From: Aggregatilinea lenta
GTDB lineage: Bacteria; Chloroflexota; Anaerolineae; Aggregatilineales; Aggregatilineaceae
Length of the DNA: 64,000 nucleotides
Reading direction: 5' to 3'
Assembly: GCF_003569045.1 (NCBI RefSeq)
Contig: NZ_BFCB01000001.1
Coordinates: forward strand, 186,001-250,000
Shown here: piece after piece, positions 1-64,000 of the stretch
How the letters are laid out: each line of letters begins with the position of its first letter
Numbering within the stretch: the stretch's first letter is position 1
Notes under the pieces: model-generated
What the model saw: the letters and a program-made list of their open reading frames with translations, nothing else
The model's database searches: none
Told to the model about the DNA's origin: nothing
Program-made: the position numbers and the translations under genes

Positions 1-2
1 TG

Positions 3-1259
3 CTGCTTATCGTAGCCATCCTGGTCACAGCACTCGGCGTTTCGAGCGCGGCGGCCCAGGATAAAACCGTGGTCACGATCTACTTCCCCATCGCCGTTGA
101 CAGCCCCGTGACCGAAATCCTCGACGAATACACCGCCGCCTACGAGGCCGAAAATCCCGATGTCGACATCGTCTTCTCGTACGAAGGCGGCTACACCGAC
201 GTCCAGACCAAGCTGCGCACCGTGGCCGAAGGCGGCGGTGATTTGCCCGCTGGCGCGATCATGCTGGCGACGGATATCTTCGATGTCGCGAATGCCGGGC
301 TGGTCCAGCCGTGGGATGCCTACGTGGACGAAGACACCCTGAGCGACTACTTCGACGTGTGGCTGTCAAACAGCTATTACGACGCGGACGGCGACGGCAC
401 CGGCGAACTGTACGGGCTGCCGTTCCAGCGCTCGACCGTGCTGCTGTACTACAACGCCACGCTGCTGGCCGAAAATAACATGGAGCCGCCCGCCAACTGG
501 CAGGAACTGGCCGAAGACGCGCAGACCCTGACCACCGATACCCGCTGGGGCATCCTGATCCCCAACAGCTGGCCGTACTGGGAACTGCAGCCCTTCGCGC
601 TCGGCGCGGGCCAGAACCTCGTCGGCGACAGCGACACCGAGGTGTTCTTCAACAGTGACGCCGCCGTTGAGGCGCTCCAGTACTGGGTCGACCTCTACAC
701 CGTGTACAACGCGACGCCCGCCGGGGTCCAGAACAACTGGGGCGACGCGCCCGGCCTGTTCGCCAGCGGCGACGCGGCGATGATCGTGCACAGCACCGGC
801 TCTATGCCCGGCATCCTCTCCGCGGCGGACTTTGAAGTCAACGTGAGCGGCATCCCCGGCAAGGACGGCGGCCACTTCACGGTGCCCGGCGGCGGCAACC
901 TGTATCTGGTAGCGGGCATCGACGACGCGACCGCGCAGGCAATGGCCGACTTCGCGCTGTGGCTGACCTCACCGGAGCAGACCGTGGACTGGTCGATCCG
1001 CACGGGATACCTGCCGGTGCGCCAGAGCGCGCTGGAACTGGAAAGCTGGACCAGCTACGCCGCCGATACGCCGCAGGCCGCGCAGGCCGTCGCCACGCTC
1101 GATTCGGCGGGGCCGGAGCTGTCGGTGCAGTCCCTGGCGGACGTCCGCAACGCGTTGCACACGCACATCCTGGCCGTGTTGAACGGTGAGGAAGAACCCC
1201 AGGCGGCGCTCGACGCCGCCCAGGCCGAAGCTGACGAAATCCTGAGCATCTACCAGTAA
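3..1259 (+). CDS. Sugar ABC transporter substrate-binding protein (5' end cut off)
   Basis: Extracellular solute-binding protein of the SBP family 1 type, which captures a sugar or oligosaccharide and delivers it to the two permeases encoded just downstream. The true start lies before the window; position 3 is the first complete codon. The first visible residues form the hydrophobic part of a signal peptide (LLIVAILVTALGV), ending in SSAAAQD, a good cleavage site. A later in-frame GTG at 69 would remove the signal and is rejected. The body has the usual family 1 pattern, for example GLPFQRSTVLLYYN and WQELAEDAQTL. The substrate cannot be told from sequence. No matching ATPase gene is in the window; such importers often share a distant MsmX-type ATPase. 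Confidence 0.88.
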   Translation: MLIVAILVTALGVSSAAAQDKTVVTIYFPIAVDSPVTEILDEYTAAYEAENPDVDIVFSYEGGYTDVQTKLRTVAEGGGDLPAGAIMLATDIFDVANAGLVQPWDAYVDEDTLSDYFDVWLSNSYYDADGDGTGELYGLPFQRSTVLLYYNATLLAENNMEPPANWQELAEDAQTLTTDTRWGILIPNSWPYWELQPFALGAGQNLVGDSDTEVFFNSDAAVEALQYWVDLYTVYNATPAGVQNNWGDAPGLFASGDAAMIVHSTGSMPGILSAADFEVNVSGIPGKDGGHFTVPGGGNLYLVAGIDDATAQAMADFALWLTSPEQTVDWSIRTGYLPVRQSALELESWTSYAADTPQAAQAVATLDSAGPELSVQSLADVRNALHTHILAVLNGEEEPQAALDAAQAEADEILSIYQ

Positions 1260-1358
1260 GCACCACGAGCCAACACAGGGTCGGAGGCGTCCGCACAGCG
1301 CGGACGTCTCCGGCTTTGTTTATCCACAACGCGGCGTTCACCACAGAATGGGCCTGCC

Positions 1359-2351
1359 ATGACCTCAAGCGCTTCCGTTCGCACGCGGTGGCAGATGCGG
1401 CGGCCACGCATCCAATGGTTGCCCTACGTGCTGCTGCTGCCGACGCTTTACTTCGTCTTCCTCTTCACGGTCTATCCCACCTTTAAAGTCCTGCGCGACA
1501 GCCGGATCTACTACCACCCCAGCCGCCCGGATCGCCAGATGGTCACCGACCTCAAGCTGCCCGGCATTGACGAGGCAACGCGCAGCATTCGCGGGCCGAA
1601 TAACGTCGGGCTGGCCTACTTCCGCGCGATGGTCGAGCCAGATTCGCCCGAAGGCGAAACCTTCCGGCAGGTGATCGGCAACTCGGCGCTGTATGTCGTG
1701 GGCACGGTGCCAATCAGCATGATCCTGGCGCTGCTGTTTGCGCTGCTGGTCAACCGAAAAATGCGGGGTGTCGGCATCGCGCGGCTGGCGCTGTTTTATC
1801 CGACTGTGCTGCCGATGGTCAGCGCCGCGACGATCTGGCTGTTCTTTTTCACACCCGATTACGGCCTGTGGAACCAGTTGTTCAAGTTCTTCGGCTACGG
1901 CGGCCCGCAGAACTGGGTGATCAACCCCAAACTGGCGCTGTGGTCGCTGATTATCGTGGCGATCTGGAAGAATGCGGGCTACTTCATGATCTTCTATCTC
2001 GCCGGGCTGCAGGGACTGCCGGAGGATGTGTACGAGGCCGCCGCGCTGGACGGCGCAAACTGGTTCACGCAGTTGACGCGCATTACCGTGCCGCTGCTGC
2101 GCCGCACGACGCTGTTCGTCAGCGTGATCGCCATAATCGGGGCGTTCCAGCAGGTCGAGCACGCGCTGGTGATGACCTACGAGCTGGTCAGCGGTGAGGC
2201 GGACCTGCTGCTGTACGAGATCTACCAGCAGCGTTTCATCCAACAGGATTACGGTTTCGCCAACAGCCTGACGGTGGTGATGATCGCGATTCTGTTTGCG
2301 CTGACGCTGGCGAATGTCTTCCTCACGGAGCGGCAGGAATATGCAAACTGA
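1359..2351 (+). CDS. Sugar ABC transporter permease, MalF/UgpA type
   Basis: Integral membrane permease of a carbohydrate ABC importer, 330 residues, about six membrane segments, the first starting near residue 20 (LPYVLLLPTLYFVFLF). The cytoplasmic EAA loop that docks the ATPase is visible as EAAALDGANWFTQLTRITVP around residues 227-247. It has a long periplasmic stretch after the first helix, as in MalF-like partners. It follows the binding protein by about 100 bases and its last 11 bases overlap the next permease gene, so the two permeases should be co-translated. The specific sugar is unknown. Confidence 0.9.
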   Translation: MTSSASVRTRWQMRRPRIQWLPYVLLLPTLYFVFLFTVYPTFKVLRDSRIYYHPSRPDRQMVTDLKLPGIDEATRSIRGPNNVGLAYFRAMVEPDSPEGETFRQVIGNSALYVVGTVPISMILALLFALLVNRKMRGVGIARLALFYPTVLPMVSAATIWLFFFTPDYGLWNQLFKFFGYGGPQNWVINPKLALWSLIIVAIWKNAGYFMIFYLAGLQGLPEDVYEAAALDGANWFTQLTRITVPLLRRTTLFVSVIAIIGAFQQVEHALVMTYELVSGEADLLLYEIYQQRFIQQDYGFANSLTVVMIAILFALTLANVFLTERQEYAN

Positions 2352-3282
2352 GCGCGCGGCCCTCAACGCCTCGGCTGCCCGGCAGCCCCGTTCGTGGGGC
2401 GTGTGGGGCATCAACCTGCTCACCGTCACGCTGGCGCTGGTGTGGGCCATCCCGATTTTGTGGGCGACGATCGTGTCGTTCCGCCCGCCGAGCGACAACC
2501 TGGGCCGGGGCGACGTGTGGTTCGCCGACCGACTGACGCTGGACAGCTACGAAAAAGCGACCTCGCTGGCTCCGTTTTTCCCCAAATGGGAAGACGGCCA
2601 CCTGACGAACTCGTATTACACCAACACCATCGAGTTCACAGCGCTGACACTGGCCGTGCAACTCGTCACGGTGACGCTGGGCGGGTTCGTGTTCGCACAC
2701 TTCGAGTTCTTCGGCAAGCGCTTCCTGTTCGCCTTCATCCTGCTACAAATGATGATCCCCACGGCGATCCTGCTCGTGCCCAACTTCGTCACTATTCGCG
2801 AGTTTTCGACCGTGTACCTGGGCATCCCGAAGGCGCTCTACTACAAGGAATTTTCGCTGTACGACACGCCGCTGGCAATGGCGATGCCCTACTTCGGCTC
2901 GGCGTTCGGCACGTTTCTGATGCGTCAGGCGTTTCTGGGCGTCCCGCGCGATCTCGTGGACGCGGGTGTGGTGGACGGCTGCCGCTGGTATCACCTGCTG
3001 CGGCACGTCTATCTGCCCCCAAGCTGGCCGTCGCTGATCGCGTTCGGGATGGTGACGGTGAGCTTCCACTGGAACGAGCTGCTGTGGCCGCTGGTCGTCA
3101 CCAGCGACAAGGCCCGCCCGCTGACGATGGGCCTGCTGCGCTTCACACAGCTCACCGACATCGGCGCGCAGTGGAGCCTGATGATGGCCGCGACGCTGAT
3201 CATTGCCGCGCCGCTGCTGCTGCTGTTCATCATTTTCCAGCGGCAGTTTATCAGCAGCTTCCTGCATTCGGGGCTGAAGTAA
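2341..3282 (+). CDS. Sugar ABC transporter permease, MalG/UgpE type
   Basis: Second permease of the sugar importer, 313 residues with about six membrane helices, starting with NLLTVTLALVWAIPILWATI. The EAA-loop equivalent is degenerate (VDAGVVDGCRWYHLLRHVYLP). I chose ATG 2341, which overlaps the previous stop by 11 bases and follows GGAG at about 2327; an in-frame ATG at 2314 would add nine residues and cannot be excluded. Together with its two upstream neighbours it forms one importer operon. No clear hairpin terminator follows; a cluster of intergenic palindromes begins 30 bases downstream. Confidence 0.9.
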   Translation: MQTERAALNASAARQPRSWGVWGINLLTVTLALVWAIPILWATIVSFRPPSDNLGRGDVWFADRLTLDSYEKATSLAPFFPKWEDGHLTNSYYTNTIEFTALTLAVQLVTVTLGGFVFAHFEFFGKRFLFAFILLQMMIPTAILLVPNFVTIREFSTVYLGIPKALYYKEFSLYDTPLAMAMPYFGSAFGTFLMRQAFLGVPRDLVDAGVVDGCRWYHLLRHVYLPPSWPSLIAFGMVTVSFHWNELLWPLVVTSDKARPLTMGLLRFTQLTDIGAQWSLMMAATLIIAAPLLLLFIIFQRQFISSFLHSGLK

Positions 3283-3311
3283 CGGAGCAAGCAAGCGCAT
3301 AGGATTTCGTA

Positions 3312-3465
3312 GAGACCTCACCCCCGGACCCTCTCCAGTCGTCGCTGGAGAGGGGAGAAAACCACGATCCGATCCGTAGGGGCGGGGCTTGCTCCGTCCA
3401 TTTCTTCTCCGTCTTAGCGCAAGCGCGAGAAACGAAAAAGGGTAGAGCAAGCTCTACCCCTACGC
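3312..3465. repeat. Intergenic palindrome cluster (families R1 and R3)
   Basis: Contains one R1 unit at 3312-3360 (GACCTCACCCCCGG then a hairpin with CTCTCCAG and CTGGAGAG arms), one R3 unit at 3376-3399 beginning GTAGGGGCGGGGC, and a perfect 9-bp hairpin at 3440-3459 with arms GGGTAGAGC and GCTCTACCC. Related units recur at many intergenic sites in this window. Confidence 0.8.
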
Positions 3466-3490
3466 ACGAACCTGGCTGCGTCCCGACGAT

Positions 3491-4027
3491 CTAATCGAGG
3501 TCCGGCGGGCGGAAGTAGACCACCACATAGAGCTGCCCCAACAGCAGATGATCGCCATGCGCCACGGCGTAGGGGCGATGCGGGATCAGGCGCTGGCCGT
3601 TGAGGTAAGTGAAGTTGCTGCTGTCCAGGTCGGTGACGAGCAGTTGTTTTTCGCGGCGCTGAAGGCGGCAGTGCTGGCGCGAGACGCCGAGCGCTTTCGC
3701 GTCGTAGCGGCTGAGGTCGATCACCGGCTCACCGGCAGGGGCGGACGTGTCGCGCCCCAGCAGCACAGATGCTTCGATGGGGAAAAACAACTGCTGGCCG
3801 AGCGAGACAAACGCCAGCAGTACGATGTCGTCCTCTTTAAACAGCCGATCGCCCACGTTTTCCAGCGGCGGCAGCGGATGCGCCGCGACCGGCAGAACCG
3901 GGGGCTTTTCGAGGGACGCACCGCAACTGCGGCACGTGGTCCGGGCCGCGACGTTTGCGTATCCGCATTTCGGGCAGTGCACGCGCGGTGCATCCTGCGA
4001 TGACGGTTTTTGAACTGTGCCAGGCAT
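3491..4027 (-). CDS. FHA-domain protein with N-terminal zinc ribbon
   Basis: Predicted soluble phosphothreonine-binding adaptor of 178 residues. A C4 zinc ribbon sits at Cys18, Cys21, Cys32 and Cys35 (CPKCGY and CRSCGA). A proline-rich linker leads to a forkhead-associated domain at about residues 90-170, with the expected GR, SRQHC and YLNGQ signatures. Such proteins read Ser/Thr-kinase phosphorylation or dock on secretion machinery; no kinase or phosphatase gene is in the window, so the partner is unknown. I chose ATG 4027; GTG 4048 upstream would add seven residues. It lies just downstream of the mevalonate genes on the same strand but is separated by about 100 bases, so co-transcription is uncertain. 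Confidence 0.82.
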   Translation of the reverse strand: MPGTVQKPSSQDAPRVHCPKCGYANVAARTTCRSCGASLEKPPVLPVAAHPLPPLENVGDRLFKEDDIVLLAFVSLGQQLFFPIEASVLLGRDTSAPAGEPVIDLSRYDAKALGVSRQHCRLQRREKQLLVTDLDSSNFTYLNGQRLIPHRPYAVAHGDHLLLGQLYVVVYFRPPDLD

Positions 4028-4123
4028 ACCACCCACCCACCACCACACTTATATTAATTTTATTATATCGGCAGATGTCAGATTAGTCAGTAAGAATTTT
4101 CCAACCGGCGGATACATTAGCAT

Positions 4124-5125
4124 CTAGATCAGGTGCCCGCTCACCCATTGAATCCCCGGTCCGGGACGGTTGACCAGCACGTCCAGCACGCCGGGGACCG
4201 CGCGCAGCCGCGTGTCCAGATCCGCCGCGTCGTCTTCGCGGCAGAGCACGTGCACGTTCGCGCCCGCGTCGATGGTGAAGTACGCGCCGACGCCATCCGC
4301 GCGCGCTTCGCGCACGGCCAGCATGATCGCCACCGTCGCCGGGGACCAGTAGATCACGCTGGGGCGCGAACTCATCGCGACGGCGTGCATGCGGATCGCT
4401 TCCAGCTCGGTTTCCTCCCCGAACACGTCGAAATCCCGCGCGAGCAGCGCGTCGCGCACGACGGGCAGCGCGCGCTCGGCGGCGGCCAGCCGGGCGTCCG
4501 CGAACGGGCTGGACTCGACCAGCGCGTGCCCGCGCGTGGAGGCAACTTCCTTGTGCCCGGTCTGCACCAGCGCGATCAGGTCGCACAGATCCCAGTGATC
4601 GGGCGCGGCGATCTGCTCCGCGTAGGAGTCTTCGCTGCGGTCGCCCGCGTACCACTCCACGAAGCCCGCCGGGATCGAGCGCGCCGCCGAACCGGACCCC
4701 AGCCGCGCCAGCACAGTCAGCCCGCGCTCGTCCATGGCGACGCCTGCCGCCGCGATGCCCGCTGCCGACAGCGCCGCGAACGCCGACGCCGACGAGGCGA
4801 TGCCCGCGCCCGCCGGGAAGCTGTTCCGCGAGGCAACCCGCGCCCGCGTCGTGATTCCGGCCATCGAGCGCACGCGGTCGAGGTGCTCGCTGACGCGCCC
4901 GGCGGCTTTTTCGGCGGTTTCCATGCCCTCGATCACCACCTCGTCCCGTTCCAGGGCCGGATCGAAGGCCACGGTCGTGGTGGTCGTGGCGCGGTCCAGG
5001 TTCATCGAAATCGAGGCGTTCAGCGGCAGGCGCAGCGCGTCGTCCTTGCGGCCCCAATACTTAATAAAGGCGATGTTTGCGCATGCGACTGCCGTCGCTT
5101 TTCCGTCCGTAGCTTGCCCCACCAT
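4124..5125 (-). CDS. mvaD: (Di)phosphomevalonate decarboxylase
   Basis: GHMP-kinase-fold decarboxylase of the mevalonate route to isopentenyl units, 333 residues. Typical family motifs are visible: ANIAFIKYWG with Lys22 at residues 16-25, the glycine/serine loop SFPAGAGIASSASAF, and TIDAGANVHVL carrying the expected catalytic Asp. ATG 5125 is 8 bases after the mevalonate kinase stop, so the two are an operon. The classical enzyme acts on mevalonate 5-diphosphate. Some Chloroflexota relatives instead decarboxylate mevalonate 5-phosphate before an isopentenyl phosphate kinase step, and no phosphomevalonate kinase gene is present here, so the exact substrate is open. Confidence 0.85.
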   Translation of the reverse strand: MVGQATDGKATAVACANIAFIKYWGRKDDALRLPLNASISMNLDRATTTTTVAFDPALERDEVVIEGMETAEKAAGRVSEHLDRVRSMAGITTRARVASRNSFPAGAGIASSASAFAALSAAGIAAAGVAMDERGLTVLARLGSGSAARSIPAGFVEWYAGDRSEDSYAEQIAAPDHWDLCDLIALVQTGHKEVASTRGHALVESSPFADARLAAAERALPVVRDALLARDFDVFGEETELEAIRMHAVAMSSRPSVIYWSPATVAIMLAVREARADGVGAYFTIDAGANVHVLCREDDAADLDTRLRAVPGVLDVLVNRPGPGIQWVSGHLI

Positions 5126-5133
5126 CGTTAACG

Positions 5134-6138
5134 TCACTCCTCTTCGCGCCGGACTCCCGGCGCGCCCGGTGCAATCCGCACCACTTCGCCCCCGGCGGCT
5201 TCCAACGCCGCCTCGACCGCCGCGCGGCGATCCTCCGGCACGAGCGCGATCATGCAGTCGCCGCCGCCCGCGCCGCTCAATTTCGCGCCATACGCGCCCG
5301 CGTTTCGCGCCGCGAAAACCAGCGCCGCCGTCTGCGCTACGTCCACGCCGAGCGCGTGCGCCAGCCCGTGCTGCATATCCATCAACTCTCCCAGGCGCGC
5401 CCAGTCGCCCGCCTCGACCGCCGCGCGACCGTCGCGCGCGAGCTGCGCCATCACGTCGAAGATACCCGTCATGGCGGCAGGCCACGCCGCGAGGCGCTCA
5501 CCCACCCGCCGGACGTAGGTGCTGGTGTCCGCCTTGATGCCCGAATAGCCGACGACCAGCGGGGGCGGGGGCGCATCCAGCGGCGCGATCTGGCGCGGCG
5601 TGCCGTTGTCGTAAAACAGCGTGCCGCCGTAGATCGCCGCCGCGAGGTCGAAGCCGGACCCGGTGTGCTGCACGCGGTGGATCGCGTCGAAGCCAAGCTC
5701 GAACAGGCGCAGCGGCTCGATGTCGACGCCGTAGACCTGCGCCAGCCCGAACAGCGCGCTGGCGACCGTCGCGGACGAGCTGCCCAGCCCATACTGGCTC
5801 GAAAAATCGCTGTGCGTCTCGATCACCAGACCGCGCGGCAGACCGTACGCGTCGCGGAAGACGGCCAGCGCACTCTCGATGAAACGCGTGCCGCGTGCCA
5901 GCGCTTCGCCGCCCGCGAAGGCTTCCGCCAACCGGCCCTGCACCCGCTCCACACCCACGTCCGGCGCGGAAACGGTGAACGTATCGTCGCCGGGCGCGGC
6001 GAGGCTCAGCGTCATGTGCAGGCGCGCGTCCATCGCCGTGACGAGGCACGGGCGGTGATGCACGACGGCGTGCTCGCCGAGCAGCATGAGCTTGCTGGGC
6101 GCGGAAACGTAAACGGGCGTGGCGGCAAACTCAGTCAC
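5134..6138 (-). CDS. mvk: Mevalonate kinase
   Basis: ATP-dependent kinase forming mevalonate 5-phosphate, 334 residues, cytoplasmic, GHMP family. All three family motifs are visible: PSKLMLLGEHAVV near the N-terminus (Glu22, His23), the nucleotide loop YGLGSSSATVAS near residue 115, and AKLSGAGGGDCMIAL near residue 283. I chose GTG 6138 because AGGAG lies six bases upstream and the mature family start (VTEFAATPVYVSAPSK) follows directly; the longer frame to 6279 would run through the divergent promoter region. It is the first gene of a two-gene mevalonate operon, divergent from a TetR regulator. Confidence 0.92.
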   Translation of the reverse strand: MTEFAATPVYVSAPSKLMLLGEHAVVHHRPCLVTAMDARLHMTLSLAAPGDDTFTVSAPDVGVERVQGRLAEAFAGGEALARGTRFIESALAVFRDAYGLPRGLVIETHSDFSSQYGLGSSSATVASALFGLAQVYGVDIEPLRLFELGFDAIHRVQHTGSGFDLAAAIYGGTLFYDNGTPRQIAPLDAPPPPLVVGYSGIKADTSTYVRRVGERLAAWPAAMTGIFDVMAQLARDGRAAVEAGDWARLGELMDMQHGLAHALGVDVAQTAALVFAARNAGAYGAKLSGAGGGDCMIALVPEDRRAAVEAALEAAGGEVVRIAPGAPGVRREEE

Positions 6139-6246
6139 TGGCGGCTCCTGCTGGATTGGCGCGCTCGAAGTGTAGATCGTTTGGGGTGGGCGGGCAACGA
6201 AAAGTCGCTCTTGACGGCGCGCAAAATTCATTGTAGCCTGAACGTC

Positions 6247-6286
6247 GTTCAATGATGAACATCGTTCAATACAATACACCGTTCAA
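6247..6286. promoter_or_regulatory. Probable TetR operator between mvk and tetR
   Basis: A perfect inverted repeat GTTCA-ATGA-TGAAC lies at 6247-6260, followed by two more direct GTTCAA half-sites at 6264-6269 and 6281-6286, just before the tetR start. Clustered half-sites in a divergent region next to a TetR gene suggest an autoregulatory operator; whether mvk is also controlled is inference. Confidence 0.55.
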
Positions 6287-6298
6287 AAGGATGGGTCT

Positions 6299-6925
6299 AT
6301 GGAGCCGGATGGGCCACCCCGCCAAACTCGAACCGAACGCAGGAAAGCAGCCACGCGCGGCAAAATCGTGAACGCAGCCAGCCGCCTCTTCAGAGCGCAC
6401 GGCTTTGACGCGACCACGATGGAGCGCATCGCAGAAGAAGCGGACGTCGCCAAGGCGACGCTGTACAGCTACTTCTCGGCCAAGGAAGCGATCCTCAACG
6501 ACTATGTAAAGCAGGCGTTTCAGGAACAAAACGCCAACAAGCGCGCGCTGCTGCGGGATCTGCCGGATACGCGCGCACGCCTGACGGCGATCCTGAACGA
6601 GCTGATCAAGCGGGTGCAGGCACAACATGCCATCTTCGAAAAGTACCTCGCCTACCGGGTCCAGAATGTCGTCTCGCTGCATCCCCCGGAGGGCGGGACG
6701 GTCAAGAGCGACTTCGACTCATTGGCAGACGAGATCATCACGCTGGGACAGGCCGCGGGCGACATCCGCGCCGACCTGCCGCGCGACATGCTGATCGACC
6801 TGTTCGAGTTCGTGTTCGTCGAGATCGCCAAGCGATACTACATGCAGCCGGATGCATTCGATGCGCGCGCAGCGATTGAGCAGGGGGTGAGCCTGTACCT
6901 GAACGGCGCCAGCCCTGCCCCATAG
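6299..6925 (+). CDS. TetR/AcrR-family transcriptional regulator
   Basis: Ligand-responsive repressor of 208 residues. The N-terminal helix-turn-helix is clear at about residues 22-66: IVNAASRLFRAHGFDATTM followed by ERIAEEADVAKATLYSYF and SAKEAI, the standard TetR pattern. The C-terminal ligand-binding part (residues 80-208) is all-helical and not diagnostic of a ligand. ATG 6299 follows AAAGG. The upstream region holds repeated GTTCA half-sites, so autoregulation is likely. The hydrolase gene downstream is on the same strand after 72 bases and is a plausible target. Confidence 0.9.
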   Translation: MEPDGPPRQTRTERRKAATRGKIVNAASRLFRAHGFDATTMERIAEEADVAKATLYSYFSAKEAILNDYVKQAFQEQNANKRALLRDLPDTRARLTAILNELIKRVQAQHAIFEKYLAYRVQNVVSLHPPEGGTVKSDFDSLADEIITLGQAAGDIRADLPRDMLIDLFEFVFVEIAKRYYMQPDAFDARAAIEQGVSLYLNGASPAP

Positions 6926-6997
6926 ACCCGCTCCGCCTCGAACTCACCTCGATTATCCGCGCCTTCGGGCGCACCACGCCATGCAGGAGAAACCACC

Positions 6998-7927
6998 ATG
7001 CCTAGCATGAAAAGCCGTCTGGTCATCATGATGCTCAAGCGCGGTCATCTGTTACAGGGCCAGTTGAAGCGCCGGACCGTGATCGACATGAACACCTCGA
7101 TCCTCGACTACCGCGCGGAGACGGATCGCGCCGCCGGGCTGATCGGCAAGCCGCCGGAAGGGATCGACGTCGTGCCGGTCCAGATTGGCGACATATACGC
7201 CGAATGGATTCAGCCGCCCCAGGCTTCGCACGATAAGGTCATCCTCTACTTTCACGGCGGCGGCTACGTCTGCGGATCGTGCCGGGGGCACCGCCAGCAC
7301 GTCGCCAAGTTCGTGAAGGGCAGCGGCGTGCCCGCGCTACTGTTCGAGTACCGTCTCGCGCCGGAACACCCGTACCCAGCGGCACTCGACGACGCGCTGG
7401 CGGCGTATCGCTGGCTGCTCGATCAGGGCACCGATCCGTCACGCGTCGTCTTCGCCGGGGATTCGGCGGGCGGCGGGCTGGCCCTGGCGACGATGCTCGC
7501 CGCGCGCGATCAGGGCACGCCGTTGCCCGCAGGCGCGGCGGTGCTCTCGCCGTGGACCGACCTCAAGTGCACCGGGGACTCGATCCGCACGAAGGCGAAG
7601 GTCGATCCGTTCACGCCGAAAGGCGCGTGGCACGTTTTCAGCCACTACTACACCAAAGGCAGTGACGCGGGCCACCCCTGGATCTCGCCGCTCTACGGTG
7701 ACCTGAGCGGCCTGCCGCCCGTGCTCATCGCGGCGGGCGACTGCGACGGGCTGTTCGACGACTCGACGCGCTTCGTGGAGAAAGCGCAGCAGGCCGGAAC
7801 CGACGCGACGCTGATCGTCGGTGAGGGGCTGTTCCACTGCTATCCGGTCTGCGCGCCGATGTTCCCCGAAGCGACGCAGGCGATGGCCCAGATCTGCGCG
7901 TTCATCGCGGCGCACGCGGCAGGGTAA
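6998..7927 (+). CDS. Alpha/beta hydrolase, hormone-sensitive-lipase (GDXG) family
   Basis: Carboxylesterase-like enzyme of 309 residues. The oxyanion-hole motif HGGGYVCGS is near residue 86, the nucleophile elbow GDSAGGG near residue 154 (catalytic Ser about 156), the acid in AAGDCDGLFDD near residue 248, and the histidine in GLFHCYP near residue 279. This set is complete and typical of family IV esterases acting on short to medium acyl esters. No signal peptide is seen, so it is probably cytoplasmic. AGGAG precedes ATG 6998. It sits directly downstream of a TetR regulator and may be its regulated gene. The physiological substrate is unknown. Confidence 0.88.
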   Translation: MPSMKSRLVIMMLKRGHLLQGQLKRRTVIDMNTSILDYRAETDRAAGLIGKPPEGIDVVPVQIGDIYAEWIQPPQASHDKVILYFHGGGYVCGSCRGHRQHVAKFVKGSGVPALLFEYRLAPEHPYPAALDDALAAYRWLLDQGTDPSRVVFAGDSAGGGLALATMLAARDQGTPLPAGAAVLSPWTDLKCTGDSIRTKAKVDPFTPKGAWHVFSHYYTKGSDAGHPWISPLYGDLSGLPPVLIAAGDCDGLFDDSTRFVEKAQQAGTDATLIVGEGLFHCYPVCAPMFPEATQAMAQICAFIAAHAAG

Positions 7928-7946
7928 GACAGAGAGCAGGATCCTT

Positions 7947-8077
7947 CCGCTTTCTTTCGGGGAAAGAAAGCGGGCAAAGAAAGCCGCAGTTTGCCCTCGT
8001 TGCCTGTCGCGGAGCGCGACAGGCAACGGGGTCCAGGGGCCTGCGGTCCCTGGCAGGGGCGTGGGGGCAGCGCCCCC
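7947..8077. repeat. Run of four perfect hairpins between genes
   Basis: Four consecutive self-complementary units: 7947-7973 (arms CCGCTTTCTTTC and GAAAGAAAGCGG), 7999-8027 (13-bp arms beginning GTTGCCTGTCGCG, loop GAG), 8033-8053 (arms CCAGGG and CCCTGG) and 8063-8077 (GGGGGC and GCCCCC). The first may end hydrolase transcription, but there is no T-tract; the series looks like a mosaic intergenic repeat. Confidence 0.7.
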
Positions 8078-8156
8078 GCGCGGCCTTTCCTCGCAACATG
8101 ACGGGCACGCCAAAACACAGTAGAATCGGCCCAGCGCAGTCACCTTCTGGAAGCGT

Positions 8157-8921
8157 ATGGGCACATCACCTTCAACCACCCTGATCATTCCCGGCAAAAC
8201 CCGGCCTTATATCATGGCGCACCGGGGCAGCTTGATTGAGTGCCCCGAAAACACGCTGGCCGCGTTCCGGCGCGCGTTGGCCGATGGCGCGGACATCCTC
8301 GAAACGGACCTGCACTTGACGGCGGACGGGGAATTCGTGTGCATTCACGACGCGACGGTCGACCGCACCACGTCTGGCAGCGGTCCGGTGGGGGCGCTGA
8401 CGCTGGCGCAGATCAAACGCCTGAGCGCGTCGTATGGACGCGCGGGCTTCGAGGTCGAGCGTGTGCCCACGCTGCGCGAAGTCGCGGCGCTGCTGCCGGA
8501 GGGCGTCACGCTGGCGCTGGAACTGAAGATCGATCGCTTTCTCGACCCGGACGTGTGCCGCCGCCTTGTCGCGGAGCTGGACGAGTGCGGCATCCGGGGG
8601 CAAGCGGTCGTGCTCTCGTTCAGCCTGAACCGGTTGCGCGCGGTGCAAAACGTCGCGCCGGACATTCCCACCGGCCTGATCACGCTCACTAACCCGACCC
8701 CCGCGCCACCCGTGGCGCTGCTTGGCCCGCTGTGGCCGCTGCTGCTGCTCAACCCGTTTTACGTCCGGCAGGCGCACCGCCAGGGCAAGGTCGTCTGCCC
8801 GCTCGACGTGCAGTCGGAGCGGCGCGCCTGGCTTTACCGCCGGCTGGGCTGCGACGCGCTCATGTCCAACGATCCCGGCGCGGTCGCCCGCGCCCTGGGC
8901 CGAACACCCCCGACCACCTGA
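8157..8921 (+). CDS. Glycerophosphodiester phosphodiesterase
   Basis: Hydrolyses glycerophosphodiesters from lipid turnover to glycerol 3-phosphate and an alcohol, 254 residues, TIM-barrel GDPD family. The hallmark start IMAHRGSLIECPENTLAAF at about residues 18-36 carries the HR and ENT motifs, and ETDLHLTADGEFVCIHD supplies the metal-binding Glu, Asp and His. No signal peptide precedes the domain, suggesting a cytosolic enzyme. ATG 8157 has only a weak GGAAG site. It ends 17 bases before the polyprenyl synthase gene, so the two are probably one transcript. Confidence 0.9.
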   Translation: MGTSPSTTLIIPGKTRPYIMAHRGSLIECPENTLAAFRRALADGADILETDLHLTADGEFVCIHDATVDRTTSGSGPVGALTLAQIKRLSASYGRAGFEVERVPTLREVAALLPEGVTLALELKIDRFLDPDVCRRLVAELDECGIRGQAVVLSFSLNRLRAVQNVAPDIPTGLITLTNPTPAPPVALLGPLWPLLLLNPFYVRQAHRQGKVVCPLDVQSERRAWLYRRLGCDALMSNDPGAVARALGRTPPTT

Positions 8922-8938
8922 TCACGAAAGGAACTGGC

Positions 8939-9985
8939 ATGTCTAGCACCACCTACGAAGCCCTCTTCGCGCCGATCCTCGCGGACGTCGAGGCGGAAAT
9001 GCGCGCTGCCCGCCGCGAGCAAACCGAGATCGCGCCGATTCTGTGGAACGTGATCGATTACCAGTTCGGCTGGGACCTGGACGAAGGCGACAGCATGGCG
9101 CAAAAAGTCACGGGCAAAAAGATCCGCCCGCTGCTGATGGCGCTGGTCGCGCAGGCCGTGCGCGGCGAGTACCGGCAGGTGCTGCCCGCCGGAGCCGCGC
9201 TGGAATTCATCCACAACTTTACGCTGATCCACGACGACGTAATGGACAGCTCCACCGACCGCCGCCACCGCGCCGCCGTTTGGACGCAGTGGGGCGCGTG
9301 GCAGGCGATCAATTCCGGCGACGGACTGTACGCGCTGGCGATGCTCGCCAGCACGCGCCTGCGGCAGATCGGCACGCCCGCCGACAAGATCGTGCGCGTC
9401 TTCGAGGCGCTGTCACGCGCGTGCCTGCAAACCGCCGAGGGCCAGATCCTCGATATGGACTTCGAGCACCGCAAGCAGGTGAGCGTAGACGACTACGTGA
9501 CGATGGTCGCCAACAAGACCGGCGCGCTGATCGAGTGCGCGGCGATGGTCGGGGCGGTGTTGAGCACGGATGACGAAACGATCGTCGAGCATTACACGCG
9601 CTTTGGCCGCGATCTAGGCATCGCGTTCCAGATCCGCGACGACTACCTGGGCGTGTGGGGGGACGAGGCGCAAACCGGGAAATCGGCCACGAGCGACATC
9701 CGCGACAAGAAGAAGTCGTACCCGGTGCTGGTCGCCTTCGAGCGCGCCTCGGACGCCGACCGCGCGCAACTCGACGCGATCTATCGCCAGGACACCCTCG
9801 CTGACGCGGACGTGCAGACGGTGCTCGGCGTGCTGGCCCGTGCGGACGCGCAGGCGCACACGGACCGCATCGCGCAGGACTACTACGACAGCGCGATGGA
9901 CCGGCTGGCACAGACGGGGATCGACAACGCGGCGCAGGACGCCATCCGTCAGTATGCCGCGTTCCTGGTCCGGCGCGCCTATTAA
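8939..9985 (+). CDS. Polyprenyl diphosphate synthase (trans-isoprenyl type)
   Basis: Condenses isopentenyl diphosphate with allylic diphosphates to make longer isoprenoids for quinones, lipids or carotenoids, 348 residues. The first Asp-rich motif is HDDVMD in FIHNFTLIHDDVMDSS, and the second is DDYLG in AFQIRDDYLGVWGD, both Mg-diphosphate sites; GKKIRPLLMALV holds the conserved GKxxRP. I chose ATG 8939 behind AAAGGAA; an upstream in-frame start at 8732 would run through the phosphodiesterase gene. Chain length cannot be set from sequence alone. It uses the product of the mevalonate genes found 3 kb away. Confidence 0.9.
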   Translation: MSSTTYEALFAPILADVEAEMRAARREQTEIAPILWNVIDYQFGWDLDEGDSMAQKVTGKKIRPLLMALVAQAVRGEYRQVLPAGAALEFIHNFTLIHDDVMDSSTDRRHRAAVWTQWGAWQAINSGDGLYALAMLASTRLRQIGTPADKIVRVFEALSRACLQTAEGQILDMDFEHRKQVSVDDYVTMVANKTGALIECAAMVGAVLSTDDETIVEHYTRFGRDLGIAFQIRDDYLGVWGDEAQTGKSATSDIRDKKKSYPVLVAFERASDADRAQLDAIYRQDTLADADVQTVLGVLARADAQAHTDRIAQDYYDSAMDRLAQTGIDNAAQDAIRQYAAFLVRRAY

Positions 9986-10089
9986 TAGAGAGGAATAGAA
10001 GCCCCGTATTGTGCAGATTAGCTAAAATGCAGTCGGGCCGGATGGCGTATAATTCCGTCCCATAGACTGGGGGCAACTGTCATTATAAA

Positions 10090-10128
10090 GTTAATGGACG
10101 CGATTGATAACGTTAATGGGCGTGATTG
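10090..10128 (+). promoter_or_regulatory. Tandem 22-bp-spaced direct repeats upstream of the amino acid importer promoter
   Basis: Two 17-base direct repeats, GTTAATGGACGCGATTG at 10090-10106 and GTTAATGGGCGTGATTG at 10112-10128, match at 15 of 17 positions and start 22 bases apart, about two helical turns. They end 13 bases before the candidate -35 box, a position suited to an activator or repressor. Confidence 0.5.
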
Positions 10129-10141
10129 TAAGTCCCTTAGT

Positions 10142-10171
10142 TTGACAAGCATTCACATATACTGGTACGAT
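10142..10171 (+). promoter_or_regulatory. Candidate sigma-70 promoter of the branched-chain amino acid operon
   Basis: Perfect TTGACA at 10142-10147 and TACGAT at 10166-10171 with an 18-base spacer. It lies 211 bases upstream of the binding-protein start, leaving a long 5' leader that contains a strong hairpin. Confidence 0.55.
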
Positions 10172-10192
10172 GCTCGATACAATGCTGCACGC

Positions 10193-10227
10193 CAGCTTTC
10201 GTATGAGCGGTAGGGGTACGAAAGCTG
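10193..10227 (+). promoter_or_regulatory. Leader hairpin of the branched-chain amino acid operon
   Basis: Perfect 11-bp stem with arms CAGCTTTCGTA and TACGAAAGCTG and a 13-base loop, just downstream of the candidate transcription start. No T-tract follows, so it is more likely a stability or regulatory element than a terminator. Confidence 0.5.
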
Positions 10228-10382
10228 TTTCGGTACACAACACCGACTTAGGCGTTACAAGGAGGTGATCCACACACCCATTGTCACGCAACACCCTTAC
10301 TCCCTTGGGCGCTGAGCGCCCCGAGTCTGGTTGCAAAGTGCAAACCCTTACGTAAAGTGTCTTACAGTCGAGGAGAAGCCTA

Positions 10383-11624
10383 ATGCGCAAGTTCAAGTCC
10401 CTCCGGTTCCTGATGTTGATCGCCCTGCTGGCCATCGCGATCAGTCCCGTTGCAGCACAAGATGACGAAACCACGGTGACGATCGCTGCCGACGATCCTA
10501 TCATCATCGTGGTCGCCACCGACCTCACCGGCCCGATCGCTGAGTTCGGTCTCGACATCGCCCAGGCCGTTGAAGTGGCCGTAGCGGAGATCAACGACGC
10601 GGGTGGCATCGACGGCCATCAGGTCGAGCTGATCACCGAAGATGATCGTTGCTCCGGTGACGAAGCCACCACCGTGGCAAACCGCGTCGTCTCCAACCCG
10701 CAGGTCGTGGCCGTGGTCGGCCACATCTGCTCCGGCGCGACGATCGCCGCCTCTGACGTGTACGAAGAAGCCCGCATCCCGATGATGTCGCCGAGCGCGA
10801 CCGCCGCTGGCGTGACCGAGCGCGGCCTCGACGTGATGAACCGCGTGGCCTTCCGTGACGACGTTCAGGGCGTGGTCGATGCCAACTATATGTACAAGGT
10901 GCTCGGCCTGACCAAGATTGCCGTCATGCACGACAACGACAGCTATGGCCTGGGCCTCGCGGAAGTCGTCCGCGACACCTTCACCGAGCTGGGCGGCGAA
11001 GTCGTCGGCTTTGAAGGCATCAGCGTGGACGACCAGGACTATCGTTCGGTCCTGACGACCCTCGTGCCCGACGCGCCGGAAGCCATCTTCTTCGGCGGCT
11101 ACGTCCAGCAGGCCGTGCTGCTCGTCCCGCAGATGCAGGACGTTGGCCTGGGCGACGTGATCTTCTTCAGCGACGACGGTGTGTACGGCGAAGCGTTTAT
11201 CGACGGCGCGGGTGATGCGGCTGAAGGCGGTTACGCGAGCTTCGCGCAAACCCCCGAAACTGATCCGGAGCGTCTCGAAGCCTTCGACGCGACCTACGAA
11301 GATATGTTCGGGGTTGCGCCGGCTGATCTCGGCCCGTTCCACTACCACGCGTATGACTCGGCCAAGATGATCCTGGGCGCAATCGAATCGGTTGCCGAAG
11401 CTCAGGACGACGGCAGCCTGGTCATCGACCGTAACGCGCTGGTCGAAGCCGTGCGCGGCACCGCCGACTACGACGGCCTGACCGGTATGCTCACCTGCGA
11501 CGAAAAGGGTGACTGCGGCGCGGGCAGCATCGCCATCAACCTCGTGGAAGACGGCGCGTGGGTTGCGGTCGAACTCCCGGCAGACCTCGTAGCCCCGGCT
11601 GCGACGGCAGAGGCCGCTCAATAA
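10383..11624 (+). CDS. livJ: Branched-chain amino acid ABC transporter substrate-binding protein
   Basis: Leu/Ile/Val-type periplasmic binding protein (peripla_BP_6 family), 413 residues, first gene of a complete importer operon. The signal peptide MRKFKSLRFLMLIALLAIA ends at SPVAAQDD. The mature part begins with PIIIVVATDLTGPIAEFG and EVAVAEINDAGGIDG, the classic family start, and GHICSGATIAASDVYEEA corresponds to the ligand pocket. GAGGAG precedes ATG 10383. A strong terminator follows directly, so the permease genes get only read-through, which matches the usual excess of binding protein. The substrate could also be another amide or urea; family assignment is firm, ligand is not. Confidence 0.9.
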   Translation: MRKFKSLRFLMLIALLAIAISPVAAQDDETTVTIAADDPIIIVVATDLTGPIAEFGLDIAQAVEVAVAEINDAGGIDGHQVELITEDDRCSGDEATTVANRVVSNPQVVAVVGHICSGATIAASDVYEEARIPMMSPSATAAGVTERGLDVMNRVAFRDDVQGVVDANYMYKVLGLTKIAVMHDNDSYGLGLAEVVRDTFTELGGEVVGFEGISVDDQDYRSVLTTLVPDAPEAIFFGGYVQQAVLLVPQMQDVGLGDVIFFSDDGVYGEAFIDGAGDAAEGGYASFAQTPETDPERLEAFDATYEDMFGVAPADLGPFHYHAYDSAKMILGAIESVAEAQDDGSLVIDRNALVEAVRGTADYDGLTGMLTCDEKGDCGAGSIAINLVEDGAWVAVELPADLVAPAATAEAAQ

Positions 11625-11637
11625 GAATATGGAATAT

Positions 11638-11670
11638 GGGGGAAGGCATGAGTGCCTTCCCCCCTTTTTA
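11638..11670 (+). terminator. Intrinsic terminator or attenuator after the binding-protein gene
   Basis: Perfect 11-bp stem (GGGGGAAGGCA, loop TGAG, TGCCTTCCCCC) followed by CTTTTTA. It lies between the binding-protein and permease genes and probably sets their expression ratio. Confidence 0.88.
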
Positions 11671-11847
11671 TTAAGTGTCGCCAGTGCAGCGTGTTGGATC
11701 TGTCTACGGCGCTGGTAAAATTTTTGCGCAGCTCTGATCACTGCCCGTCACCCAGCTTTGACGGGTCGAATATGTCCCTACAGGGGGGACACGGCGCGAA
11801 CGCCCGTGGGCAGCCACCGGCGGGCGTCGCCCTGGATGGAGGATAGC

Positions 11848-13398
11848 ATGGCGGAAGTATCCCAGGCCCGCCGTTTCAACCGGTTCATTGACCTCGATTA
11901 TGAACAGCTCAGCAGTCGCTTCCTTACTTATGGCGCGCTGTTGGCTGTAATCCGCATTTTTTGGGACATCGCCCGCACATCCGGCCTGCTGGGGACGTCA
12001 CACACCGACACGCTCCGTTCGGTCAGCACGATACTGGGCGACGTGCTGGGGATTTACACGGTGTTGGGCATCATCGCGATGATCGCGATTCTCGTCAGCC
12101 GCACCCAAAGCGACGAAAACGTGTCGTCCTTTAAGGTGGTGACGAATGTCGCCGGGGTGATCATATTCCTGCTGTTCGCGGCGCGCGTCAGCAACGTGGT
12201 GGACAGCGAGCAGTACCCCATCGCCGTATGGGGCCTTCAATTGAGCAACGGCCTGGTGCTGGGCGGGGTGTACGCGCTGGTAGCCCTGGGTTATACCCTG
12301 GTCTACGGCATCCTGTTCATGATTAACTTCGCCCACGGCGAAGTGCTGGTGTTGGGGACTGTCGGCGGCTGGTTCGCGCTGGCCTACATTTTGAGCCTGG
12401 GCAATGGCGTCTTCGAAGTCGGGGCCGCCAGCATCGCCAGCGTGATTCTGGCGCTCGTCGTCGGCGCCTTGTTCCTGCCATTGGAGACGCTGGCCGCCCG
12501 CTTTGGCCGCAGCGAGCGCACTGCCAGCGTCGAAGTCAGCTCCACGTGGATGCTGACCCTGTTCTCGCTGCCGGTCCGCTTTGGGGTCGGCGCGCTGGCC
12601 GGATACGCGCTGCTCCAGGCGCTGGGCGGCTTCGTGCCCCACGTGTACGAGGTCGTCAACACCATCCTGGCCCTGCTGTTCATCGTGGCATGCGGTACGC
12701 TCACCTCGACCCTAACGGCGGTCGCCCTGGAGCGCATCGCCTACCGCCCGCTGCGACGCGCGCCGCGCCTGACCCCGCTCATCAGCGCGATCGGCGCGTC
12801 GTTCTTCCTGCAGCAGGCGATGGCGAATATTCTGGGGCCGCAGCAGCGCTTTTACGTGCGCCCCAAGCTGATCAGCGGCACGATTAACCTCAACCTCGGC
12901 AGCCTGGGCGTCATCCCCATCACCAAAACCGGCATTATCATCGTGCTGGTCTCGATCCTGCTGATGATCGTGCTCTATCTGTTCGTGCAGCGCTCCCGTA
13001 CCGGACGTGCCATGCGCGCCGTCGCGGAAGACAAGGACACAGCTTCGCTCATGGGCGTGGACGTGGACCACGTGATCGTGGTCACCTTCGCCATCGGCGC
13101 GATGCTGGCCGGCGCGGCAGGCGTCATGCTGGGCTTCCACAACCTGTCGTTCAACTGGCGCAGCGGGTTTATTCCCGGCCTCAAGGCGTTCACGGCGGCG
13201 GTACTGGGCGGGATCGGCAACATTCCCGGCGCGATGTTCGGCGGCTTCTTCCTGGGGCTGGTCGAAGCGCTCGGCCCGATTGCGCTGGGCATCCCGGCGG
13301 AATACAAGGACGTCATCGCGTTCAGCCTGCTGGTGCTGGTCCTGATCTTCCGCCCGACCGGTATCTTCGGTGAAGTGCTCTCGGAAAAGAAGGTCTAG
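11848..13398 (+). CDS. livH: Branched-chain amino acid ABC permease LivH, N-terminally extended
   Basis: Membrane permease, 516 residues, far longer than typical LivH proteins of about 300. The canonical part starts near residue 130 with NGLVLGGVYALVALGYTLVY and FMINFAHGE, and continues with YRPLRRAPRLTPLISAIGAS, FTAAVLGGIGNIPGAM and EYKDVIAFSLLVLVLIFRP. Upstream are about 125 residues with extra hydrophobic helices, and a further insert of about 80 residues separates the first conserved block from ERIAYRPLR. I chose ATG 11848 behind GGAGG; longer in-frame starts exist. It is followed after one base by livM. Confidence 0.9.
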   Translation: MAEVSQARRFNRFIDLDYEQLSSRFLTYGALLAVIRIFWDIARTSGLLGTSHTDTLRSVSTILGDVLGIYTVLGIIAMIAILVSRTQSDENVSSFKVVTNVAGVIIFLLFAARVSNVVDSEQYPIAVWGLQLSNGLVLGGVYALVALGYTLVYGILFMINFAHGEVLVLGTVGGWFALAYILSLGNGVFEVGAASIASVILALVVGALFLPLETLAARFGRSERTASVEVSSTWMLTLFSLPVRFGVGALAGYALLQALGGFVPHVYEVVNTILALLFIVACGTLTSTLTAVALERIAYRPLRRAPRLTPLISAIGASFFLQQAMANILGPQQRFYVRPKLISGTINLNLGSLGVIPITKTGIIIVLVSILLMIVLYLFVQRSRTGRAMRAVAEDKDTASLMGVDVDHVIVVTFAIGAMLAGAAGVMLGFHNLSFNWRSGFIPGLKAFTAAVLGGIGNIPGAMFGGFFLGLVEALGPIALGIPAEYKDVIAFSLLVLVLIFRPTGIFGEVLSEKKV

Positions 13399-13399
13399 C

Positions 13400-15754
13400 A
13401 TGGTCTACGGGCGCATTCAATCCTTCCTGACCTCGATCCGGCCCGGCCTCAACGCGGGTTTCGTCGCCGGACTGATCATCGTGTTCCTGATCCTGATCGG
13501 CGTGCCGGTCAATATCCCGAACCTGGCGCTGTTCGTGATGCTGTTCGTCGCCGCCATCTTTGGCGTGCGGATGGGCCGCCGCCTGCGCGACGAGGGCGTC
13601 GCCTGCGTGCTGTGGAACGGGCTGGCCGTCGGCGTCGCCGCCGCGATCGTGCCCTTCCTGCTGATGCTGCTCATCAATAGCTGGCAGGCGAAGGACATCG
13701 ACGTCAAGCAGTACTTCAACGCCATCTCGACCGAAACCACCTCGATCCTGTCCGGCGTGCCAGAAGACGAGCTGTTCGCCACCCCGCCGACCGATCCGAT
13801 GACGGGCGAGTTCCTGCGCGAGGACGCGGTCGCGCGCACCAACCCGATGCGCCTGACGTTCGACACGGACACGGCGCTGGTGCTCCAGTTCGGCCTCACC
13901 GGCGACCCGTTGTTCAGCCTCAACCTCGGCATCGGCGGATTCTACGGCTTCATGCTGCTGCTGGTGTTCGTTTCGGTCCTCAGCGCAGGGCTGACCCTGG
14001 CCGCCATTCACGCCGACCTCGCACGCTACCGCGAGCGCATGTCCAGCAGCGTGGGCAGCAACCCGATCACGCACTGGGTCGTGCTGCTGCTGCCGCTGAT
14101 CCTCTTCGGCCTGTTCTGGCTGACGCGCGGGCAGGGCGGCGGCTCCGAGCCGCTGATCGACCTGGGTGGCAGTGCGCAGCAGGTGCAGTTGTTCACCACC
14201 TTCCTGATCATCCTGTTCGGGCTGGTCTCGATCCGCTCGACGCAGCCCGACGACCACGGCCTGTCTCCTACGACGCAGTTCGGCATCATCGCCGTCATCG
14301 TCGCGGGACTGGCAGCGCTGGCGGCGTGGCGCATCAGCGCCGCCGGGGCCAACTTCATCGGCCTGCCGGACGATCCGCGCGGCACTGAGTGGTTGAGCAT
14401 CGGCTTCGTCGTGCTGGCCGCCTGCGGACTCATCATCCAGAGCTGGGTGGCGCTGCTGAAGCCGGGCCGGTTCGAGTCGCAGCTCGCGGGCGCGTCGATG
14501 ATTGCCGTGATCGGCGTTCTGCCGCTCTACCTGAACCAGTACCAGAACGACGTGCTGACCTGGGTCGGCATCAACGTGCTGCTGGGATTGGGCCTCAACA
14601 TCGTGATCGGCTACGCGGGCATGCTCGACCTGGGCTACGTCGCGTTCTTCGCGCTCGGCGCTTATGCCTACGCGTTCCTGTCGTCCAACCAGACGGTATT
14701 GGGCGATGACAACGAGCCTAGCGGCCTGCGCTTCGCGGGCAACGACGAAACGGTGGTGCGCATTGCAGCCTGGATCACGCTGACCGCCATCGTCGCGGGC
14801 ATCGTGATATTCTTCGCCCTGCGCGTGTGGCAGCGCTCGAAGGCCGCCGCCGAGCTTGAGGCGCAGGCCAACCGCCGCCTGCTGAAATCGGTCAAGCCCT
14901 ACCCCTCGTCGGGCACGACCGCACTGCTGGTCCTGCTGGCTGTGGGCACCAGCGCCGTCGTGGGCCTCATTCTCAACCAGACGGGCATCTACGACAGACT
15001 GTTCGGCGGCACCTCACCGTTCCTCATCGGCCTGATCGTTGGCTTCTTCGTGTCCGGCATCGCCGGGATCATGCTGGGCATCCCAGTGCTGCGCCTGCGT
15101 GGTGACTATCTGGCGATCGTGACGCTCGGCTTCGGCGAGATCATTCGTCTGTTGTTCACCAATCTGCGCGACTTCACCGGCGGCCCGCAGGGTATCCTGC
15201 AGATCCCTCGCCCGCTGCCCGACGACGCGAAAGGCTCGATCACCTATCTGGCGCTGGTTTACCTCGTGCTGATCGGTGCGGCGCTGGTCGCGTTCTTCTC
15301 GACGCGCCTCAAGGCCTCACGCATCGGGCGCGCGTGGAACGCCATGCGCAGCGATGAAACCATCGCGCAGTCGATGGGCGTGCACCTCGTCCAGACCAAG
15401 CTGATGGCCTTCGCCATCGGAGCGGCCTTCGCGGGGATCGGCGGCGTGCTCTTTGCGGCCCGCCAGCGCAACATTTACCCGGCGGACTTCGACCTCAACG
15501 TGAGCATCACCGTGCTCAGCCTCGTCATCATCGGCGGCATGGGCAGCATTCCGGGCGTGATCATGGGCGCGATCGTGCTGATCGGCATCCCGGAGATGCT
15601 GCGCGAGCTGGCGACGTATCGCATCCTCGCGTTCGGCGCGCTGTTGATCGCCATCGTCATCGTTCGCCCGGAGGGCCTGCTGCCTGCGCCTCCTGCACAG
15701 CTCGGTGAGCGCGCGCGGCAGTTGATCGGCGCACGAAAGGAAAGCCAGACATGA
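13400..15754 (+). CDS. livM: Branched-chain amino acid ABC permease LivM, with large N-terminal membrane extension
   Basis: Second permease of the importer, 784 residues, against roughly 400 for usual LivM. The canonical core starts near residue 382 (VLTWVGINVLLGLGLNIVI, then GYAGMLDLGYVAFFALGAYA) and includes LRLRGDYLAIVTLGFGEIIR and GGMGSIPGVIMGA. The first 380 residues hold many extra hydrophobic segments with no recognised domain, and an insert of about 75 residues splits the core after the first block. ATG 13400 starts one base after the livH stop. Its stop overlaps the livG start (ATGA), so translation is coupled. Confidence 0.9.
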   Translation: MVYGRIQSFLTSIRPGLNAGFVAGLIIVFLILIGVPVNIPNLALFVMLFVAAIFGVRMGRRLRDEGVACVLWNGLAVGVAAAIVPFLLMLLINSWQAKDIDVKQYFNAISTETTSILSGVPEDELFATPPTDPMTGEFLREDAVARTNPMRLTFDTDTALVLQFGLTGDPLFSLNLGIGGFYGFMLLLVFVSVLSAGLTLAAIHADLARYRERMSSSVGSNPITHWVVLLLPLILFGLFWLTRGQGGGSEPLIDLGGSAQQVQLFTTFLIILFGLVSIRSTQPDDHGLSPTTQFGIIAVIVAGLAALAAWRISAAGANFIGLPDDPRGTEWLSIGFVVLAACGLIIQSWVALLKPGRFESQLAGASMIAVIGVLPLYLNQYQNDVLTWVGINVLLGLGLNIVIGYAGMLDLGYVAFFALGAYAYAFLSSNQTVLGDDNEPSGLRFAGNDETVVRIAAWITLTAIVAGIVIFFALRVWQRSKAAAELEAQANRRLLKSVKPYPSSGTTALLVLLAVGTSAVVGLILNQTGIYDRLFGGTSPFLIGLIVGFFVSGIAGIMLGIPVLRLRGDYLAIVTLGFGEIIRLLFTNLRDFTGGPQGILQIPRPLPDDAKGSITYLALVYLVLIGAALVAFFSTRLKASRIGRAWNAMRSDETIAQSMGVHLVQTKLMAFAIGAAFAGIGGVLFAARQRNIYPADFDLNVSITVLSLVIIGGMGSIPGVIMGAIVLIGIPEMLRELATYRILAFGALLIAIVIVRPEGLLPAPPAQLGERARQLIGARKESQT

Positions 15755-16569
15755 CCGGCGGAATCGAATCCCAACAGCCTGTCCTCCGTGCGGTCGGCGT
15801 CACCAAGCGCTTTGGCGGCCTGACTGCGGTCAGCGACCTGGACCTGACGATTATGCCCTGCGAGATCGCGAGCGTGATCGGCCCGAACGGCGCAGGCAAG
15901 ACGACGTTTTTCAACTGCATCACGGGCTTTTACACGCCCGAAGAAGGCGAAATCCGCTTCCTGGGGCATGCCATCCACGGACTGCGACCCGACCAGATCA
16001 CGGCGATGGGCGTCGCGCGCACGTACCAGAACATCCATTTGTTCTCCGGCATGACCGTGCTGGAGAACGTGCTGGTCGGCGCGCACGTCAACCTGGGCGC
16101 GACCCCGGTCGGCGCGCTGCTGCGGCTGCCCATTAACCGCGCGGAAGAAGACGCGGCCCTGGCGAAGGCGTACGAGCTGCTGGAGTTCGTCGAGCTGGCC
16201 GATTCGGCGGATCTGCTGGCGACCAACCTGCCCTACGGCAGCCAGCGCCGCCTGGAAATTGCCCGTGCCCTGGCGAGCGACCCCGCCCTGCTGCTGCTGG
16301 ACGAGCCTGCCGCCGGGATGAACCCGCAGGAAACCGAGCAGACCATGAACTTCATCCGGCGGCTGCGCGACGAGCGCAACCTGACGATCCTGCTCATCGA
16401 GCATGATATGGGTGTGGTCATGAACATTTCCGATCGGGTGACGGTGCTTGACTACGGGCGCAAGATCGCGGAGGGCACGCCCGACGAGATCCAGAAGAAC
16501 CCGCTCGTCATCGAAGCCTACCTGGGCGCCCCCGCCGATGAAATTGTGTCCGGCTTCCTGGAGAGCTGA
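15751..16569 (+). CDS. livG: Branched-chain amino acid ABC transporter ATPase LivG
   Basis: Cytoplasmic ATPase that powers the importer, 272 residues. Walker A is GPNGAGKTTFFN at about residue 46, followed by the LivG-typical ITGFYTPEEGEIRF, a signature region around YGSQRRLEIARAL, and Walker B LLLLDEPAAGMNPQE, where AAGMN is characteristic of the LivG subfamily. LLIEHDMGVVMNISDRVTVL gives the H-loop. It overlaps livM by four bases and precedes livF by 31 bases. Length is normal for the family. Confidence 0.95.
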   Translation: MTGGIESQQPVLRAVGVTKRFGGLTAVSDLDLTIMPCEIASVIGPNGAGKTTFFNCITGFYTPEEGEIRFLGHAIHGLRPDQITAMGVARTYQNIHLFSGMTVLENVLVGAHVNLGATPVGALLRLPINRAEEDAALAKAYELLEFVELADSADLLATNLPYGSQRRLEIARALASDPALLLLDEPAAGMNPQETEQTMNFIRRLRDERNLTILLIEHDMGVVMNISDRVTVLDYGRKIAEGTPDEIQKNPLVIEAYLGAPADEIVSGFLES

Positions 16570-16600
16570 CCCGCGTAATCCGACAGGACGGTAAGCCACT

Positions 16601-17314
16601 ATGCCACTGCTTGAGGTCGAGAACCTCCATACCTACTACGGAAAAATCCACGCCCTGAAGGGTGTCTCGCTCACGGTCGAAGAGGGCGAAATCGTGACCC
16701 TGATCGGCGGTAACGGCGCGGGCAAAACTACCACGCTCAACAGCATTTGCAGCGTCGTCAGGAGCAGCGAAGGGCGCGTCACTCTCAACGACGAGGACAT
16801 CACGCACCTATCCGCGCACCACGTCGTGGAGCGCGGCATCGTGCAATCGCCGGAAGGCCGCAAGATCTTCGCACGCCTGACCGTGATGGAAAACCTCGAA
16901 ATGGGGGCGTTCACGCGCCACGACACGCAGGAAGTTGCCCGCGACCTGGAATTCGTGTTCCACACCTTCCCGCGCCTGCGCGAGCGCCAGAGCCAGCTCG
17001 GCGGCACGCTGTCGGGCGGGGAGCAGCAGATGCTCGCCATTGGCCGGGCGCTGATGGCGCGCCCGCGCATCCTGCTGTTGGACGAGCCGTCGATGGGCCT
17101 CGCGCCGCTGCTGGTGCGCGACATCTTCCGCATCATCGTCTATCTGAACGAGCGCGACACGACGATCCTGCTCGTCGAGCAGAACGCGCTGATGGCGCTG
17201 GCCATCGCGCACCGGGGCTACGTGCTCCAGACGGGCCGCATCATCCTGTCGGACACCGCCGAGGCGCTGCGCCAGAATGAGACGGTCCGTGCGGCGTACC
17301 TGGGCGAGCACTAG
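16601..17314 (+). CDS. livF: Branched-chain amino acid ABC transporter ATPase LivF
   Basis: Second ATPase of the heteromeric importer, 237 residues, normal for LivF. Walker A is GGNGAGKTTTLN at about residue 38, the signature is LSGGEQQMLAIGRAL, and Walker B is ILLLDEPSMGLAPLLV, where SMGLAP is the LivF hallmark. The start MPLLEVENLHTYYGKIHAL matches the family. It closes the livJ-H-M-G-F operon; a small lipoprotein gene begins 28 bases later on the same strand and may share the transcript. Confidence 0.95.
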   Translation: MPLLEVENLHTYYGKIHALKGVSLTVEEGEIVTLIGGNGAGKTTTLNSICSVVRSSEGRVTLNDEDITHLSAHHVVERGIVQSPEGRKIFARLTVMENLEMGAFTRHDTQEVARDLEFVFHTFPRLRERQSQLGGTLSGGEQQMLAIGRALMARPRILLLDEPSMGLAPLLVRDIFRIIVYLNERDTTILLVEQNALMALAIAHRGYVLQTGRIILSDTAEALRQNETVRAAYLGEH

Positions 17315-17342
17315 CCGCCTGTGTGAGGGGGAGCAAGCTTCC

Positions 17343-17858
17343 GTGAAACGACTGAGCACCTTACTGATAACGCTGGCGGCGCTGGCGCTGCTCGTCTCCG
17401 CGTGCGGCAGCAGCCCCAAAGCCCGCGCGCGCGACATGGTCACCTATCTGCCCGAAGACATCGGTGAATGGGAACTGGCCGAGCGCACCGAGCTGTTGAG
17501 CAGCACCATCACCAGCATGGGCCACATCACGCTGTCGTACGAAGGCCCGGACGGCGCGCTGGCGTACATCGTCGTGGAGGCGCATCCCTCGGATGATGCC
17601 GCCGACGTGGCGATGGTCACCCGCGAGCGCGGGCTTCGCCTCGACGGGCTGACGCTCGAAGCCGACCGCGCGCCGCAGCAGGCGACCGCGCAGATCGCGC
17701 AGACGGATCGCGTGCGCTACGCCCTGCTGCACGAGGGCGATCTGGTGGTCGAGATCGACGCCATCGCCGCCGAAGGCGAGGACCCCGTCAGCGACGAGAA
17801 CTTCGCCGCCCTATTGGACGCCATCCGCGTCGGGCTGGCGCTGACCGCCGAAGAGTAG
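17343..17858 (+). CDS. Small putative lipoprotein of unknown function
   Basis: 171-residue exported protein. From GTG 17343 the product starts KRLSTLLITLAALALLV and ends its signal in the lipobox LVSAC, so it should be lipid-anchored by Cys19. The rest (RDMVTYLPEDIGEWELAER onward) is a single small domain, with alternating predicted strands and helices, that I do not recognise. An in-frame frame extends upstream into livF but lacks the signal logic. GGGGAG lies ahead of the GTG. The link to amino acid uptake is positional only. Confidence 0.75.
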   Translation: MKRLSTLLITLAALALLVSACGSSPKARARDMVTYLPEDIGEWELAERTELLSSTITSMGHITLSYEGPDGALAYIVVEAHPSDDAADVAMVTRERGLRLDGLTLEADRAPQQATAQIAQTDRVRYALLHEGDLVVEIDAIAAEGEDPVSDENFAALLDAIRVGLALTAEE

Positions 17859-17880
17859 CAAGCACGGATTCCGGTGTTTC

Positions 17881-17912
17881 AGCGGCGCGCTTCCAGACGA
17901 GAACGCGCCGCT
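17881..17912 (+). terminator. Likely terminator after the lipoprotein gene
   Basis: 9-bp stem AGCGGCGCG / CGCGCCGCT with a 14-base loop, followed by TTGTGTG. The T-tract is poor, so efficiency is uncertain. Confidence 0.5.
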
Positions 17913-17951
17913 TTGTGTGCCATCACACCCGGCAGGCATGACCTCCGTGCG

Positions 17952-17979
17952 TTGCAAGTCCTGGCGCGCGCATTATACT
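17952..17979 (+). promoter_or_regulatory. Candidate promoter of the transketolase gene
   Basis: TTGCAA at 17952-17957 and TATACT at 17974-17979, 16-base spacer, ending 84 bases before the transketolase start. Confidence 0.5.
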
Positions 17980-18063
17980 CTCTGTCCGGTGGACACACCC
18001 GGTTAACGATGCGATCCGCAGGCCAACAACGGGCCTGCTAAGAGACGTTTATGGAAGGGACCC

Positions 18064-20073
<2,010 letters not shown>

Positions 20074-20104
20074 ACGCAGCGGTTGGCGATTAGCTAAAAA
20101 CAAA

Positions 20105-20132
20105 GGGCAGGTCGGCGTGACCTGCTCTTTTT
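20105..20132 (+). terminator. Intrinsic terminator of the transketolase gene
   Basis: Stem GGGCAGGTC / GACCTGCTC with loop GGCGT, followed by a run TTTTTG. Confidence 0.75.
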
Positions 20133-20162
20133 GTGTGCCCGTTTCCTGGGTGGCATCACCGC

Positions 20163-20407
20163 GACCTCACCCCCGGCCCCTCTCCAATCTGGGTTGGAGA
20201 GGGGAGACAAGCAAAATCCAGTGGCTCGGTAGGGGCAATTCATGAATTGTCCACAAACACAGGCTGCATTTTCCCCTTCCCTCCGCGTGCGTGGGGGAAG
20301 GGGCCAGGGGATGGGGGGCGTAGGGGCGTATAGCGATACGCCCCTACTACAAGAAACCGCGTACGGCAGAGAATAAAAAATCGGGCGGGTTAGAAACCCG
20401 CCCCTAC
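20163..20407. repeat. Intergenic palindrome cluster (R1 plus several R3 units)
   Basis: Fills most of the gap between tkt and the CoA-transferase gene. R1 unit at 20163-20208; R3 units at 20229-20252 (core AATTCATGAATT), 20320-20347 (outer arms GTAGGGGCGTA and TACGCCCCTAC) and 20383-20403 (arms GGGCGGGTT and AACCCGCCC). No coding signal is seen here. Confidence 0.8.
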
Positions 20408-20463
20408 AAAATCGCGTCTATTCCGCCTCGTGTTGGCTGAAACCTGACCGCTGAAGGCTGCGT

Positions 20464-21315
20464 TCAATCCAGCACGCCCTCGGCGGCGAGGATCCCGCGC
20501 AGATGGTCGCGCCGGGCGGCCCCGGCCAGCGTCTCCAAGCGTCGTATCGCCAGCGGATCGATCTCCTCGCGCAGCAGCCGGACCTCCTCCGGCATGGGCG
20601 GCTGCGTCTCGTGCAGGTCCGGCGCGACGTCTAGCTCGAAGCCAGTCTTGGCGCGCACGCGCTCGAAGCGCACGCCGGGATGCAGCGACGTCAGCCGCAG
20701 GCGTCCGCCCGCCCAATCGAACTGTCCCAGGTCCGAGATCAGGTAACATGGCCCGCTGCCGTGCGTGCGAGCTGGGCTGTGCCCCAGGCCGCTCACGTAA
20801 TCGACCTGCGGCACGAACACGGCGCGCGAGTGGCGCGGCACGTACATGTACATCTGCGTGGCGTGGGTCGAGACGTCGGGAATGCCTGCCGCGCCGGGCA
20901 GCCGCAGCCGGGGCGCGGCGTAGTTCCGCCCGATGGCGAGATTGTTGAAGTTGCCCGCCGCATCCACCTGGCCAGGCCGGAAGAACTCTTTCGGGGCCAG
21001 CGTGGGCAGCAGGTCCGCCGCCAACGAGACGAAACTGGCGTGCGCCAGCGCCTTGCCCAGCCACATCTCTTCGGCGCGGGCGATGCCCAACGGGGCGGCC
21101 TCCTGCACGAAGCCCTGCCCGACGGCGGATGCGAAACAGGCGTTGGGCGCGTGCGTGCGCTGCGCCAGGATGTAACCCGCCGCGACGAGCGGCGTCGCCA
21201 TGCCCTGGGCAAGCAAATCGCCGTCGTGCACCTGCCTTGAGATGCAGACGGCGATCAGCTCGTCGATTGTATACTCCGCGATCGTGTAATCCATGACAGG
21301 ATTCGATGTCACCAT
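20464..21315 (-). CDS. CoA-transferase-family protein, beta-type subunit
   Basis: 283-residue protein with the class I CoA-transferase beta-subunit fold (GctB/IpdB-like). The diagnostic region is AAGYILAQRTHAPNACFASA. In GctB-type enzymes this place holds a catalytic Glu in an ESG context; here the line reads FASA, so the Glu appears replaced by Ala, as in hydrolase-like or inactive relatives. The alpha-type partner is encoded 2.3 kb upstream on the same strand, with two protease genes between. ATG 21315 shares its A with the stop of the metallopeptidase gene (TGATG), so translation is coupled. Substrate unknown. Confidence 0.7.
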   Translation of the reverse strand: MVTSNPVMDYTIAEYTIDELIAVCISRQVHDGDLLAQGMATPLVAAGYILAQRTHAPNACFASAVGQGFVQEAAPLGIARAEEMWLGKALAHASFVSLAADLLPTLAPKEFFRPGQVDAAGNFNNLAIGRNYAAPRLRLPGAAGIPDVSTHATQMYMYVPRHSRAVFVPQVDYVSGLGHSPARTHGSGPCYLISDLGQFDWAGGRLRLTSLHPGVRFERVRAKTGFELDVAPDLHETQPPMPEEVRLLREEIDPLAIRRLETLAGAARRDHLRGILAAEGVLD

Positions 21316-22013
21316 CAGTTGCGGCGGTTGCCACCAAACACCAGCGACGCGTAATACATCAGCGTCAGCAGTGACGTGAACACGGCGGCCACGTAAGTGA
21401 ACGCGGCGGCGGTCAGGATCGCGCGCGAGCCGCTACGGTCCTGCGCGGTCGCCAGCAGACCGTTCTGTTCCAGCATCTTCAGGCCGCGGCGGCTGGCGTC
21501 TAGCTCAACCGGCAGCGTCACGACCGTGAACAGCGTCGCGCCCGCGAACAGGATCAGGCCGATCGTCGCCAGCCCGGTCGCGTTGAGGAACAGCCCTGCG
21601 ATGATCAGCAGGATGCCGATCGACGGGCCAAACCGCGCGCCTGGCAGCAGCGCCGTACGCAGACCCATCAGCAGGCTGTTCTGCTGGTGCTGCTGGACAT
21701 GTCCCAACTCGTGCGCAGTGACGGCCATCGCCGCCACGGACGGCTGCATCGCCACACCCTGCGACAGGCGCACCACGCCGCGCTGCGGATCGAAGTGGTC
21801 GCTCAACTGGCCGCCCGTCACCTCGACCGAGATCGGTTCGATGCTGCCGCTGCGCATCAGGATCTGCGCCGTCTGCTGGCCGTTCACGCTGCGGCTGTTG
21901 GCCGTCTGGCCCCACTTACGGTATGCGGACTGAATCCACATCTGCGCCAGGCCGGTGATCACCAGCGTAGGCAGCATCACAAACAAGAGGTAGTTCGGAT
22001 CCCAGTAAAACAT
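21315..22013 (-). CDS. Membrane zinc metallopeptidase, YugP family
   Basis: Integral membrane protease of 232 residues. After an N-terminal helix (YLLFVMLPTLVITGLAQMWI) comes the zinc motif AVTAHELGHVQQHQ (HExxH), and a later acidic ligand region LPVELDASRRGLKMLEQNG. Three further hydrophobic segments follow. ATG 22013 with GGAGGA five bases upstream is preferred over a longer in-frame start at 22088. The family is widespread in bacteria; its substrates are poorly known. It is coupled by a one-base overlap to the CoA-transferase beta gene and lies downstream of an S41 protease. Confidence 0.88.
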   Translation of the reverse strand: MFYWDPNYLLFVMLPTLVITGLAQMWIQSAYRKWGQTANSRSVNGQQTAQILMRSGSIEPISVEVTGGQLSDHFDPQRGVVRLSQGVAMQPSVAAMAVTAHELGHVQQHQQNSLLMGLRTALLPGARFGPSIGILLIIAGLFLNATGLATIGLILFAGATLFTVVTLPVELDASRRGLKMLEQNGLLATAQDRSGSRAILTAAAFTYVAAVFTSLLTLMYYASLVFGGNRRN

Positions 22014-22205
22014 CGTTCCTCCAGCTCCAGGTTCGCCGAGACAACCCGACTCAATCCAATAACGCCGGCCCGCGAGCGCAGCGCTCAAGCGGACCGTACG
22101 TTGATTTTAAGCTCGACTTGCGATGATATTATCCCATTTCTTAGGGGGATCACCTATCAGAGCGGGATAAGAAGCCCGTCAGAGCCGGGTAAGAAAACGC
22201 CCGCC

Positions 22206-23462
22206 TCACTGCGCGACGGCATCCGGCTCGGCCACACTCGGCTGGACCGGCTCGCCGCTGCGCAAAATGGTCAGCGCGGCTTCGAGCTGCGGATCGGGCA
22301 TGGTCGCCGGGTCGTAGACCTCGCCCGCCTCGATCTCGAACGGCACGATCACGTCCGGATCGATGCCGACTTCGCTGACCGAGCGCCCACCGGGCGTATA
22401 CCAGCGCGACACAGTGATCCGCACGCCGCCGCCGTTGGAGAGCGAGTGCCACGTCTGCACCGAGCCTTTGCCGAAGGTCTTGGTCCCGACGATCGTCGCG
22501 CGATGGTTGTCTTGCAGCGCGCCCGCGATCAGCTCCGAGGCGCTGGCGCTGCCCGCGTCGACCAGCACGACCATCGGCACGTCCGGCGCGATGGCGTTTT
22601 CGAGCGCGTCGTAGGTACGCTCGCGCTCCGGCCCGCGCTCGATGACGACTGTACCCTGCTGCATGAACGCGCTGGCGACTTCGATCGAGGTGGTCAGGTA
22701 GCCGCCGGGGTTGCCGCGCACGTCGAGCACAAGGCCCTTGAGGTGGTTGGCATCCATCGCTTCCAGGGCGTCGCGCAGCTCCTGCGACGAACTGAACTCG
22801 AACTGGCTGAGCCGCACGTAACCGATGTCGCCGTCCAGCACGCGGTACGCCACGCTGGCGACCGTGATACGCTCGCGGGCCACTTCAACGTCGAGCAGAT
22901 CCGTTTCACTGGGCCGCTTGATGCCCAGATCGACCGTGGTCCCGGCAGGGCCGCGCACCTGCGCGATGATCTCGTTCTGGTCCAGGCCGGTGATGTCCTC
23001 GCCCTCGACCTCGACGATCACGTCGCCAGGCATCAAGCCCGCCGCCTGCGCGGGCGATCCGTCCATGATCGTGACCAGATACAGGCCGCCGGTCGACTCG
23101 TCGGTGCGCACCGTCGCGCCGATGCCTTCGTACTCGCCGCTCATGGACTCGTTGATCTGCGCGAACGTGTCCGGAGTCATGTAGCCCGTGTGCGGATCGC
23201 CGAGCGAGTCCAGCATGCCGTTCAGCGCGCCTTCCATCAGGGCCGTGTCGTCCATCGAATCGACGTAGTTGTCGTGCAGCAGCGTCCAGGTTTCCCAAAA
23301 CGGCGCAAATAATTCGTCCGTGCCGCTCGATCCCGTCTGCGCCTGGACAGCGGTGCTCGGCTGGTGCGCGCCGAAGATATAGCCTATCGCAAAGACCATC
23401 ACCAACGCGGTCATCGCAACGCTGACCGTCGCCATCTTCCGGTACAATCTCAGCCTGTGCAT
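22206..23462 (-). CDS. C-terminal processing protease, S41 family
   Basis: Secreted or membrane-anchored serine protease, 418 residues. The N-terminal segment MATVSVAMTALVMVFAIGYI is a signal anchor. Next are the CTP N-terminal domain (WTLLHDNYVD, MLDSLGDPHTGYMTP), a PDZ domain at about residues 110-190 (GLYLVTIMDGSPAQAAGLMP), and the catalytic domain with Ser in VDAGSASASELIAGAL and Lys in TKTFGKGSVQTW. All catalytic parts are present. Such enzymes trim C-termini of exported proteins. It sits in a minus-strand cluster between the two CoA-transferase genes. Confidence 0.93.
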   Translation of the reverse strand: MHRLRLYRKMATVSVAMTALVMVFAIGYIFGAHQPSTAVQAQTGSSGTDELFAPFWETWTLLHDNYVDSMDDTALMEGALNGMLDSLGDPHTGYMTPDTFAQINESMSGEYEGIGATVRTDESTGGLYLVTIMDGSPAQAAGLMPGDVIVEVEGEDITGLDQNEIIAQVRGPAGTTVDLGIKRPSETDLLDVEVARERITVASVAYRVLDGDIGYVRLSQFEFSSSQELRDALEAMDANHLKGLVLDVRGNPGGYLTTSIEVASAFMQQGTVVIERGPERERTYDALENAIAPDVPMVVLVDAGSASASELIAGALQDNHRATIVGTKTFGKGSVQTWHSLSNGGGVRITVSRWYTPGGRSVSEVGIDPDVIVPFEIEAGEVYDPATMPDPQLEAALTILRSGEPVQPSVAEPDAVAQ

Positions 23463-23581
23463 ACCCTTGCTCCATTGCTGTGCGTTCTTGCGTAGATTAT
23501 ACGCCGAATCGCCGGGCAGGTGGATAAATACTAGATGAGACTGGCGGGGGAAAAAAACCGCAGCAGCGGATGTGATGCGGC

Positions 23582-24391
23582 TCAGGCGCGGCCCGCCAGC
23601 CGGTCCACATAGGCGTCGAACGCGTCCCCGGCGCAGGCGTCCATGTAGCGCAGAATTTCGCCGCCCGCGACAGGGTAATTAGGGTAACACGAGGTCGGCC
23701 ACGCGCCGCGCGGCGCTTCCACCACGCCCGTGACCAGTATGCCGGGCAGATCCGCGTCGTCCAGGCGGTCCACGACGCGTTCGGCGGTGACGATAACATG
23801 TTCTGCGACAACACACAGTTCCGGGTCGATGCCCAGGTTCTTGTTCAGACGCGCGTTGCCGTGACGGTCTGCGACCAGCGCATGCAGCACGGCGACGTCC
23901 GCCGAGATCGCTGGGAATGCGATCAGCTCGTCGCCGCTGTACGGATCGCGCACGGTTTTCACGTCGGGCCGCAGCCGGGGCAGATCGGTCCCCTGCCACG
24001 CATGGGACGGCATGAAACCCACGCCCGCCATGCGTGCGCGGATGCCCATCGCTATGCTGGCTTCGGTTTCCTCGATCACCTGGATGCTGCCCGCACTGGC
24101 CGCCTGCGTGAACATCGGCGCGAGGCCGAACGCTTCCAGGCCAAAGTAGCAGGTCCGCGTGCGCGCCACGCAGCCCGCGCCAACCAGCAGATCGGATTCG
24201 TATCCGGCGGTGAAAGCTAACAGGGTGAGATCGGTAGGGGGATGGGGTCGCCGCAGCAGCTCGGTGACGAACGCTACCGGGCGGCGATAGAGCAGATTTC
24301 CGCCGAGCGCCAGGGTCATACCCGGCTGGACGAGGCTTGCCGCCTCCGCCAGGGACACCCGGCGGTCCGGGTCCAGGCGCATTTTGGTCAC
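23582..24391 (-). CDS. CoA-transferase-family protein, alpha-type subunit
   Basis: 269-residue class I CoA-transferase alpha-like protein (GctA/IpdA-like). Family features are SLAEAASLVQPGMTLALGGN near residue 15, LTLLAFTAGYESDLLVGAG, the YFGLEAFGLAP block and SADVAVLHALVADRHGNAR. I chose GTG 24391 because AGGG lies just upstream; ATG 24382 three codons later is an alternative. It starts 13 bases after a 38-residue membrane peptide gene. The beta-type partner is encoded downstream past two protease genes, an unusual split. With both subunits present a transferase or CoA-ester hydrolase is likely; the substrate is unknown. Confidence 0.75.
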   Translation of the reverse strand: MTKMRLDPDRRVSLAEAASLVQPGMTLALGGNLLYRRPVAFVTELLRRPHPPTDLTLLAFTAGYESDLLVGAGCVARTRTCYFGLEAFGLAPMFTQAASAGSIQVIEETEASIAMGIRARMAGVGFMPSHAWQGTDLPRLRPDVKTVRDPYSGDELIAFPAISADVAVLHALVADRHGNARLNKNLGIDPELCVVAEHVIVTAERVVDRLDDADLPGILVTGVVEAPRGAWPTSCYPNYPVAGGEILRYMDACAGDAFDAYVDRLAGRA

Positions 24392-24404
24392 GGTGTGCCC
24401 TGCG

Positions 24405-24521
24405 TTAGAACAACCCCGGCAGCAGCACGCTGCCGGGCAGCGTAGCCAACTGCATCGCGCCTGCGGCCAAGCCGACCAGCAGCACCAGGAACAAAAACGC
24501 GCCGAAAACACGCTTAACCAT
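24405..24521 (-). CDS. 38-residue hydrophobic membrane peptide
   Basis: Very short gene at the head of the CoA-transferase/protease cluster. The product is MVKRVFGAFLFLVLLVGLAA followed by GAMQLATLPGSVLLPGLF: two basic residues and one membrane helix. ATG 24521 is preceded by GAGG with a five-base spacer, a good ribosome site, and the stop lies 13 bases before the next gene. A perfect 9-bp hairpin (CCCGGCAGC / GCTGCCGGG, 24415-24437) overlaps its 3' end. Function unknown; it could be a leader for translational coupling or a small membrane factor. Confidence 0.55.
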   Translation of the reverse strand: MVKRVFGAFLFLVLLVGLAAGAMQLATLPGSVLLPGLF

Positions 24522-24889
24522 AACAGCCTCGATGGATCGATGAACGGATGTGGTGGCTCACACCACGCTGCACTTATACCAGCCCCGGCGTGAAAAGTCC
24601 AGATCCGGCGCGGCAGCGGCGGGCAAAGGCATGGCGCGCACCCATTTTCTGACGACAAGTGTCTGAGAACGATTGGGCCGCCAAGAACCGGTAGCATTTG
24701 AGGGCGGCGCGGATAGGCTGCCGGTTATAGCAATGAATCTGGCGATGGATAGTTTTCTTTAATTAAAGTGTGAAATATCTCTCGATGTTGAAGCATGTCG
24801 TTTAACAGAATACACTTTGATTGTAGGCCATCCGCTATGCGTAGTATTGAGCAACAACCTTTCTTTATCCGAAATAGAAGGAGAATACA
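24522..24889. other. Divergent intergenic region before the SnoaL-like gene
   Basis: Changes from GC-rich to clearly AT-rich toward the right. It holds a palindrome CTTTAATTAAAG at 24757-24768 and a candidate plus-strand promoter at 24788-24816. No gene was found in it. Confidence 0.5.
24788..24816 (+). promoter_or_regulatory. Candidate promoter of the SnoaL-like gene
   Basis: TTGAAG at 24788-24793 and TACACT at 24811-24816, spacer 17 bases, 74 bases before the start codon. Confidence 0.4.
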
Positions 24890-25309
24890 ATGTCTACTGA
24901 ACAAAATAAGGCATTAGCTCATCGATTGATCGAGGAAATACTCAACCAGCGCAACATGAGCGTGATCGACGAGATCTTTTCGCCCGACTTCGTTGAGAAC
25001 GAAGAACTCCCGCCTGGTGTACCGCCCGGTCGTGAAGCTCCCCGAGCATTGTTCGGTATGCTGCACAGTGCTTTCCCAGACTTCAAAGCCACAATTAAGC
25101 AGATAATTGCCGAAGGTGACAAGGTGGTATTGTATATGACGTGGACTGGTACTCAGGAAGGCGAGTTGTTGGGCATTCCACCAACCGGCAAGCGTGTGTC
25201 TTTTGATGTCATAGACATTGTTGGTATTGCTGACGGCAAGCTTGTCGAACATTGGGGCATCATGGATAGCGCGAAGATGATGCAGCAGCTTGGCGCCGTG
25301 CCCGGATAA
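24890..25309 (+). CDS. SnoaL-like / ester cyclase-type protein
   Basis: 139-residue protein with the compact NTF2-like cone fold of the SnoaL and ester-cyclase family. The recognisable parts are LIEEILNQRNMSVIDEIFSP near the start, the central AFPDFKATIKQIIAEGDKVV, and the C-terminal FDVIDIVGIADGKLVEHWGI. Members act as small-molecule isomerases, cyclases or hydrolases, or have no known activity. AAGGAG precedes ATG 24890. Base composition is more AT-rich than the neighbours, hinting at later acquisition. It stands alone between divergent and convergent neighbours, so context gives no role. Confidence 0.85.
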   Translation: MSTEQNKALAHRLIEEILNQRNMSVIDEIFSPDFVENEELPPGVPPGREAPRALFGMLHSAFPDFKATIKQIIAEGDKVVLYMTWTGTQEGELLGIPPTGKRVSFDVIDIVGIADGKLVEHWGIMDSAKMMQQLGAVPG

Positions 25310-25405
25310 AGCTCGCGCTCTGCGTCTACGCGAGCCTGGTGCACTCGCCGGGTTGATTGGAGTGTGGCCGGAGGTGAAGTCACCCCCGCATCCCCGCACA
25401 AAAAA

Positions 25406-25434
25406 GTAGGGACGTATAAGCCATACGCCCCTAC
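25406..25434. repeat. R3 intergenic palindrome
   Basis: Outer arms GTAGGGACGTAT and ATACGCCCCTAC around a short loop, between the convergent SnoaL-like and citrate synthase genes. It may act as a bidirectional transcription stop, but lacks T-tracts. Confidence 0.65.
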
Positions 25435-25473
25435 CAAAGTCACAACGGTTCGGAATCGCCGGAACGGGCGAGA

Positions 25474-26619
25474 TTACCGCTCGTCGATGGACGTCCAGAC
25501 CTGATCGACCGGGCCGATGTAAGTTCCGCGCGGGCGGATCAGGCGGTTGTCGTGCCACTGCTCGATGATGTGCGCCGTCCAACCAGCCACCCGCGACATG
25601 GCGAACAGCGGCGTCATCATGTCCGTCTCGATGCCGATGGCGTCGAGCACAATCGCGCTGTAGTAGTCCACGTTGGGGAACAGCTTGCGCTCGATGAAAT
25701 ACTCGTCGGCCAGGGCCAGTTCTTCCAGCTCCAGCGCCACGTCGATGAGCTTGCAGTTCTGGGTATAGTCACACAGCGCTTCGGCGTGCTTCTTGAGCAC
25801 AGTGGCACGCGGGTCCATCGCCTTATAGACACGGTGACCGATGCCCATGATGCGGCGGCCCTTGCCCTTGACCTCGCGCTCAAACCATTCCTTCGTGTTG
25901 CCGAAGTCCGCGATCTCGTTGAACATGCGCATCGCCGCTTCGTTCGCGCCGCCGTGCTTGGGCCCCTTGAGCGAGCCAATCGCGGCAGTGATTGCGCTGT
26001 ACATGTCGCCGTCGGTGCTGGTCACCACGCGCGCGGTAAACGTGCTGGCGTTCATGCCGTGGTCAGCCAGCAGCACGAGGTAGACGTTGAGCGCGTCGAT
26101 CTCGGTCTGGTTCGGCTCGTGGCCCTTGAGCATGTAGATGAAGTTCTCTGCAATGCCCATGTCCTCGCGCGGCTCAACCACCGGCTTGCCAGAACGAATC
26201 CGTTCCCACGCGGCAATGATCGTCGGCATCTTCGCCGTCAGGCGCATCGCCTTGCGCAGATTCGCGTCGGGGCTGTTGTCTTCGGCGGCGGGATCGTACA
26301 GGCCCAGCGCGGAAACCGCCGTACGCAGCACGGCCATCGGATGCGCGCTCACCGGGTAACGGTACATGCCCTCAAGCTCGTCTTCGGGCAGGCACATTTC
26401 GTCCACTAACGTCGCCTTGAACCGCTCCAACTCGACCTTATTCGGCAGCCGGACGTTCCACAGCAGGAAGACGATCTCCGAAAACGACGCGTGCTCGGCT
26501 AAGTCGAGGATGTCGTAGCCGCAGTACGTCAGCTTCCCGATATCGCCTTGAACGCGGCTGAGCCGCGTATCGGCAATGACGACGCCTTCCAATCCTTTTT
26601 TCTGTTCTGCTTCTGCCAT
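25474..26619 (-). CDS. gltA: Citrate synthase
   Basis: First enzyme of the TCA cycle, joining acetyl-CoA and oxaloacetate; 381 residues, the short bacterial/archaeal form. Catalytic regions visible are LLADHGMNASTFTARVVTS near residue 187 with the active His, MGIGHRVYKAMDPRA near residue 258 with the second His, and EYFIERKLFPNVDYYSAIVL with the conserved C-terminal block and the following Asp region. I chose ATG 26619 with AAGGAG seven bases upstream; the longer frame to 26784 is rejected. It is divergent from the succinate dehydrogenase operon, and a palindrome overlaps its candidate -35 box. Confidence 0.95.
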   Translation of the reverse strand: MAEAEQKKGLEGVVIADTRLSRVQGDIGKLTYCGYDILDLAEHASFSEIVFLLWNVRLPNKVELERFKATLVDEMCLPEDELEGMYRYPVSAHPMAVLRTAVSALGLYDPAAEDNSPDANLRKAMRLTAKMPTIIAAWERIRSGKPVVEPREDMGIAENFIYMLKGHEPNQTEIDALNVYLVLLADHGMNASTFTARVVTSTDGDMYSAITAAIGSLKGPKHGGANEAAMRMFNEIADFGNTKEWFEREVKGKGRRIMGIGHRVYKAMDPRATVLKKHAEALCDYTQNCKLIDVALELEELALADEYFIERKLFPNVDYYSAIVLDAIGIETDMMTPLFAMSRVAGWTAHIIEQWHDNRLIRPRGTYIGPVDQVWTSIDER

Positions 26620-26802
26620 GTATGTGCTCCTTAACAGCAGTTTGGGTAAAACCAGGGCGTAAAAAACTTCCCGCGTTTGCGCTTGGCGGCGGGAAAGCGA
26701 AGCGCAAAAATGCCAATTGGGGAATCCAGCTTGCCAGAGGCGTCGAAGTCGTTGAGGTGCTGGCTTAGGCCGTCGTTTGAGCATAATCGCTTCTGAAGAT
26801 AG

Positions 26803-26831
26803 AGTATATCATCGGATTATTTTGGTAACAA
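26803..26831 (-). promoter_or_regulatory. Candidate promoter of the citrate synthase gene
   Basis: On the minus strand TTGTTA (26826-26831) and TATACT (26803-26808) with an exact 17-base spacer, 184 bases upstream of the start codon. Confidence 0.6.
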
Positions 26832-26853
26832 ACGATCTTAATTAGAGATTGTT
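26827..26853. promoter_or_regulatory. Imperfect palindrome overlapping the citrate synthase -35 box
   Basis: A 27-base element with perfect 5-bp outer arms AACAA and TTGTT and partial inner symmetry (8 of 13 pairs). Its place between the divergent citrate synthase and sdh genes suggests a shared TCA-cycle operator; this is inference. Confidence 0.35.
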
Positions 26854-26910
26854 AATAGGGCGCTTGATGGACGCCCAGAAGGGCAGAAAAGAGGCTGCCG
26901 CGCACGAGAG

Positions 26911-26940
26911 TTGGCCTGAGGGCCGCGCTTGGAGTATGAT
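26911..26940 (+). promoter_or_regulatory. Weak candidate promoter of the sdh operon
   Basis: TTGGCC at 26911-26916 and TATGAT at 26935-26940 with an 18-base spacer, 90 bases before sdhC. A TATTAT at 26947-26952 is an alternative -10 box. Confidence 0.3.
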
Positions 26941-27030
26941 AACGGCTATTATAGCGGGTAAGCACGCAAACGATTGCACGGTTCACTGCTGTCAGTCCAC
27001 GCTAGAAAGGTTGATGGAGGCTTAGCCATT

Positions 27031-28023
27031 ATGGCGACCCTGGTTACAACCGTTACCGAAACGCTGCGCTATCGCGGCAAATTAGGCCAATGGAGCTGGG
27101 TTGGTCACCGGCTCGCTGGCCTGGGCACCCTCCTGTTTTTGGCGCTGCACGTGATCGACACCTCATGGGCAGCCTTTTTCCCCGCCCAGTACGAAGACGC
27201 GATCCAGCAGTACCAAAGCCCCTTGTTCACCATCGGAGAGTTCTTCCTGATCGCGGCGGTCGTTTACCACGCGTTCAACGGCCTGCGCATCATTCTCTTC
27301 GACTACAAACCGGAATGGTGGGAACACCAGTCGCGCGCGGCGTGGATCGTCTTCGCCGCCAGCGCGGTCGTGTTGGTGCCGACCTTCCTCATTATGTTCA
27401 ATCACGTACTCAACTTTTACGACGGCGAGCACGACATCGCGTCGCTGCAAGAAATTCTTGAAGTACAGTCCCAGTTTGTCCTGGGCTTCGTCGTGATTAT
27501 CATCGCCGCGCTGGTGCTCTCCGCCCTGTACGGCGCGATCCGGCCCCGCGGCGGCCAGTTCAACATGCCCGGCAGCGCCGAAGGTTTCATGTGGTCGTTC
27601 ATGCGCTTTTCCGGCGTGCTGATCCTGCCGCTGGCCTTCGGGCATCTGGCGATGATGCACGTGATCCAGGGCGTCTTCGATATCACCGGCAGCGGCATGA
27701 CGGTCGTCGGCACGGACATCGTGAACCAGAGCGGCACGGCGGTCGAGTTTGTGGGCGCGCGCTGGGATATGCTGGTCGCCGGGGTGGCGATCTGGCGCAT
27801 CTACGATGCGCTGCTGCTGTCGCTGGCGGTCATCCACGGCTTCAACGGCCTGCGCTATATCGTGGACGATTATGCGCACCGTCCGCTGGTCAACCGCGCG
27901 CTGAACTGGGCGATCCTGTTCGGCATGATCGCGCTGATCGTCCTGGGCGCGGCGGCGCTCATCGCCGGGGCGGACGACGCCGCCATGAAGATTGCCACCG
28001 AAAGTGCGGCAGTGGTCCAGTAG
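27031..28023 (+). CDS. sdhC: Succinate dehydrogenase membrane anchor, SdhC-SdhD fusion
   Basis: Haem- and quinone-binding membrane anchor of complex II, 330 residues, about twice the size of a single SdhC or SdhD. The first half has SdhC marks: SWVGHRLAGLGTLLFLALHV and VVYHAFNGLRIILFD. The second half repeats the pattern in SdhD style: FMRFSGVLILPLAFGHLAMM and AVIHGFNGLRYIVDDY. About seven membrane helices are seen, and each half carries histidines placed for haem ligation. ATG 27031 follows GGAGG. No separate sdhD lies in the operon, so one polypeptide appears to serve as both subunits. Confidence 0.88.
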   Translation: MATLVTTVTETLRYRGKLGQWSWVGHRLAGLGTLLFLALHVIDTSWAAFFPAQYEDAIQQYQSPLFTIGEFFLIAAVVYHAFNGLRIILFDYKPEWWEHQSRAAWIVFAASAVVLVPTFLIMFNHVLNFYDGEHDIASLQEILEVQSQFVLGFVVIIIAALVLSALYGAIRPRGGQFNMPGSAEGFMWSFMRFSGVLILPLAFGHLAMMHVIQGVFDITGSGMTVVGTDIVNQSGTAVEFVGARWDMLVAGVAIWRIYDALLLSLAVIHGFNGLRYIVDDYAHRPLVNRALNWAILFGMIALIVLGAAALIAGADDAAMKIATESAAVVQ

Positions 28024-28047
28024 TTCAGGGGCGCATTGAGGATAATT

Positions 28048-29847
28048 ATGCAAACACATCAATATGACGCAGTCATTGTGGGGGCGGGCGGCGCAGGGCT
28101 GATGGCGGCGCTATACGCTTCGCGCGGCGTCAAAGTCGCCGTGATCAGCAAGCTCTACCCGACCCGCTCACATACCGGGGCCGCCCAGGGCGGCATTGGC
28201 GCGGCGCTGGGGAACCTCGAAGAGGATCATCCCGAATGGCACGCCTTCGACACGGTAAAGGGCGGCGACTACCTGAGCGATCAGGACGCCGCGCTGCGTC
28301 TGGCGGAAGAAGCCGTCAGCGCCGTGATCGAGCTGGAACACCTGGGCCTGCCCTTCGACCGCACGCCAGACGGGCGCATCTCGCAGCGGCGCTTCGGCGG
28401 GCACACCAGCGGCTTCGGCGGGCAGCCAGTTCGCCGCGCGTGCCACGCCGCCGACCGTACCGGCCACATGATTTTGCAGACGCTGTACCAACAGTGCATC
28501 AAAAATGACGTCATGTTCTTCGATGAATACCACGTCATCGACCTGATCCGCACGGCGAACGGCGTCGCGGGTGTGGTCGCGGTGAACATCGATGACGGCG
28601 AGCTGCACGTCTTCCACAGCAAGGCCGTGCTGTTCGCGACCGGCGGCTGGGGCCGCGTGTGGGAGATCACCAGCAACGCGCTGACGCTCACCGGCGACGG
28701 CACCGCGCTGACCTACCGGCGCGGCGTGCCGATGCAGGACATGGAGTTCTTCCAGTTCCACCCGACCGGCCTGTACCCGATGGGCATCCTCATCACCGAG
28801 GCCGTGCGCGGCGAGGGCGGCGTGCTGCTGAATGACCGGGGCGAGCGCTTCATGGAGCGCTACGCGCCGAGCATCAAGGACCTCGCCAGCCGCGACGTGG
28901 TCGCGCGCGCAATTTACCTCGAAGTGCGTGAGGGACGCGGCATCAAGGGCAAGCGCTACGTGCACCTGGACGTCACGCCCGAAACAGTCAACCGTTACCT
29001 GGCCGAAGCGGGCGAAAGCCGCCGCATTACCGCCGAGTACGTCGAGGAAAAACTGCCCGACATCCTCGACTTTACACGCACCTACTTGGGCGTCGATCCG
29101 GTCAAGGAGCCAATGCCGGTTCAGCCGACGGCACACTACGGCATGGGCGGCATCCCGACCGACCTCGAAGGCCGCGTGATCATGGACGCGCAGCGCACGC
29201 CGCTGCCCGGCCTGTACGCGGCGGGCGAGTGCGCCTGTGTCAGCGTGCACGGCGCGAACCGCCTGGGGACCAACAGCCTGACCGACCTGATCGTATTCGG
29301 GCGCGCGGCGGGCAAGCACATGGTCGAGTACTGCGCGAACACGGGCCTGGAATCGCTGCCCGACGACGCGGGCCACGAGGCGGAAGCGGGCCTGGAACAC
29401 ATTCGCCAGTCGAGCGGATCGCGCAAGCCGTACCAGATCCGCTCGGAAATGCAGCAGGTGATGATGGACCACGTGAGCGTGTTCCGCACGGCGGAGGGCA
29501 TTCAGGACGCGCTCGACAAGGTCCGTACGCTGAAGGACCAGTGGCAGAACGACCTGTCCATCGACGACCGGGGTAAGCGCTTCAACAGCGACCTGCTCGA
29601 AGCGTGGGAGCTGGGCTGTATGCTGGACATCGCGGAAGTGACGGCGGTGAGCGCGCTGGCCCGCGAAGAAAGCCGCGGCGCGCACTCGCGCGAGGACTTC
29701 CCCAAGCGCGACGACGAAAAGTGGATGGTGCACACGTTGGCCTATCCCACCAACGATGGCGGCGTCCGGCTCAATCACGACAAAAAAGTGGATATGACGC
29801 TGGCCGAAAAAGATCCGCGCTTCAAGCCCAAGGAACGCGTCTACTAA
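28048..29847 (+). CDS. sdhA: Succinate dehydrogenase flavoprotein subunit
   Basis: Catalytic FAD subunit of complex II, oxidising succinate to fumarate at the inner membrane face, 599 residues. The FAD-binding start is [20 protein letters not shown], the covalent-flavin histidine lies in [17 protein letters not shown] near residue 45, and the substrate-binding region [20 protein letters not shown] is near residue 238. [19 protein letters not shown] completes the FAD domain. I chose ATG 28048 behind GAGGAT over a TTG twelve bases upstream. It follows the fused anchor gene by 24 bases and precedes sdhB by 30. Confidence 0.96.
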
Positions 29848-29877
29848 GTCCGAACCACGAGTTCAAAAGAGGATACA

Positions 29878-30636
<759 letters not shown>

Positions 30637-30680
30637 TGGCGGCGGTCCGGGTTCCCATCCGGGCAAGAAATCAGGACCGT

Positions 30681-30758
30681 CGGGGACGTATTGCGATACG
30701 CTTCTGCCGGAAGCACGCTTGATTGCAGCGGTCGGGGCAATGCATCAATTGCCCCGAC
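30681..30758. repeat. R3 palindromes after sdhB
   Basis: A decayed unit at about 30681-30706 (core ACGTATTGCGATACG) and a perfect one at 30731-30758 with 11-base arms GTCGGGGCAAT and ATTGCCCCGAC. Confidence 0.65.
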
Positions 30759-30825
30759 ACAGCAAGATAAGGCGTGAATCTGGGACCCTTCCTCTTGATT
30801 TCCTAACTAAATGAGGGAGGAATCA

Positions 30826-31068
30826 ATGTCTCCAACAGTCCTAAAGGTCGGTAGTTATCGAGTCGTGATCTACACGCTCGATCACCCACCGGCCCATGTC
30901 CATGTGATCAGCGCCAGTCGGATTGCCAAGTTTAGCCTCGATCCTGTTCTACTACTGGATAATGCCGGCTATCTCTCACGTGAGCTCCGAAAGATTGAGC
31001 GCATCATCATTGACAACCAACCGCTTTTATTGGACGCTTGGAACGAGATTCACAGAGGGACGGAATAA
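30826..31068 (+). CDS. DUF4160 protein, candidate toxin-antitoxin partner
   Basis: 80-residue protein of the DUF4160 type. Typical parts are a short beta-rich start (VLKVGSYRVVIYT), the DHPPAHVHVI histidine motif and a C-terminal helix LRKIERIIIDNQPLLLDAWN. ATG 30826 follows GGGAGGAA; an in-frame ATG at 30811 would add five residues and lie ahead of that site. Its stop TAA shares its last A with the ATG of the next gene, a DUF2442 protein. DUF4160 and DUF2442 genes commonly occur as such a coupled pair and are suspected toxin-antitoxin or regulatory modules; no activity is established. Codon use is less GC-rich than that of neighbours. Confidence 0.8.
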   Translation: MSPTVLKVGSYRVVIYTLDHPPAHVHVISASRIAKFSLDPVLLLDNAGYLSRELRKIERIIIDNQPLLLDAWNEIHRGTE

Positions 31069-31331
31069 TGATCGGGAAACTTGAGGAAAAGGATAAGGCA
31101 GTATCCATCGAGATCCGGGAGGGGCGAGTCTGGCTTACGCTGCGAGACAGCCGGATCGTGAGCATGCCGCTTGGTTTTTTCCCCTGGCTGGAACAGGCAA
31201 CGCCAGAGCAGCGAGCAAACTATGAATTTGCGCCTTTTTCTATCTACTGGCCCGATCTTGATGACGGGATCGATGTGTATGCTTTTGTGACCGGCAGCTG
31301 GGTACACCCACCAGCACTAAGGAAAGTCTAA
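31068..31331 (+). CDS. DUF2442 protein, candidate toxin-antitoxin partner
   Basis: 87-residue protein of the DUF2442 type, recognised from VSIEIREGRVWLTLRDSRIV and SMPLGFFPWLEQATPEQRAN followed by YWPDLDDGIDV. It overlaps the DUF4160 stop by one base (TAATG), so the two are translationally coupled. The family is small, soluble and often adjacent to DUF4160 or other mobile pairs; a DNA- or partner-binding role has been suggested but is unproved. The pair stands as an island between the sdh operon and a nucleoside kinase gene. Confidence 0.8.
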   Translation: MIGKLEEKDKAVSIEIREGRVWLTLRDSRIVSMPLGFFPWLEQATPEQRANYEFAPFSIYWPDLDDGIDVYAFVTGSWVHPPALRKV

Positions 31332-31417
31332 AATTGGTGGGGCGTTTTTGCGCTTCCCATTTCATCGCAGGGACGTATTACTAACGACCACCCCTACACG
31401 CTCGGAGACACCACAAA

Positions 31418-32044
31418 ATGCTCGTTCTCCTCGAAGGCAACATCGCAGCGGGCAAATCCACCCTCGGCGTGGCGCTGGCCGCCAGCCCCCACTTCCACTT
31501 TGTGCCGGAACCCGTCGCGCACTGGCAGACCGGCTTCGCCGCCAATCTGCTGGAACGCTTCTACGCCGACACGCCGCGCTGGGCGTTCACGATGCAGATC
31601 GGCGCGTTCGTCACGCGCGCGCAGATGGCCGTGCCGCAGACCGGCGACGCGCTGACGGGCGCGATTACCGTCTTCGAGCGCTCGGTTTACTGCGACCGCT
31701 ACGTGTTCGCCAAAAATCTGCACGATCAGGGCACGATGGACGAGACGGAGTGGGCGGTGTACTGCCACTTCTGGGATCACTTCACCGCCGCGATGCCCGC
31801 GCCGGACGCGATCCTCTACCTGCGCACGCACGCCGAGGAGTGCCTGCGCCGCCTGCAAATCCGGGGCCGCGCCGAAGAAAAGGCGATCTCGCTGGCGTAC
31901 TTGCAGCAGCTCGAAGCCTGCCACGACGAGTGGTTGGGCGGGCCGTCGTCGGGCGGCATCCCGATCCTGAGGCTGGACGGCGCGCGGGCCTGGTCCGCCG
32001 GCGACGTCGCGCAGCAGTTGGCGCAGATTCTGCCTACACCCTGA
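31418..32044 (+). CDS. Deoxynucleoside kinase, dCK/dGK/TK2-like
   Basis: Salvage kinase phosphorylating deoxynucleosides with ATP, 208 residues. The P-loop is LLEGNIAAGKSTL at residues 4-16; ERSVYCDRYVFAKNLHDQG carries the ERS and DR catalytic motif of the dCK/dGK/TK2 superfamily, and LYLRTHAEECLRRLQIRGR is the typical LID region with arginines. It resembles animal and Bacillus-type deoxynucleoside kinases rather than the unrelated bacterial thymidine kinase. Base specificity cannot be set. It appears monocistronic, with a weak GGAGA site before ATG 31418. Confidence 0.87.
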   Translation: MLVLLEGNIAAGKSTLGVALAASPHFHFVPEPVAHWQTGFAANLLERFYADTPRWAFTMQIGAFVTRAQMAVPQTGDALTGAITVFERSVYCDRYVFAKNLHDQGTMDETEWAVYCHFWDHFTAAMPAPDAILYLRTHAEECLRRLQIRGRAEEKAISLAYLQQLEACHDEWLGGPSSGGIPILRLDGARAWSAGDVAQQLAQILPTP

Positions 32045-32201
32045 CGCCGTTTCCCCTACGCCACGCCGTCAAATGTGGAGCGGGCGGGCCGTGTGCGCTA
32101 CACTGGATCGTGACGCGCCCGCCTGGGGGGAACTGGAAGCGCAACCAATCCCCGGCGCTGTGGCTGCCGGGGTGCGCTGGGAATCAGGGTAGGATTGCAG
32201 G

Positions 32202-32825
32202 ATGTCATACCGCCGTTCAGGACCTTCCCCCCTGCTGATCGTCATCCTCGTCGCCGCCTTCATCTTCGGCGGCTATTACGTGTGGGATGGACTGCTGCGC
32301 TTTTTGGACGACCGGGGAAACATCACCGCCGACGTGACCCGCCAGGCCCTGATCACCTCGACCGCCAGCTTCAGCACGCAGCGCCCGACCTTCGCCGCCC
32401 CCGCCACCTCAACCCCGCTGCCACCCTGCGACTGGTTCATCATCATCGTCGAGCGCGCCGTCTACCGCGAATGCCCCAGCCAGAACAACGACGAGTGCCC
32501 GCGCGTCGATACCATTCCCTATGGTAATCAGGTCTGTGTTTACGGACGCTCGAGCGACAATCCCGAATGGTACGAGATCAACCTGAACCCGGACGGTGTG
32601 TTTACCGACATCGTTTACATGCACGAAAGTGTGATCGAAGCGCTGGAGCCGACGCCCCGGCCTACAGCCACCTTCACACCGCCGCCCACCATCACGCCGC
32701 TGCCCAGCGAGACGCCCACGCCAACCGTACCGGTGACCCCCACCGAGACGCCCAATCCGGCCACGCCGCCGACCGAAACGCTCACGCCCACGCCGACCGC
32801 CTCTCCGCGCCAAATCGTGATATAG
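32202..32825 (+). CDS. Membrane-anchored SH3-like protein with Thr/Pro-rich tail
   Basis: 207-residue surface protein. An N-terminal helix LLIVILVAAFIFGGYYVWDG anchors it; a Thr/Ser/Ala-rich spacer leads to a small beta domain at about residues 80-150 (CDWFIIIVERAVYRECPS to IVYMHESVIEALEP) that looks like a bacterial SH3 variant with four cysteines. The C-terminus (residues 151-207) is low-complexity repeats of TPTP and PTET, a cell-wall-spanning style linker. ATG 32202 follows GCAGG. Function is unknown; an extracytoplasmic binding role is inferred from the layout. Confidence 0.65.
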   Translation: MSYRRSGPSPLLIVILVAAFIFGGYYVWDGLLRFLDDRGNITADVTRQALITSTASFSTQRPTFAAPATSTPLPPCDWFIIIVERAVYRECPSQNNDECPRVDTIPYGNQVCVYGRSSDNPEWYEINLNPDGVFTDIVYMHESVIEALEPTPRPTATFTPPPTITPLPSETPTPTVPVTPTETPNPATPPTETLTPTPTASPRQIVI

Positions 32826-33180
32826 CCGTTATAATAAGGGCGTGGGGATTGGGCCAGGATTCAACGTCGGCAGAGCGCGGCAGGACCACATCGTCTGCAC
32901 GCGCGAGATCCTGTGACGCGGGCTGCATCGTGCAGCCGCGATCTATCCCGGTGACGCACCGTTTCCACGCGCCCGGCCCGGTGCGGCAGGACGCAAAGAC
33001 GCGCAGCCCATAGTATACTTAGAATGTGCTTAATAAGCGGCCCGTCCTCAATTGCCGCCTTCAAAAGCAGGAGTCAGGAGTTTGTTTTGCATCCTGCTCC
33101 CAGGGAAAAACCGGTAGATTGAGGCCCATAATACAATCTGAACGCAGCTTCCAAGCATACCCAGGGCGGGATTAAACCCC
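32826..33180. other. Intergenic region before the lipid kinase gene
   Basis: No gene seen. It holds a hairpin with arms GGCTGCA and TGCAGCC (near 32921-32937) flanked by AGATC and GATCT, arms GCACCG and CGGTGC further on, and a lone TATACT at 33014-33019 that may be a -10 box. Confidence 0.4.
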
Positions 33181-34182
33181 ATGACCGATCAGGACTTGAT
33201 TCCGGTAGCTGCACCGAAGCACGTATTGGCGATTGTCAATCCGGCTTCCGGCTCAAAACGCGGCGCGGACGTTATCGAACGTCTGCGTGAGATTACGCGC
33301 CCTCACATCACACTCCACATCACCACGCGCGATTTCGACTTCGCCGGGGCCATCGAAGAGGGTGTCGCCAACGGCGCGGATCGCATTCTGCTGGCCGGGG
33401 GCGACGGCACGCTGATGGAAGGCGTCTCCGGCGCGCAAAACGTCCTGGGGTCGGAGATGCTGCCGTTTTCATGGGTCCCGGTGGGCACGGGTAACGTCGT
33501 GTCCGGCTTTTTGGGCCTGCCCCACCGCCTCGATCCCGCGCTGCGGCTGGCGCTTGGCCCCGGCGTGATCCGGCGCATCGACCTGGCGCGCGTCGGCGAC
33601 CGTTATTCGGTGCTGCGCGTCTCGACCGGCTTCGAAGCGGATGCCGCCTACAACGTCACGCGCGAGGACAAGGACCGCCTGGGCGTACTGGCCTACGCCA
33701 TTCCCGGCATCAAGTCGCTGCGGCAGACCAAGCCGATCGAGTACCTGATCTCGCTCGACGGCCAGCCGCCGATTCACGTCGAGGGCATTATGGCATTCGT
33801 CACGGCGACCGGCGCGCTGACCTGGATCAATGGTCTGTCGGTCATCAACGAGGCGATCCAGCCCGACGACGGTCTGCTCTACGCGGGCGTGCTGCGCCCG
33901 CTCAACGCGGGGCGCGTGTTCAACAGCGTGACCAACCTCGTCGCGGGCAGCGGCTTCCCGCCCGAATCGATCATTTACTTCTCGGCGCGCAAACGCATCG
34001 TGGTGGACTGCATGACGCCGCAGCCCACGCAGATCGACGGCGATCCGCTGGGCACGACGCCCATCGTCGCGGATCTGATTCCCAAGGCGCTGCCGATCGT
34101 GATCTCGCGCAACCGGCGCAAGCTGCCGCTCAACCTCGAATGGCTGCTTCAGGATCACAACGTGCAGCATAACAGCGAGTAG
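33181..34182 (+). CDS. Diacylglycerol kinase-family lipid kinase
   Basis: Soluble lipid kinase of the DAGK catalytic family (YegS/DgkB-like), 333 residues. The N-terminal nucleotide domain contains VLAIVNPASGSKRG at residues 15-28 and the signature ILLAGGDGTLMEGVSG near residue 79, with VPVGTGNVVSGF after it. The beta-sandwich C-terminal domain contains the conserved QIDGDPLGTTP. It phosphorylates diacylglycerol or a related lipid using ATP; the exact substrate is not readable. The gene is flanked by a long leader and a strong terminator, so it is probably transcribed alone. Confidence 0.92.
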   Translation: MTDQDLIPVAAPKHVLAIVNPASGSKRGADVIERLREITRPHITLHITTRDFDFAGAIEEGVANGADRILLAGGDGTLMEGVSGAQNVLGSEMLPFSWVPVGTGNVVSGFLGLPHRLDPALRLALGPGVIRRIDLARVGDRYSVLRVSTGFEADAAYNVTREDKDRLGVLAYAIPGIKSLRQTKPIEYLISLDGQPPIHVEGIMAFVTATGALTWINGLSVINEAIQPDDGLLYAGVLRPLNAGRVFNSVTNLVAGSGFPPESIIYFSARKRIVVDCMTPQPTQIDGDPLGTTPIVADLIPKALPIVISRNRRKLPLNLEWLLQDHNVQHNSE

Positions 34183-34216
34183 CGATCAGCCGTCCGCGAA
34201 TCTTGATGAATCAAAA

Positions 34217-34252
34217 CAGGGGCGCTCCACGACGGGGCGCCCCTGCTGTTTT
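34217..34252 (+). terminator. Intrinsic terminator of the lipid kinase gene
   Basis: 9-bp stem CAGGGGCGC / GCGCCCCTG with an 11-base loop, then CTGTTTTC. It also lies at the end of the convergent histidine kinase gene. Confidence 0.78.
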
Positions 34253-34270
34253 CGGATGAGCGAAGTCCGG

Positions 34271-35299
34271 CTACGGCTCGCGCACTGGCACCGTGAAACG
34301 GAAGGTGCTGCCGCGGCCCGGCTCGCTTTCGACGGTGACTTCGCCGCCGTGCTTCTCGACGATGGCCTTCACAATCGCCAATCCCAGGCCGCTGCCCTCG
34401 ATGCGGCGTGTTTCCGGCGAGACCACGCGGTAGAACCAGTCGAAGATATACGGGATCTGGTCCGGCGCGATGCCGATGCCGTCGTCCTTGACCGTCACTA
34501 CCGCCGCTTCAGGCGTGGACACGAGCGTGACGTGAACCGTGCCACCGTTGGGAGAATATTTGATCGCGTTGCTGACGAGGTTGACGATCGCGCTGGAGAG
34601 GCGGCGCTCGTCGGCCACTACGCGGCAGCCGTCGGGGGAGGGGTGCAGCTCGACCGCCACACCGCGCCATATGCGGTCGCTCTTGAGCTGATCGATCGCG
34701 GCGTCGGCCAGCTCGTTGAGATCCACGTCGTCCAGTTGCAGCGCTTCGCCCGCTTCGAGCCACGTCATGTCCACCAGCTCGCTCACGATGCGCAGCATGT
34801 GATTCATCGTATGCTGCGCGCGCCGCGTGAACTCGTCCTGGCGCGGATTTAGCGATCCCGCCGCCAGCACCACGTCGAGCGCCATGTGCGCCGATGCGAT
34901 CGGCGTCTTCAGCGTGTGGATGATGGTGCCCATCTGCACGGCAAGCTGGCCCTTGGCGCGCTCGTCCGCCTGCACCGCCGACGACAGCACCGCCACCTGC
35001 CCGATCCCCGGCACGATCAACACGCGTCCCTGGTAAATCGAGCCACCGGCAAGCGACACGTTCTGAATGTCGGAGGGGCCGTCCGGCAGGTAGCCCTTCA
35101 GTGCGGCCCGGATCGGTTCGAGCGCGGGCAGCGCATCAAGCGAGCGACCGAGCACATTCCCCGCGCCGACGTGAAACGCCGCCTCCGCCGCCGGGTTAAA
35201 CAGCACCACGCGGTTTGCGCCGTCGCATGCCACAATCACATCGGAGACGGTGTGCGCCAGCGTCTCCAGACTGCTCGTCTTGATGCTCTCAGATAACAT
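34271..35299 (-). CDS. Soluble PAS-domain sensor histidine kinase
   Basis: 342-residue kinase without membrane segments. A PAS domain covers about residues 8-105 (VIVACDGANRVVLFNPAAEA); the HisKA helix carries IIHTLKTPIASAHMALDVV, an H-box with HTLKTP instead of the more usual HExRTP; the ATPase domain has NLVSNAIKYSPNGG, VKDDGIGIAPDQ and GSGLGLAIVKAIVEKHGG. No response regulator is adjacent. It starts 9 bases after the stop of a corrinoid/siderophore-type binding protein, so the two are co-expressed and may act together. GGGGAG precedes ATG 35299. Confidence 0.9.
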   Translation of the reverse strand: MLSESIKTSSLETLAHTVSDVIVACDGANRVVLFNPAAEAAFHVGAGNVLGRSLDALPALEPIRAALKGYLPDGPSDIQNVSLAGGSIYQGRVLIVPGIGQVAVLSSAVQADERAKGQLAVQMGTIIHTLKTPIASAHMALDVVLAAGSLNPRQDEFTRRAQHTMNHMLRIVSELVDMTWLEAGEALQLDDVDLNELADAAIDQLKSDRIWRGVAVELHPSPDGCRVVADERRLSSAIVNLVSNAIKYSPNGGTVHVTLVSTPEAAVVTVKDDGIGIAPDQIPYIFDWFYRVVSPETRRIEGSGLGLAIVKAIVEKHGGEVTVESEPGRGSTFRFTVPVREP

Positions 35300-35308
35300 A
35301 CGCTCCCC

Positions 35309-36217
35309 TCACTCCCCCAGAATCAGCGACGGAAGATCGCGCAAGGCATAGGCAACGCGCGTGCCATGCCAGGTCAGCAGCGAGCCATCCACCCCATAGA
35401 CGCGCCCGCTGCGCGCCGCCGGGATGTCCAGGGCGCGGATCGCCTCCGCGTCCTGCTCGCCAAATGCATACGGTTCGTCCGGCAGCAGGACCAGTTCCGG
35501 CTGCGCGGCGACGACTTCTTCCAACGAGATGCGCGGATAGCGCCGGTCGCGACCGGCAACACGCGGATCATCGTCAGGCAGCGGCTCGGCCTCGCCCAGA
35601 TCGGCGTCCAGCGGAAACTGGCGCTCGCGGTCGGCGAACACGTTCGCGGCACCGCAGACGCGCAGCACGTCGTGCGCGTAGGTATCGGCGTTGAACGTCA
35701 TCCAGGGGTCGCGCCAGATGGGTGCAAAGGTGGGAACGGGGAGCGCAGCCCGAGCAGCAGCCAAAGTATAATCGTACGCACGCTCGATCTCGTGTACGCG
35801 TGGAACCATGACGGTGTGATCGAACACGTCCATGATCGTCCACAACAGGTTCAGCACATCCGCGATAGTGCGCGGTCCGGTGCCCCATACCGGGATGCCT
35901 GCTGCTTGCAGCGCCTCGGCATCTTCACTCCGGTTCTCTTCGTCATTCATGAGCACCAAATCCGGTTCCAGACGGACGATAGCGTCCACGTCTGGATTCT
36001 TCGTTCCCCCTACCCGTGGAAGTAACTGTACACCCATCACAGGACGGACGCAATAAGCGGTCACACCAACAAGTCGACTGCCGAGATCGAGGTCAAAGAG
36101 GGATTCGGTGAGGCTGGGCACGAGGGAAACCACGCGCTGCGGAACGTGATCGATGGGCAATGCCATCCGCCAGCGAGTGGTGTTCGGCTCATCGTTGGAG
36201 TGCGATGCATCGCCCAT
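35309..36217 (-). CDS. Periplasmic-binding-protein-like (BtuF/FepB type) without signal peptide
   Basis: 302-residue protein with the class III binding fold used for vitamin B12 and ferric siderophores. Typical parts are RVVSLVPSLTESLFDLDLG, VGGTKNPDVDAIVRLEPDLV and the C-terminal EEVVAAQPELVLLPDEPYAF. The N-terminus (MGDASHSNDEPNTTRWRMAL) is polar and shows no signal peptide or lipobox; GGGAGCG supports ATG 36217. No permease or ATPase gene is near. It may therefore work in the cytoplasm, perhaps feeding a ligand signal to the soluble histidine kinase encoded 9 bases downstream. That role is inference. Confidence 0.78.
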   Translation of the reverse strand: MGDASHSNDEPNTTRWRMALPIDHVPQRVVSLVPSLTESLFDLDLGSRLVGVTAYCVRPVMGVQLLPRVGGTKNPDVDAIVRLEPDLVLMNDEENRSEDAEALQAAGIPVWGTGPRTIADVLNLLWTIMDVFDHTVMVPRVHEIERAYDYTLAAARAALPVPTFAPIWRDPWMTFNADTYAHDVLRVCGAANVFADRERQFPLDADLGEAEPLPDDDPRVAGRDRRYPRISLEEVVAAQPELVLLPDEPYAFGEQDAEAIRALDIPAARSGRVYGVDGSLLTWHGTRVAYALRDLPSLILGE

Positions 36218-36279
36218 TGAAACGCTCCCTTTCTAGAGGCCGGTATGGATTTTTGAGCGAGCAGGAGCGCGCCAAGAGA

Positions 36280-36384
36280 AACCTCACCCACTCGCTAACG
36301 CTCGTTGCCGGGGTCCCCACGCAACAGGGTTGCGCGGGGTGGATTTCCCCCTGTCCAATCGGATTGGACAGGGGGTGAGGTGCC
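36280..36384. repeat. Variant R1 palindrome upstream of the binding-protein gene
   Basis: Outer inverted ends ACCTCACCC and GGGTGAGGT enclose a hairpin CCCTGTCCAAT / ATTGGACAGGG, the same plan as other R1 units with an added central insert. Confidence 0.6.
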
Positions 36385-36418
36385 CTTGACCTGGCGCATG
36401 ATATCTGGCTCGCGGGTA

Positions 36419-37696
36419 TTACCGGACAATCGCCTGTTCGCGCTCCGGCCCGACGCTGACGACGCTCACCGGCGCGCCGACCAACGCTTCGATGCGCTCC
36501 ACGTAGCGCTGCGCGTTGGCGGGCAGATCCTTGAAGCGGCGCACGCGCGAAATGTCGGTGTGCCAGCCGGGCAGCGCCTCATACACAGGCGTGACGGATT
36601 CGGCGGTGGCTGTGTCGAGCGGCAGCGACGTCACGCGCTCTTGCGCGGTGTCGTAAGCCGTCGCGATGTGCAGCGTGTCCAGCCCGCTGAGCACGTCGAG
36701 CTTGGTCAGTACAAGGTCGGTGACGCCGTTGACCTTCACCGCGTAGCGCAGCGCGATCGCATCCAGCCAGCCGCAGCGGCGCGGGCGGCCCGTCGTCGTG
36801 CCATACTCGCTGCCGACTTCGCGCAGGCGCTGGCCCATCGCGTCATCTAGCTCGGTCGGGAACGGCCCGTTGCCGACGCGCGTGCAGTACGCTTTGGCGA
36901 CGGCGACCACGCGATCGATGACGTGCGGCCCGAAACCCAGCCCGGTCAGCGCCCCGCCGACCGTGGCCGACGAGCTGGTGACAAACGGGTAGTGGCCCTG
37001 GTCGATATCAAGCAGGGTGCCCTGCGCGCCCTCGCACAGCAGGCGCTTGTCCGCGTCCAACAGCTCGTGCACGATCTGTGTCGTGTTATGCAGGTAGGGA
37101 GCCAACCGTTCCGCCGCTGCGTAATAGTCGTCCACGGGCGCGTCCACTTCAATCGGGTCCAGCCCATAGAGCCTGACCAACATACGGTTGGCCTGCTCGA
37201 TCTGCTCGCGGACCGCGTCCACAAAGGCGGCGGGGTCGGCCATCATGCCGGTCAGGATGCCGGTGCGCTCGGCTTTGGCGCTGTAGGCCGGGCCGATGCC
37301 GCGCTGTGTAGTGCCGATCGATCCCTCGCCCAGGGCGCGCTCGCTGGCCCCGTCCAGTGCCGTATGCGCAGGCGTGATCACGTGGGCGCGCGGGCTGATG
37401 TGGATGCGCTCCGGCGAGATGTCGATGTTCTGGCCCGCCAGCATATCCATCTCGCCGACCAGCCGCAGCGGATTGATCACCATGCCGCTGCCGAGGATGC
37501 ACGTCAGGTGCGGGTGAATGATGCCCGACGGGACGAGGTGCAGCCCAAAGCGCCGGACGCCGACCCGGACCGTATGCCCGGCATTGTCGCCGCCCGCATA
37601 TCGCGCCATGGCGTCGGACTGCTCGGCCAGCCAGTCCGCGACGCGCCCCTTGCCTTCATCGCCCCATTGGGCACCGATCAATACCGTTACGGGCAT
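36419..37696 (-). CDS. purA: Adenylosuccinate synthetase
   Basis: GTP-dependent enzyme making adenylosuccinate from IMP and aspartate, the first committed step to AMP; 425 residues, full length. The start MPVTVLIGAQWGDEGKGRVAD holds the P-loop-like GDEGKG with the catalytic Asp, and AGGDNAGHTV the active His. IGTTQRGIGPAYSAKAERTG and GAQGTLLDIDQGHYPFVTSS are the IMP-binding blocks; RPRRCGWLDAIALRYAVKVN is the conserved C-terminal site. GGGAG lies ahead of ATG 37696. It appears to stand alone, with a hairpin separating it from the upstream S51-like gene. Confidence 0.96.
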   Translation of the reverse strand: MPVTVLIGAQWGDEGKGRVADWLAEQSDAMARYAGGDNAGHTVRVGVRRFGLHLVPSGIIHPHLTCILGSGMVINPLRLVGEMDMLAGQNIDISPERIHISPRAHVITPAHTALDGASERALGEGSIGTTQRGIGPAYSAKAERTGILTGMMADPAAFVDAVREQIEQANRMLVRLYGLDPIEVDAPVDDYYAAAERLAPYLHNTTQIVHELLDADKRLLCEGAQGTLLDIDQGHYPFVTSSSATVGGALTGLGFGPHVIDRVVAVAKAYCTRVGNGPFPTELDDAMGQRLREVGSEYGTTTGRPRRCGWLDAIALRYAVKVNGVTDLVLTKLDVLSGLDTLHIATAYDTAQERVTSLPLDTATAESVTPVYEALPGWHTDISRVRRFKDLPANAQRYVERIEALVGAPVSVVSVGPEREQAIVR

Positions 37697-37870
37697 GGAT
37701 GATTTTCTCCCTGGCTAAACGCTGCGCAATCCGTGATCAGGCGGTACGCTCTCGCAAGCGCGCTCCGCGAAAACAGAGTGTGCCGCATGCTGCCGCCGCG
37801 CGCCACGTTAGTTTTAAACAGTCTGATGGGAATCGGATTCGCGCCGGGCCGTGGCCAAGGGGGACAAAGT

Positions 37871-37903
37871 GCAGTACGCGCCGCGCAACTGGGCGCGTAC
37901 TGC
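37871..37903 (-). terminator. Hairpin between the S51-like gene and purA
   Basis: Perfect 12-bp arms GCAGTACGCGCC and GGCGCGTACTGC with a nine-base loop. On the minus strand it lies after the S51-like stop and is followed by a modest ACTTTGT, so a weak terminator is likely. Confidence 0.5.
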
Positions 37904-37940
37904 GGTAGGGTCGAAGGAGGGAAGCCGGATCGGTTGCGGC

Positions 37941-38606
37941 TTAGACGCTCGATCCCGGCGTGCCAAGCGAAACGGTCACCTGGCGGTTGCCCCAGACCTC
38001 GACCTCACCCTGCGGCCCGAAGGCCATCGCCGCGCCCACCGCGAGGCCGAGACCGTAAGCTTCGGGATGGGCATACACCAGATCGCGCAGGCGGTCGGCC
38101 TGGTCGGCGCTGTAGCCAGGCAAAGCCAGCGCACCCGCCAGCCAGCCGATCCCCGGAAGAATCGTGTCGTCGCGCACGCTGTAGGCGGCCAGCATCCCGG
38201 CGCTCTCGCCAACGGCGTAGACCGTCGCGCCGCGCGCGAAAGCGTCTTCGATTGCGCGCAGCACCACGCCGGAAAGCGCGTCCGCCAGCACGTCCACGCG
38301 CGGCCCGCCACCCAGGATGATCACGCCCGCTTCGTTAAGCTGGCGGAACAGCACGTCGTCCTCTTCGGTCAGAATATCGACCAGATAACCCGTGCGCGCG
38401 CCCAGCTCTTGCAGCGAATCCATGTGCGCGTCGGCTGCGTCGATATCGCCCGCCGCCCAAATATAAGCAATCGGTCCCTGGGAGTGGGTCAGGACCAGCA
38501 CGCGCGCCTCAATGGACTGGACGTCCTCGGACAGCACCGCACCGCCGCCGGAGACAACCAGCCAACCGCCCCCTTCTCGCCAGCGAAAGATGTTCACCTG
38601 CGGCAT
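37941..38606 (-). CDS. Peptidase S51-like / class I glutamine-amidotransferase-fold protein
   Basis: 221-residue protein resembling peptidase E and cyanophycinase. LNEAGVIILGGGPRVDVLAD near residue 95 matches the family glycine loop, and YAVGESAGMLAAYS near residue 134 provides the nucleophile elbow with Ser in GESAG. The terminal LPGIGWLAGALALPGYSADQ and DRLRDLV also match. Such enzymes cleave Asp dipeptides or cyanophycin-like products; the local sequence does not decide which. The first 35 residues are less typical. It is transcribed toward purA with a hairpin between. Confidence 0.68.
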   Translation of the reverse strand: MPQVNIFRWREGGGWLVVSGGGAVLSEDVQSIEARVLVLTHSQGPIAYIWAAGDIDAADAHMDSLQELGARTGYLVDILTEEDDVLFRQLNEAGVIILGGGPRVDVLADALSGVVLRAIEDAFARGATVYAVGESAGMLAAYSVRDDTILPGIGWLAGALALPGYSADQADRLRDLVYAHPEAYGLGLAVGAAMAFGPQGEVEVWGNRQVTVSLGTPGSSV

Positions 38607-38714
38607 ACGTCTGCTGTTACCTTCCCTAGAATTAGCGATCAGAAGTCAATGTTCAATGATCAGTCAGGCCAAACTTGGACACGCCCGATTCAGGGGTCCG
38701 CTGCGGTTCTCGCA

Positions 38715-38835
38715 GAGACCTCACCCCCGGCTCCACTCCAATCAAGTTGGAGAGGGGAGAAAACCGTGCATATCCGTAGGGGCGGGGCTTGCTCCGCCCG
38801 GTTTTTCGTAGAGGCGTATGGCTATACGCCCCTAC
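38715..38835. repeat. Intergenic palindrome cluster (R1, R3, R3)
   Basis: R1 at 38715-38760, R3 with GGGCGGGGC core at 38776-38799, and R3 with GTAGAGGCGTA arms at 38808-38835, in the gap between the M20 and S51-like genes. Confidence 0.75.
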
Positions 38836-38862
38836 GCGATGTCACTCTTTTTTCACCTTGCG

Positions 38863-40047
38863 CTATTCCGGCAGCACGTACGACGCAACCGCGCTCGCTA
38901 GCAGATCGACCGCGAGCGGAATCGCACGCTCGTCGAAGTCGAAGCGCGGGTGGTGATGCGGGTAATCCAGGCCGCGCTCGGCGTTGGCCGATCCCACGAA
39001 GAAGTACGTGCCCGGCACAGCGTCGAGGAAGTATGACACGTCCTCGGCCAGCATCGTGCGGTAGCCCGTCACGATCTCCAGGTCCGGCGCGACGCGCTCG
39101 AGGGTGGGCCGGATATGCGCGTTCACTTCCGGCGCGTTGATCACCGGCAGCGTCATGTACGCGACTTCCGTCTCCACCGTGCAGCCCAGCGACGCGGCGA
39201 TCCCGGTGGCGATCTCCTCTACGCGCTTCTGTAGCAGATCGGCCATCTCCTGCGTGAAGGCGCGCACCGTGCCGCGAATTTCGGCGGTCGGGGGGATGAC
39301 GTTGAACGTCTCCCCGGCGCGCAGATACGTCGCGGACACCACGGCCACGTCGGTCGGTGAGACGTTGCGACTGACGATCGTTTGCAGCGCGGTGACGATC
39401 TGGCTGGCCGCTACTACGGGGTCGTTGGTGAGCTGCGGCAGCGCCCCGTGCCCGCCCTTGCCGCTGATGCGAATCGTGAAGTCGCCCGCTGCCGCCATGA
39501 ATGGCCCGTCGGTCAGCGCGATCTGCCCCAGCGGGCGCTCGTTCCACAGGTGCAGCCCCAGCGCCACGTCCGCAGTCGGGTTTTCCAGCGCGCCGTCCGC
39601 AATCATCGCGCTCGCGCCCGTGCCGAGTTCTTCGGCAGGCTGGAAGATGAACTTAACCCGGCCCTTCAGCCGCTGGCGCTGCGCGCTGAGCAGCTCCGCC
39701 ACGGCCAGCCCGATCGAGGTGTGCGCGTCGTGGCCGCAGGCGTGCATCGTGCCGGGGTTCTGCGAGGCATAATCGACCGCGTTCTCCTCCAAAATCGGCA
39801 GCGCGTCCATGTCCGCGCGCACGAGCACGGTCGGGCCATCGCCGTCACCTTCCAGAATGCCGATCACGCCGGTCTTGCCCACGCCGGTCTGTACTTCCAG
39901 CCCCAGCCGAGTCAGCGTGTCGGCCACGATTCCGGCGGTGCGCACTTCCTGAAAGCCCAGCTCAGGATGGCGGTGCAGGTCGCGGCGGCGCGCGATCCAG
40001 GCGTCCTGGCGGGCTTCGATCTGCGGTTTAAAGTCGATCACAGTCAC
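38863..40047 (-). CDS. M20-family amidohydrolase (N-acyl-amino-acid hydrolase type)
   Basis: Metal-dependent hydrolase removing an acyl group from amino acids or similar amides, 394 residues, full family length. Motifs are RRDLHRHPELGFQEVRTAGI at the start, RADMDALPI, the metal site GTMHACGHDAHTS near residue 100, FIFQPAEELGTGASAMI with the catalytic Glu pair, and the final metal His in YPHHHPRFDFDE. The dimerisation domain lies at about residues 185-300. GTG 40047 is preceded by AGGAGG five bases away, a very strong site. Substrate could be hippurate, an indole-acetyl amino acid or N-acetyl-diaminopimelate. Confidence 0.92.
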   Translation of the reverse strand: MTVIDFKPQIEARQDAWIARRRDLHRHPELGFQEVRTAGIVADTLTRLGLEVQTGVGKTGVIGILEGDGDGPTVLVRADMDALPILEENAVDYASQNPGTMHACGHDAHTSIGLAVAELLSAQRQRLKGRVKFIFQPAEELGTGASAMIADGALENPTADVALGLHLWNERPLGQIALTDGPFMAAAGDFTIRISGKGGHGALPQLTNDPVVAASQIVTALQTIVSRNVSPTDVAVVSATYLRAGETFNVIPPTAEIRGTVRAFTQEMADLLQKRVEEIATGIAASLGCTVETEVAYMTLPVINAPEVNAHIRPTLERVAPDLEIVTGYRTMLAEDVSYFLDAVPGTYFFVGSANAERGLDYPHHHPRFDFDERAIPLAVDLLASAVASYVLPE

Positions 40048-40086
40048 AGCGGCCTCCTATGCCTGACCGCCCGGCTTACCGGGTCG

Positions 40087-40217
40087 CTAAGAGCGTGTAT
40101 GGAAAGCGGCTTTACATTCCTTTTTGTAACTCGTGACAAGCATCTTCCGCTGTCCTGCGCCCCTTCTCCCTGAGGGAGAAGGGGCCGGGGGATGAGGGTT
40201 TCCGTACACACCCTAAG
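40087..40217. mobile_element. MITE-like repeat R2, copy A
   Basis: 131-bp element between the LmbE and M20 genes. Ends CTAAGAGCGTGTATGGAAA and, inverted, CTTAGGGTGTGTACGGAAA match at 15 of 19 positions. The interior holds a GC-rich hairpin CCCCTTCTCCC / GGGAGAAGGGG. The right end supplies the TAG stop of the LmbE gene. Confidence 0.7.
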
Positions 40218-40947
40218 CAAGCTCAAAGACGCGAAATGCTTCCGTGTAGCGCGGTCCATCCCCGATCCACTCCGGATCGACGCCCTCCCGCTGGCGCTGC
40301 GCCATCTCGTCCATATCCGCGATCTGGCTGACGTGCTCGCGCAGCGCGGCGATCTTTGTCTCAAGATAGTCCGTCACGTCGATCTTAACGGTGGGTTGGG
40401 TCGGCAGGCACATGTAGACCTGCTTGACCTTGTGCGGCTGAAGCCCTTCCTGCCGGTACAGCTCCGGGAAGGTCAGGTGATCGCGCGCGGAGGGGAATAC
40501 GGCGTCTAGCGCCGCCTCCGCGATGGCGCGGTGATCGGGGTGATTGAGGTAGCCCGTGCCGTACCAGCGCCCCATTGGGTCGTTCGTCACGACGATGTCG
40601 GGCCGCTTGAGGCGGATCAGGCGCGCCAGTTGGCGGCGCAGATCCAGCGTGGGCTGAAGCTCGCCGTCCAGGTAGCGCAGGAAGATCGCGTCCTTCACGC
40701 CCAGGCGGGCCGCCGCCGCGCGCTCCTCGGCTTCGCGCAGCGCGATGAGATGGTCGGAGAGCACATTCAGGTCGCCTGACCCCTTATCGCCGCTGGTCGC
40801 CAGCACGAAAATGATGTGTTTGCCTTCGGCGGCCCACCGCGCGAAGGTGCCGCCGCAAAAGAACTCCGGATCGTCAGGATGGGCGAAGATGCCCATCACC
40901 CGCTGCATCTGAGGCGTGTCTGTTGTCTCCGCCGTTGTCTCCGACAT
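40213..40947 (-). CDS. LmbE/PIG-L-family deacetylase
   Basis: Zinc-dependent N-deacetylase of 244 residues acting on an N-acetyl sugar or sugar-like conjugate. The metal and catalytic motif is VMGIFAHPDDPEFFCGGTFA at about residues 17-36, the second site NHPDHRAIAEAALDAVFPSA is near residue 135, and HVSQIADMDEM lies near the end. Homologues include bacillithiol and mycothiol pathway deacetylases and GlcNAc-PI deacetylase; no pathway gene is adjacent. AGGA precedes ATG 40947. Its stop codon TAG lies inside the terminal repeat of MITE-like copy A, so the last residues may have been shaped by that insertion. Confidence 0.88.
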   Translation of the reverse strand: MSETTAETTDTPQMQRVMGIFAHPDDPEFFCGGTFARWAAEGKHIIFVLATSGDKGSGDLNVLSDHLIALREAEERAAAARLGVKDAIFLRYLDGELQPTLDLRRQLARLIRLKRPDIVVTNDPMGRWYGTGYLNHPDHRAIAEAALDAVFPSARDHLTFPELYRQEGLQPHKVKQVYMCLPTQPTVKIDVTDYLETKIAALREHVSQIADMDEMAQRQREGVDPEWIGDGPRYTEAFRVFELA

Positions 40948-41269
40948 CGTGTCCTGACCTGCTGTGTGAGTCCTCTACCAGGATAACGCGGGCGGCTGAA
41001 CCGCCGTGAATCATCCTCACCCAACGGTGAGGAACACTCCCAGGCGCTTACGCAGCCGCAAGCGCCCAGGTAACTGTGACCTCTGATGGTACATCCATCG
41101 CCTCAATCGCCGGGATAGCAAAGACCGGGCGGACCAAGCCCTGCCCCTATAGTTCGTGCTTGCTTCCCCTCTCCAACTTGACTGGAGAGGAGCCGGGGGT
41201 GAGGTCTCTACGGCAGCCGGATCGCGTCGAAAAACGGCATCGATTGGCCGTCAAATACAATCCGCCCCG
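40948..41269. other. Intergenic region between the LmbE and PSP1 genes
   Basis: No gene found. Contains a hairpin CCTCACC / GGTGAGG with loop CAAC (41016-41033), a second with GGCGCTT / AAGCGCC near 41043-41070, and an R1 unit at 41165-41210. Confidence 0.5.
41165..41210. repeat. R1 intergenic palindrome (inverted orientation)
   Basis: Reads CCCCTCTCCAACTTG then GGAGAGG and ends CCGGGGGTGAGGTCTC, the reverse complement of the R1 units at 3312 and 38715. Confidence 0.75.
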
Positions 41270-42439
41270 CTACTCGCTCTGTGGTGGCGTCTGGTCACCG
41301 GACTCCAGCGGCTTGCCGCTGCCTTGCCGTCCCCGGCCCCGGCGACCCCGGCTGCGACGCCGTCCGCCGCCCCGATCGCCCTTGCGATCCGGCGCGTTGC
41401 TGTCGGCCTGCGAGCGTCCGCTGAGATTATCAAGGTCGATCACGTCGGTCATATCGACTTCTTCGTCCGGCTCAACGGCGGGTTCTTCTTCGGTCGCTGT
41501 GGGCGGCAGCGACGCCCGGCCCCGGTTCGCGCCGCAGTCGCATTCGCCGCCCTCGTGCTTGGCGCACGGCTGCTCGGCTTTGGCCTTCAACGCCTCCCAC
41601 TCTTCGAGCGGGATGATCTCCTCGCGCGTGACGACGTGGCGCGTATCTTCAACTATCACGGTCACGGCATCCCTGAGTGGATGCACGTCGATCACGCGGC
41701 CCTCGCCGTGCGGCGTGCCGATGCGCTTGTTGCGCTTGGGGAGCTGCTTGCGCGCCTCGACGTACTGCTCGTACTCGTAGATCAGGCAGCAGCGCAGCCG
41801 CCCGCACATGCCCGTGATCTCCGACGGGTTGAGCGAGATGCCCTGCGCTTTCGCCATTTTGATCGAGATCGGGCTGAAATCGGTCAGGAAAGTGCTGCAG
41901 CAGCGCGGAATCCCGCACGCGCCCATGCCGCCGATCAGCTTCGCCACGTCGCGTGGGCCAACCTGCCGCATCTCGACTTTGGCCTTGAAGCTGCGCTGGA
42001 GCGCGGAGCGTAGGCGGTTGGTGTTGAGCTTGTCGTCAGCGCTGAAGAGGAACGCCAGCAGCGTCCCGTCGAAGTTGTACTGCGCCGCGACGAACTTGGC
42101 CGTCTCGTAGCCGCCTATCTCTGACGCTTTTTCGCGGCAGATGATCAGCGCCTCGACCTCGCGCGACTTCCACAACTGCGCGCTCATCTGGTCCATCGAG
42201 GTGGACTTGCGCAGGATCGGCTTATAGTCGCGCAGCGTTTCTTCGCCGTCGATAGGCAGGAGATTCATCACCTGCCCCATTTGCATCCCGCGCGCCGTCT
42301 CCACGATCACATGCTCGCCCACTTGCAGGTCGGGCAGGTGCGTGCAGCTAAAGTGATAGAGCTTGCCCACTTCATTAAAGCGTACACCGGCAATCGAGCC
42401 GGAGACAGTTTGCGTCTGTTCGTCATTGATAAGCGTCAT
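41270..42439 (-). CDS. PSP1-domain (YaaT/RicT-like) protein with basic RGR-rich tail
   Basis: 389 residues. The first 270 are a PSP1/RicT-type protein: VSGSIAGVRFNEVGKLYHF, LRKSTSMDQMSAQLWKSREV, and the cysteine-rich GMGACGIPRCCSTFLTDFSP and ITGMCGRLRCCLIYEYEQY, which in RicT relatives bind an iron-sulfur cluster and flavin. B. subtilis RicT acts with RicA and RicF on RNA maturation and development. The last 110 residues are extra: a short Cys/His motif (PCAKHEGGECDCG), an acidic patch, then RRRSRGRRGRGR, a disordered tail suggestive of RNA binding. GGAAGG precedes ATG 42439. Confidence 0.88.
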   Translation of the reverse strand: MTLINDEQTQTVSGSIAGVRFNEVGKLYHFSCTHLPDLQVGEHVIVETARGMQMGQVMNLLPIDGEETLRDYKPILRKSTSMDQMSAQLWKSREVEALIICREKASEIGGYETAKFVAAQYNFDGTLLAFLFSADDKLNTNRLRSALQRSFKAKVEMRQVGPRDVAKLIGGMGACGIPRCCSTFLTDFSPISIKMAKAQGISLNPSEITGMCGRLRCCLIYEYEQYVEARKQLPKRNKRIGTPHGEGRVIDVHPLRDAVTVIVEDTRHVVTREEIIPLEEWEALKAKAEQPCAKHEGGECDCGANRGRASLPPTATEEEPAVEPDEEVDMTDVIDLDNLSGRSQADSNAPDRKGDRGGGRRRSRGRRGRGRQGSGKPLESGDQTPPQSE

Positions 42440-42496
42440 AAACTGCCTTCCGATAGCCTCTCGTGCACGTTCCGGAATGGAACGCGCCGCCTGTTA

Positions 42497-42525
42497 ACTA
42501 TAGAAGATGTGCGAACCGTTTGCAA
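42497..42525 (-). promoter_or_regulatory. Candidate promoter of the PSP1 gene
   Basis: On the minus strand TTGCAA (42520-42525) and TATAGT (42497-42502) with an exact 17-base spacer, 57 bases before the start codon. Confidence 0.55.
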
Positions 42526-42634
42526 CGGAAGTTTTAGCATCCGGTGGCCCGCAGCAGTTCGGCGCATTGGCTGAAAACGGTGTAAACTAGGGCGAAGCAC
42601 CGTTCTCCCTGCCGAGGCGAAGGAGACCATCCGT

Positions 42635-43501
42635 ATGATCCGATCTCGTGTACCCGCCCGCCTGGCGTTAGCGCTCGTCCTGAGCCTGGTCACGCTCAGC
42701 GCGTCAGCGTGCTACAAAAACGCGGGCGAGAACGTGCAGCCCACCTCGAACCGGGTCGATTTGAGCGATCTCGAATCGCCCGCTGCTGCCACGAATACGC
42801 CACTGGCGACGCCCGGCGGACGCACACCCACCGCCGGAACCGCGCTGGCAACCGCCGATGCGAACGACGGGGGCAGCGTGCTCGGCCCGACGCCGACCCA
42901 GCTCGACCTGTTTGGCCCGACCAGCAGCGGCGACACCGCCGCGATTGAAACCACGCCGACGACCGCGCCGCCGGGCATCACCACGCCGGGCATGAGCGAC
43001 ATCCGGCCCTCCGCGACACCCGTACCGACGCTCAACGCCGCGCAGCGCCTGACAGCCACCACCGCCGCGCCAGTCGAGTCCGCCCCTGCCGCCGCTGACG
43101 ACTGCGTGCATGTGGTCCAGTCCGGCGACTCGCTGTTTTCCATCGCGCAGCAGAACAACGTCGAGCTGAGCGATCTGGTCGCCGCGAACCCGGACCTGCT
43201 GACGGCAGGCGAAAACTCGATTCTCCAGGTCGGCTGGCAGCTTCAACTGCCCGGCTGCGGAGCCGCGCCGACGCCGCAAATCGAGGCGCCGGTCGCCCCT
43301 GCCGCCTCGACGCCCACCGTCGCGCCCGCCGCGGGCGGCCCCACGACGCACGTCGTTCAGGCGGGCGACACCGTCTTTTCCATCGCGCAGCAGTACGGCG
43401 TGAGCGTGGACGCGATCATCCAGGCCAACAGCCTGACCGTGCAGGGCAACGTCGCCTACATCACCGTCGGGCAGACGTTGATCATCCCCGCCGCGCAGTG
43501 A
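42635..43501 (+). CDS. LysM-repeat lipoprotein
   Basis: 288-residue exported protein. The signal peptide RLALALVLSLVTLSASAC ends in a lipobox with Cys26. A Thr/Pro/Ala-rich spacer of about 125 residues follows, then two LysM domains: residues 157-205 (VHVVQSGDSLFSIAQQ) and 238-286 (THVVQAGDTVFSIAQQYGVS), joined by another Pro/Ala linker. LysM binds N-acetylglucosamine polymers, so the protein likely tethers the surface layer to glycan. There is no catalytic domain. GAAGGAG precedes ATG 42635. Confidence 0.88.
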   Translation: MIRSRVPARLALALVLSLVTLSASACYKNAGENVQPTSNRVDLSDLESPAAATNTPLATPGGRTPTAGTALATADANDGGSVLGPTPTQLDLFGPTSSGDTAAIETTPTTAPPGITTPGMSDIRPSATPVPTLNAAQRLTATTAAPVESAPAAADDCVHVVQSGDSLFSIAQQNNVELSDLVAANPDLLTAGENSILQVGWQLQLPGCGAAPTPQIEAPVAPAASTPTVAPAAGGPTTHVVQAGDTVFSIAQQYGVSVDAIIQANSLTVQGNVAYITVGQTLIIPAAQ

Positions 43502-43556
43502 CGCCGCATAATGACGCCGCACAATGGCGATTTTGCTAAACTCTAACCATCCAAAC

Positions 43557-43585
43557 GCGGCTGCTCTGCATCACCGGGCAGCCGC
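43557..43585 (+). terminator. Hairpin after the LysM lipoprotein gene
   Basis: 8-bp stem GCGGCTGC / GCAGCCGC with a 13-base loop but no T-tract; a weak terminator at best. Confidence 0.35.
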
Positions 43586-43618
43586 ACTCGTTCCCCAATC
43601 CATGCAGCGGAGGAACCT

Positions 43619-43909
43619 ATGCCGCTCAAACGTCCGATATTCCGGTGGGAAACACAGTCCGGCGAGCCAGTCACTCATGGGGACGTGCGCGTGACGCCCG
43701 TCGCCCGGTCGCTGTACATCGGCGGATTGCGGGCCGGGGCCGCCTGGGCGCGTCCCGCCGCCCTGCTCGTCGAGCGCGATGGACGCACGCAGCGGATCAC
43801 CGTGCCCGACATCACACGCCGCATTCAAATGGGCTTGGTGGGGCTGGGCGCCGCGTTCACCCTGGTCACGTGGGCCAAACAAAGTCGAGACAGGAGCGAA
43901 AACACATGA
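43619..43909 (+). CDS. Conserved-looking 96-residue hypothetical, coupled to the GerW-like gene
   Basis: Unrecognised small protein. Its first 70 residues are soluble and rich in strands (GDVRVTPVARSLYIGG, PAALLVERDGRTQRITV), and the end carries one hydrophobic helix (MGLVGLGAAFTLVTWA) followed by a charged tail. GGAGGAACC immediately precedes ATG 43619. Its TGA overlaps the next ATG by four bases (ATGA), so it is translated together with the GerW/YtfJ-like protein and probably works with it at the membrane. Confidence 0.7.
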   Translation: MPLKRPIFRWETQSGEPVTHGDVRVTPVARSLYIGGLRAGAAWARPAALLVERDGRTQRITVPDITRRIQMGLVGLGAAFTLVTWAKQSRDRSENT

Positions 43910-44385
43910 GCGAAGAAGTCAACAAGTTTTTCTTTTCGAAACTGGAAGACGAAAAACAGGCTTACGACCTGCTGGACAGCCTGACCACGGTAGCTCATCC
44001 CAGCACCGTCTACGGCGAGGCGATCCCGGTCGGCGAGCGCATCGTCTTCACCGCGTCGGAGGTGAGCGTCGGGTTGGGCTTCGGCTTCGCGCGCGGCGGT
44101 GGCGGGGGCGATACGCCAGGCGAGTCCGATATCGAATATCGTGAGGGCACCGAGCCTGCGCCACCGCCAAAGTCACCGTCCGCCAGTACGCCGGGCTTCG
44201 GCTTCGGCGGGGGCGGAGGGGGCGGCGGCTATTCGGCGGCGCGCCCGGTCGCGGTGATCAGCGTCGGGCCGGACGGCGTGCAAGTGGACCCGATCGTCGA
44301 TCCGACCAAGATCGTCATCACGTTCCTGACCGTGCTGGGCAGTACGCTGGCCATGCGCCATCGCTTGATGCACGGGGGCAAGTAG
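43906..44385 (+). CDS. GerW/YtfJ-family protein
   Basis: 159-residue protein of the spore-protein YtfJ (GerW) family. Diagnostic parts are TVYGEAIPVGERIVFTASEV, glycine-rich runs GFGFARGGGGGD and GFGFGGGGGGGGYSA, and PVAVISVGPDGVQVDPIVDP. In Bacillus GerW is needed for normal spore germination, but the family is common in non-sporulating bacteria with unknown function. I chose ATG 43906, four-base overlap with the upstream gene and behind AGGAGCG. The C-terminus has a weak hydrophobic helix (IVITFLTVLGSTLAM). No other sporulation gene is seen. Confidence 0.85.
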   Translation: MSEEVNKFFFSKLEDEKQAYDLLDSLTTVAHPSTVYGEAIPVGERIVFTASEVSVGLGFGFARGGGGGDTPGESDIEYREGTEPAPPPKSPSASTPGFGFGGGGGGGGYSAARPVAVISVGPDGVQVDPIVDPTKIVITFLTVLGSTLAMRHRLMHGGK

Positions 44386-44416
44386 CACCCGCTGGTTACC
44401 TGCTGCACACCAAAAC

Positions 44417-44455
44417 GGGGCGGTCACCGAAACGCGTGACGCGCCCCATTTTTTT
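44417..44455. terminator. Bidirectional terminator between the GerW-like and RiPP-like genes
   Basis: Long stem GGGGCG..GTCAC / GTGAC..CGCCCC with one bulge, followed by a run of seven T on the plus strand. It ends the GerW-like gene and could also stop the convergent small gene. Confidence 0.8.
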
Positions 44456-44488
44456 CCTCTGGCGACTGTGTTCGAGCAATCCGGCGCG

Positions 44489-44785
44489 TTACGAATCGCC
44501 GCCATACTTGTTCATCATCAGGTTCAGCACCGAGTCCATATCGACGCTGTCTTTGCCGCCCATCAGCGAGAAGCTGCCCAGGAAGCCGCTCTTGGACTGG
44601 CGTGCTTCGAGATCCATAGTCATCTCGTCGAAGGTGTCCGAGTTCAGGCTGAGGATCATCTTCTGTTCCTTGTCGGACAGGTCGTAGTCTTTGAGCGCGG
44701 CTTCTGGATCTGACAGCAGCTTGGCACGATAGGCCGTATCGGTGATGGCACGGCTGACGATGGTGGTGAGGGCTTCGCGCGACAT
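44489..44785 (-). CDS. RiPP-precursor-like small protein (NHLP clan, Os1348/Franean1_4349 type)
   Basis: 98-residue protein. The N-terminal half has the leader-like pattern of the NHLP clan: MSREALTTIVSRAITDTAYR followed by AKLLSDPEAALKDYDLSDKE, the form found in proteins annotated as Os1348 or Franean1_4349 RiPP precursors. The remaining part (about 59-98) is Gly-, Ser- and Met-rich (SKSGFLGSFSLMGGKDSVDM) and has no Cys. AGGAGG sits five bases before ATG 44785. No radical-SAM, cyclodehydratase or lanthipeptide enzyme is adjacent. A YxlEFG-like ABC operon is divergent. Precursor status is an inference from the leader pattern. Confidence 0.62.
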   Translation of the reverse strand: MSREALTTIVSRAITDTAYRAKLLSDPEAALKDYDLSDKEQKMILSLNSDTFDEMTMDLEARQSKSGFLGSFSLMGGKDSVDMDSVLNLMMNKYGGDS

Positions 44786-45107
44786 GGGTTCCTCCTGCAT
44801 ATCCGTCCGCTGTAGTGCGAATACGGTACTTGATTTTGGGCTTCTGGACAAGTCATTGAACTTGATTTGAGTATCCGCCAGGGCCGTGACCACGGCGTGA
44901 CCGCACGAAGGTTTTGGCGGCATCGATTCAACTTATGACGGCTTTTATACGAGACTGATACACTTACCGCCCGGAATGTGATACTCGCAGGCGGCAAATC
45001 CTCCGTTTGATACCATCTACCGCTGCGCACATCGGTTATGCTAGAGACTGTGTCGTCTTCCCGTGCGCGGCACCGCGCACCGGGCCTTGAAAGTGAGTCT
45101 GGTGCAC
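44786..45107. other. Divergent control region between the RiPP-like gene and the YxlEFG-like operon
   Basis: No gene seen. It is more AT-rich than its flanks and contains the minus-strand promoter candidate at 44823-44851. The plus-strand operon has no clear -35/-10 pair. Confidence 0.45.
44823..44851 (-). promoter_or_regulatory. Candidate promoter of the RiPP-like gene
   Basis: On the minus strand TTGTCC (44846-44851) and TACCGT (44823-44828) with a 17-base spacer; the -10 box is weak. Confidence 0.35.
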
Positions 45108-45301
45108 ATGGACAGTACAACGATTGTAGCGCTTATCCCGTTGATCGTAATCCAGATCGGCGTGCAGATCTACACCCTGTACGACCTCTATAAACGCGGC
45201 GGCGCCAGGAGCTATACCCCGGTGTGGGTCGTGGTGATCGTGCTCGGCCAACTGCTCGGCCCGATCCTGTACTTCGTGCTGGGGCGGCGCGAAGACGTCG
45301 A

Positions 45302-45305
<4 letters not shown>
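45108..45305 (+). CDS. Small membrane protein, PLD-nuclease N-terminal domain (YxlE-like)
   Basis: 65-residue protein with two membrane helices (IVALIPLIVIQIGVQIYTLY and VWVVVIVLGQLLGPILYFVL) and the GRRE end typical of the PLDc_N domain. The same small protein family is found as YxlE before the ABC genes yxlF and yxlG in Bacillus. Its TGA overlaps the ATPase ATG by four bases, so it is coupled to the transporter. ATG 45108 has a weak ribosome site; GTG 45093 or 45063 are possible longer starts. It probably modulates or assembles with the transporter. Confidence 0.78.
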
Positions 45306-46227
<922 letters not shown>

Positions 46228-46228
<1 letters not shown>

Positions 46229-46989
46229 TGCACGTCTTCCGGGTTCAACTGCGCAAAGAGTTGCTGGAGCTGTGGCGCACGCGCAAGGTGTTGATCGTGT
46301 GGGTGGTGCTGATCGCGTTCGGGCTGATGTCGCCGCTGTTCGCCAAGCTGACACCGGAGCTGCTCAAGTCGATGGGTGAGCAGCAGCAGAACATCCAGAT
46401 CACCATCACCGAGCCGACGACGAACGACGCCACCGACCAATTTGTCAAGAACACGACCCAGTTCGGTCTGCTGTTGGGCGTGCTGATGAGCTTCGGGGCC
46501 ATCGCCGGAGAGCGCGAGCGCGGGCAGGCGACGCTGATCTTCCCGCATCCGCTCCCGCGTGAGACGTTCGCGCTGGCGAAGTTCGCCGCGCTGGCGATCC
46601 TGTTCGGCGTGGGACTGCTGCTCGGCGCGCTGGCCGACCTGCTCTATACGCTGCTGCTGTTCGACGCGCCGCCGGTGGGCGGGTTCGTCGTGCTGGTCAT
46701 CTTCATCTACCTGTGGCTGCTGTGCCTGATCGCGCTCAGCCTGTTGGCGAGCGCGTTGGGGCGCTCGATGACCGGCGCGGGTGGGCTGGCATTCGTGTTC
46801 GTGCTGGTCGTGCTGATCGCGTCCTCGCTGACGCGTTTCGCGCCGGGCAAGCTCACCGACTGGGGCCGCACTCTGGCCATCGGCGCGGACGGTCCGGCGC
46901 AGTGGGGCGCGCTGATCGTGACGCTGGCGCTGACAGTTCTGGCCGTGGCGGGCAGCGCGATCGCCCTGCGGCGGCAGGAGATCGAGTAG
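46228..46989 (+). CDS. ABC-2-type transporter permease, YxlG/NatB-like
   Basis: 253-residue membrane permease with about six helices. The start MHVFRVQLRKELLELWRTRK is the usual cytoplasmic helix before the first membrane segment (VLIVWVVLIAFGLMSPLFAK). GAIAGERERGQATLIFPHPL PREXF-like region between helices is the coupling motif of ABC-2 exporters. The gene starts on the last base of the ATPase stop codon, so both are made together. No clear terminator follows; an R3 palindrome lies 35 bases downstream. Confidence 0.9.
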
Positions 46990-47024
46990 CGCGGCGCACG
47001 TTGTAACACATGTGGCGTAGTCTT

Positions 47025-47052
47025 GTCGGGGCGTATTGCGATACGCCCCTAC
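47025..47052. repeat. R3 intergenic palindrome
   Basis: Arms GTCGGGGCGTAT and ATACGCCCCTAC around TGCG, lying across the convergent ends of the ABC permease and Nudix genes; its last bases overlap the Nudix stop region. Confidence 0.7.
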
Positions 47053-47600
47053 AGCGCGCCCAACTCGTCGAGCGCCAGCGCGATCAGCGCCGAGGAGCTG
47101 GTGTGCTGTACCTGCCCGCCCCGCCACAGCGCGCGCACCTGATCGAGCGGGATCCAGAGCGTCTCGTACTCCTCCAGGTCGTCGGCATCCGGCGCTGTGA
47201 CCTGCCGCGCGTCCTGGGCCAAAAACAGGTGTCCCCAGCCCGCCTCGCGGTTGCTATCGACCACGAACGCGGCCAGCGGCGTCCAGCGCTCGGCCTGCAT
47301 GCCCGTTTCTTCCATCAGCTCGCGCTGCGCCGCCGCCAGCGGATCCTCGCCAGCATTGACGTAGCCGCCGGGCGGATCGACCAGCACGCGCCCGATGCCA
47401 TGCTTATAATGGCGGAAGAACGGCACCGTCCCCTCCACCGTTACGGCGAAGATCAGCACGTAGCGCGGCATTTCGAGCCGCACCCAGTCGTGGATGACGC
47501 GGCCATCGGGCAGTTGAACGTCTTCATCCCACACCTTGACCCAGGGACTGCGATCCAGAGTCAGTCGTTTATCCAACACCTGCCAGGGTGATTCGTCCAC
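47049..47600 (-). CDS. Nudix hydrolase (ADP-ribose pyrophosphatase-like)
   Basis: 183-residue Nudix enzyme cleaving a nucleoside-diphosphate-linked compound. The Nudix box is complete from about residue 78: GGYVNAGEDPLAAAQRELME followed by ETG, fitting GX5EX7REUXEEXGU. The N-terminal beta part (LTLDRSPWVKVWDEDVQLPD) and the later VDSNREAGWGHLFLAQDA resemble ADP-ribose or NDP-sugar pyrophosphatases. GTG 47600 follows AAGGAGCC. The 3' end lies in an R3 palindrome and a MITE-like element begins 18 bases upstream of its start. Confidence 0.88.
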   Translation of the reverse strand: MDESPWQVLDKRLTLDRSPWVKVWDEDVQLPDGRVIHDWVRLEMPRYVLIFAVTVEGTVPFFRHYKHGIGRVLVDPPGGYVNAGEDPLAAAQRELMEETGMQAERWTPLAAFVVDSNREAGWGHLFLAQDARQVTAPDADDLEEYETLWIPLDQVRALWRGGQVQHTSSSALIALALDELGAL

Positions 47601-47617
47601 AGAAGGCTCCTTAAGCC

Positions 47618-47747
47618 CGAAGAGCGCGTATGGAAAGCGGCTTTACTCCCCTTCTCATGACTCACGACAGGCACCTTCCGCTGTCCTGCTCCCCTTCTTT
47701 CTGAAGGAGAAGGGGCCGGGGGATGAGGGTTTCCGTACACACTCAAG
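47618..47747. mobile_element. MITE-like repeat R2, copy B
   Basis: 130-bp copy with ends CGAAGAGCGCGTATGGAAA and, inverted, CTTGAGTGTGTACGGAAA. The interior is nearly identical to copy C, including TCACGACAGGCACCTTCCG. It lies just upstream of the Nudix start. Confidence 0.7.
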
Positions 47748-47975
47748 ATTCCCGCCCCAGTGTAACATGTCCCCGCACAAAGATTTAGGGATGATGAGAA
47801 TTCGGGACCCAACAGCACGGATTCTGGATTTCTAGCATGAAATAGCGCAATTCTATTCACGATTTCCTTTTGAATCATTTAGCTAAATTTAATTTTAGGG
47901 TTGTAAGGTGTTACCATATAGTCTTTCGCCCATTACGAGTTATGTACTGCATCTTCGCTGGTCTGCTCGCACAAA
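47748..47975. other. AT-rich segment between two MITE-like copies
   Basis: About 228 bp, strongly AT-rich in its second half, flanked on both sides by R2 copies in the same orientation. No gene and no convincing promoter is seen. Confidence 0.5.
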
Positions 47976-48103
47976 CTAGGAGCGTGTATGGAAAGGGCTT
48001 TACTCCCCTTTTCATGACTCACGACAGGCACCTTCCGCTGTCCTGCTCCCCTTCTCCCTGAGGGAGAAGGGCCGGGGGATGAGGGTTTCCGGACACGCCT
48101 AAG
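47976..48103. mobile_element. MITE-like repeat R2, copy C
   Basis: 128-bp copy ending 21 bases before the large histidine kinase start. Ends are CTAGGAGCGTGTATGGAAA and, inverted, CTTAGGCGTGTCCGGAAA. Confidence 0.7.
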
Positions 48104-48124
48104 GCAGACTGCAGGTCTTTTATT

Positions 48125-51100
48125 ATGAACAGGGATACCCAAAGCCAACCCCGGCGGCTTCTGCTGCGCTACGCCCTCGTCACCAGCCTGTGGCTTGTCG
48201 CGTCTCTTTACGTGGCGCACTACTTCAGCCAGAAATCGAGCGTGGGGCTGATCCTCGAAAGCCTCGCCGGGACTATCATGATCACCAGCTTGTTCGTGGT
48301 GTTCCATTACCACTGGCTCAGACGCCAGGAAACCACCCAGGACGCTCTGCAAGAAAGCCAGCGCACGTTCGGCACACTGATGAGCAACCTGCCGGGCATG
48401 GTGTACCGCTGCCAGAACGACGCCGACTGGACGATGGAATTCATCAGCGAAGGCAGCCTGCCCCTCACCGGCTACCCGCCAGAGCAGCTCCTCGCGGGCC
48501 AACCGGCCTCGTTCACCGATCTCATTCACCCGGACGACCGCCACATCATTCGCAGCAGCATCAGCCAGTCGCTCCGTGACGGCGGGCCATTCGAGCTGAT
48601 CTACCGGATCAAGACCGCAGGCGGCGCCGAAAAATGGGTGTGGGAGCAGGGCCAGCCCGTCCCGTTTGGGGACCGGATCGTGCTCGAAGGCTTCATCACC
48701 GACATCACGCCCCAGCGGCAGGCAAACGAGGCGCTGCGCCAGAGCGAAGCCCGCTACCGGCTGCTGGCGGAAAACGCCCAGGACATCATTTACCGTCTCA
48801 GTATCGGGCCTGATGGGCGCTTCGAGTACATCAGCCCGGCAGTCCTGGCCGTCACTGGCTATACGCCCGAAGAAGCCTATGCGTTCGACGAGGCCCCCGA
48901 GCCGCTGATCCACCCGGACGATCACCCGCTCATTGACCACTTCCTCCATAACCCGATCACCCAGCCGGTCCGGCTTCGCCTGCAACACAAGGACGGGCAC
49001 GCCATCTGGGTCGAGGTGCGCAATACGCCCATCTTCGACGACCAGGGGCAGTTCGTCGCCGTGGAAGGCATCGCCCGTGACGTAAGCGCCACGCGCGAGA
49101 TCGAAGCGGCGCTGCGCGAAAGCGAAACACACCTGCGCTCGATCTTCGACGGCGCAGCCATCGGCATCATGCGCATCGATCTGGAAGGGCGGCTGCTGCA
49201 GAGCAACACCGCGCTGCAGTCGATGCTGCAATACAGCGCCGAAGAACTGTACCTGCGGCCCCTGACGGACCTGCTGCCGGACAACATTATGGACCAGTGG
49301 CGGCAGTTGTTCGTCCCGCTGGTCAAGGGCGACCAGGAAGCGTCGTCCATCGAAAAACCCTACCGGCGGAAGGATGGGCACACCATCTGGTGCCGATCTA
49401 CACGCTCGCTGGTGCGCGACGCACAGGGACAACCCGCGTTCATCATCGCCATGCTGGAGGATATCACCGAGCAGCGCCTGGCCGAACAGGCGCTGGCGCG
49501 TCGCACCGAAGAAATCTCCCAGCTCTACGAGCTGAGCAAGCAACTGGGCCAGATTCTTCAGCTCGACGAGCTGTACGATCAGGTCTCCCAGACCGTCCAG
49601 CGGCTGATGGACTGCGACAATCTGGTTCTATCCGCCTATACGCCGGACGATAACCTGATCCGCTGTATTTATATGCAGCATGAGGGCGTCGTGCTGGACC
49701 CATCCGATCTGCCGCCGATTCCCCTGGAGCCGGAGGGCACCGGTACGCAAAGCGTGGCAATCCGCACGGGCGAAGCGCTGATACTGAACGACTACCAGGC
49801 ACATCTGCTTACCGCCAGCACGCGCTACTATGCCAACCAACACGGCGTCATTGGCCCCGACGAGGTACCCGACGACGAAGACGTGCCGCGCTCGGCCCTG
49901 ATCGTTCCGTTGAAGCACGAAGGCCAGGTGACCGGCGTGGTACAGGTCATGAGCTACCGGAAGGACGCCTACAGCGAAGCGGACTTCAACGTGCTGAACG
50001 CCCTGGCGCCCCAGGTGGCCATCGCGCTGCAAAACGCGACGCTCTACCAGCAAGCGCAGGCGGAGATCGCGGAGCGCAAACGCGCGCAAGAAGCCGAATA
50101 CGCACAGCGCACCATCGCCGAGGCCCTGCGCGACAGCGCCGCCGCTCTCAACGAAAGCCTGGACCTCGACGAGGTGCTGGACCGCATTCTGTCGAACGTG
50201 GGCGAAGTCGTGCGGCACGACGCGGCCTACATTCTGCTGATCGAAGAAGACAGCGTGCGCATGGTCCGCAGTTGGGGATTTGCCGAGCACGGCGCAGGCA
50301 ATCAAGTCCATACGCTCGAAACGTCGCTGACCGATCTGCCCGATTTCAGCACCATGATCGAGACGCTTGAGCCTGCCGTCATCTCCGATACGCGGCACAA
50401 CGAGCGGTGGATTGCGCTCCCCGCCACCGAGTGGGTGCGATCCTATGCGGGCGCGCCCCTGGTGCGCAACCAGAGCGTGATCGGCTTCCTGGGCGTGCTG
50501 AGTACGGATCCGGGCTTCTTCTCTGAAGCGCACGGCGACTACCTCCGCGCGTTTGCGGGCCAGGCGGCCATTGCGATGGACAACGCCCGGCTCTACGACG
50601 AGATCAACCTGCACGCCAAAGGCCTCGAACAGCGCGTCCAGGTGCGGACCGAGCAGCTTCAAAACGCCAAAGAACGCCTGGAGGCGATCCTCGACAACGC
50701 CACCGAGATTATCATGCTGCTGCGCCCGGACGGCACCATCGAGCAGGCCAACCGGATGCTGAGCGAGACGTTCGGCATTGAAGAGCACGCATGCCTGGGC
50801 AAGTCGCTGGGCTGCATAGTGTCACCCGCCCAGGCCGAAAAGCTGGCGGACGCGCTGCACGCCGTCACCACCCAGATGGCACCACAGCGTCTGGAGATGG
50901 TCATAGAGAACCAGCACGTGACGTTTGAAGCCGAATTTACCCTGTCGCCGATCGTGAAGTCCGGCGGGCGCATCACGGGCGTCGTCTGTAACGTGCACGA
51001 CATCACGTCGCACAAAGAAATCGAGCGCCAACTGCGCCAGACCATCGACAGCGCGAACCAGCTCAACGACATGAAGTCCCGCTTTGTGTCCACCGTCTCG

Positions 51101-51787
51101 CACGAATTCCGCACGCCGCTGGCTGTCATTCAAACCGCGCTCGATCTGCTGGGGCGCTATGAAGACCGGTTGAGCGCCGAGCAAAAAGTCAAGGAATACT
51201 CGCGCATTCGGACCGCCATCCGCAATATGGTGGCGCTGTTGGACAACGTGCTGGTCTTCAGCCGGGGCGAAGACGGGCGCGTGCCGGTCAAGCCAGAGCT
51301 GATCGACCTGGAGGCGTTCTGCCGGGATCTGATCGAAGAGCTAAAGCATTCCAGCGGCGAGACGCACCACTTCGTGCTGGATGCGAGCGGCGACTGCACC
51401 ACGGTTGCGGTCGATCCGCGCCTGGTGCGGCACATTGTGCTGAACCTGCTCAGCAACGCCGTCAAATATTCCTCCCCCGGCAGCACCATCAGCATCGACC
51501 TGCGCTGCGGGCGCAAAGATGCGTTGATCAGCCTCACAGACCAGGGTATCGGCATCCCGCCGGACGATCAAAAGCACCTGTTCGAGCCGTTCCATCGCGC
51601 CGGAAATGCCATCGAGATCAAGGGCACCGGCCTGGGGTTGGCCATCGTCAAGCAGTCGGTTGACCTGCATGGGGGCATTATTCGCTGCGAAAGCACCGAA
51701 GGCGTCGGGACGACGTTCCACATCCGGCTGCCGTACCTGCTGGACAACCTTCTGAACGAAGCGAATCGCATCGGAAAAGCGTACTAA
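48125..51787 (+). CDS. Multi-PAS/GAF membrane sensor histidine kinase
   Basis: 1220-residue kinase. Two membrane helices lie at about residues 18-60. Then come PAS domains near 83-200, 210-325 and 337-455, GAF domains near 469-640 and 667-830, a fourth PAS near 852-960, a HisKA domain with the phospho-acceptor His993 in STVSHEFRTPLAVIQ, and an ATPase domain with NLLSNAVKYSSPGS near 1107 and GTGLGLAIVKQSVDLHGG near 1167. No receiver domain is fused and no response regulator is adjacent. The TAA stop lies inside the left end of MITE-like copy D, so the C-terminus may have been reset by that insertion. The ribosome site is weak. Confidence 0.93.
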   Translation: MNRDTQSQPRRLLLRYALVTSLWLVASLYVAHYFSQKSSVGLILESLAGTIMITSLFVVFHYHWLRRQETTQDALQESQRTFGTLMSNLPGMVYRCQNDADWTMEFISEGSLPLTGYPPEQLLAGQPASFTDLIHPDDRHIIRSSISQSLRDGGPFELIYRIKTAGGAEKWVWEQGQPVPFGDRIVLEGFITDITPQRQANEALRQSEARYRLLAENAQDIIYRLSIGPDGRFEYISPAVLAVTGYTPEEAYAFDEAPEPLIHPDDHPLIDHFLHNPITQPVRLRLQHKDGHAIWVEVRNTPIFDDQGQFVAVEGIARDVSATREIEAALRESETHLRSIFDGAAIGIMRIDLEGRLLQSNTALQSMLQYSAEELYLRPLTDLLPDNIMDQWRQLFVPLVKGDQEASSIEKPYRRKDGHTIWCRSTRSLVRDAQGQPAFIIAMLEDITEQRLAEQALARRTEEISQLYELSKQLGQILQLDELYDQVSQTVQRLMDCDNLVLSAYTPDDNLIRCIYMQHEGVVLDPSDLPPIPLEPEGTGTQSVAIRTGEALILNDYQAHLLTASTRYYANQHGVIGPDEVPDDEDVPRSALIVPLKHEGQVTGVVQVMSYRKDAYSEADFNVLNALAPQVAIALQNATLYQQAQAEIAERKRAQEAEYAQRTIAEALRDSAAALNESLDLDEVLDRILSNVGEVVRHDAAYILLIEEDSVRMVRSWGFAEHGAGNQVHTLETSLTDLPDFSTMIETLEPAVISDTRHNERWIALPATEWVRSYAGAPLVRNQSVIGFLGVLSTDPGFFSEAHGDYLRAFAGQAAIAMDNARLYDEINLHAKGLEQRVQVRTEQLQNAKERLEAILDNATEIIMLLRPDGTIEQANRMLSETFGIEEHACLGKSLGCIVSPAQAEKLADALHAVTTQMAPQRLEMVIENQHVTFEAEFTLSPIVKSGGRITGVVCNVHDITSHKEIERQLRQTIDSANQLNDMKSRFVSTVSHEFRTPLAVIQTALDLLGRYEDRLSAEQKVKEYSRIRTAIRNMVALLDNVLVFSRGEDGRVPVKPELIDLEAFCRDLIEELKHSSGETHHFVLDASGDCTTVAVDPRLVRHIVLNLLSNAVKYSSPGSTISIDLRCGRKDALISLTDQGIGIPPDDQKHLFEPFHRAGNAIEIKGTGLGLAIVKQSVDLHGGIIRCESTEGVGTTFHIRLPYLLDNLLNEANRIGKAY

Positions 51788-51871
51788 GAGCGTGGTTGGA
51801 AAGCGGTTTTACTCTCCTTCTCCCTGACGGAGAAGGGGCCGGGGGATGAGCGTCTCCGTACACGTTCTAAG
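51784..51871. mobile_element. MITE-like repeat R2, copy D (internally deleted)
   Basis: 88-bp copy with both terminal repeats (CTAAGAGCGTGGTTGGAAA and, inverted, CTTAGAACGTGTACGGAGA) and the GC-rich hairpin, but lacking about 40 bp of the interior seen in copies A-C. Its left end contains the TAA stop of the histidine kinase. Confidence 0.68.
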
Positions 51872-51980
51872 CCCGGCACCCTGCGCTGCACCGTCCTCTG
51901 ATTCCCTCATTTCGTACGTCCATTGAAGGCGCTCCGTTGGTGCGTTACAATCGCACATCTGTTTGGGAGGAGCGAACCCC

Positions 51981-52964
51981 GTGGACCTGACATACGAGCT
52001 TGAAACCGCAAAGACCATCGCCCGCATGGCCGCCTCCATCTGCCAGAGCATTCAGGCGGAGCTGATCGTCGCGGAGAAGTCGGGCCACGAGCCGGTGACC
52101 ATCGCGGATTACGCCTCGCAGGCGCTGATCCTGCACGCGCTGGCGAGCAACTTTGAAGATGATGCGGTGCTCGCCGAAGAGCACGCCGAGGAGTTCGAGC
52201 TTCTGCTCAGCGAACCGCAGCGCCAACTGGTACAGCGTTACGTGGAAGATGCGCTCGGCGGCTACGTGTTCGCGGAGGACATCAGCGCCTATCTCGATTT
52301 TGGCCGCAGACGCACCGCAGAACGGCTGTGGGTGGTCGATCCCATCGACGGCACGAAGGGCTTTGTGGCGGAGCGGCACTACTGCGTCGCCATCAGCCTG
52401 CTCATCGCGGGGGAGCCGGTGCTCGGCGTGCTGGCCAGTCCGGGCTTCTATAGCGACCAAGCCGATCCGCCGGCGGATCCGGGGGCGCTGACCTACGCCC
52501 TGCGCGGCGGCGGCGCATACCAGGAAGCGTTGTATGGCGGCGAGCGCGAACCGATCCGCGTGTCCGCCACACACGATCCGCAGCGCGCAGTCGTGCTTGC
52601 CAGCTACGAGGGCAAGCACACCGACATCGACCGCATCCGGCGCACCGAGGCGGCGCTGGGTCGCGGGCCGGATGCGCCGATCAAGCGGCTCGACAGCCAG
52701 GACAAGCACGCCATGATCGCCAACGGCATGGGCGACATTTACCTGCGCATGGTGCCCGATCCGCTGTACCAGGAAAAGCTGTGGGATCACGCGGCGGGCT
52801 ACGCTATCGTGACCGAAGCGGGCGGCCAGGTGACCGATCTGCTGGGGCAGCCGCTCGATTTCAGCGCCGGGCCGATCTTCGCGCGCAACCGGGGCGTCCT
52901 GGTGACCAACGGCACGCTGCACACGCGCACGCTGGACGCCATCCGGCAGGCGATGGACGAGTGA
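51981..52964 (+). CDS. Inositol-monophosphatase-family phosphatase, likely 3'(2'),5'-bisphosphate nucleotidase
   Basis: Li-sensitive type phosphatase of 327 residues. Metal-binding motifs are EDISAYLDF region upstream, LWVVDPIDGTKGFVAERHYC with DPIDGT, and EKLWDHAAGYAIVTEAGGQV with the WDxAA element. GHEPVTIADYASQALI is the N-terminal substrate region. Size and the TKGF form favour the HAL2/CysQ branch, which removes the 3'-phosphate from PAP made in sulfate use, over inositol monophosphatase. I chose GTG 51981 behind GGAGG. It stands after MITE copy D and before palindromes. Confidence 0.85.
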   Translation: MDLTYELETAKTIARMAASICQSIQAELIVAEKSGHEPVTIADYASQALILHALASNFEDDAVLAEEHAEEFELLLSEPQRQLVQRYVEDALGGYVFAEDISAYLDFGRRRTAERLWVVDPIDGTKGFVAERHYCVAISLLIAGEPVLGVLASPGFYSDQADPPADPGALTYALRGGGAYQEALYGGEREPIRVSATHDPQRAVVLASYEGKHTDIDRIRRTEAALGRGPDAPIKRLDSQDKHAMIANGMGDIYLRMVPDPLYQEKLWDHAAGYAIVTEAGGQVTDLLGQPLDFSAGPIFARNRGVLVTNGTLHTRTLDAIRQAMDE

Positions 52965-52986
52965 ATTCGCTGGACATGAGCATTTC

Positions 52987-53083
52987 GTAGGGGCGTATTG
53001 CGATACGCCCCTACGCATGATATCCCTATTTTCGCTTTCTCCCCTCTCCAACTTGATTGGAGAGGGGCCGGGGGTGAGGTGTG
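52987..53083. repeat. R3 and R1 palindromes side by side
   Basis: R3 at 52987-53014 (GTAGGGGCGTAT / ATACGCCCCTAC) and R1 at about 53037-53083 in the CCCCTCTCC orientation, occupying nearly all of the gap before sbcD. Confidence 0.78.
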
Positions 53084-53112
53084 AGCGCACCCCACCATGA
53101 CAGGGTAAGCGC

Positions 53113-54351
53113 ATGACCGAACCAATCCGAATGCTGCACTTCGCCGATGTGCACGTGGGCATGGAAAACTACGGGCGCACCGATCCCGGCACGGGCCTCA
53201 GCTCGCGCGTGGTCGATTTTCTGCGCCGCATGGACGAAATGGTGGACTATGCGGTGAAGCACGACGCGGATCTGGTGATCTTCGCCGGGGACGCGTTCAA
53301 GTCGCGCAATCCCACGCCGACCTTTCAGCGCGAGTTCGCGTGGCGCATCCAGGACCTGGCGAAGCAGTGCCCGGTCGTGATGCTGGTCGGCAACCACGAC
53401 CTGCCGACCATCGACAAGCGCGCGTCGAGCATCGAGATTTACGACACGCTGAGCGTGCCCAACACGATCCTGGGGCGCGACTACCGCACACTCACCGTCG
53501 AGACGAAGCGCGGCCCGGTGCTGGTCGGCACAGCGCCTTATCCGCTGCGCGGCACGCTGCTGCGTGACGCGGAAATCCCGCATAACAGCACCATCGGCGA
53601 GATCGACGGCCTGATGGAACAGCAACTTGACCTCAAGCTCCAGGCGCTGGCCAGCGTCGCGGCGGACGCCGACATGCCGCGCGTGCTGACCGGCCACTTC
53701 ACGGTGACCGGCGCGGTGTGGGGCAGCGAGCGCAGCGTCATGCTGGGCCGCGACGTGCAGGTGCTGCTAAGCACGGTGGCCGATCCCGCCTGGGATTACG
53801 TCGCGCTGGGGCACATCCACAAGCAGCAAAACCTGACGCTGGGCCGCACCGACGCCCCGCCCGTGATCTACAGCGGCAGTCTGGAGCGCATCGACTTCGG
53901 CGAGGAGCGCGATCCGAAGGGCTTCATGTGGGTCGAGCTGGCGCGCGGCGCGACGACATACGAGTTCGTCGAGGTCACGTGCCGCCCGTTCATCACCCTG
54001 CGCGTAGACGTAAAAGGCAAGGGCGATCCGACCGGGGCCGTTCTGAACGAAATTGACCGCCACGATCTGCGCGACGCGATCGTGCGCGTGATCGTCAAGG
54101 CCGATCCTGAGGCGGAGCTGCTGTTGCAGGATCGCCCGATCCAGCAGGCGCTGTACGACGCAGGCGTGAATCACGTCGCCTCGATCCAGCGCGACGTCGA
54201 GCGGCCCGCGCGCATGCGGCTCGGCGCTGCGCCGGAAGGCATGACGCCGGAGCAGCTTTTGGAGCGCTACCTGCTCACGAAGGATCTGCCGCAGGACCGG
54301 ATCGACGTGCTGCTCGACCACGCGCGGGAGATCTTCGACGGCGGTGATTGA
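53113..54351 (+). CDS. sbcD: DNA double-strand-break exonuclease subunit SbcD (Mre11-like)
   Basis: Nuclease subunit that, with SbcC, cuts hairpins and processes broken DNA ends; 412 residues. All phosphoesterase motifs are visible: FADVHVG at residues 10-16, VIFAGDAFKSRNPTP near 56, VMLVGNHDLPT near 91, LTGHFTV near 195 and LGHIHKQQ near 234. The C-terminal 130 residues match the capping and SbcC-contact part. The SbcC gene is 2.2 kb downstream, separated by three unrelated genes, whereas the two are usually adjacent. Confidence 0.94.
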   Translation: MTEPIRMLHFADVHVGMENYGRTDPGTGLSSRVVDFLRRMDEMVDYAVKHDADLVIFAGDAFKSRNPTPTFQREFAWRIQDLAKQCPVVMLVGNHDLPTIDKRASSIEIYDTLSVPNTILGRDYRTLTVETKRGPVLVGTAPYPLRGTLLRDAEIPHNSTIGEIDGLMEQQLDLKLQALASVAADADMPRVLTGHFTVTGAVWGSERSVMLGRDVQVLLSTVADPAWDYVALGHIHKQQNLTLGRTDAPPVIYSGSLERIDFGEERDPKGFMWVELARGATTYEFVEVTCRPFITLRVDVKGKGDPTGAVLNEIDRHDLRDAIVRVIVKADPEAELLLQDRPIQQALYDAGVNHVASIQRDVERPARMRLGAAPEGMTPEQLLERYLLTKDLPQDRIDVLLDHAREIFDGGD

Positions 54352-54440
54352 CCGCACCCGGCTCCGTAAATATGACATCGGATGTCAGGAATAGGGCGTT
54401 ATACTAAAACTTCCGGTTGACTAACCACGGAGGATGATCT

Positions 54441-54941
54441 ATGCCTGCACCGAAGATCCCGGATCCGACCGCCACTCGCCCCTTTATCCTCGACGATTAC
54501 GGCATCCCCAAGACGATGGACGGCGTGCTGCCCTGGTCCTACGCGACGGAGCGGCTTGCACCCGCCCGCAACTACTGGGTCTCGACCACGCTGCCGGACG
54601 GGCGTCCGCACGCGCGGCCCGTGTGGGGCGTGCTGGTCGATGGCGTGCAGTACTTCGGCGGCGGTCCGCAGACGCGCTGGGCGCGCAATCTCGCGGCGCG
54701 GCCCGACGTGGTGCTGCACCTGGAAAGCGGCGACGAAGTGGTGATCGTCGAGGGCACGGTGACCAAGCTGACCGAGGAAAACGCCGATCCCGACCTGCTC
54801 ACGCGCATCGACGACGCGTACGAGGCGAAGTACAACATGCGGCATGGCACGCCGGTCTGGCAGCTCGCGCCGCGCGTGGCGTTTGGCTGGACGAAGTTCC
54901 CCGACGACACGACGAAGTGGGTGTTCGAAAGCAGCGAATAG
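54441..54941 (+). CDS. Pyridoxamine 5'-phosphate oxidase-like flavin/F420-binding protein
   Basis: 166-residue protein of the split-barrel flavin-binding fold. YWVSTTLPDGRPHARPVWGV at about residues 46-65 is the recognisable core, followed by RWARNLAARPDVVLHLESGD and a final FGWTKFPDDTTKWVFES. Such small members bind FMN or F420 and often have unknown redox roles. GGAGG precedes ATG 54441. It lies between sbcD and sbcC but has no functional link to DNA repair that can be read from sequence. Confidence 0.87.
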   Translation: MPAPKIPDPTATRPFILDDYGIPKTMDGVLPWSYATERLAPARNYWVSTTLPDGRPHARPVWGVLVDGVQYFGGGPQTRWARNLAARPDVVLHLESGDEVVIVEGTVTKLTEENADPDLLTRIDDAYEAKYNMRHGTPVWQLAPRVAFGWTKFPDDTTKWVFESSE

Positions 54942-54999
54942 CCGCTAGCGGTTAGCGGTTAGCAAAGGCACAAGCACAAATCCGGCGTTGAATGCCTTC

Positions 55000-55025
55000 G
55001 TAGGGCGGGGCTTGCTCCGCCCTAC
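55000..55025. repeat. R3 intergenic palindrome (GGGCGGGGC core)
   Basis: Reads GTAGGGCGGGGC with inverted GCTCCGCCCTAC, same core as the units at 3376 and 38776. Confidence 0.7.
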
Positions 55026-55035
55026 GCTTCAAAAA

Positions 55036-55069
55036 CGGCCCCTTCTGCGCATCCATGCAAACGGGGCCG
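55036..55069 (-). terminator. Terminator of the YrdB-like gene
   Basis: Minus-strand stem CGGCCCC / GGGGCCG followed by TTTTTG, just after the stop of the YrdB-like gene. Confidence 0.7.
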
Positions 55070-55075
55070 CTGCGT

Positions 55076-55447
55076 TTAAAACGGCTGGTTACGCAGCATG
55101 TGGATCACCCGGTCGTACGAGACGATGTAGTGCAGCACGATCACCGCACCCAGGATCAGCGCGGTCTGATCCTTCCCCGCGTCGGCCAACAGGATCACCG
55201 CCACGCCGAAATAGACCGCTTCCAGCAGCAGCCGCACCGGTCCCGGTACGACGACGGGCGGGTTGGGCTTCGGATCGTTCGGCACGCGGAACGTGCCCCA
55301 CAGCGCTGCTGCAATCACCGGCAGCCCGATCGCGGCGATCCACCGCCACGCGCCGTCGTGTGTGGTCCAGCCCCAATATGCCATCGCCGCGAGTCCGGCC
55401 ATCTCAAGAAAAAACCGCAGCACCAGATTGATCGGGTTATTGCTCAT
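55076..55447 (-). CDS. YrdB-family (DUF2568) small membrane protein
   Basis: 123-residue protein with four hydrophobic segments: LVLRFFLEMAGLAAMAYWGW, IAAIGLPVIAAALWGTF, VRLLLEAVYFGVAVILLADA and LILGAVIVLHYIVSYD. The RFFLELxAL-like start and the FRVPNDPKPNP loop are typical of the YrdB/DUF2568 family, whose function is unknown. ATG 55447 is preceded by GGGGGA; the frame extends to 55480 without a better site. It is transcribed against its neighbours and closed by its own terminator. Confidence 0.82.
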   Translation of the reverse strand: MSNNPINLVLRFFLEMAGLAAMAYWGWTTHDGAWRWIAAIGLPVIAAALWGTFRVPNDPKPNPPVVVPGPVRLLLEAVYFGVAVILLADAGKDQTALILGAVIVLHYIVSYDRVIHMLRNQPF

Positions 55448-55602
55448 CGAGTCCCCCTGTCTACACACGTACGCACACATAGAGTGAAGTAATATGAGAA
55501 GGTCCTCGCAAAAGGTGGTAGATTATCCTGTATAATATTGCAATATGGGATCTGTAGCATGAACATAATGTTATTGATTCTAAAATTAGGAAATAACAAA
55601 AT

Positions 55603-56436
55603 ATGAACTCTACACGTCAAGCGTTAAAACGTGAAGCAGGGATCGCGGCTAGTCATTTAGGTATTGGTGTTACCGCTCTTGGAAAAGCAAACTATGCGCA
55701 AGATGCATACTATAGTCAAGCGTTCTTTGCCTTATCTATTGGCTTTGAGCGTACGGCAAAACTGATTTTGCTCGTGGATTATGCACTAGATCATAACGGA
55801 GATTTCCCCACCAATGAAACTCTCAAAGAATATGGTCACAAACTCAAAGAATTACTTATTCAGAGCGATAAAATAGCTAAAAAGCGACATTTTGAAGAAC
55901 AGATAGGGGAATTACCAAATACAGATATCCATAAATCTATAATCGAAATTCTGTCGTCATTTGCTAGTAATGTAACCCGTTACTACAATTTGGACTTTGT
56001 TACAGGCGTTACAGCCAATAAAAACACACAAGATCCTATCAAGGCTTGGTATGAGCACGTTATTCTCCCAATCCTGGATATTCACTATAAGCCACAGCAG
56101 CAAGCAAAGCATGAACAAAATGCGCGTATAATCGCGGATTTTATGGAACCAATTACATTGGTACGATTTCATTCCGAACAAGGGCAACCACTAAATAGTG
56201 TTTTTGATTCAAGCTTGCAAACTGCAAAGATCGGGTTTGCAATGCCTTATAGCCGAATGTATGTAATGCAAATAATTCGCTTTCTAGCAAATCTCCTATT
56301 CGAACTTACACATCTGACCATAAGAGATCGTCTGGAAGATATCCCTTACTTTCCTGAATTCTTCGCCATATTTAATAATGAAGATAGATATTTTAAGCGT
56401 CGAAAAACTTGGCTGATTGATTCTCCATATCACTAA
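55603..56436 (+). CDS. AT-rich gene of unknown function between sbcD and sbcC (possible HEPN-like protein)
   Basis: 277-residue helical, soluble protein that I do not recognise firmly. AQDAYYSQAFFALSIGFERT and LKEYGHKLKELLIQSDK resemble the helical pattern of HEPN-type proteins, and SSFASNVTRYYNLDF has the RYYNLD string seen in some of them, but a clear Rx4-6H RNase motif is not visible. Base composition and codon use are far more AT-rich than in adjacent genes, as are its flanks (55481-55602), a sign of recent transfer. It could be a defence or phage-related gene. ATG 55603 lacks a strong ribosome site. Confidence 0.6.
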   Translation: MNSTRQALKREAGIAASHLGIGVTALGKANYAQDAYYSQAFFALSIGFERTAKLILLVDYALDHNGDFPTNETLKEYGHKLKELLIQSDKIAKKRHFEEQIGELPNTDIHKSIIEILSSFASNVTRYYNLDFVTGVTANKNTQDPIKAWYEHVILPILDIHYKPQQQAKHEQNARIIADFMEPITLVRFHSEQGQPLNSVFDSSLQTAKIGFAMPYSRMYVMQIIRFLANLLFELTHLTIRDRLEDIPYFPEFFAIFNNEDRYFKRRKTWLIDSPYH

Positions 56437-56600
56437 GTCCATCAAAATTCAAACGTATCATTTTTAAAATGCTAGAGTAAGATTCCCCGCATCTTCCCAC
56501 CAACGCCCGCGAATGCGCTATACTTGCCCATGCGAACGGAAGTGCTAGTCAGCCCGGTCCGCTGCCCCACCAGGCGGCGGACGTGAAAGAGCGATCCCGA

Positions 56601-59165
56601 ATGCTGCCCACCCGACTCGAAATGCGCAACTTCCTGGCCTACCGCCAGCCCGATCCCCTTGTATTCGATGGCATTCACCTCGCCTGCCTCAGCGGACCCA
56701 ACGGCGCGGGCAAATCGTCCCTGCTGGACGCGATCACCTGGGCGCTGTGGGGCAAAGCCCGCACGCGCAGCGATGACGACCTGATCCACCAGGGCCAGTC
56801 CGAGATGATGGTCCAGCTCGACTTCATCCAGGGCGAGAGCCTGTACCGTGTCGTGCGCAAGCGTCAGAAGGGGAAGACCAGCAAGCAGGGCCGCAGCACG
56901 CTCGACCTGTTCGTGTGGGATGCCGAGGCCAACCAGCACCAGCTCATCAGCGCGCCGTCGATCCGCGAGACGGACGCGCGCATCGTCGATCTGCTGCGCC
57001 TGTCCTACGACACGTTCGTAGACTCGGCCTTCTTGCAGCAGGGCAAGGCGGATTCGTTCACCATCAAGCCGCCCGGCGAGCGCAAAGCGATCCTCTCGAA
57101 GATCCTGGGCCTCGAGCAGTGGGCCGACTACGAAGAGCGCGCCAAAAACGCCCTGCGCCAGATCGAACACGAGGTCGGCGTGATCAACCTGCGGTTGGAC
57201 GAGATCGCCGGGCAGGAAGCGGAAGAACCCGCTTTGCTGCGCGCGCTCGACGTAGCGCAGGCGGATGTGGCCGAGGCTGCCGCCTTGCGCGAGCAGGCCG
57301 AAGCCCATTACGCCGAGGTCGCCGGGGCGCAGGAGCAGATGAACGCCGCGCAGGCCCGGCTGGCTCAGGCGCAGCACCACATCAAGGAACGCAAGCGCGA
57401 CCTGGCGGAGATCGAGGCCGAGCAGCAGCGCACGCTGGACCAGCTTGGGGCGCTGCGCGCGCTAATCGAGGACCGCGACTCCATCGAGCAGGGCTACGCG
57501 CAGCTTCAGGCCGCGCGCCACGCGGATCAGGCCCTGGGCGAAAAGCTCCAGGCTATGAGCGCGATCAAGGACCGGCTGACCGACGTCAACGCACGCATCC
57601 AGGCGGCCCGCGCCGAACTCGAAGCACAGGCCAAAGTGCACTCGGACCGCATCGGCAGTGCGGGACGGATCGCGGGGGAGATCGAGACGTATCAGGCCGA
57701 CCTCAGCGACGTGCAGGGCGAGGTCACGCAGCTCGAATCGGACGAATCCCGGCGCGACGACCTGCGCGAGGCGATCAGCAGTTTCAACGAAGAGATGGCC
57801 GAGCGTAAGGCGGTCAACCGCACGCTGTACGACGAGATGCAGGCGATCAAGGCGCGCATCGCGGACGTGCAGGGTGCGCAGGCGGTCTGCCCCACCTGCG
57901 GCCAGCCGCTCAGCGAGGAGCAGAAAGCCGCGCTGCTGGTCGAATTGCAGGCGGATGGCACGCAGCGCGGCGACACGCACCGCGCCAATCAAGCCCGCAT
58001 GACCGAAATCACCGAGACGATCAAGGCCCACCGCGCCGAGATCGAGGCCATCGACGTGGAACTGCGGCGGCTCCAGCCCCTGCGCGACCGCGTGGCGACG
58101 CTCGGCCAGAACGTCGAAGCGGCGCGCAACGCGAACGACACGATCCAGTCCGAAAGCGCGGCATTGGAAGCGGTCGAAGCGATGCTGGAAGCGGGTGACT
58201 ACGCACGCGAACTTCAGTCACAGCGCGACGCGATCCAGGCGGAAATCGACGGGCTGGGTTACGACTCCGACGCGCACAGCGCCGCGCGTGAAACGCTGAG
58301 CACCTATCACGATTACGAGCGCCGCCAGCGCGACCTCGAAGCCGCGCTGAAGCAGGTCCCCGATCTGCAAACGGCGCTGGAGAACACCGCCGCCCGGCGC
58401 GTGCGGTGGGAAGCGGCGCTGGCCGAAGAAGAAAAAGAAGCGGCGGATGCCCAAACCGAAATGGACGCGCTGGCGGAACTGGTCGAGGAGGCGCGGCGGC
58501 GCGAGGACGAAGTCCGGCGGCTGCGCACGGCGGAAAAACGCGCCGAAGAAGGACGCATCCGCGCGCAGCAGGCGCTGGCGGCGCTCGACGCGGCGCGCAG
58601 GCGCAAAGAGGAACTCGTGCAGCGCCAGCACGACCTGATGGAGCGCAAGAGCATCTACGAGGATCTGCGCTCGGCGTTTGGCAAAAACGGCGTCCCGGCC
58701 ATGATCATCGAGGCGGCCATCCCCGAACTGGAAGAAGCCGCGAACCACCTGCTGATGCGCATGTCCGGCGGGCGCATGAACGTGCGGCTGGATACGCAGC
58801 GCGAGAAAAAGACCGGCGGCACAGCGGAAACGCTCGACATTCTGATCGGTGACGAACTCGGCACGCGCAGTTACGAACTCTATTCCGGCGGGGAGGCGTT
58901 CCGCGTCAACTTCGCGCTGCGCGTGGCGCTCAGCCAGATGCTGGCCCGCCGCGCCGGGGCGCAGCTTCGCACGCTGTTCCTGGACGAGGGCTTCGGTACG
59001 CAGGACGAAAACGGGCGGCAGCGGCTGGTGGAGGCGATCACCGCCGTGCAGGACCACTTCGACCTGCTGCTGGTCATCACGCACATCGACGATCTGCGCG
59101 ACGCCTTCCCGGTGCAGATCACCGTGACCAAAACGCCCGACGGCAGCCGGGTCGCGGTGGGGTAG
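56601..59165 (+). CDS. sbcC: DNA repair ATPase SbcC (Rad50-like)
   Basis: SMC-like ATPase partner of SbcD, 854 residues. Walker A GPNGAGKSSLLDAITWALWG lies at residues 33-52. Two long coiled-coil arms rich in Ala, Glu and Arg flank the zinc hook CPTCGQPLSEEQ near residue 430. The C-terminal head has the ABC signature LYSGGEAFRVNFALRVALSQ near 762 and Walker B RTLFLDEGFGTQD near 794. I chose ATG 56601; GTG 56583 would add six residues. The arms are shorter than in E. coli SbcC, giving a smaller protein. It is followed after seven bases by a methyltransferase gene. Confidence 0.95.
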   Translation: MLPTRLEMRNFLAYRQPDPLVFDGIHLACLSGPNGAGKSSLLDAITWALWGKARTRSDDDLIHQGQSEMMVQLDFIQGESLYRVVRKRQKGKTSKQGRSTLDLFVWDAEANQHQLISAPSIRETDARIVDLLRLSYDTFVDSAFLQQGKADSFTIKPPGERKAILSKILGLEQWADYEERAKNALRQIEHEVGVINLRLDEIAGQEAEEPALLRALDVAQADVAEAAALREQAEAHYAEVAGAQEQMNAAQARLAQAQHHIKERKRDLAEIEAEQQRTLDQLGALRALIEDRDSIEQGYAQLQAARHADQALGEKLQAMSAIKDRLTDVNARIQAARAELEAQAKVHSDRIGSAGRIAGEIETYQADLSDVQGEVTQLESDESRRDDLREAISSFNEEMAERKAVNRTLYDEMQAIKARIADVQGAQAVCPTCGQPLSEEQKAALLVELQADGTQRGDTHRANQARMTEITETIKAHRAEIEAIDVELRRLQPLRDRVATLGQNVEAARNANDTIQSESAALEAVEAMLEAGDYARELQSQRDAIQAEIDGLGYDSDAHSAARETLSTYHDYERRQRDLEAALKQVPDLQTALENTAARRVRWEAALAEEEKEAADAQTEMDALAELVEEARRREDEVRRLRTAEKRAEEGRIRAQQALAALDAARRRKEELVQRQHDLMERKSIYEDLRSAFGKNGVPAMIIEAAIPELEEAANHLLMRMSGGRMNVRLDTQREKKTGGTAETLDILIGDELGTRSYELYSGGEAFRVNFALRVALSQMLARRAGAQLRTLFLDEGFGTQDENGRQRLVEAITAVQDHFDLLLVITHIDDLRDAFPVQITVTKTPDGSRVAVG

Positions 59166-59172
59166 CCGACCG

Positions 59173-59886
59173 ATGCCGCTCTCCCTCGACCGCCAAAACG
59201 CCTACCGCATGCGGTATGCGCAGAAGTCCCCCGGCTGGCTGCCCGCCACCGACCAGTACGAGGCGCTGATCCGCGCACACCTGCGGCCCGGATACCGCGT
59301 GCTCGACGTGGGCTGCGGGCGCGGCGGCGTGCTGGAACAGCTCGGCGCGGCGGTGGATCGCCCCTTCGGGCTGGACCCCGACTGGCACTCGCTGGCCGAG
59401 CACCGCCTGCTCGACCTGCCGCGCGCGGCGGGCACATCCGAAGCGATCCCACTCCCGGCAGGCAGCGTCGATCTGGTCCTCAGTAGTTGGGTGCTCGAAC
59501 ACCTACCCGACCCGGCGCGCACCTTCGCGGAGGTGGCGCGCGTGCTGAGGCCCGGCGGGGTCTTCATCTTCATCACACCGGGTGCGTGGAGTCCGGCGGC
59601 AGTGCTGAACCGGGCGCTGCACCCGCTGCAAGCGCGGCTCGTGCCGCTGCTCTACGGGCGCGCGGAGGCGGACGCCTTCCCGGTGGTGTACCGCGCCAAC
59701 ACCCGGCGGCAGATCGAGGCGCTGGCGCGTGCGTCGGGATTGGCGACGCTGGACTTCCGCGCCATCGAGGACCCGACCTACTTCGCGTTCCACCCGCTGA
59801 TCTTCCGGCTCAACGCGGCGCTGGCCCGCATCACGCCGCGCAGCATGGCCGAGCACATTGTGGGCGTGTACGGGAAGAAATCTTGA
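59173..59886 (+). CDS. SAM-dependent methyltransferase, class I
   Basis: 237-residue methyltransferase of the methyltransferase 11/UbiE-like group. Motif I is YRVLDVGCGRGGVLEQLGAA at about residues 41-60; SVDLVLSSWVLEHLPDPART and EVARVLRPGGVFIFITPG are the post-motif and motif II-III blocks. The C-terminal 80 residues carry a longer hydrophobic lid (FAFHPLIFRLNAALARITP), seen in some lipid- or quinone-directed enzymes. It starts 7 bases after sbcC, so it may be co-transcribed, but the substrate is unknown. Confidence 0.85.
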   Translation: MPLSLDRQNAYRMRYAQKSPGWLPATDQYEALIRAHLRPGYRVLDVGCGRGGVLEQLGAAVDRPFGLDPDWHSLAEHRLLDLPRAAGTSEAIPLPAGSVDLVLSSWVLEHLPDPARTFAEVARVLRPGGVFIFITPGAWSPAAVLNRALHPLQARLVPLLYGRAEADAFPVVYRANTRRQIEALARASGLATLDFRAIEDPTYFAFHPLIFRLNAALARITPRSMAEHIVGVYGKKS

Positions 59887-59937
59887 TATGTCCGCTCAAG
59901 TTAAACCTGGAGTATAGTCGAACCTGGAGAGAAGCCA

Positions 59938-61452
59938 GTGAAAACCTGTCTATGGGGACTGATGATCTCGGCGTTCGCTCTGATGCCTCTTCGCACCACC
60001 CCTCAAGCCTACGGTAATAGCCCTTCACTGATTTACTACTATGCGCAAGATGATGCCGCGTTCATCATCGAAACTGCCACAGGCGATCAGCGCGAGGTCC
60101 TGGCAAATTTTACATTGAGTGAAGGAACGCAAATTGCCGGGCCAGGATGGTCCTCATCGGGCGAATGGTTTGCATGGTATGAACGCAGCCAGGGCGCTGC
60201 ACCCTCGAACGGCTACGTAGTACGTCGTGGTCTGGAAGACTACATTCCTATTTTTGATTCTGAGGGCATCATCGATATGCATTGGTCTCCCGAAGGCGAA
60301 CTATTACTCGCCTCGCGGACCGCATATGATGAAAAGGCCAACCCGCAGACCGAGATGGTCGTCATTGACTTCGCAATGGATCAGCGCGTCCTCTTGCATG
60401 ACGTCTACGAAGAAGGATTGTCATCGATTGGGTGGCTGCCACAAGGTCAAGGCGTCTTTTTTGCTGACACGGTTGGGCACGTCGTTATCACGCAGAATCT
60501 TGACGCTCCAACGCCGAAGGTGACGTCGATCGAGGCAAACAGCGATTACTGCGCAAAGATTTCCTTCTCGTCGGTGAACTATTTATTGCATCAGAGCGCA
60601 GATGGCACGTCACTTGTTGTTTCAAATTTATCGGATTCGAAGGTCGAGACTGTACTACAACTCGATTTTGATGACAGAATCCAGTATGTTTATTGGAGTC
60701 ACAGCGGCCTCCAGGCTGTACTCTATACAACAGCCTTCTGTTCTACGAATTGGACTTACGATGTGTGGTTTTTAGATATGCAAGCTGGAACCTTCGTGCA
60801 ACTTGCAGAAGATGTGCCAGCATTGTGGGGCCTGCGAACGACAGATAGTCGTTTCTTCTACGAGCCGATATGGTCTCCAAACGATGCTTACTTTGCGTAC
60901 CTTGACGCTAACCGCGCATTGCAAATTGTCGAGTCAAACAGCCTTCGATCGAGTTCGGTTGATATTGCCCAAGACGGCGATATAGAGCGTTTTTGGTGGC
61001 TATCAGAGCAAGAGATTCTGTTCGAATGGAATGTGGCACAATGGTATGAGGACGGTATTTATATCGTTTCTACCACGTCGTGGCTAAATCCTGCGGCTCA
61101 TCAAATCGCGCGCGTGGATATTCGTTATGAAAGTACCACTCAGCTTCCAACATTATCATCGCAATCTACTAAACTGGCTTTCTCGTTCCCCGAGTGCAAT
61201 CATGGATGCATACTCGACTTGATATCTGGAAGGATTATCGAGACCTATCAAATTGAAGAATTACAAGACGTCCCCTATGGCGCGAGCTATTTTGTGTGGC
61301 ATTCAAGCGATGAATGGTTATTCGTGCTTAACGACTCTGACGGAATTTCATACCTTAGCATCGTGGACATTACAGGCGAGGTCCAGAGACACTTAGGCTT
61401 ATGCACGCTGTCGCCTTCATGCTTTGGTTGGCTGCCGCAAAGTAACAGGTAG
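59938..61452 (+). CDS. Secreted propeller-like protein of unknown function
   Basis: 504-residue exported protein. The signal peptide KTCLWGLMISAFALMPLRTT ends near PQAYG. The rest is repeats of short strands with W-S-x-x-G elements (GPGWSSSGEWFAWYE, MHWSPEGELLLASR, YWSHSGLQAVLYTT, PIWSPNDAYFAYLD), the look of a TolB/WD-like beta-propeller, about six to seven blades. GTG 59938 follows GGAGAGAA. Composition is clearly less GC-rich than the flanking genes, so it may be acquired. It probably acts at the cell surface, perhaps in binding; no enzyme motif is seen. Confidence 0.7.
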   Translation: MKTCLWGLMISAFALMPLRTTPQAYGNSPSLIYYYAQDDAAFIIETATGDQREVLANFTLSEGTQIAGPGWSSSGEWFAWYERSQGAAPSNGYVVRRGLEDYIPIFDSEGIIDMHWSPEGELLLASRTAYDEKANPQTEMVVIDFAMDQRVLLHDVYEEGLSSIGWLPQGQGVFFADTVGHVVITQNLDAPTPKVTSIEANSDYCAKISFSSVNYLLHQSADGTSLVVSNLSDSKVETVLQLDFDDRIQYVYWSHSGLQAVLYTTAFCSTNWTYDVWFLDMQAGTFVQLAEDVPALWGLRTTDSRFFYEPIWSPNDAYFAYLDANRALQIVESNSLRSSSVDIAQDGDIERFWWLSEQEILFEWNVAQWYEDGIYIVSTTSWLNPAAHQIARVDIRYESTTQLPTLSSQSTKLAFSFPECNHGCILDLISGRIIETYQIEELQDVPYGASYFVWHSSDEWLFVLNDSDGISYLSIVDITGEVQRHLGLCTLSPSCFGWLPQSNR

Positions 61453-61463
61453 CCAGAGCTACT

Positions 61464-61892
61464 CTACGAGGATCGCAGCATCGCCGCCAGCCGGTCCAGC
61501 AGCGCGGCGGAAAGCAGATGCTCGCTGCCCGGCCCGGTCGCGTAATGGCCGGGGTATCCGGGATCGGTGAACGTAACGCCCTCAAACGTGCGCGCCGCCG
61601 CGTAACGCGGAATAACGTGCAGATGCACGTGGCGCTCCTGGTTTTGCAGAAACACGTAGTTGAAGTGGTCAGGCTGAAAAGCGGCCTCAAGCCGGGCCGT
61701 GGCATGGGCGATCTGCGTGTGCAGATCCTGCCACTCGTCCGGCGTCAGATCGGGCACACGCTCGACGTGGCGGCGCAGCGCCAGGAAGCCCTTGCCGAGC
61801 AGGTTCTGATTGCGGTTGAGCACCATCTGCCAGTGCGGGCTGGTGAACAGCATTGGGCCGAGATCCGGCGCGCAGAGTGGGCACACGTCCAT
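61464..61892 (-). CDS. HIT-family hydrolase
   Basis: 142-residue histidine-triad protein hydrolysing nucleoside phosphoramidates or dinucleotides. The triad motif is HVHLHVIPRY near residue 89 (HxHxHxx), with the N-terminal CPLC pair as in GalT-like/Fhit members and the core HFNYVFLQNQER before it. ATG 61892 starts four bases after the MFS stop, so the two genes are coupled; the longer frame to 61964 would overlap the MFS gene. The physiological substrate is unknown. Confidence 0.85.
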   Translation of the reverse strand: MDVCPLCAPDLGPMLFTSPHWQMVLNRNQNLLGKGFLALRRHVERVPDLTPDEWQDLHTQIAHATARLEAAFQPDHFNYVFLQNQERHVHLHVIPRYAAARTFEGVTFTDPGYPGHYATGPGSEHLLSAALLDRLAAMLRSS

Positions 61893-61896
61893 GCGC

Positions 61897-63204
61897 TCAC
61901 CGCCCCGTTTCGGCCACGCGCTCCGGGGCGCGCTCGACGGGTCGCGGGGCGGTTTCCGGAACATCGACCATCAAGTGCATCGCGAAGTAGGCCAGTGCCG
62001 CGCCCACCCCGATAAAGCCCGCGATATACCACACCCACTCGAAGCCGAGCGTGTTGATCACCTGCCCGGCCAGCCACGGGCCGAGGCCGGACGCGATCAT
62101 CAGGTTCAGCGAATACACGGCTAGATAGCGCCCGCGCATGTGATCGGGCGCCAGTCGCGCCGCGATCGCCTGCCCGACCGGCACGGACAGGATCTCGCCC
62201 GCCGTGATGACGACCATCGCCAGCGCGAACAGCGCGTACGTATGCGTGTAACCGAACATGCTGAAGCCGAGCGCGTAACACAGCGTGCCAACGGCCAGCA
62301 CCAGCATCGAGGGCAGGCCGCGCCGCCGGATCTTGCGCGTCACCGACAACTGAAGCGCCACGATCAGCACCGCGTTCAGGCTGATCAACAGGCCGAACTG
62401 CTCCAGCGCGATGCCGCGCTCGTCGCGCAGGTACACCGACAGCGTGGTGTTCATCTGGAAGTACACCAGCGACACCGCCGTCGAGATCAGCACGAACACG
62501 AAGAAGGTCCGGTCGCCGAGCACCTGCCCGTAGCCGCGAAAGGTCCGCAGCAGCGAGTCGGGTTTTTGCTGCATGGCGGTATCTTTGGGGCGGTCGGGCT
62601 TGGTTTCGGGGATGAAAATGAACAGCAGGATCGCCGTGATCACGCTGGCGACGGCATCCACGGCAAACACCAGCACGAACGAGACACCCGCCAGCAGCCC
62701 GCCGAGCGCCGGGCCAACCACCAGTGCCAGGTTGAACAACACCCGGCTGAGTCCAAACCCCTCCGAGCGTTTTTCCGGCGGCAGGATGTCCGCCTTCATC
62801 GACTGCCACGCGGGCGTGGCGATGCTGTCCGCGATGCCGAGGATCGCTGCGAACGCGCAGACCAGCGTGAAGCTGTCCGCCAGCACCACCGCCAGATTGC
62901 CCAGCGCGCTGGCGACCAGCCCGAACAGCACCACTGGCTTGCGGCCAATACTGTCCACCAGCGCGCCGCCCAGCGTGCTGCCCACGAAACTCGTCGCGGC
63001 AAAAATGGCGAAGACGACGCCCGCCCGTGCCATGCTGATATCAAATTTATCGGTGAGGAACAGGGCAAAAAAGGTCAGCAGCAGCGAATTGCCGACCATG
63101 TCGATAAACGCCGCGCCCATCAGCACCCAAAACTGGCGCGGGTAATCGTCATAGAGGCTGAGAACGTGGTTGGAGATGGTGCGGCGAATGTGGCCCATTC
63201 TCAT
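61897..63204 (-). CDS. Major facilitator superfamily transporter
   Basis: 435-residue secondary transporter with twelve predicted helices and the MFS motif A GGALVDSIGRKPVVLFGLVA between helices 2 and 3. The middle loop is short and charged (ETKPDRPKDTAMQQKPDS). It resembles drug or small-molecule exporters such as the MdtG/YttB group, with APDHMRGRYLAVYSLNLMIA in the second half. I chose ATG 63204 with GGAG eight bases upstream; GTG 63207 and ATG 63198 are alternatives. It is the first gene of a pair with the HIT hydrolase. Substrate unknown. Confidence 0.88.
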   Translation of the reverse strand: MRMGHIRRTISNHVLSLYDDYPRQFWVLMGAAFIDMVGNSLLLTFFALFLTDKFDISMARAGVVFAIFAATSFVGSTLGGALVDSIGRKPVVLFGLVASALGNLAVVLADSFTLVCAFAAILGIADSIATPAWQSMKADILPPEKRSEGFGLSRVLFNLALVVGPALGGLLAGVSFVLVFAVDAVASVITAILLFIFIPETKPDRPKDTAMQQKPDSLLRTFRGYGQVLGDRTFFVFVLISTAVSLVYFQMNTTLSVYLRDERGIALEQFGLLISLNAVLIVALQLSVTRKIRRRGLPSMLVLAVGTLCYALGFSMFGYTHTYALFALAMVVITAGEILSVPVGQAIAARLAPDHMRGRYLAVYSLNLMIASGLGPWLAGQVINTLGFEWVWYIAGFIGVGAALAYFAMHLMVDVPETAPRPVERAPERVAETGR

Positions 63205-63516
63205 CACAACGGCTCCACTGGCGAACGACTCGCCAACATGGCTTTTGCACTGTTTATAAACGTTACAGGGTGTCTGTCAACGGGCATCTTACCAGTATCG
63301 TGCGCGCTGAAGCAGGCGTACAGAAGCGCCATTACTAATTGATCGCACACGATATGGCTGTTCCACCTTTCCCGCAAGTTAGTATATCACGAACTAAACC
63401 AGAACAGGAATAAAGCTGTGCCCAAATTTCCGACCCGCCCGCTCGCGCCGCTGGACCTCTACCGAACGGCAAAATTCCGCTTGCAGAGCAGCCCGGAGTG
63501 ATGTAGGCTCTCCCCT
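63205..63516. other. Divergent intergenic region between the MFS and PyrK-like genes
   Basis: No gene found. It holds a candidate extended -10 promoter for the minus strand at 63381-63389 and is more AT-rich than the flanks. Confidence 0.4.
63381..63389 (-). promoter_or_regulatory. Candidate extended -10 promoter of the MFS-HIT operon
   Basis: On the minus strand TGATATACT, an extended -10 box, about 177 bases upstream of the MFS start; no good -35 box is present. Confidence 0.35.
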
Positions 63517-64000
63517 ATGCGAGAGACACAGGCCATTATCGAACGAGTACGCCACATTTCGGCAGAGATCCAGCACATCGACCTGTCGGTGGATCCCGCG
63601 CTGGCGCAGTTGCAGCCCGGCCAATCCGTGCTGGCCGCGCCTCAGGATCATTCCGCGTGGACGCCTTACCTGCGCGACCAATGGATCCCGGTCGATGCGC
63701 AGGGCGCGCGGCTGGTGGTCGAGCTGCCCATGACGGCGCACTACGCGCCGGGACAGGTGATGAGTCTGCTAGGCCCGGTGGGCAAACCAGTTCCGCTGCG
63801 CAGCGGCGCGCGCAACCTGCTGCTGATCGCGGAGGACGCCACGCCCACGCCGCTGGTGTGGATCGCCCGGCAGCGCGTGCGGGACGGGGCTGCCGTGACG
63901 CTGGTGCTCAGCGGGCGTGCGCTGGACTACTCGCTCGAACAGTTCCCGGCGGAGGTCGAGATCCTGCGCGGCGACACGGACTGGTCGTGGCCGGAGCAGG
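63517..64000 (+). CDS. Ferredoxin-reductase-like / PyrK-type electron-transfer protein (3' end cut off)
   Basis: First 161 residues of a protein whose end lies outside the window. HYAPGQVMSLLGPVGKPVPL and ARNLLLIAEDATPTPLVWIA at about residues 75-120 match the flavin-to-nucleotide-domain junction of PyrK, the electron-transfer subunit of dihydroorotate dehydrogenase B, and related sulfide-dehydrogenase-like reductases. The C-terminal cysteine cluster that would settle it is not in view. ATG 63517 has a weak GGAGTG site. A function in pyrimidine synthesis is likely but not proved. Confidence 0.65.
   Translation, partial: MRETQAIIERVRHISAEIQHIDLSVDPALAQLQPGQSVLAAPQDHSAWTPYLRDQWIPVDAQGARLVVELPMTAHYAPGQVMSLLGPVGKPVPLRSGARNLLLIAEDATPTPLVWIARQRVRDGAAVTLVLSGRALDYSLEQFPAEVEILRGDTDWSWPEQ

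What the first reader, a model, noticed from the sequence alone, without database searches (positions are those of the whole stretch)
54352..56600. sbcD and sbcC separated by three unrelated genes including an AT-rich newcomer
sbcCD genes are normally adjacent. Here a flavin protein, a YrdB-like gene on the other strand and an AT-rich gene of foreign look lie between. The newcomer has HEPN-like strings (SIGFERTAK, RYYNLD) and may be a defence gene that settled beside a nuclease that attacks phage DNA ends.
Basis: partly seen in the sequence, partly recalled or inferred. Interest (0 to 1): 0.55.

Follow-up and report, generated by a model that had tools for sequence, protein, structure and literature searches.

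The report
Mobile HEPN-like gene inside sbcCD locus
A foreign, AT-rich gene lying between two DNA-repair genes belongs to an unnamed family that resembles HEPN RNA-cutting toxins and is carried by prophages and plasmids, so it is probably an untested anti-phage or mobile-element conflict gene.

Summary
The ORF looks foreign: GC3 0.32 against 0.82-0.89 in nine of ten genes around it; no match in the 17 listed same-family genomes; 52% identical to a Geobacter protein. Homologues occur in 140 of 72,556 plasmid records, 3 phage records, 13 viral contigs and 44 of 5,426 E. coli genomes, some in defence islands. None of four family libraries names it. The canonical Rx4-6H motif is missing; an invariant histidine in the helix 2-3 insert fits the alternative site described for AbiV/HEPN-T. 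A tie to SbcCD is not supported: no fetched homologue neighbours sbcCD, and the sbcD-sbcC junction is loose in relatives. Best reading: a single-gene HEPN effector of phage/plasmid conflict, probably an RNase. Activity is untested.

The parts
53113..54351 (+). sbcD (412 aa), context
   Evidence: TIGR00619 over cut-off, PF00149
54441..54941 (+). PPOX/PNPOx-fold oxidoreductase gene (166 aa), context, native composition
   Evidence: PF01243 over cut-off; GC3 0.88
55076..55480 (-). DUF2568 gene (134 aa), context, native composition
   Evidence: PF10823 E 4.7e-25; GC3 0.815
55481..55602 (+). AT-rich leader of the newcomer (GC 0.31)
   Evidence: the consensus scan found no promoter-like site in it
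55603..56436 (+). the newcomer, HEPN-like gene, 277 aa
   Evidence: GC 0.384, GC3 0.317; homologues
55609..56004 (+). N-terminal HEPN-like domain (residues 3-134)
   Evidence: hhalign with 30 PF05168 domains, score 27.5; domain model pLDDT 79 and structural rows
   Evidence: E49, R50, K53 in 16 of 16 members; aligned with the EK..K of PF05168
55837..55839 (+). H79, invariant histidine in the insert between helices 2 and 3
   Evidence: 16 of 16 members; helices
   Evidence: R126, Y127 in 16 of 16, D131 in 7 of 16; aligned with TRYPN of PF05168; residues 125-141 pLDDT under 50
56035..56418 (+). C-terminal helical part (residues 145-272), no known relative, less conserved than the N-terminal part
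   Evidence: model pLDDT mostly over 85; lower identity than the N-terminal part in 13 of 13 comparisons
56583..59165 (+). sbcC (860 aa), context
   Evidence: 64-73% identical in same-family relatives, 56% in one

Best explanation
The AT-rich gene is a horizontally acquired, stand-alone member of an undescribed HEPN-like family that circulates on prophages and plasmids and serves in conflict between mobile elements, most likely as an abortive-infection effector. Shown: foreign composition, patchy distribution, carriage by phages and plasmids, no conserved partner gene, HEPN-like N-terminal domain with invariant E49/K53, H79 and R126. Inferred: the HEPN domain dimerises and cuts RNA without metal, using H79 of the helix 2-3 insert with R126 and E49 in place of the canonical Rx4-6H pair; the faster-changing C-terminal helical part holds it inactive until it meets a phage product; the freed RNase then stops translation and phage growth. 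The place between sbcD and sbcC is a chance landing site.
For: Profile: 16-member N-terminal alignment against 30 PF05168 HEPN domains from the same phylum, score 27.5, E 4e-4, 73 columns; best of 100 column shuffles 18.59, reversed 16.2; best of 35 decoy windows 16.73; without the two divergent same-phylum members 26.3. Register: FERTAK on AEKA.K, GHKLKELL on GHsL..LL, FASNVTRYYN on YYIPTRYPN. Structure: 4nqf_A, a HEPN domain protein, ranks first (Z 7.2, rmsd 3.1, 102 residues); 14 of 50 rows are HEPN or HepT structures (8 by title, the rest by papers seen or recall). Conservation: E49, R50, K53, H79, R126, Y127 in 16 of 16; H79 lies in the helix 2-3 insert, R126 just after helix 3, as described for AbiV and the AF0298-type HEPN-T (PMC3710099 section 6). 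Mobility: 140 of 72,556 plasmid records, 3 of 50,697 phage records, 13 viral contigs, 44 of 5,426 E. coli genomes; gene poorer in GC than its flanks in 17 of 17 loci, by 0.01 to 0.24. Transfer: 52% identity with a Geobacter MAG whose genome gives no match to the window's SbcC at E 1e-3. Defence setting: dGTPase, NACHT and type II CBASS on a Klebsiella plasmid; AbiJ-like neighbour on a Rhizobium plasmid; type I and IIG restriction, MNT and HEPN genes by a same-phylum relative.
Against: Plain hmmscan finds no HEPN or other curated family for the protein and none over a cut-off for the six other core members. The hhalign probability is only 34%; a first try against 5 HEPN domains gave 17.5, within the shuffle range seen later; the two divergent members alone gave 15.5. 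Foldseek gives no match at E 0.001 for either model; Z 7.2 is under the tool's caution line of about 13 for helical bundles and an unrelated receptor follows at 6.2; the second look with the whole model lists no HEPN-titled chain in 50 rows. The canonical Rx4-6H is absent. R126 is in a stretch of pLDDT under 50 in the full model. No similarity to a single AbiV sequence was found. Defence neighbours were hand-picked, 4 of 6 loci scanned with PADLOC had one, and no control rate was measured; the window itself has no clear defence neighbour. No phenotype is known.
Confidence: 0.55

Rival explanations
1. A gene that serves the mobile element rather than immunity: a toxin-like stabiliser of plasmids, or a prophage cargo gene that controls lysogeny or shuts out related phages by another route.
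For: Most copies found are on plasmids, often near toxin-antitoxin genes, and at prophage ends or near phage structural and lysis genes.
Against: No antitoxin-like partner is shared by divergent members, so a classical two-gene module is unlikely. Copies also lie on chromosomes without an evident element, as in the window and the Geobacter contig.
Confidence: 0.2
2. A HEPN-like domain without catalysis that binds RNA or protein, for instance a regulator or an inhibitor of host defences.
For: Rx4-6H is missing; PMC3710099 (sections read) proposes non-catalytic RNA binding for HEPN domains without it.
Against: Charged and polar residues E49, R50, K53, H79, R126, Y127 are invariant in 16 members, and H79 fits the alternative active site described there.
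Confidence: 0.15
3. An unrelated all-helical bundle; the HEPN likeness is convergence of helix patterns.
For: Weak E-values and probability, no Foldseek hit, helical folds match easily.
Against: Score well above 100 shuffles and 35 decoys that include SbcC coiled coils, motif register, and many HEPN structures in one list.
Confidence: 0.15
4. A functional partner or regulator of SbcCD, kept there because the nuclease and the HEPN protein act together on phage DNA ends.
For: Position only.
Against: No SbcC- or SbcD-like neighbour in the 17 other loci; the junction is open to other genes in relatives; the protein is missing from the 17 listed same-family genomes, of which 12 were shown to have sbcC.
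Confidence: 0.03

Closest known systems
HEPN-T family PF05168 (minimal HEPN toxins, often with MNT), AF0298/2hsb type
   Same: Ex3K in helix 2, histidine before helix 3, arginine-tyrosine after helix 3; alignable over 73 columns; 2hsb at Z 5.5
   Different: Not found by the Pfam model; no adjacent MNT gene in the window; extra C-terminal helical part of about 140 residues; of 30 PF05168 domains 7 have RYPxxH, this family has no H there
AbiV (PF18728), abortive infection, Lactococcus
   Different: No similarity by hmmscan or by hhalign to the one AbiV-type sequence found in 201 genomes
Tha (tail-activated HEPN anti-phage protein of Staphylococcus prophages)
   Same: Single prophage gene of about 300 aa, HEPN plus an unexplained second part (PMC11087260, section 9 read); a model for how it could work
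   Different: In Tha the HEPN domain is C-terminal with canonical R-x4-H; here it is N-terminal without it; no sequence comparison was made
AbiJ
   Same: HEPN defence protein; an AbiJ-like gene adjoins one homologue
   Different: AbiJ has its HEPN domain at the C-terminus with Rx4-6H (PMC3710099 table passage); P0001 does not match the AbiJ models

Membership tests
HEPN superfamily (alternative-histidine class, HEPN-T AF0298 / AbiV) | Profile similarity to HEPN domains above chance | tested here: met
   hhalign 27.5 against maxima of 18.59 (100 shuffles) and 16.73 (35 decoys); E 4e-4, probability 34%. A 5-sequence HEPN set gave only 17.5
HEPN superfamily (alternative-histidine class, HEPN-T AF0298 / AbiV) | Ex3[KR] motif in helix 2 | tested here: met
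   E49-x3-K53 in 16 of 16 members, in helix 35-63
[quoted passage not shown]
   H79 and R126 in 16 of 16; H79 between helices 71-77 and 81-94, R126 three residues after helix 108-123; R126 region of low confidence. That they meet in space was not measured
HEPN superfamily (alternative-histidine class, HEPN-T AF0298 / AbiV) | HEPN four-helix fold | tested here: inconclusive
   HEPN chain 4nqf_A first at Z 7.2 and 14 of 50 rows HEPN/HepT, but under the caution line for helical bundles, and no Foldseek match at E 0.001
HEPN with canonical RNase site | Rx4-6H motif | tested here: not met
   After R126 the x4 position is D, N, A or S in 16 members; not filed in this class
Pfam PF05168 and PF18728 as curated | hmmscan match over the curated cut-off | tested here: not met
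   0 Pfam families for P0001 at E 1; none of these two for the relatives scanned
Known anti-phage systems of PADLOC-DB 2.0.0 | Match to a defence model | tested here: not met
   0 families for P0001 at E 10 and for 7 of 7 members of A2 at E 1
Abortive-infection effector (by function) | Phage resistance with arrest of the infected cell | not testable with these tools
   Needs phage challenge
HEPN RNase (by activity) | Metal-independent RNA cleavage | not testable with these tools
   Needs purified protein
MNT-HEPN toxin-antitoxin pair | Adjacent MNT nucleotidyltransferase gene | tested here: not met
   Window neighbours are DUF2568 and sbcC; no partner gene shared by divergent members. One same-phylum relative lies by an MNT-HEPN pair of its own

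The most novel reading that the evidence does not exclude
The family is a new single-gene abortive-infection system: an N-terminal HEPN nuclease with a non-canonical active site (H79, R126, E49) fused to a fast-evolving C-terminal sensor, passed between distant bacteria by prophages and plasmids, and present unnoticed in E. coli prophages and enterobacterial plasmids.
Probability: 0.35. Interest if true: 0.6.

Novelty: new member of a known kind. Interest (0 to 1): 0.42.

Why it matters
It gives a name and testable residues to a family annotated 'hypothetical protein' in E. coli prophages and enterobacterial plasmids. If it is a phage-defence RNase with the alternative histidine site, it would test directly the 2013 proposal (PMC3710099) that HEPN domains without Rx4-6H can still cut RNA. 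It also shows that sbcD and sbcC, often treated as one unit, are separable in this bacterial family.

Tried and rejected
Housekeeping gene: no curated match, no match in the 17 listed same-family genomes. Link to SbcCD: rejected as above. Insertion marks: no direct repeats flank the gene (the 15-nt pair has one copy in the leader and one inside the gene), no promoter-like site in the leader and no terminator-like site, so the way it arrived is unknown. Partner gene: all-against-all of neighbours within up to 5 kb in 18 loci gave sharing only between close pairs (L015-L018, L031-L032), plus generic portal, recombinase and reductase hits.

HEPN tests that failed: 5-domain HEPN set (score 17.5, E 0.04), HepT set (14.1, one column; but PF05168 against HepT gave 12.5 too, so this test cannot link even known HEPN families), one AbiV sequence (12.5, 22 columns, out of register). 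Foldseek with the whole model and the N-terminal model: nothing at E 0.001 in PDB or, for the whole model, in viral structures. Whole-model second look: best Z 5.2, no HEPN-titled row in 50. PDB by sequence: best E 0.067.

Viral contigs with the protein alone found nothing; only the alignment reached relatives. Papers: accession search gave 0 papers (four accessions); searches on HEPN with plasmids, islands and prophage hotspots listed no paper recognisably on this family, but only titles, abstracts and a few passages were seen, so a published description cannot be excluded. PMC9519451 reports remote HEPN similarity in 6 of its 21 systems (passage); I did not compare with their sequences except through PADLOC.

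Contamination or misassembly: not tested with reads; the gene lies inside a 907-kb contig between genes whose order sbcD...sbcC fits relatives. The window's phylum is not told by any search; I would guess Chloroflexota (recalled).

Full report
Observation. The five genes lie as described: sbcD 53113-54351, a PPOX-type gene 54441-54941, a DUF2568 gene 55076-55480 on the other strand, the AT-rich ORF 55603-56436 and sbcC 56583-59165. The ORF has GC 0.384 and GC3 0.317; of ten other genes measured in the window nine have GC3 0.815-0.891 and one 0.519. The protein is single-copy in its 6.2 Mb genome.

Distribution. In the species-genome collection the single protein reached one relative, a Geobacter MAG (52% identity over residues 1-275; the scan finds close relatives only). 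Of 400 genomes of the same phylum two match, the own one and G315 at 34% over residues 11-149; of 101 genomes of the same order the profile finds two, the own one and G461. The 17 same-family genomes listed there have none. In contrast tblastn finds 140 of 72,556 plasmid records at E up to 0.1, 136 with at least 80% of the query, mostly Klebsiella 81, Escherichia 39 and Salmonella 12, many of them near-identical copies; 3 of 50,697 phage records, all from E. coli; 13 viral contigs (two searches returned only contigs already seen). The phage-type gene is in 44 of 5,426 complete E. coli genomes, always on the chromosome; the plasmid type was not counted there.

Transfer. The window protein groups with the Geobacter one (support 87/86, not a starred fork), while the two same-phylum proteins form a distant pair with a different, longer C-terminus. 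The window's SbcC finds no match at E 0.001 in that Geobacter genome, though also only partial matches in the same-phylum G315 and a full one (40%) in G461. The gene is poorer in GC than its flanks in 17 of 17 loci, by 0.010 to 0.240. Together this is a gene that moves, not one inherited with the chromosome.

Surroundings of homologues. On a Klebsiella plasmid the gene adjoins a dGTPase gene, with a NACHT ATPase gene 3 kb and a type II CBASS set (phospholipase, cyclase, E1-E2, JAB) 5.5-10 kb away. On a Rhizobium plasmid it adjoins an AbiJ-like protein with an Abi_C domain. The G315 relative lies among a type I restriction subunit, a type IIG-like enzyme, an AAA_15 ATPase and an MNT-HEPN pair (HEPN). 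An E. coli plasmid copy, its frame broken, is 4 kb from a NERD-helicase. PADLOC was run on chosen neighbours of six homologue loci; four had a match (L016, L017, L018, L079) and two did not (L010 and L015, one neighbour each). This is a choice, not a rate, and no control was measured. Prophage copies lie beside a DNA invertase and tail fibre genes at a prophage end, on contigs with a phage portal gene (L021, L030) or a phage lysozyme gene (L031). The window's own neighbours are not a defence island; PADLOC gives only generic matches for the kinase, SbcC and the methyltransferase. No partner gene recurs between divergent members, and none resembles the window's SbcC or SbcD.

What the protein is. 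Pfam, NCBIfam, PADLOC and PHROGs give nothing credible for it. AlphaFold2 with 11 family sequences gives a helical model of mean pLDDT 88; the N-terminal 142 residues alone give 79. [quoted passage not shown] A second look at Foldseek's candidates with the N-terminal model puts 4nqf_A, 'HEPN domain protein', first (Z 7.2, rmsd 3.1, 102 residues), then a receptor (6.2), and among 50 rows 14 HEPN or HepT structures: eight by title, two titled MntA-HpeT, 5yep and 3jrt as HEPN by papers seen (PMC4621449 listing; PMC3710099 passage), 1ufb and 7bxo by recall. Foldseek itself gives no E under 0.001, and Z is below the caution line for helical bundles, so structure alone is inconclusive.

The profile test is the firmest. 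Sixteen N-terminal sequences against 30 PF05168 domains from the same phylum give score 27.5, E 4.2e-4, probability 34%, 73 columns. Column shuffles reach at most 18.59 in 100, the reversed alignment 16.2, and 35 windows of SbcC, SbcD and phosphatase alignments at most 16.73. The C-terminal half scores 12.5. Leaving out the two divergent members gives 26.3, those two alone only 15.5, and an earlier five-domain HEPN set only 17.5.

Active site. PMC3710099 (section 6 read; other passages by search; [quoted passage not shown] Here E49, R50, K53, H79, R126 and Y127 are invariant in 16 of 16 members, and the place x4 after R126 is D in 7, N in 5, A in 3, S in 1. That is the alternative pattern. R126 lies in a low-confidence stretch, and I could not measure whether these residues meet.

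Mechanism. By analogy with Tha, a single prophage HEPN protein set off by phage tail proteins (PMC11087260, abstract and section 9 read), I infer a latent RNase whose C-terminal helical part senses infection. The C-terminal part is less conserved than the N-terminal part in 13 of 13 comparisons with the window protein, as expected of a sensor, though also of a mere linker. RNase activity, dimer, trigger and cell arrest are all inferred.

sbcCD. In 12 same-family relatives with sbcC, sbcD lies directly upstream in four (L060, L065, L066, L068), is separated by other genes in three (L061, L062, L063; 0.9-2.9 kb), was not found in the upstream DNA held in four (L064, L067, L069, L070), and one was not fetched. 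The junction is therefore an open site, and the HEPN-like gene one of several lodgers.

Verdict. A new family of a known kind: a mobile HEPN-like gene, likely a defence or conflict effector. Ordinary in kind, but unnamed in the libraries searched and readily tested.

Noticed in passing
59938-61452: Second composition outlier of the window (GC 0.49, GC3 0.52), a 504-aa protein with only weak beta-propeller matches under the cut-offs.
   Followed up: no
L061, L062, L063 between sbcD and sbcC: Three relatives carry a similar-looking gene of about 290-301 aa (alike by eye, not aligned) at this junction, one also a sensor kinase gene.
   Followed up: partly
L069 (G405 contig 115): The phosphatase gene that elsewhere precedes sbcD lies directly before sbcC, with no sbcD between; loss or an assembly effect.
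   Followed up: no
L078:8785-9966 and L079:4033-5076: Divergent same-phylum subfamily (347-393 aa) with the same N-terminal motif set and a different C-terminus; L011/L079 protein has a DUF2511 match just over cut-off there.
   Followed up: partly
L010:7396-10731: The Geobacter homologue lies between a small PIN-like ORF and a UvrB-like ORF (names recalled from sequence); another DNA-repair neighbour, probably chance.
   Followed up: no
L017:6718-20725: Klebsiella plasmid defence island with type II CBASS, NACHT ATPase, dGTPase and a PDC-S45 match around the homologue.
   Followed up: partly
L018:6001-6817: E. coli plasmid copy of the gene with a broken reading frame.
   Followed up: partly
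48125-51787: Very large PAS/GAF-type sensor kinase gene (1220 aa, domains recalled) upstream of the phosphatase-sbcD pair.
   Followed up: no
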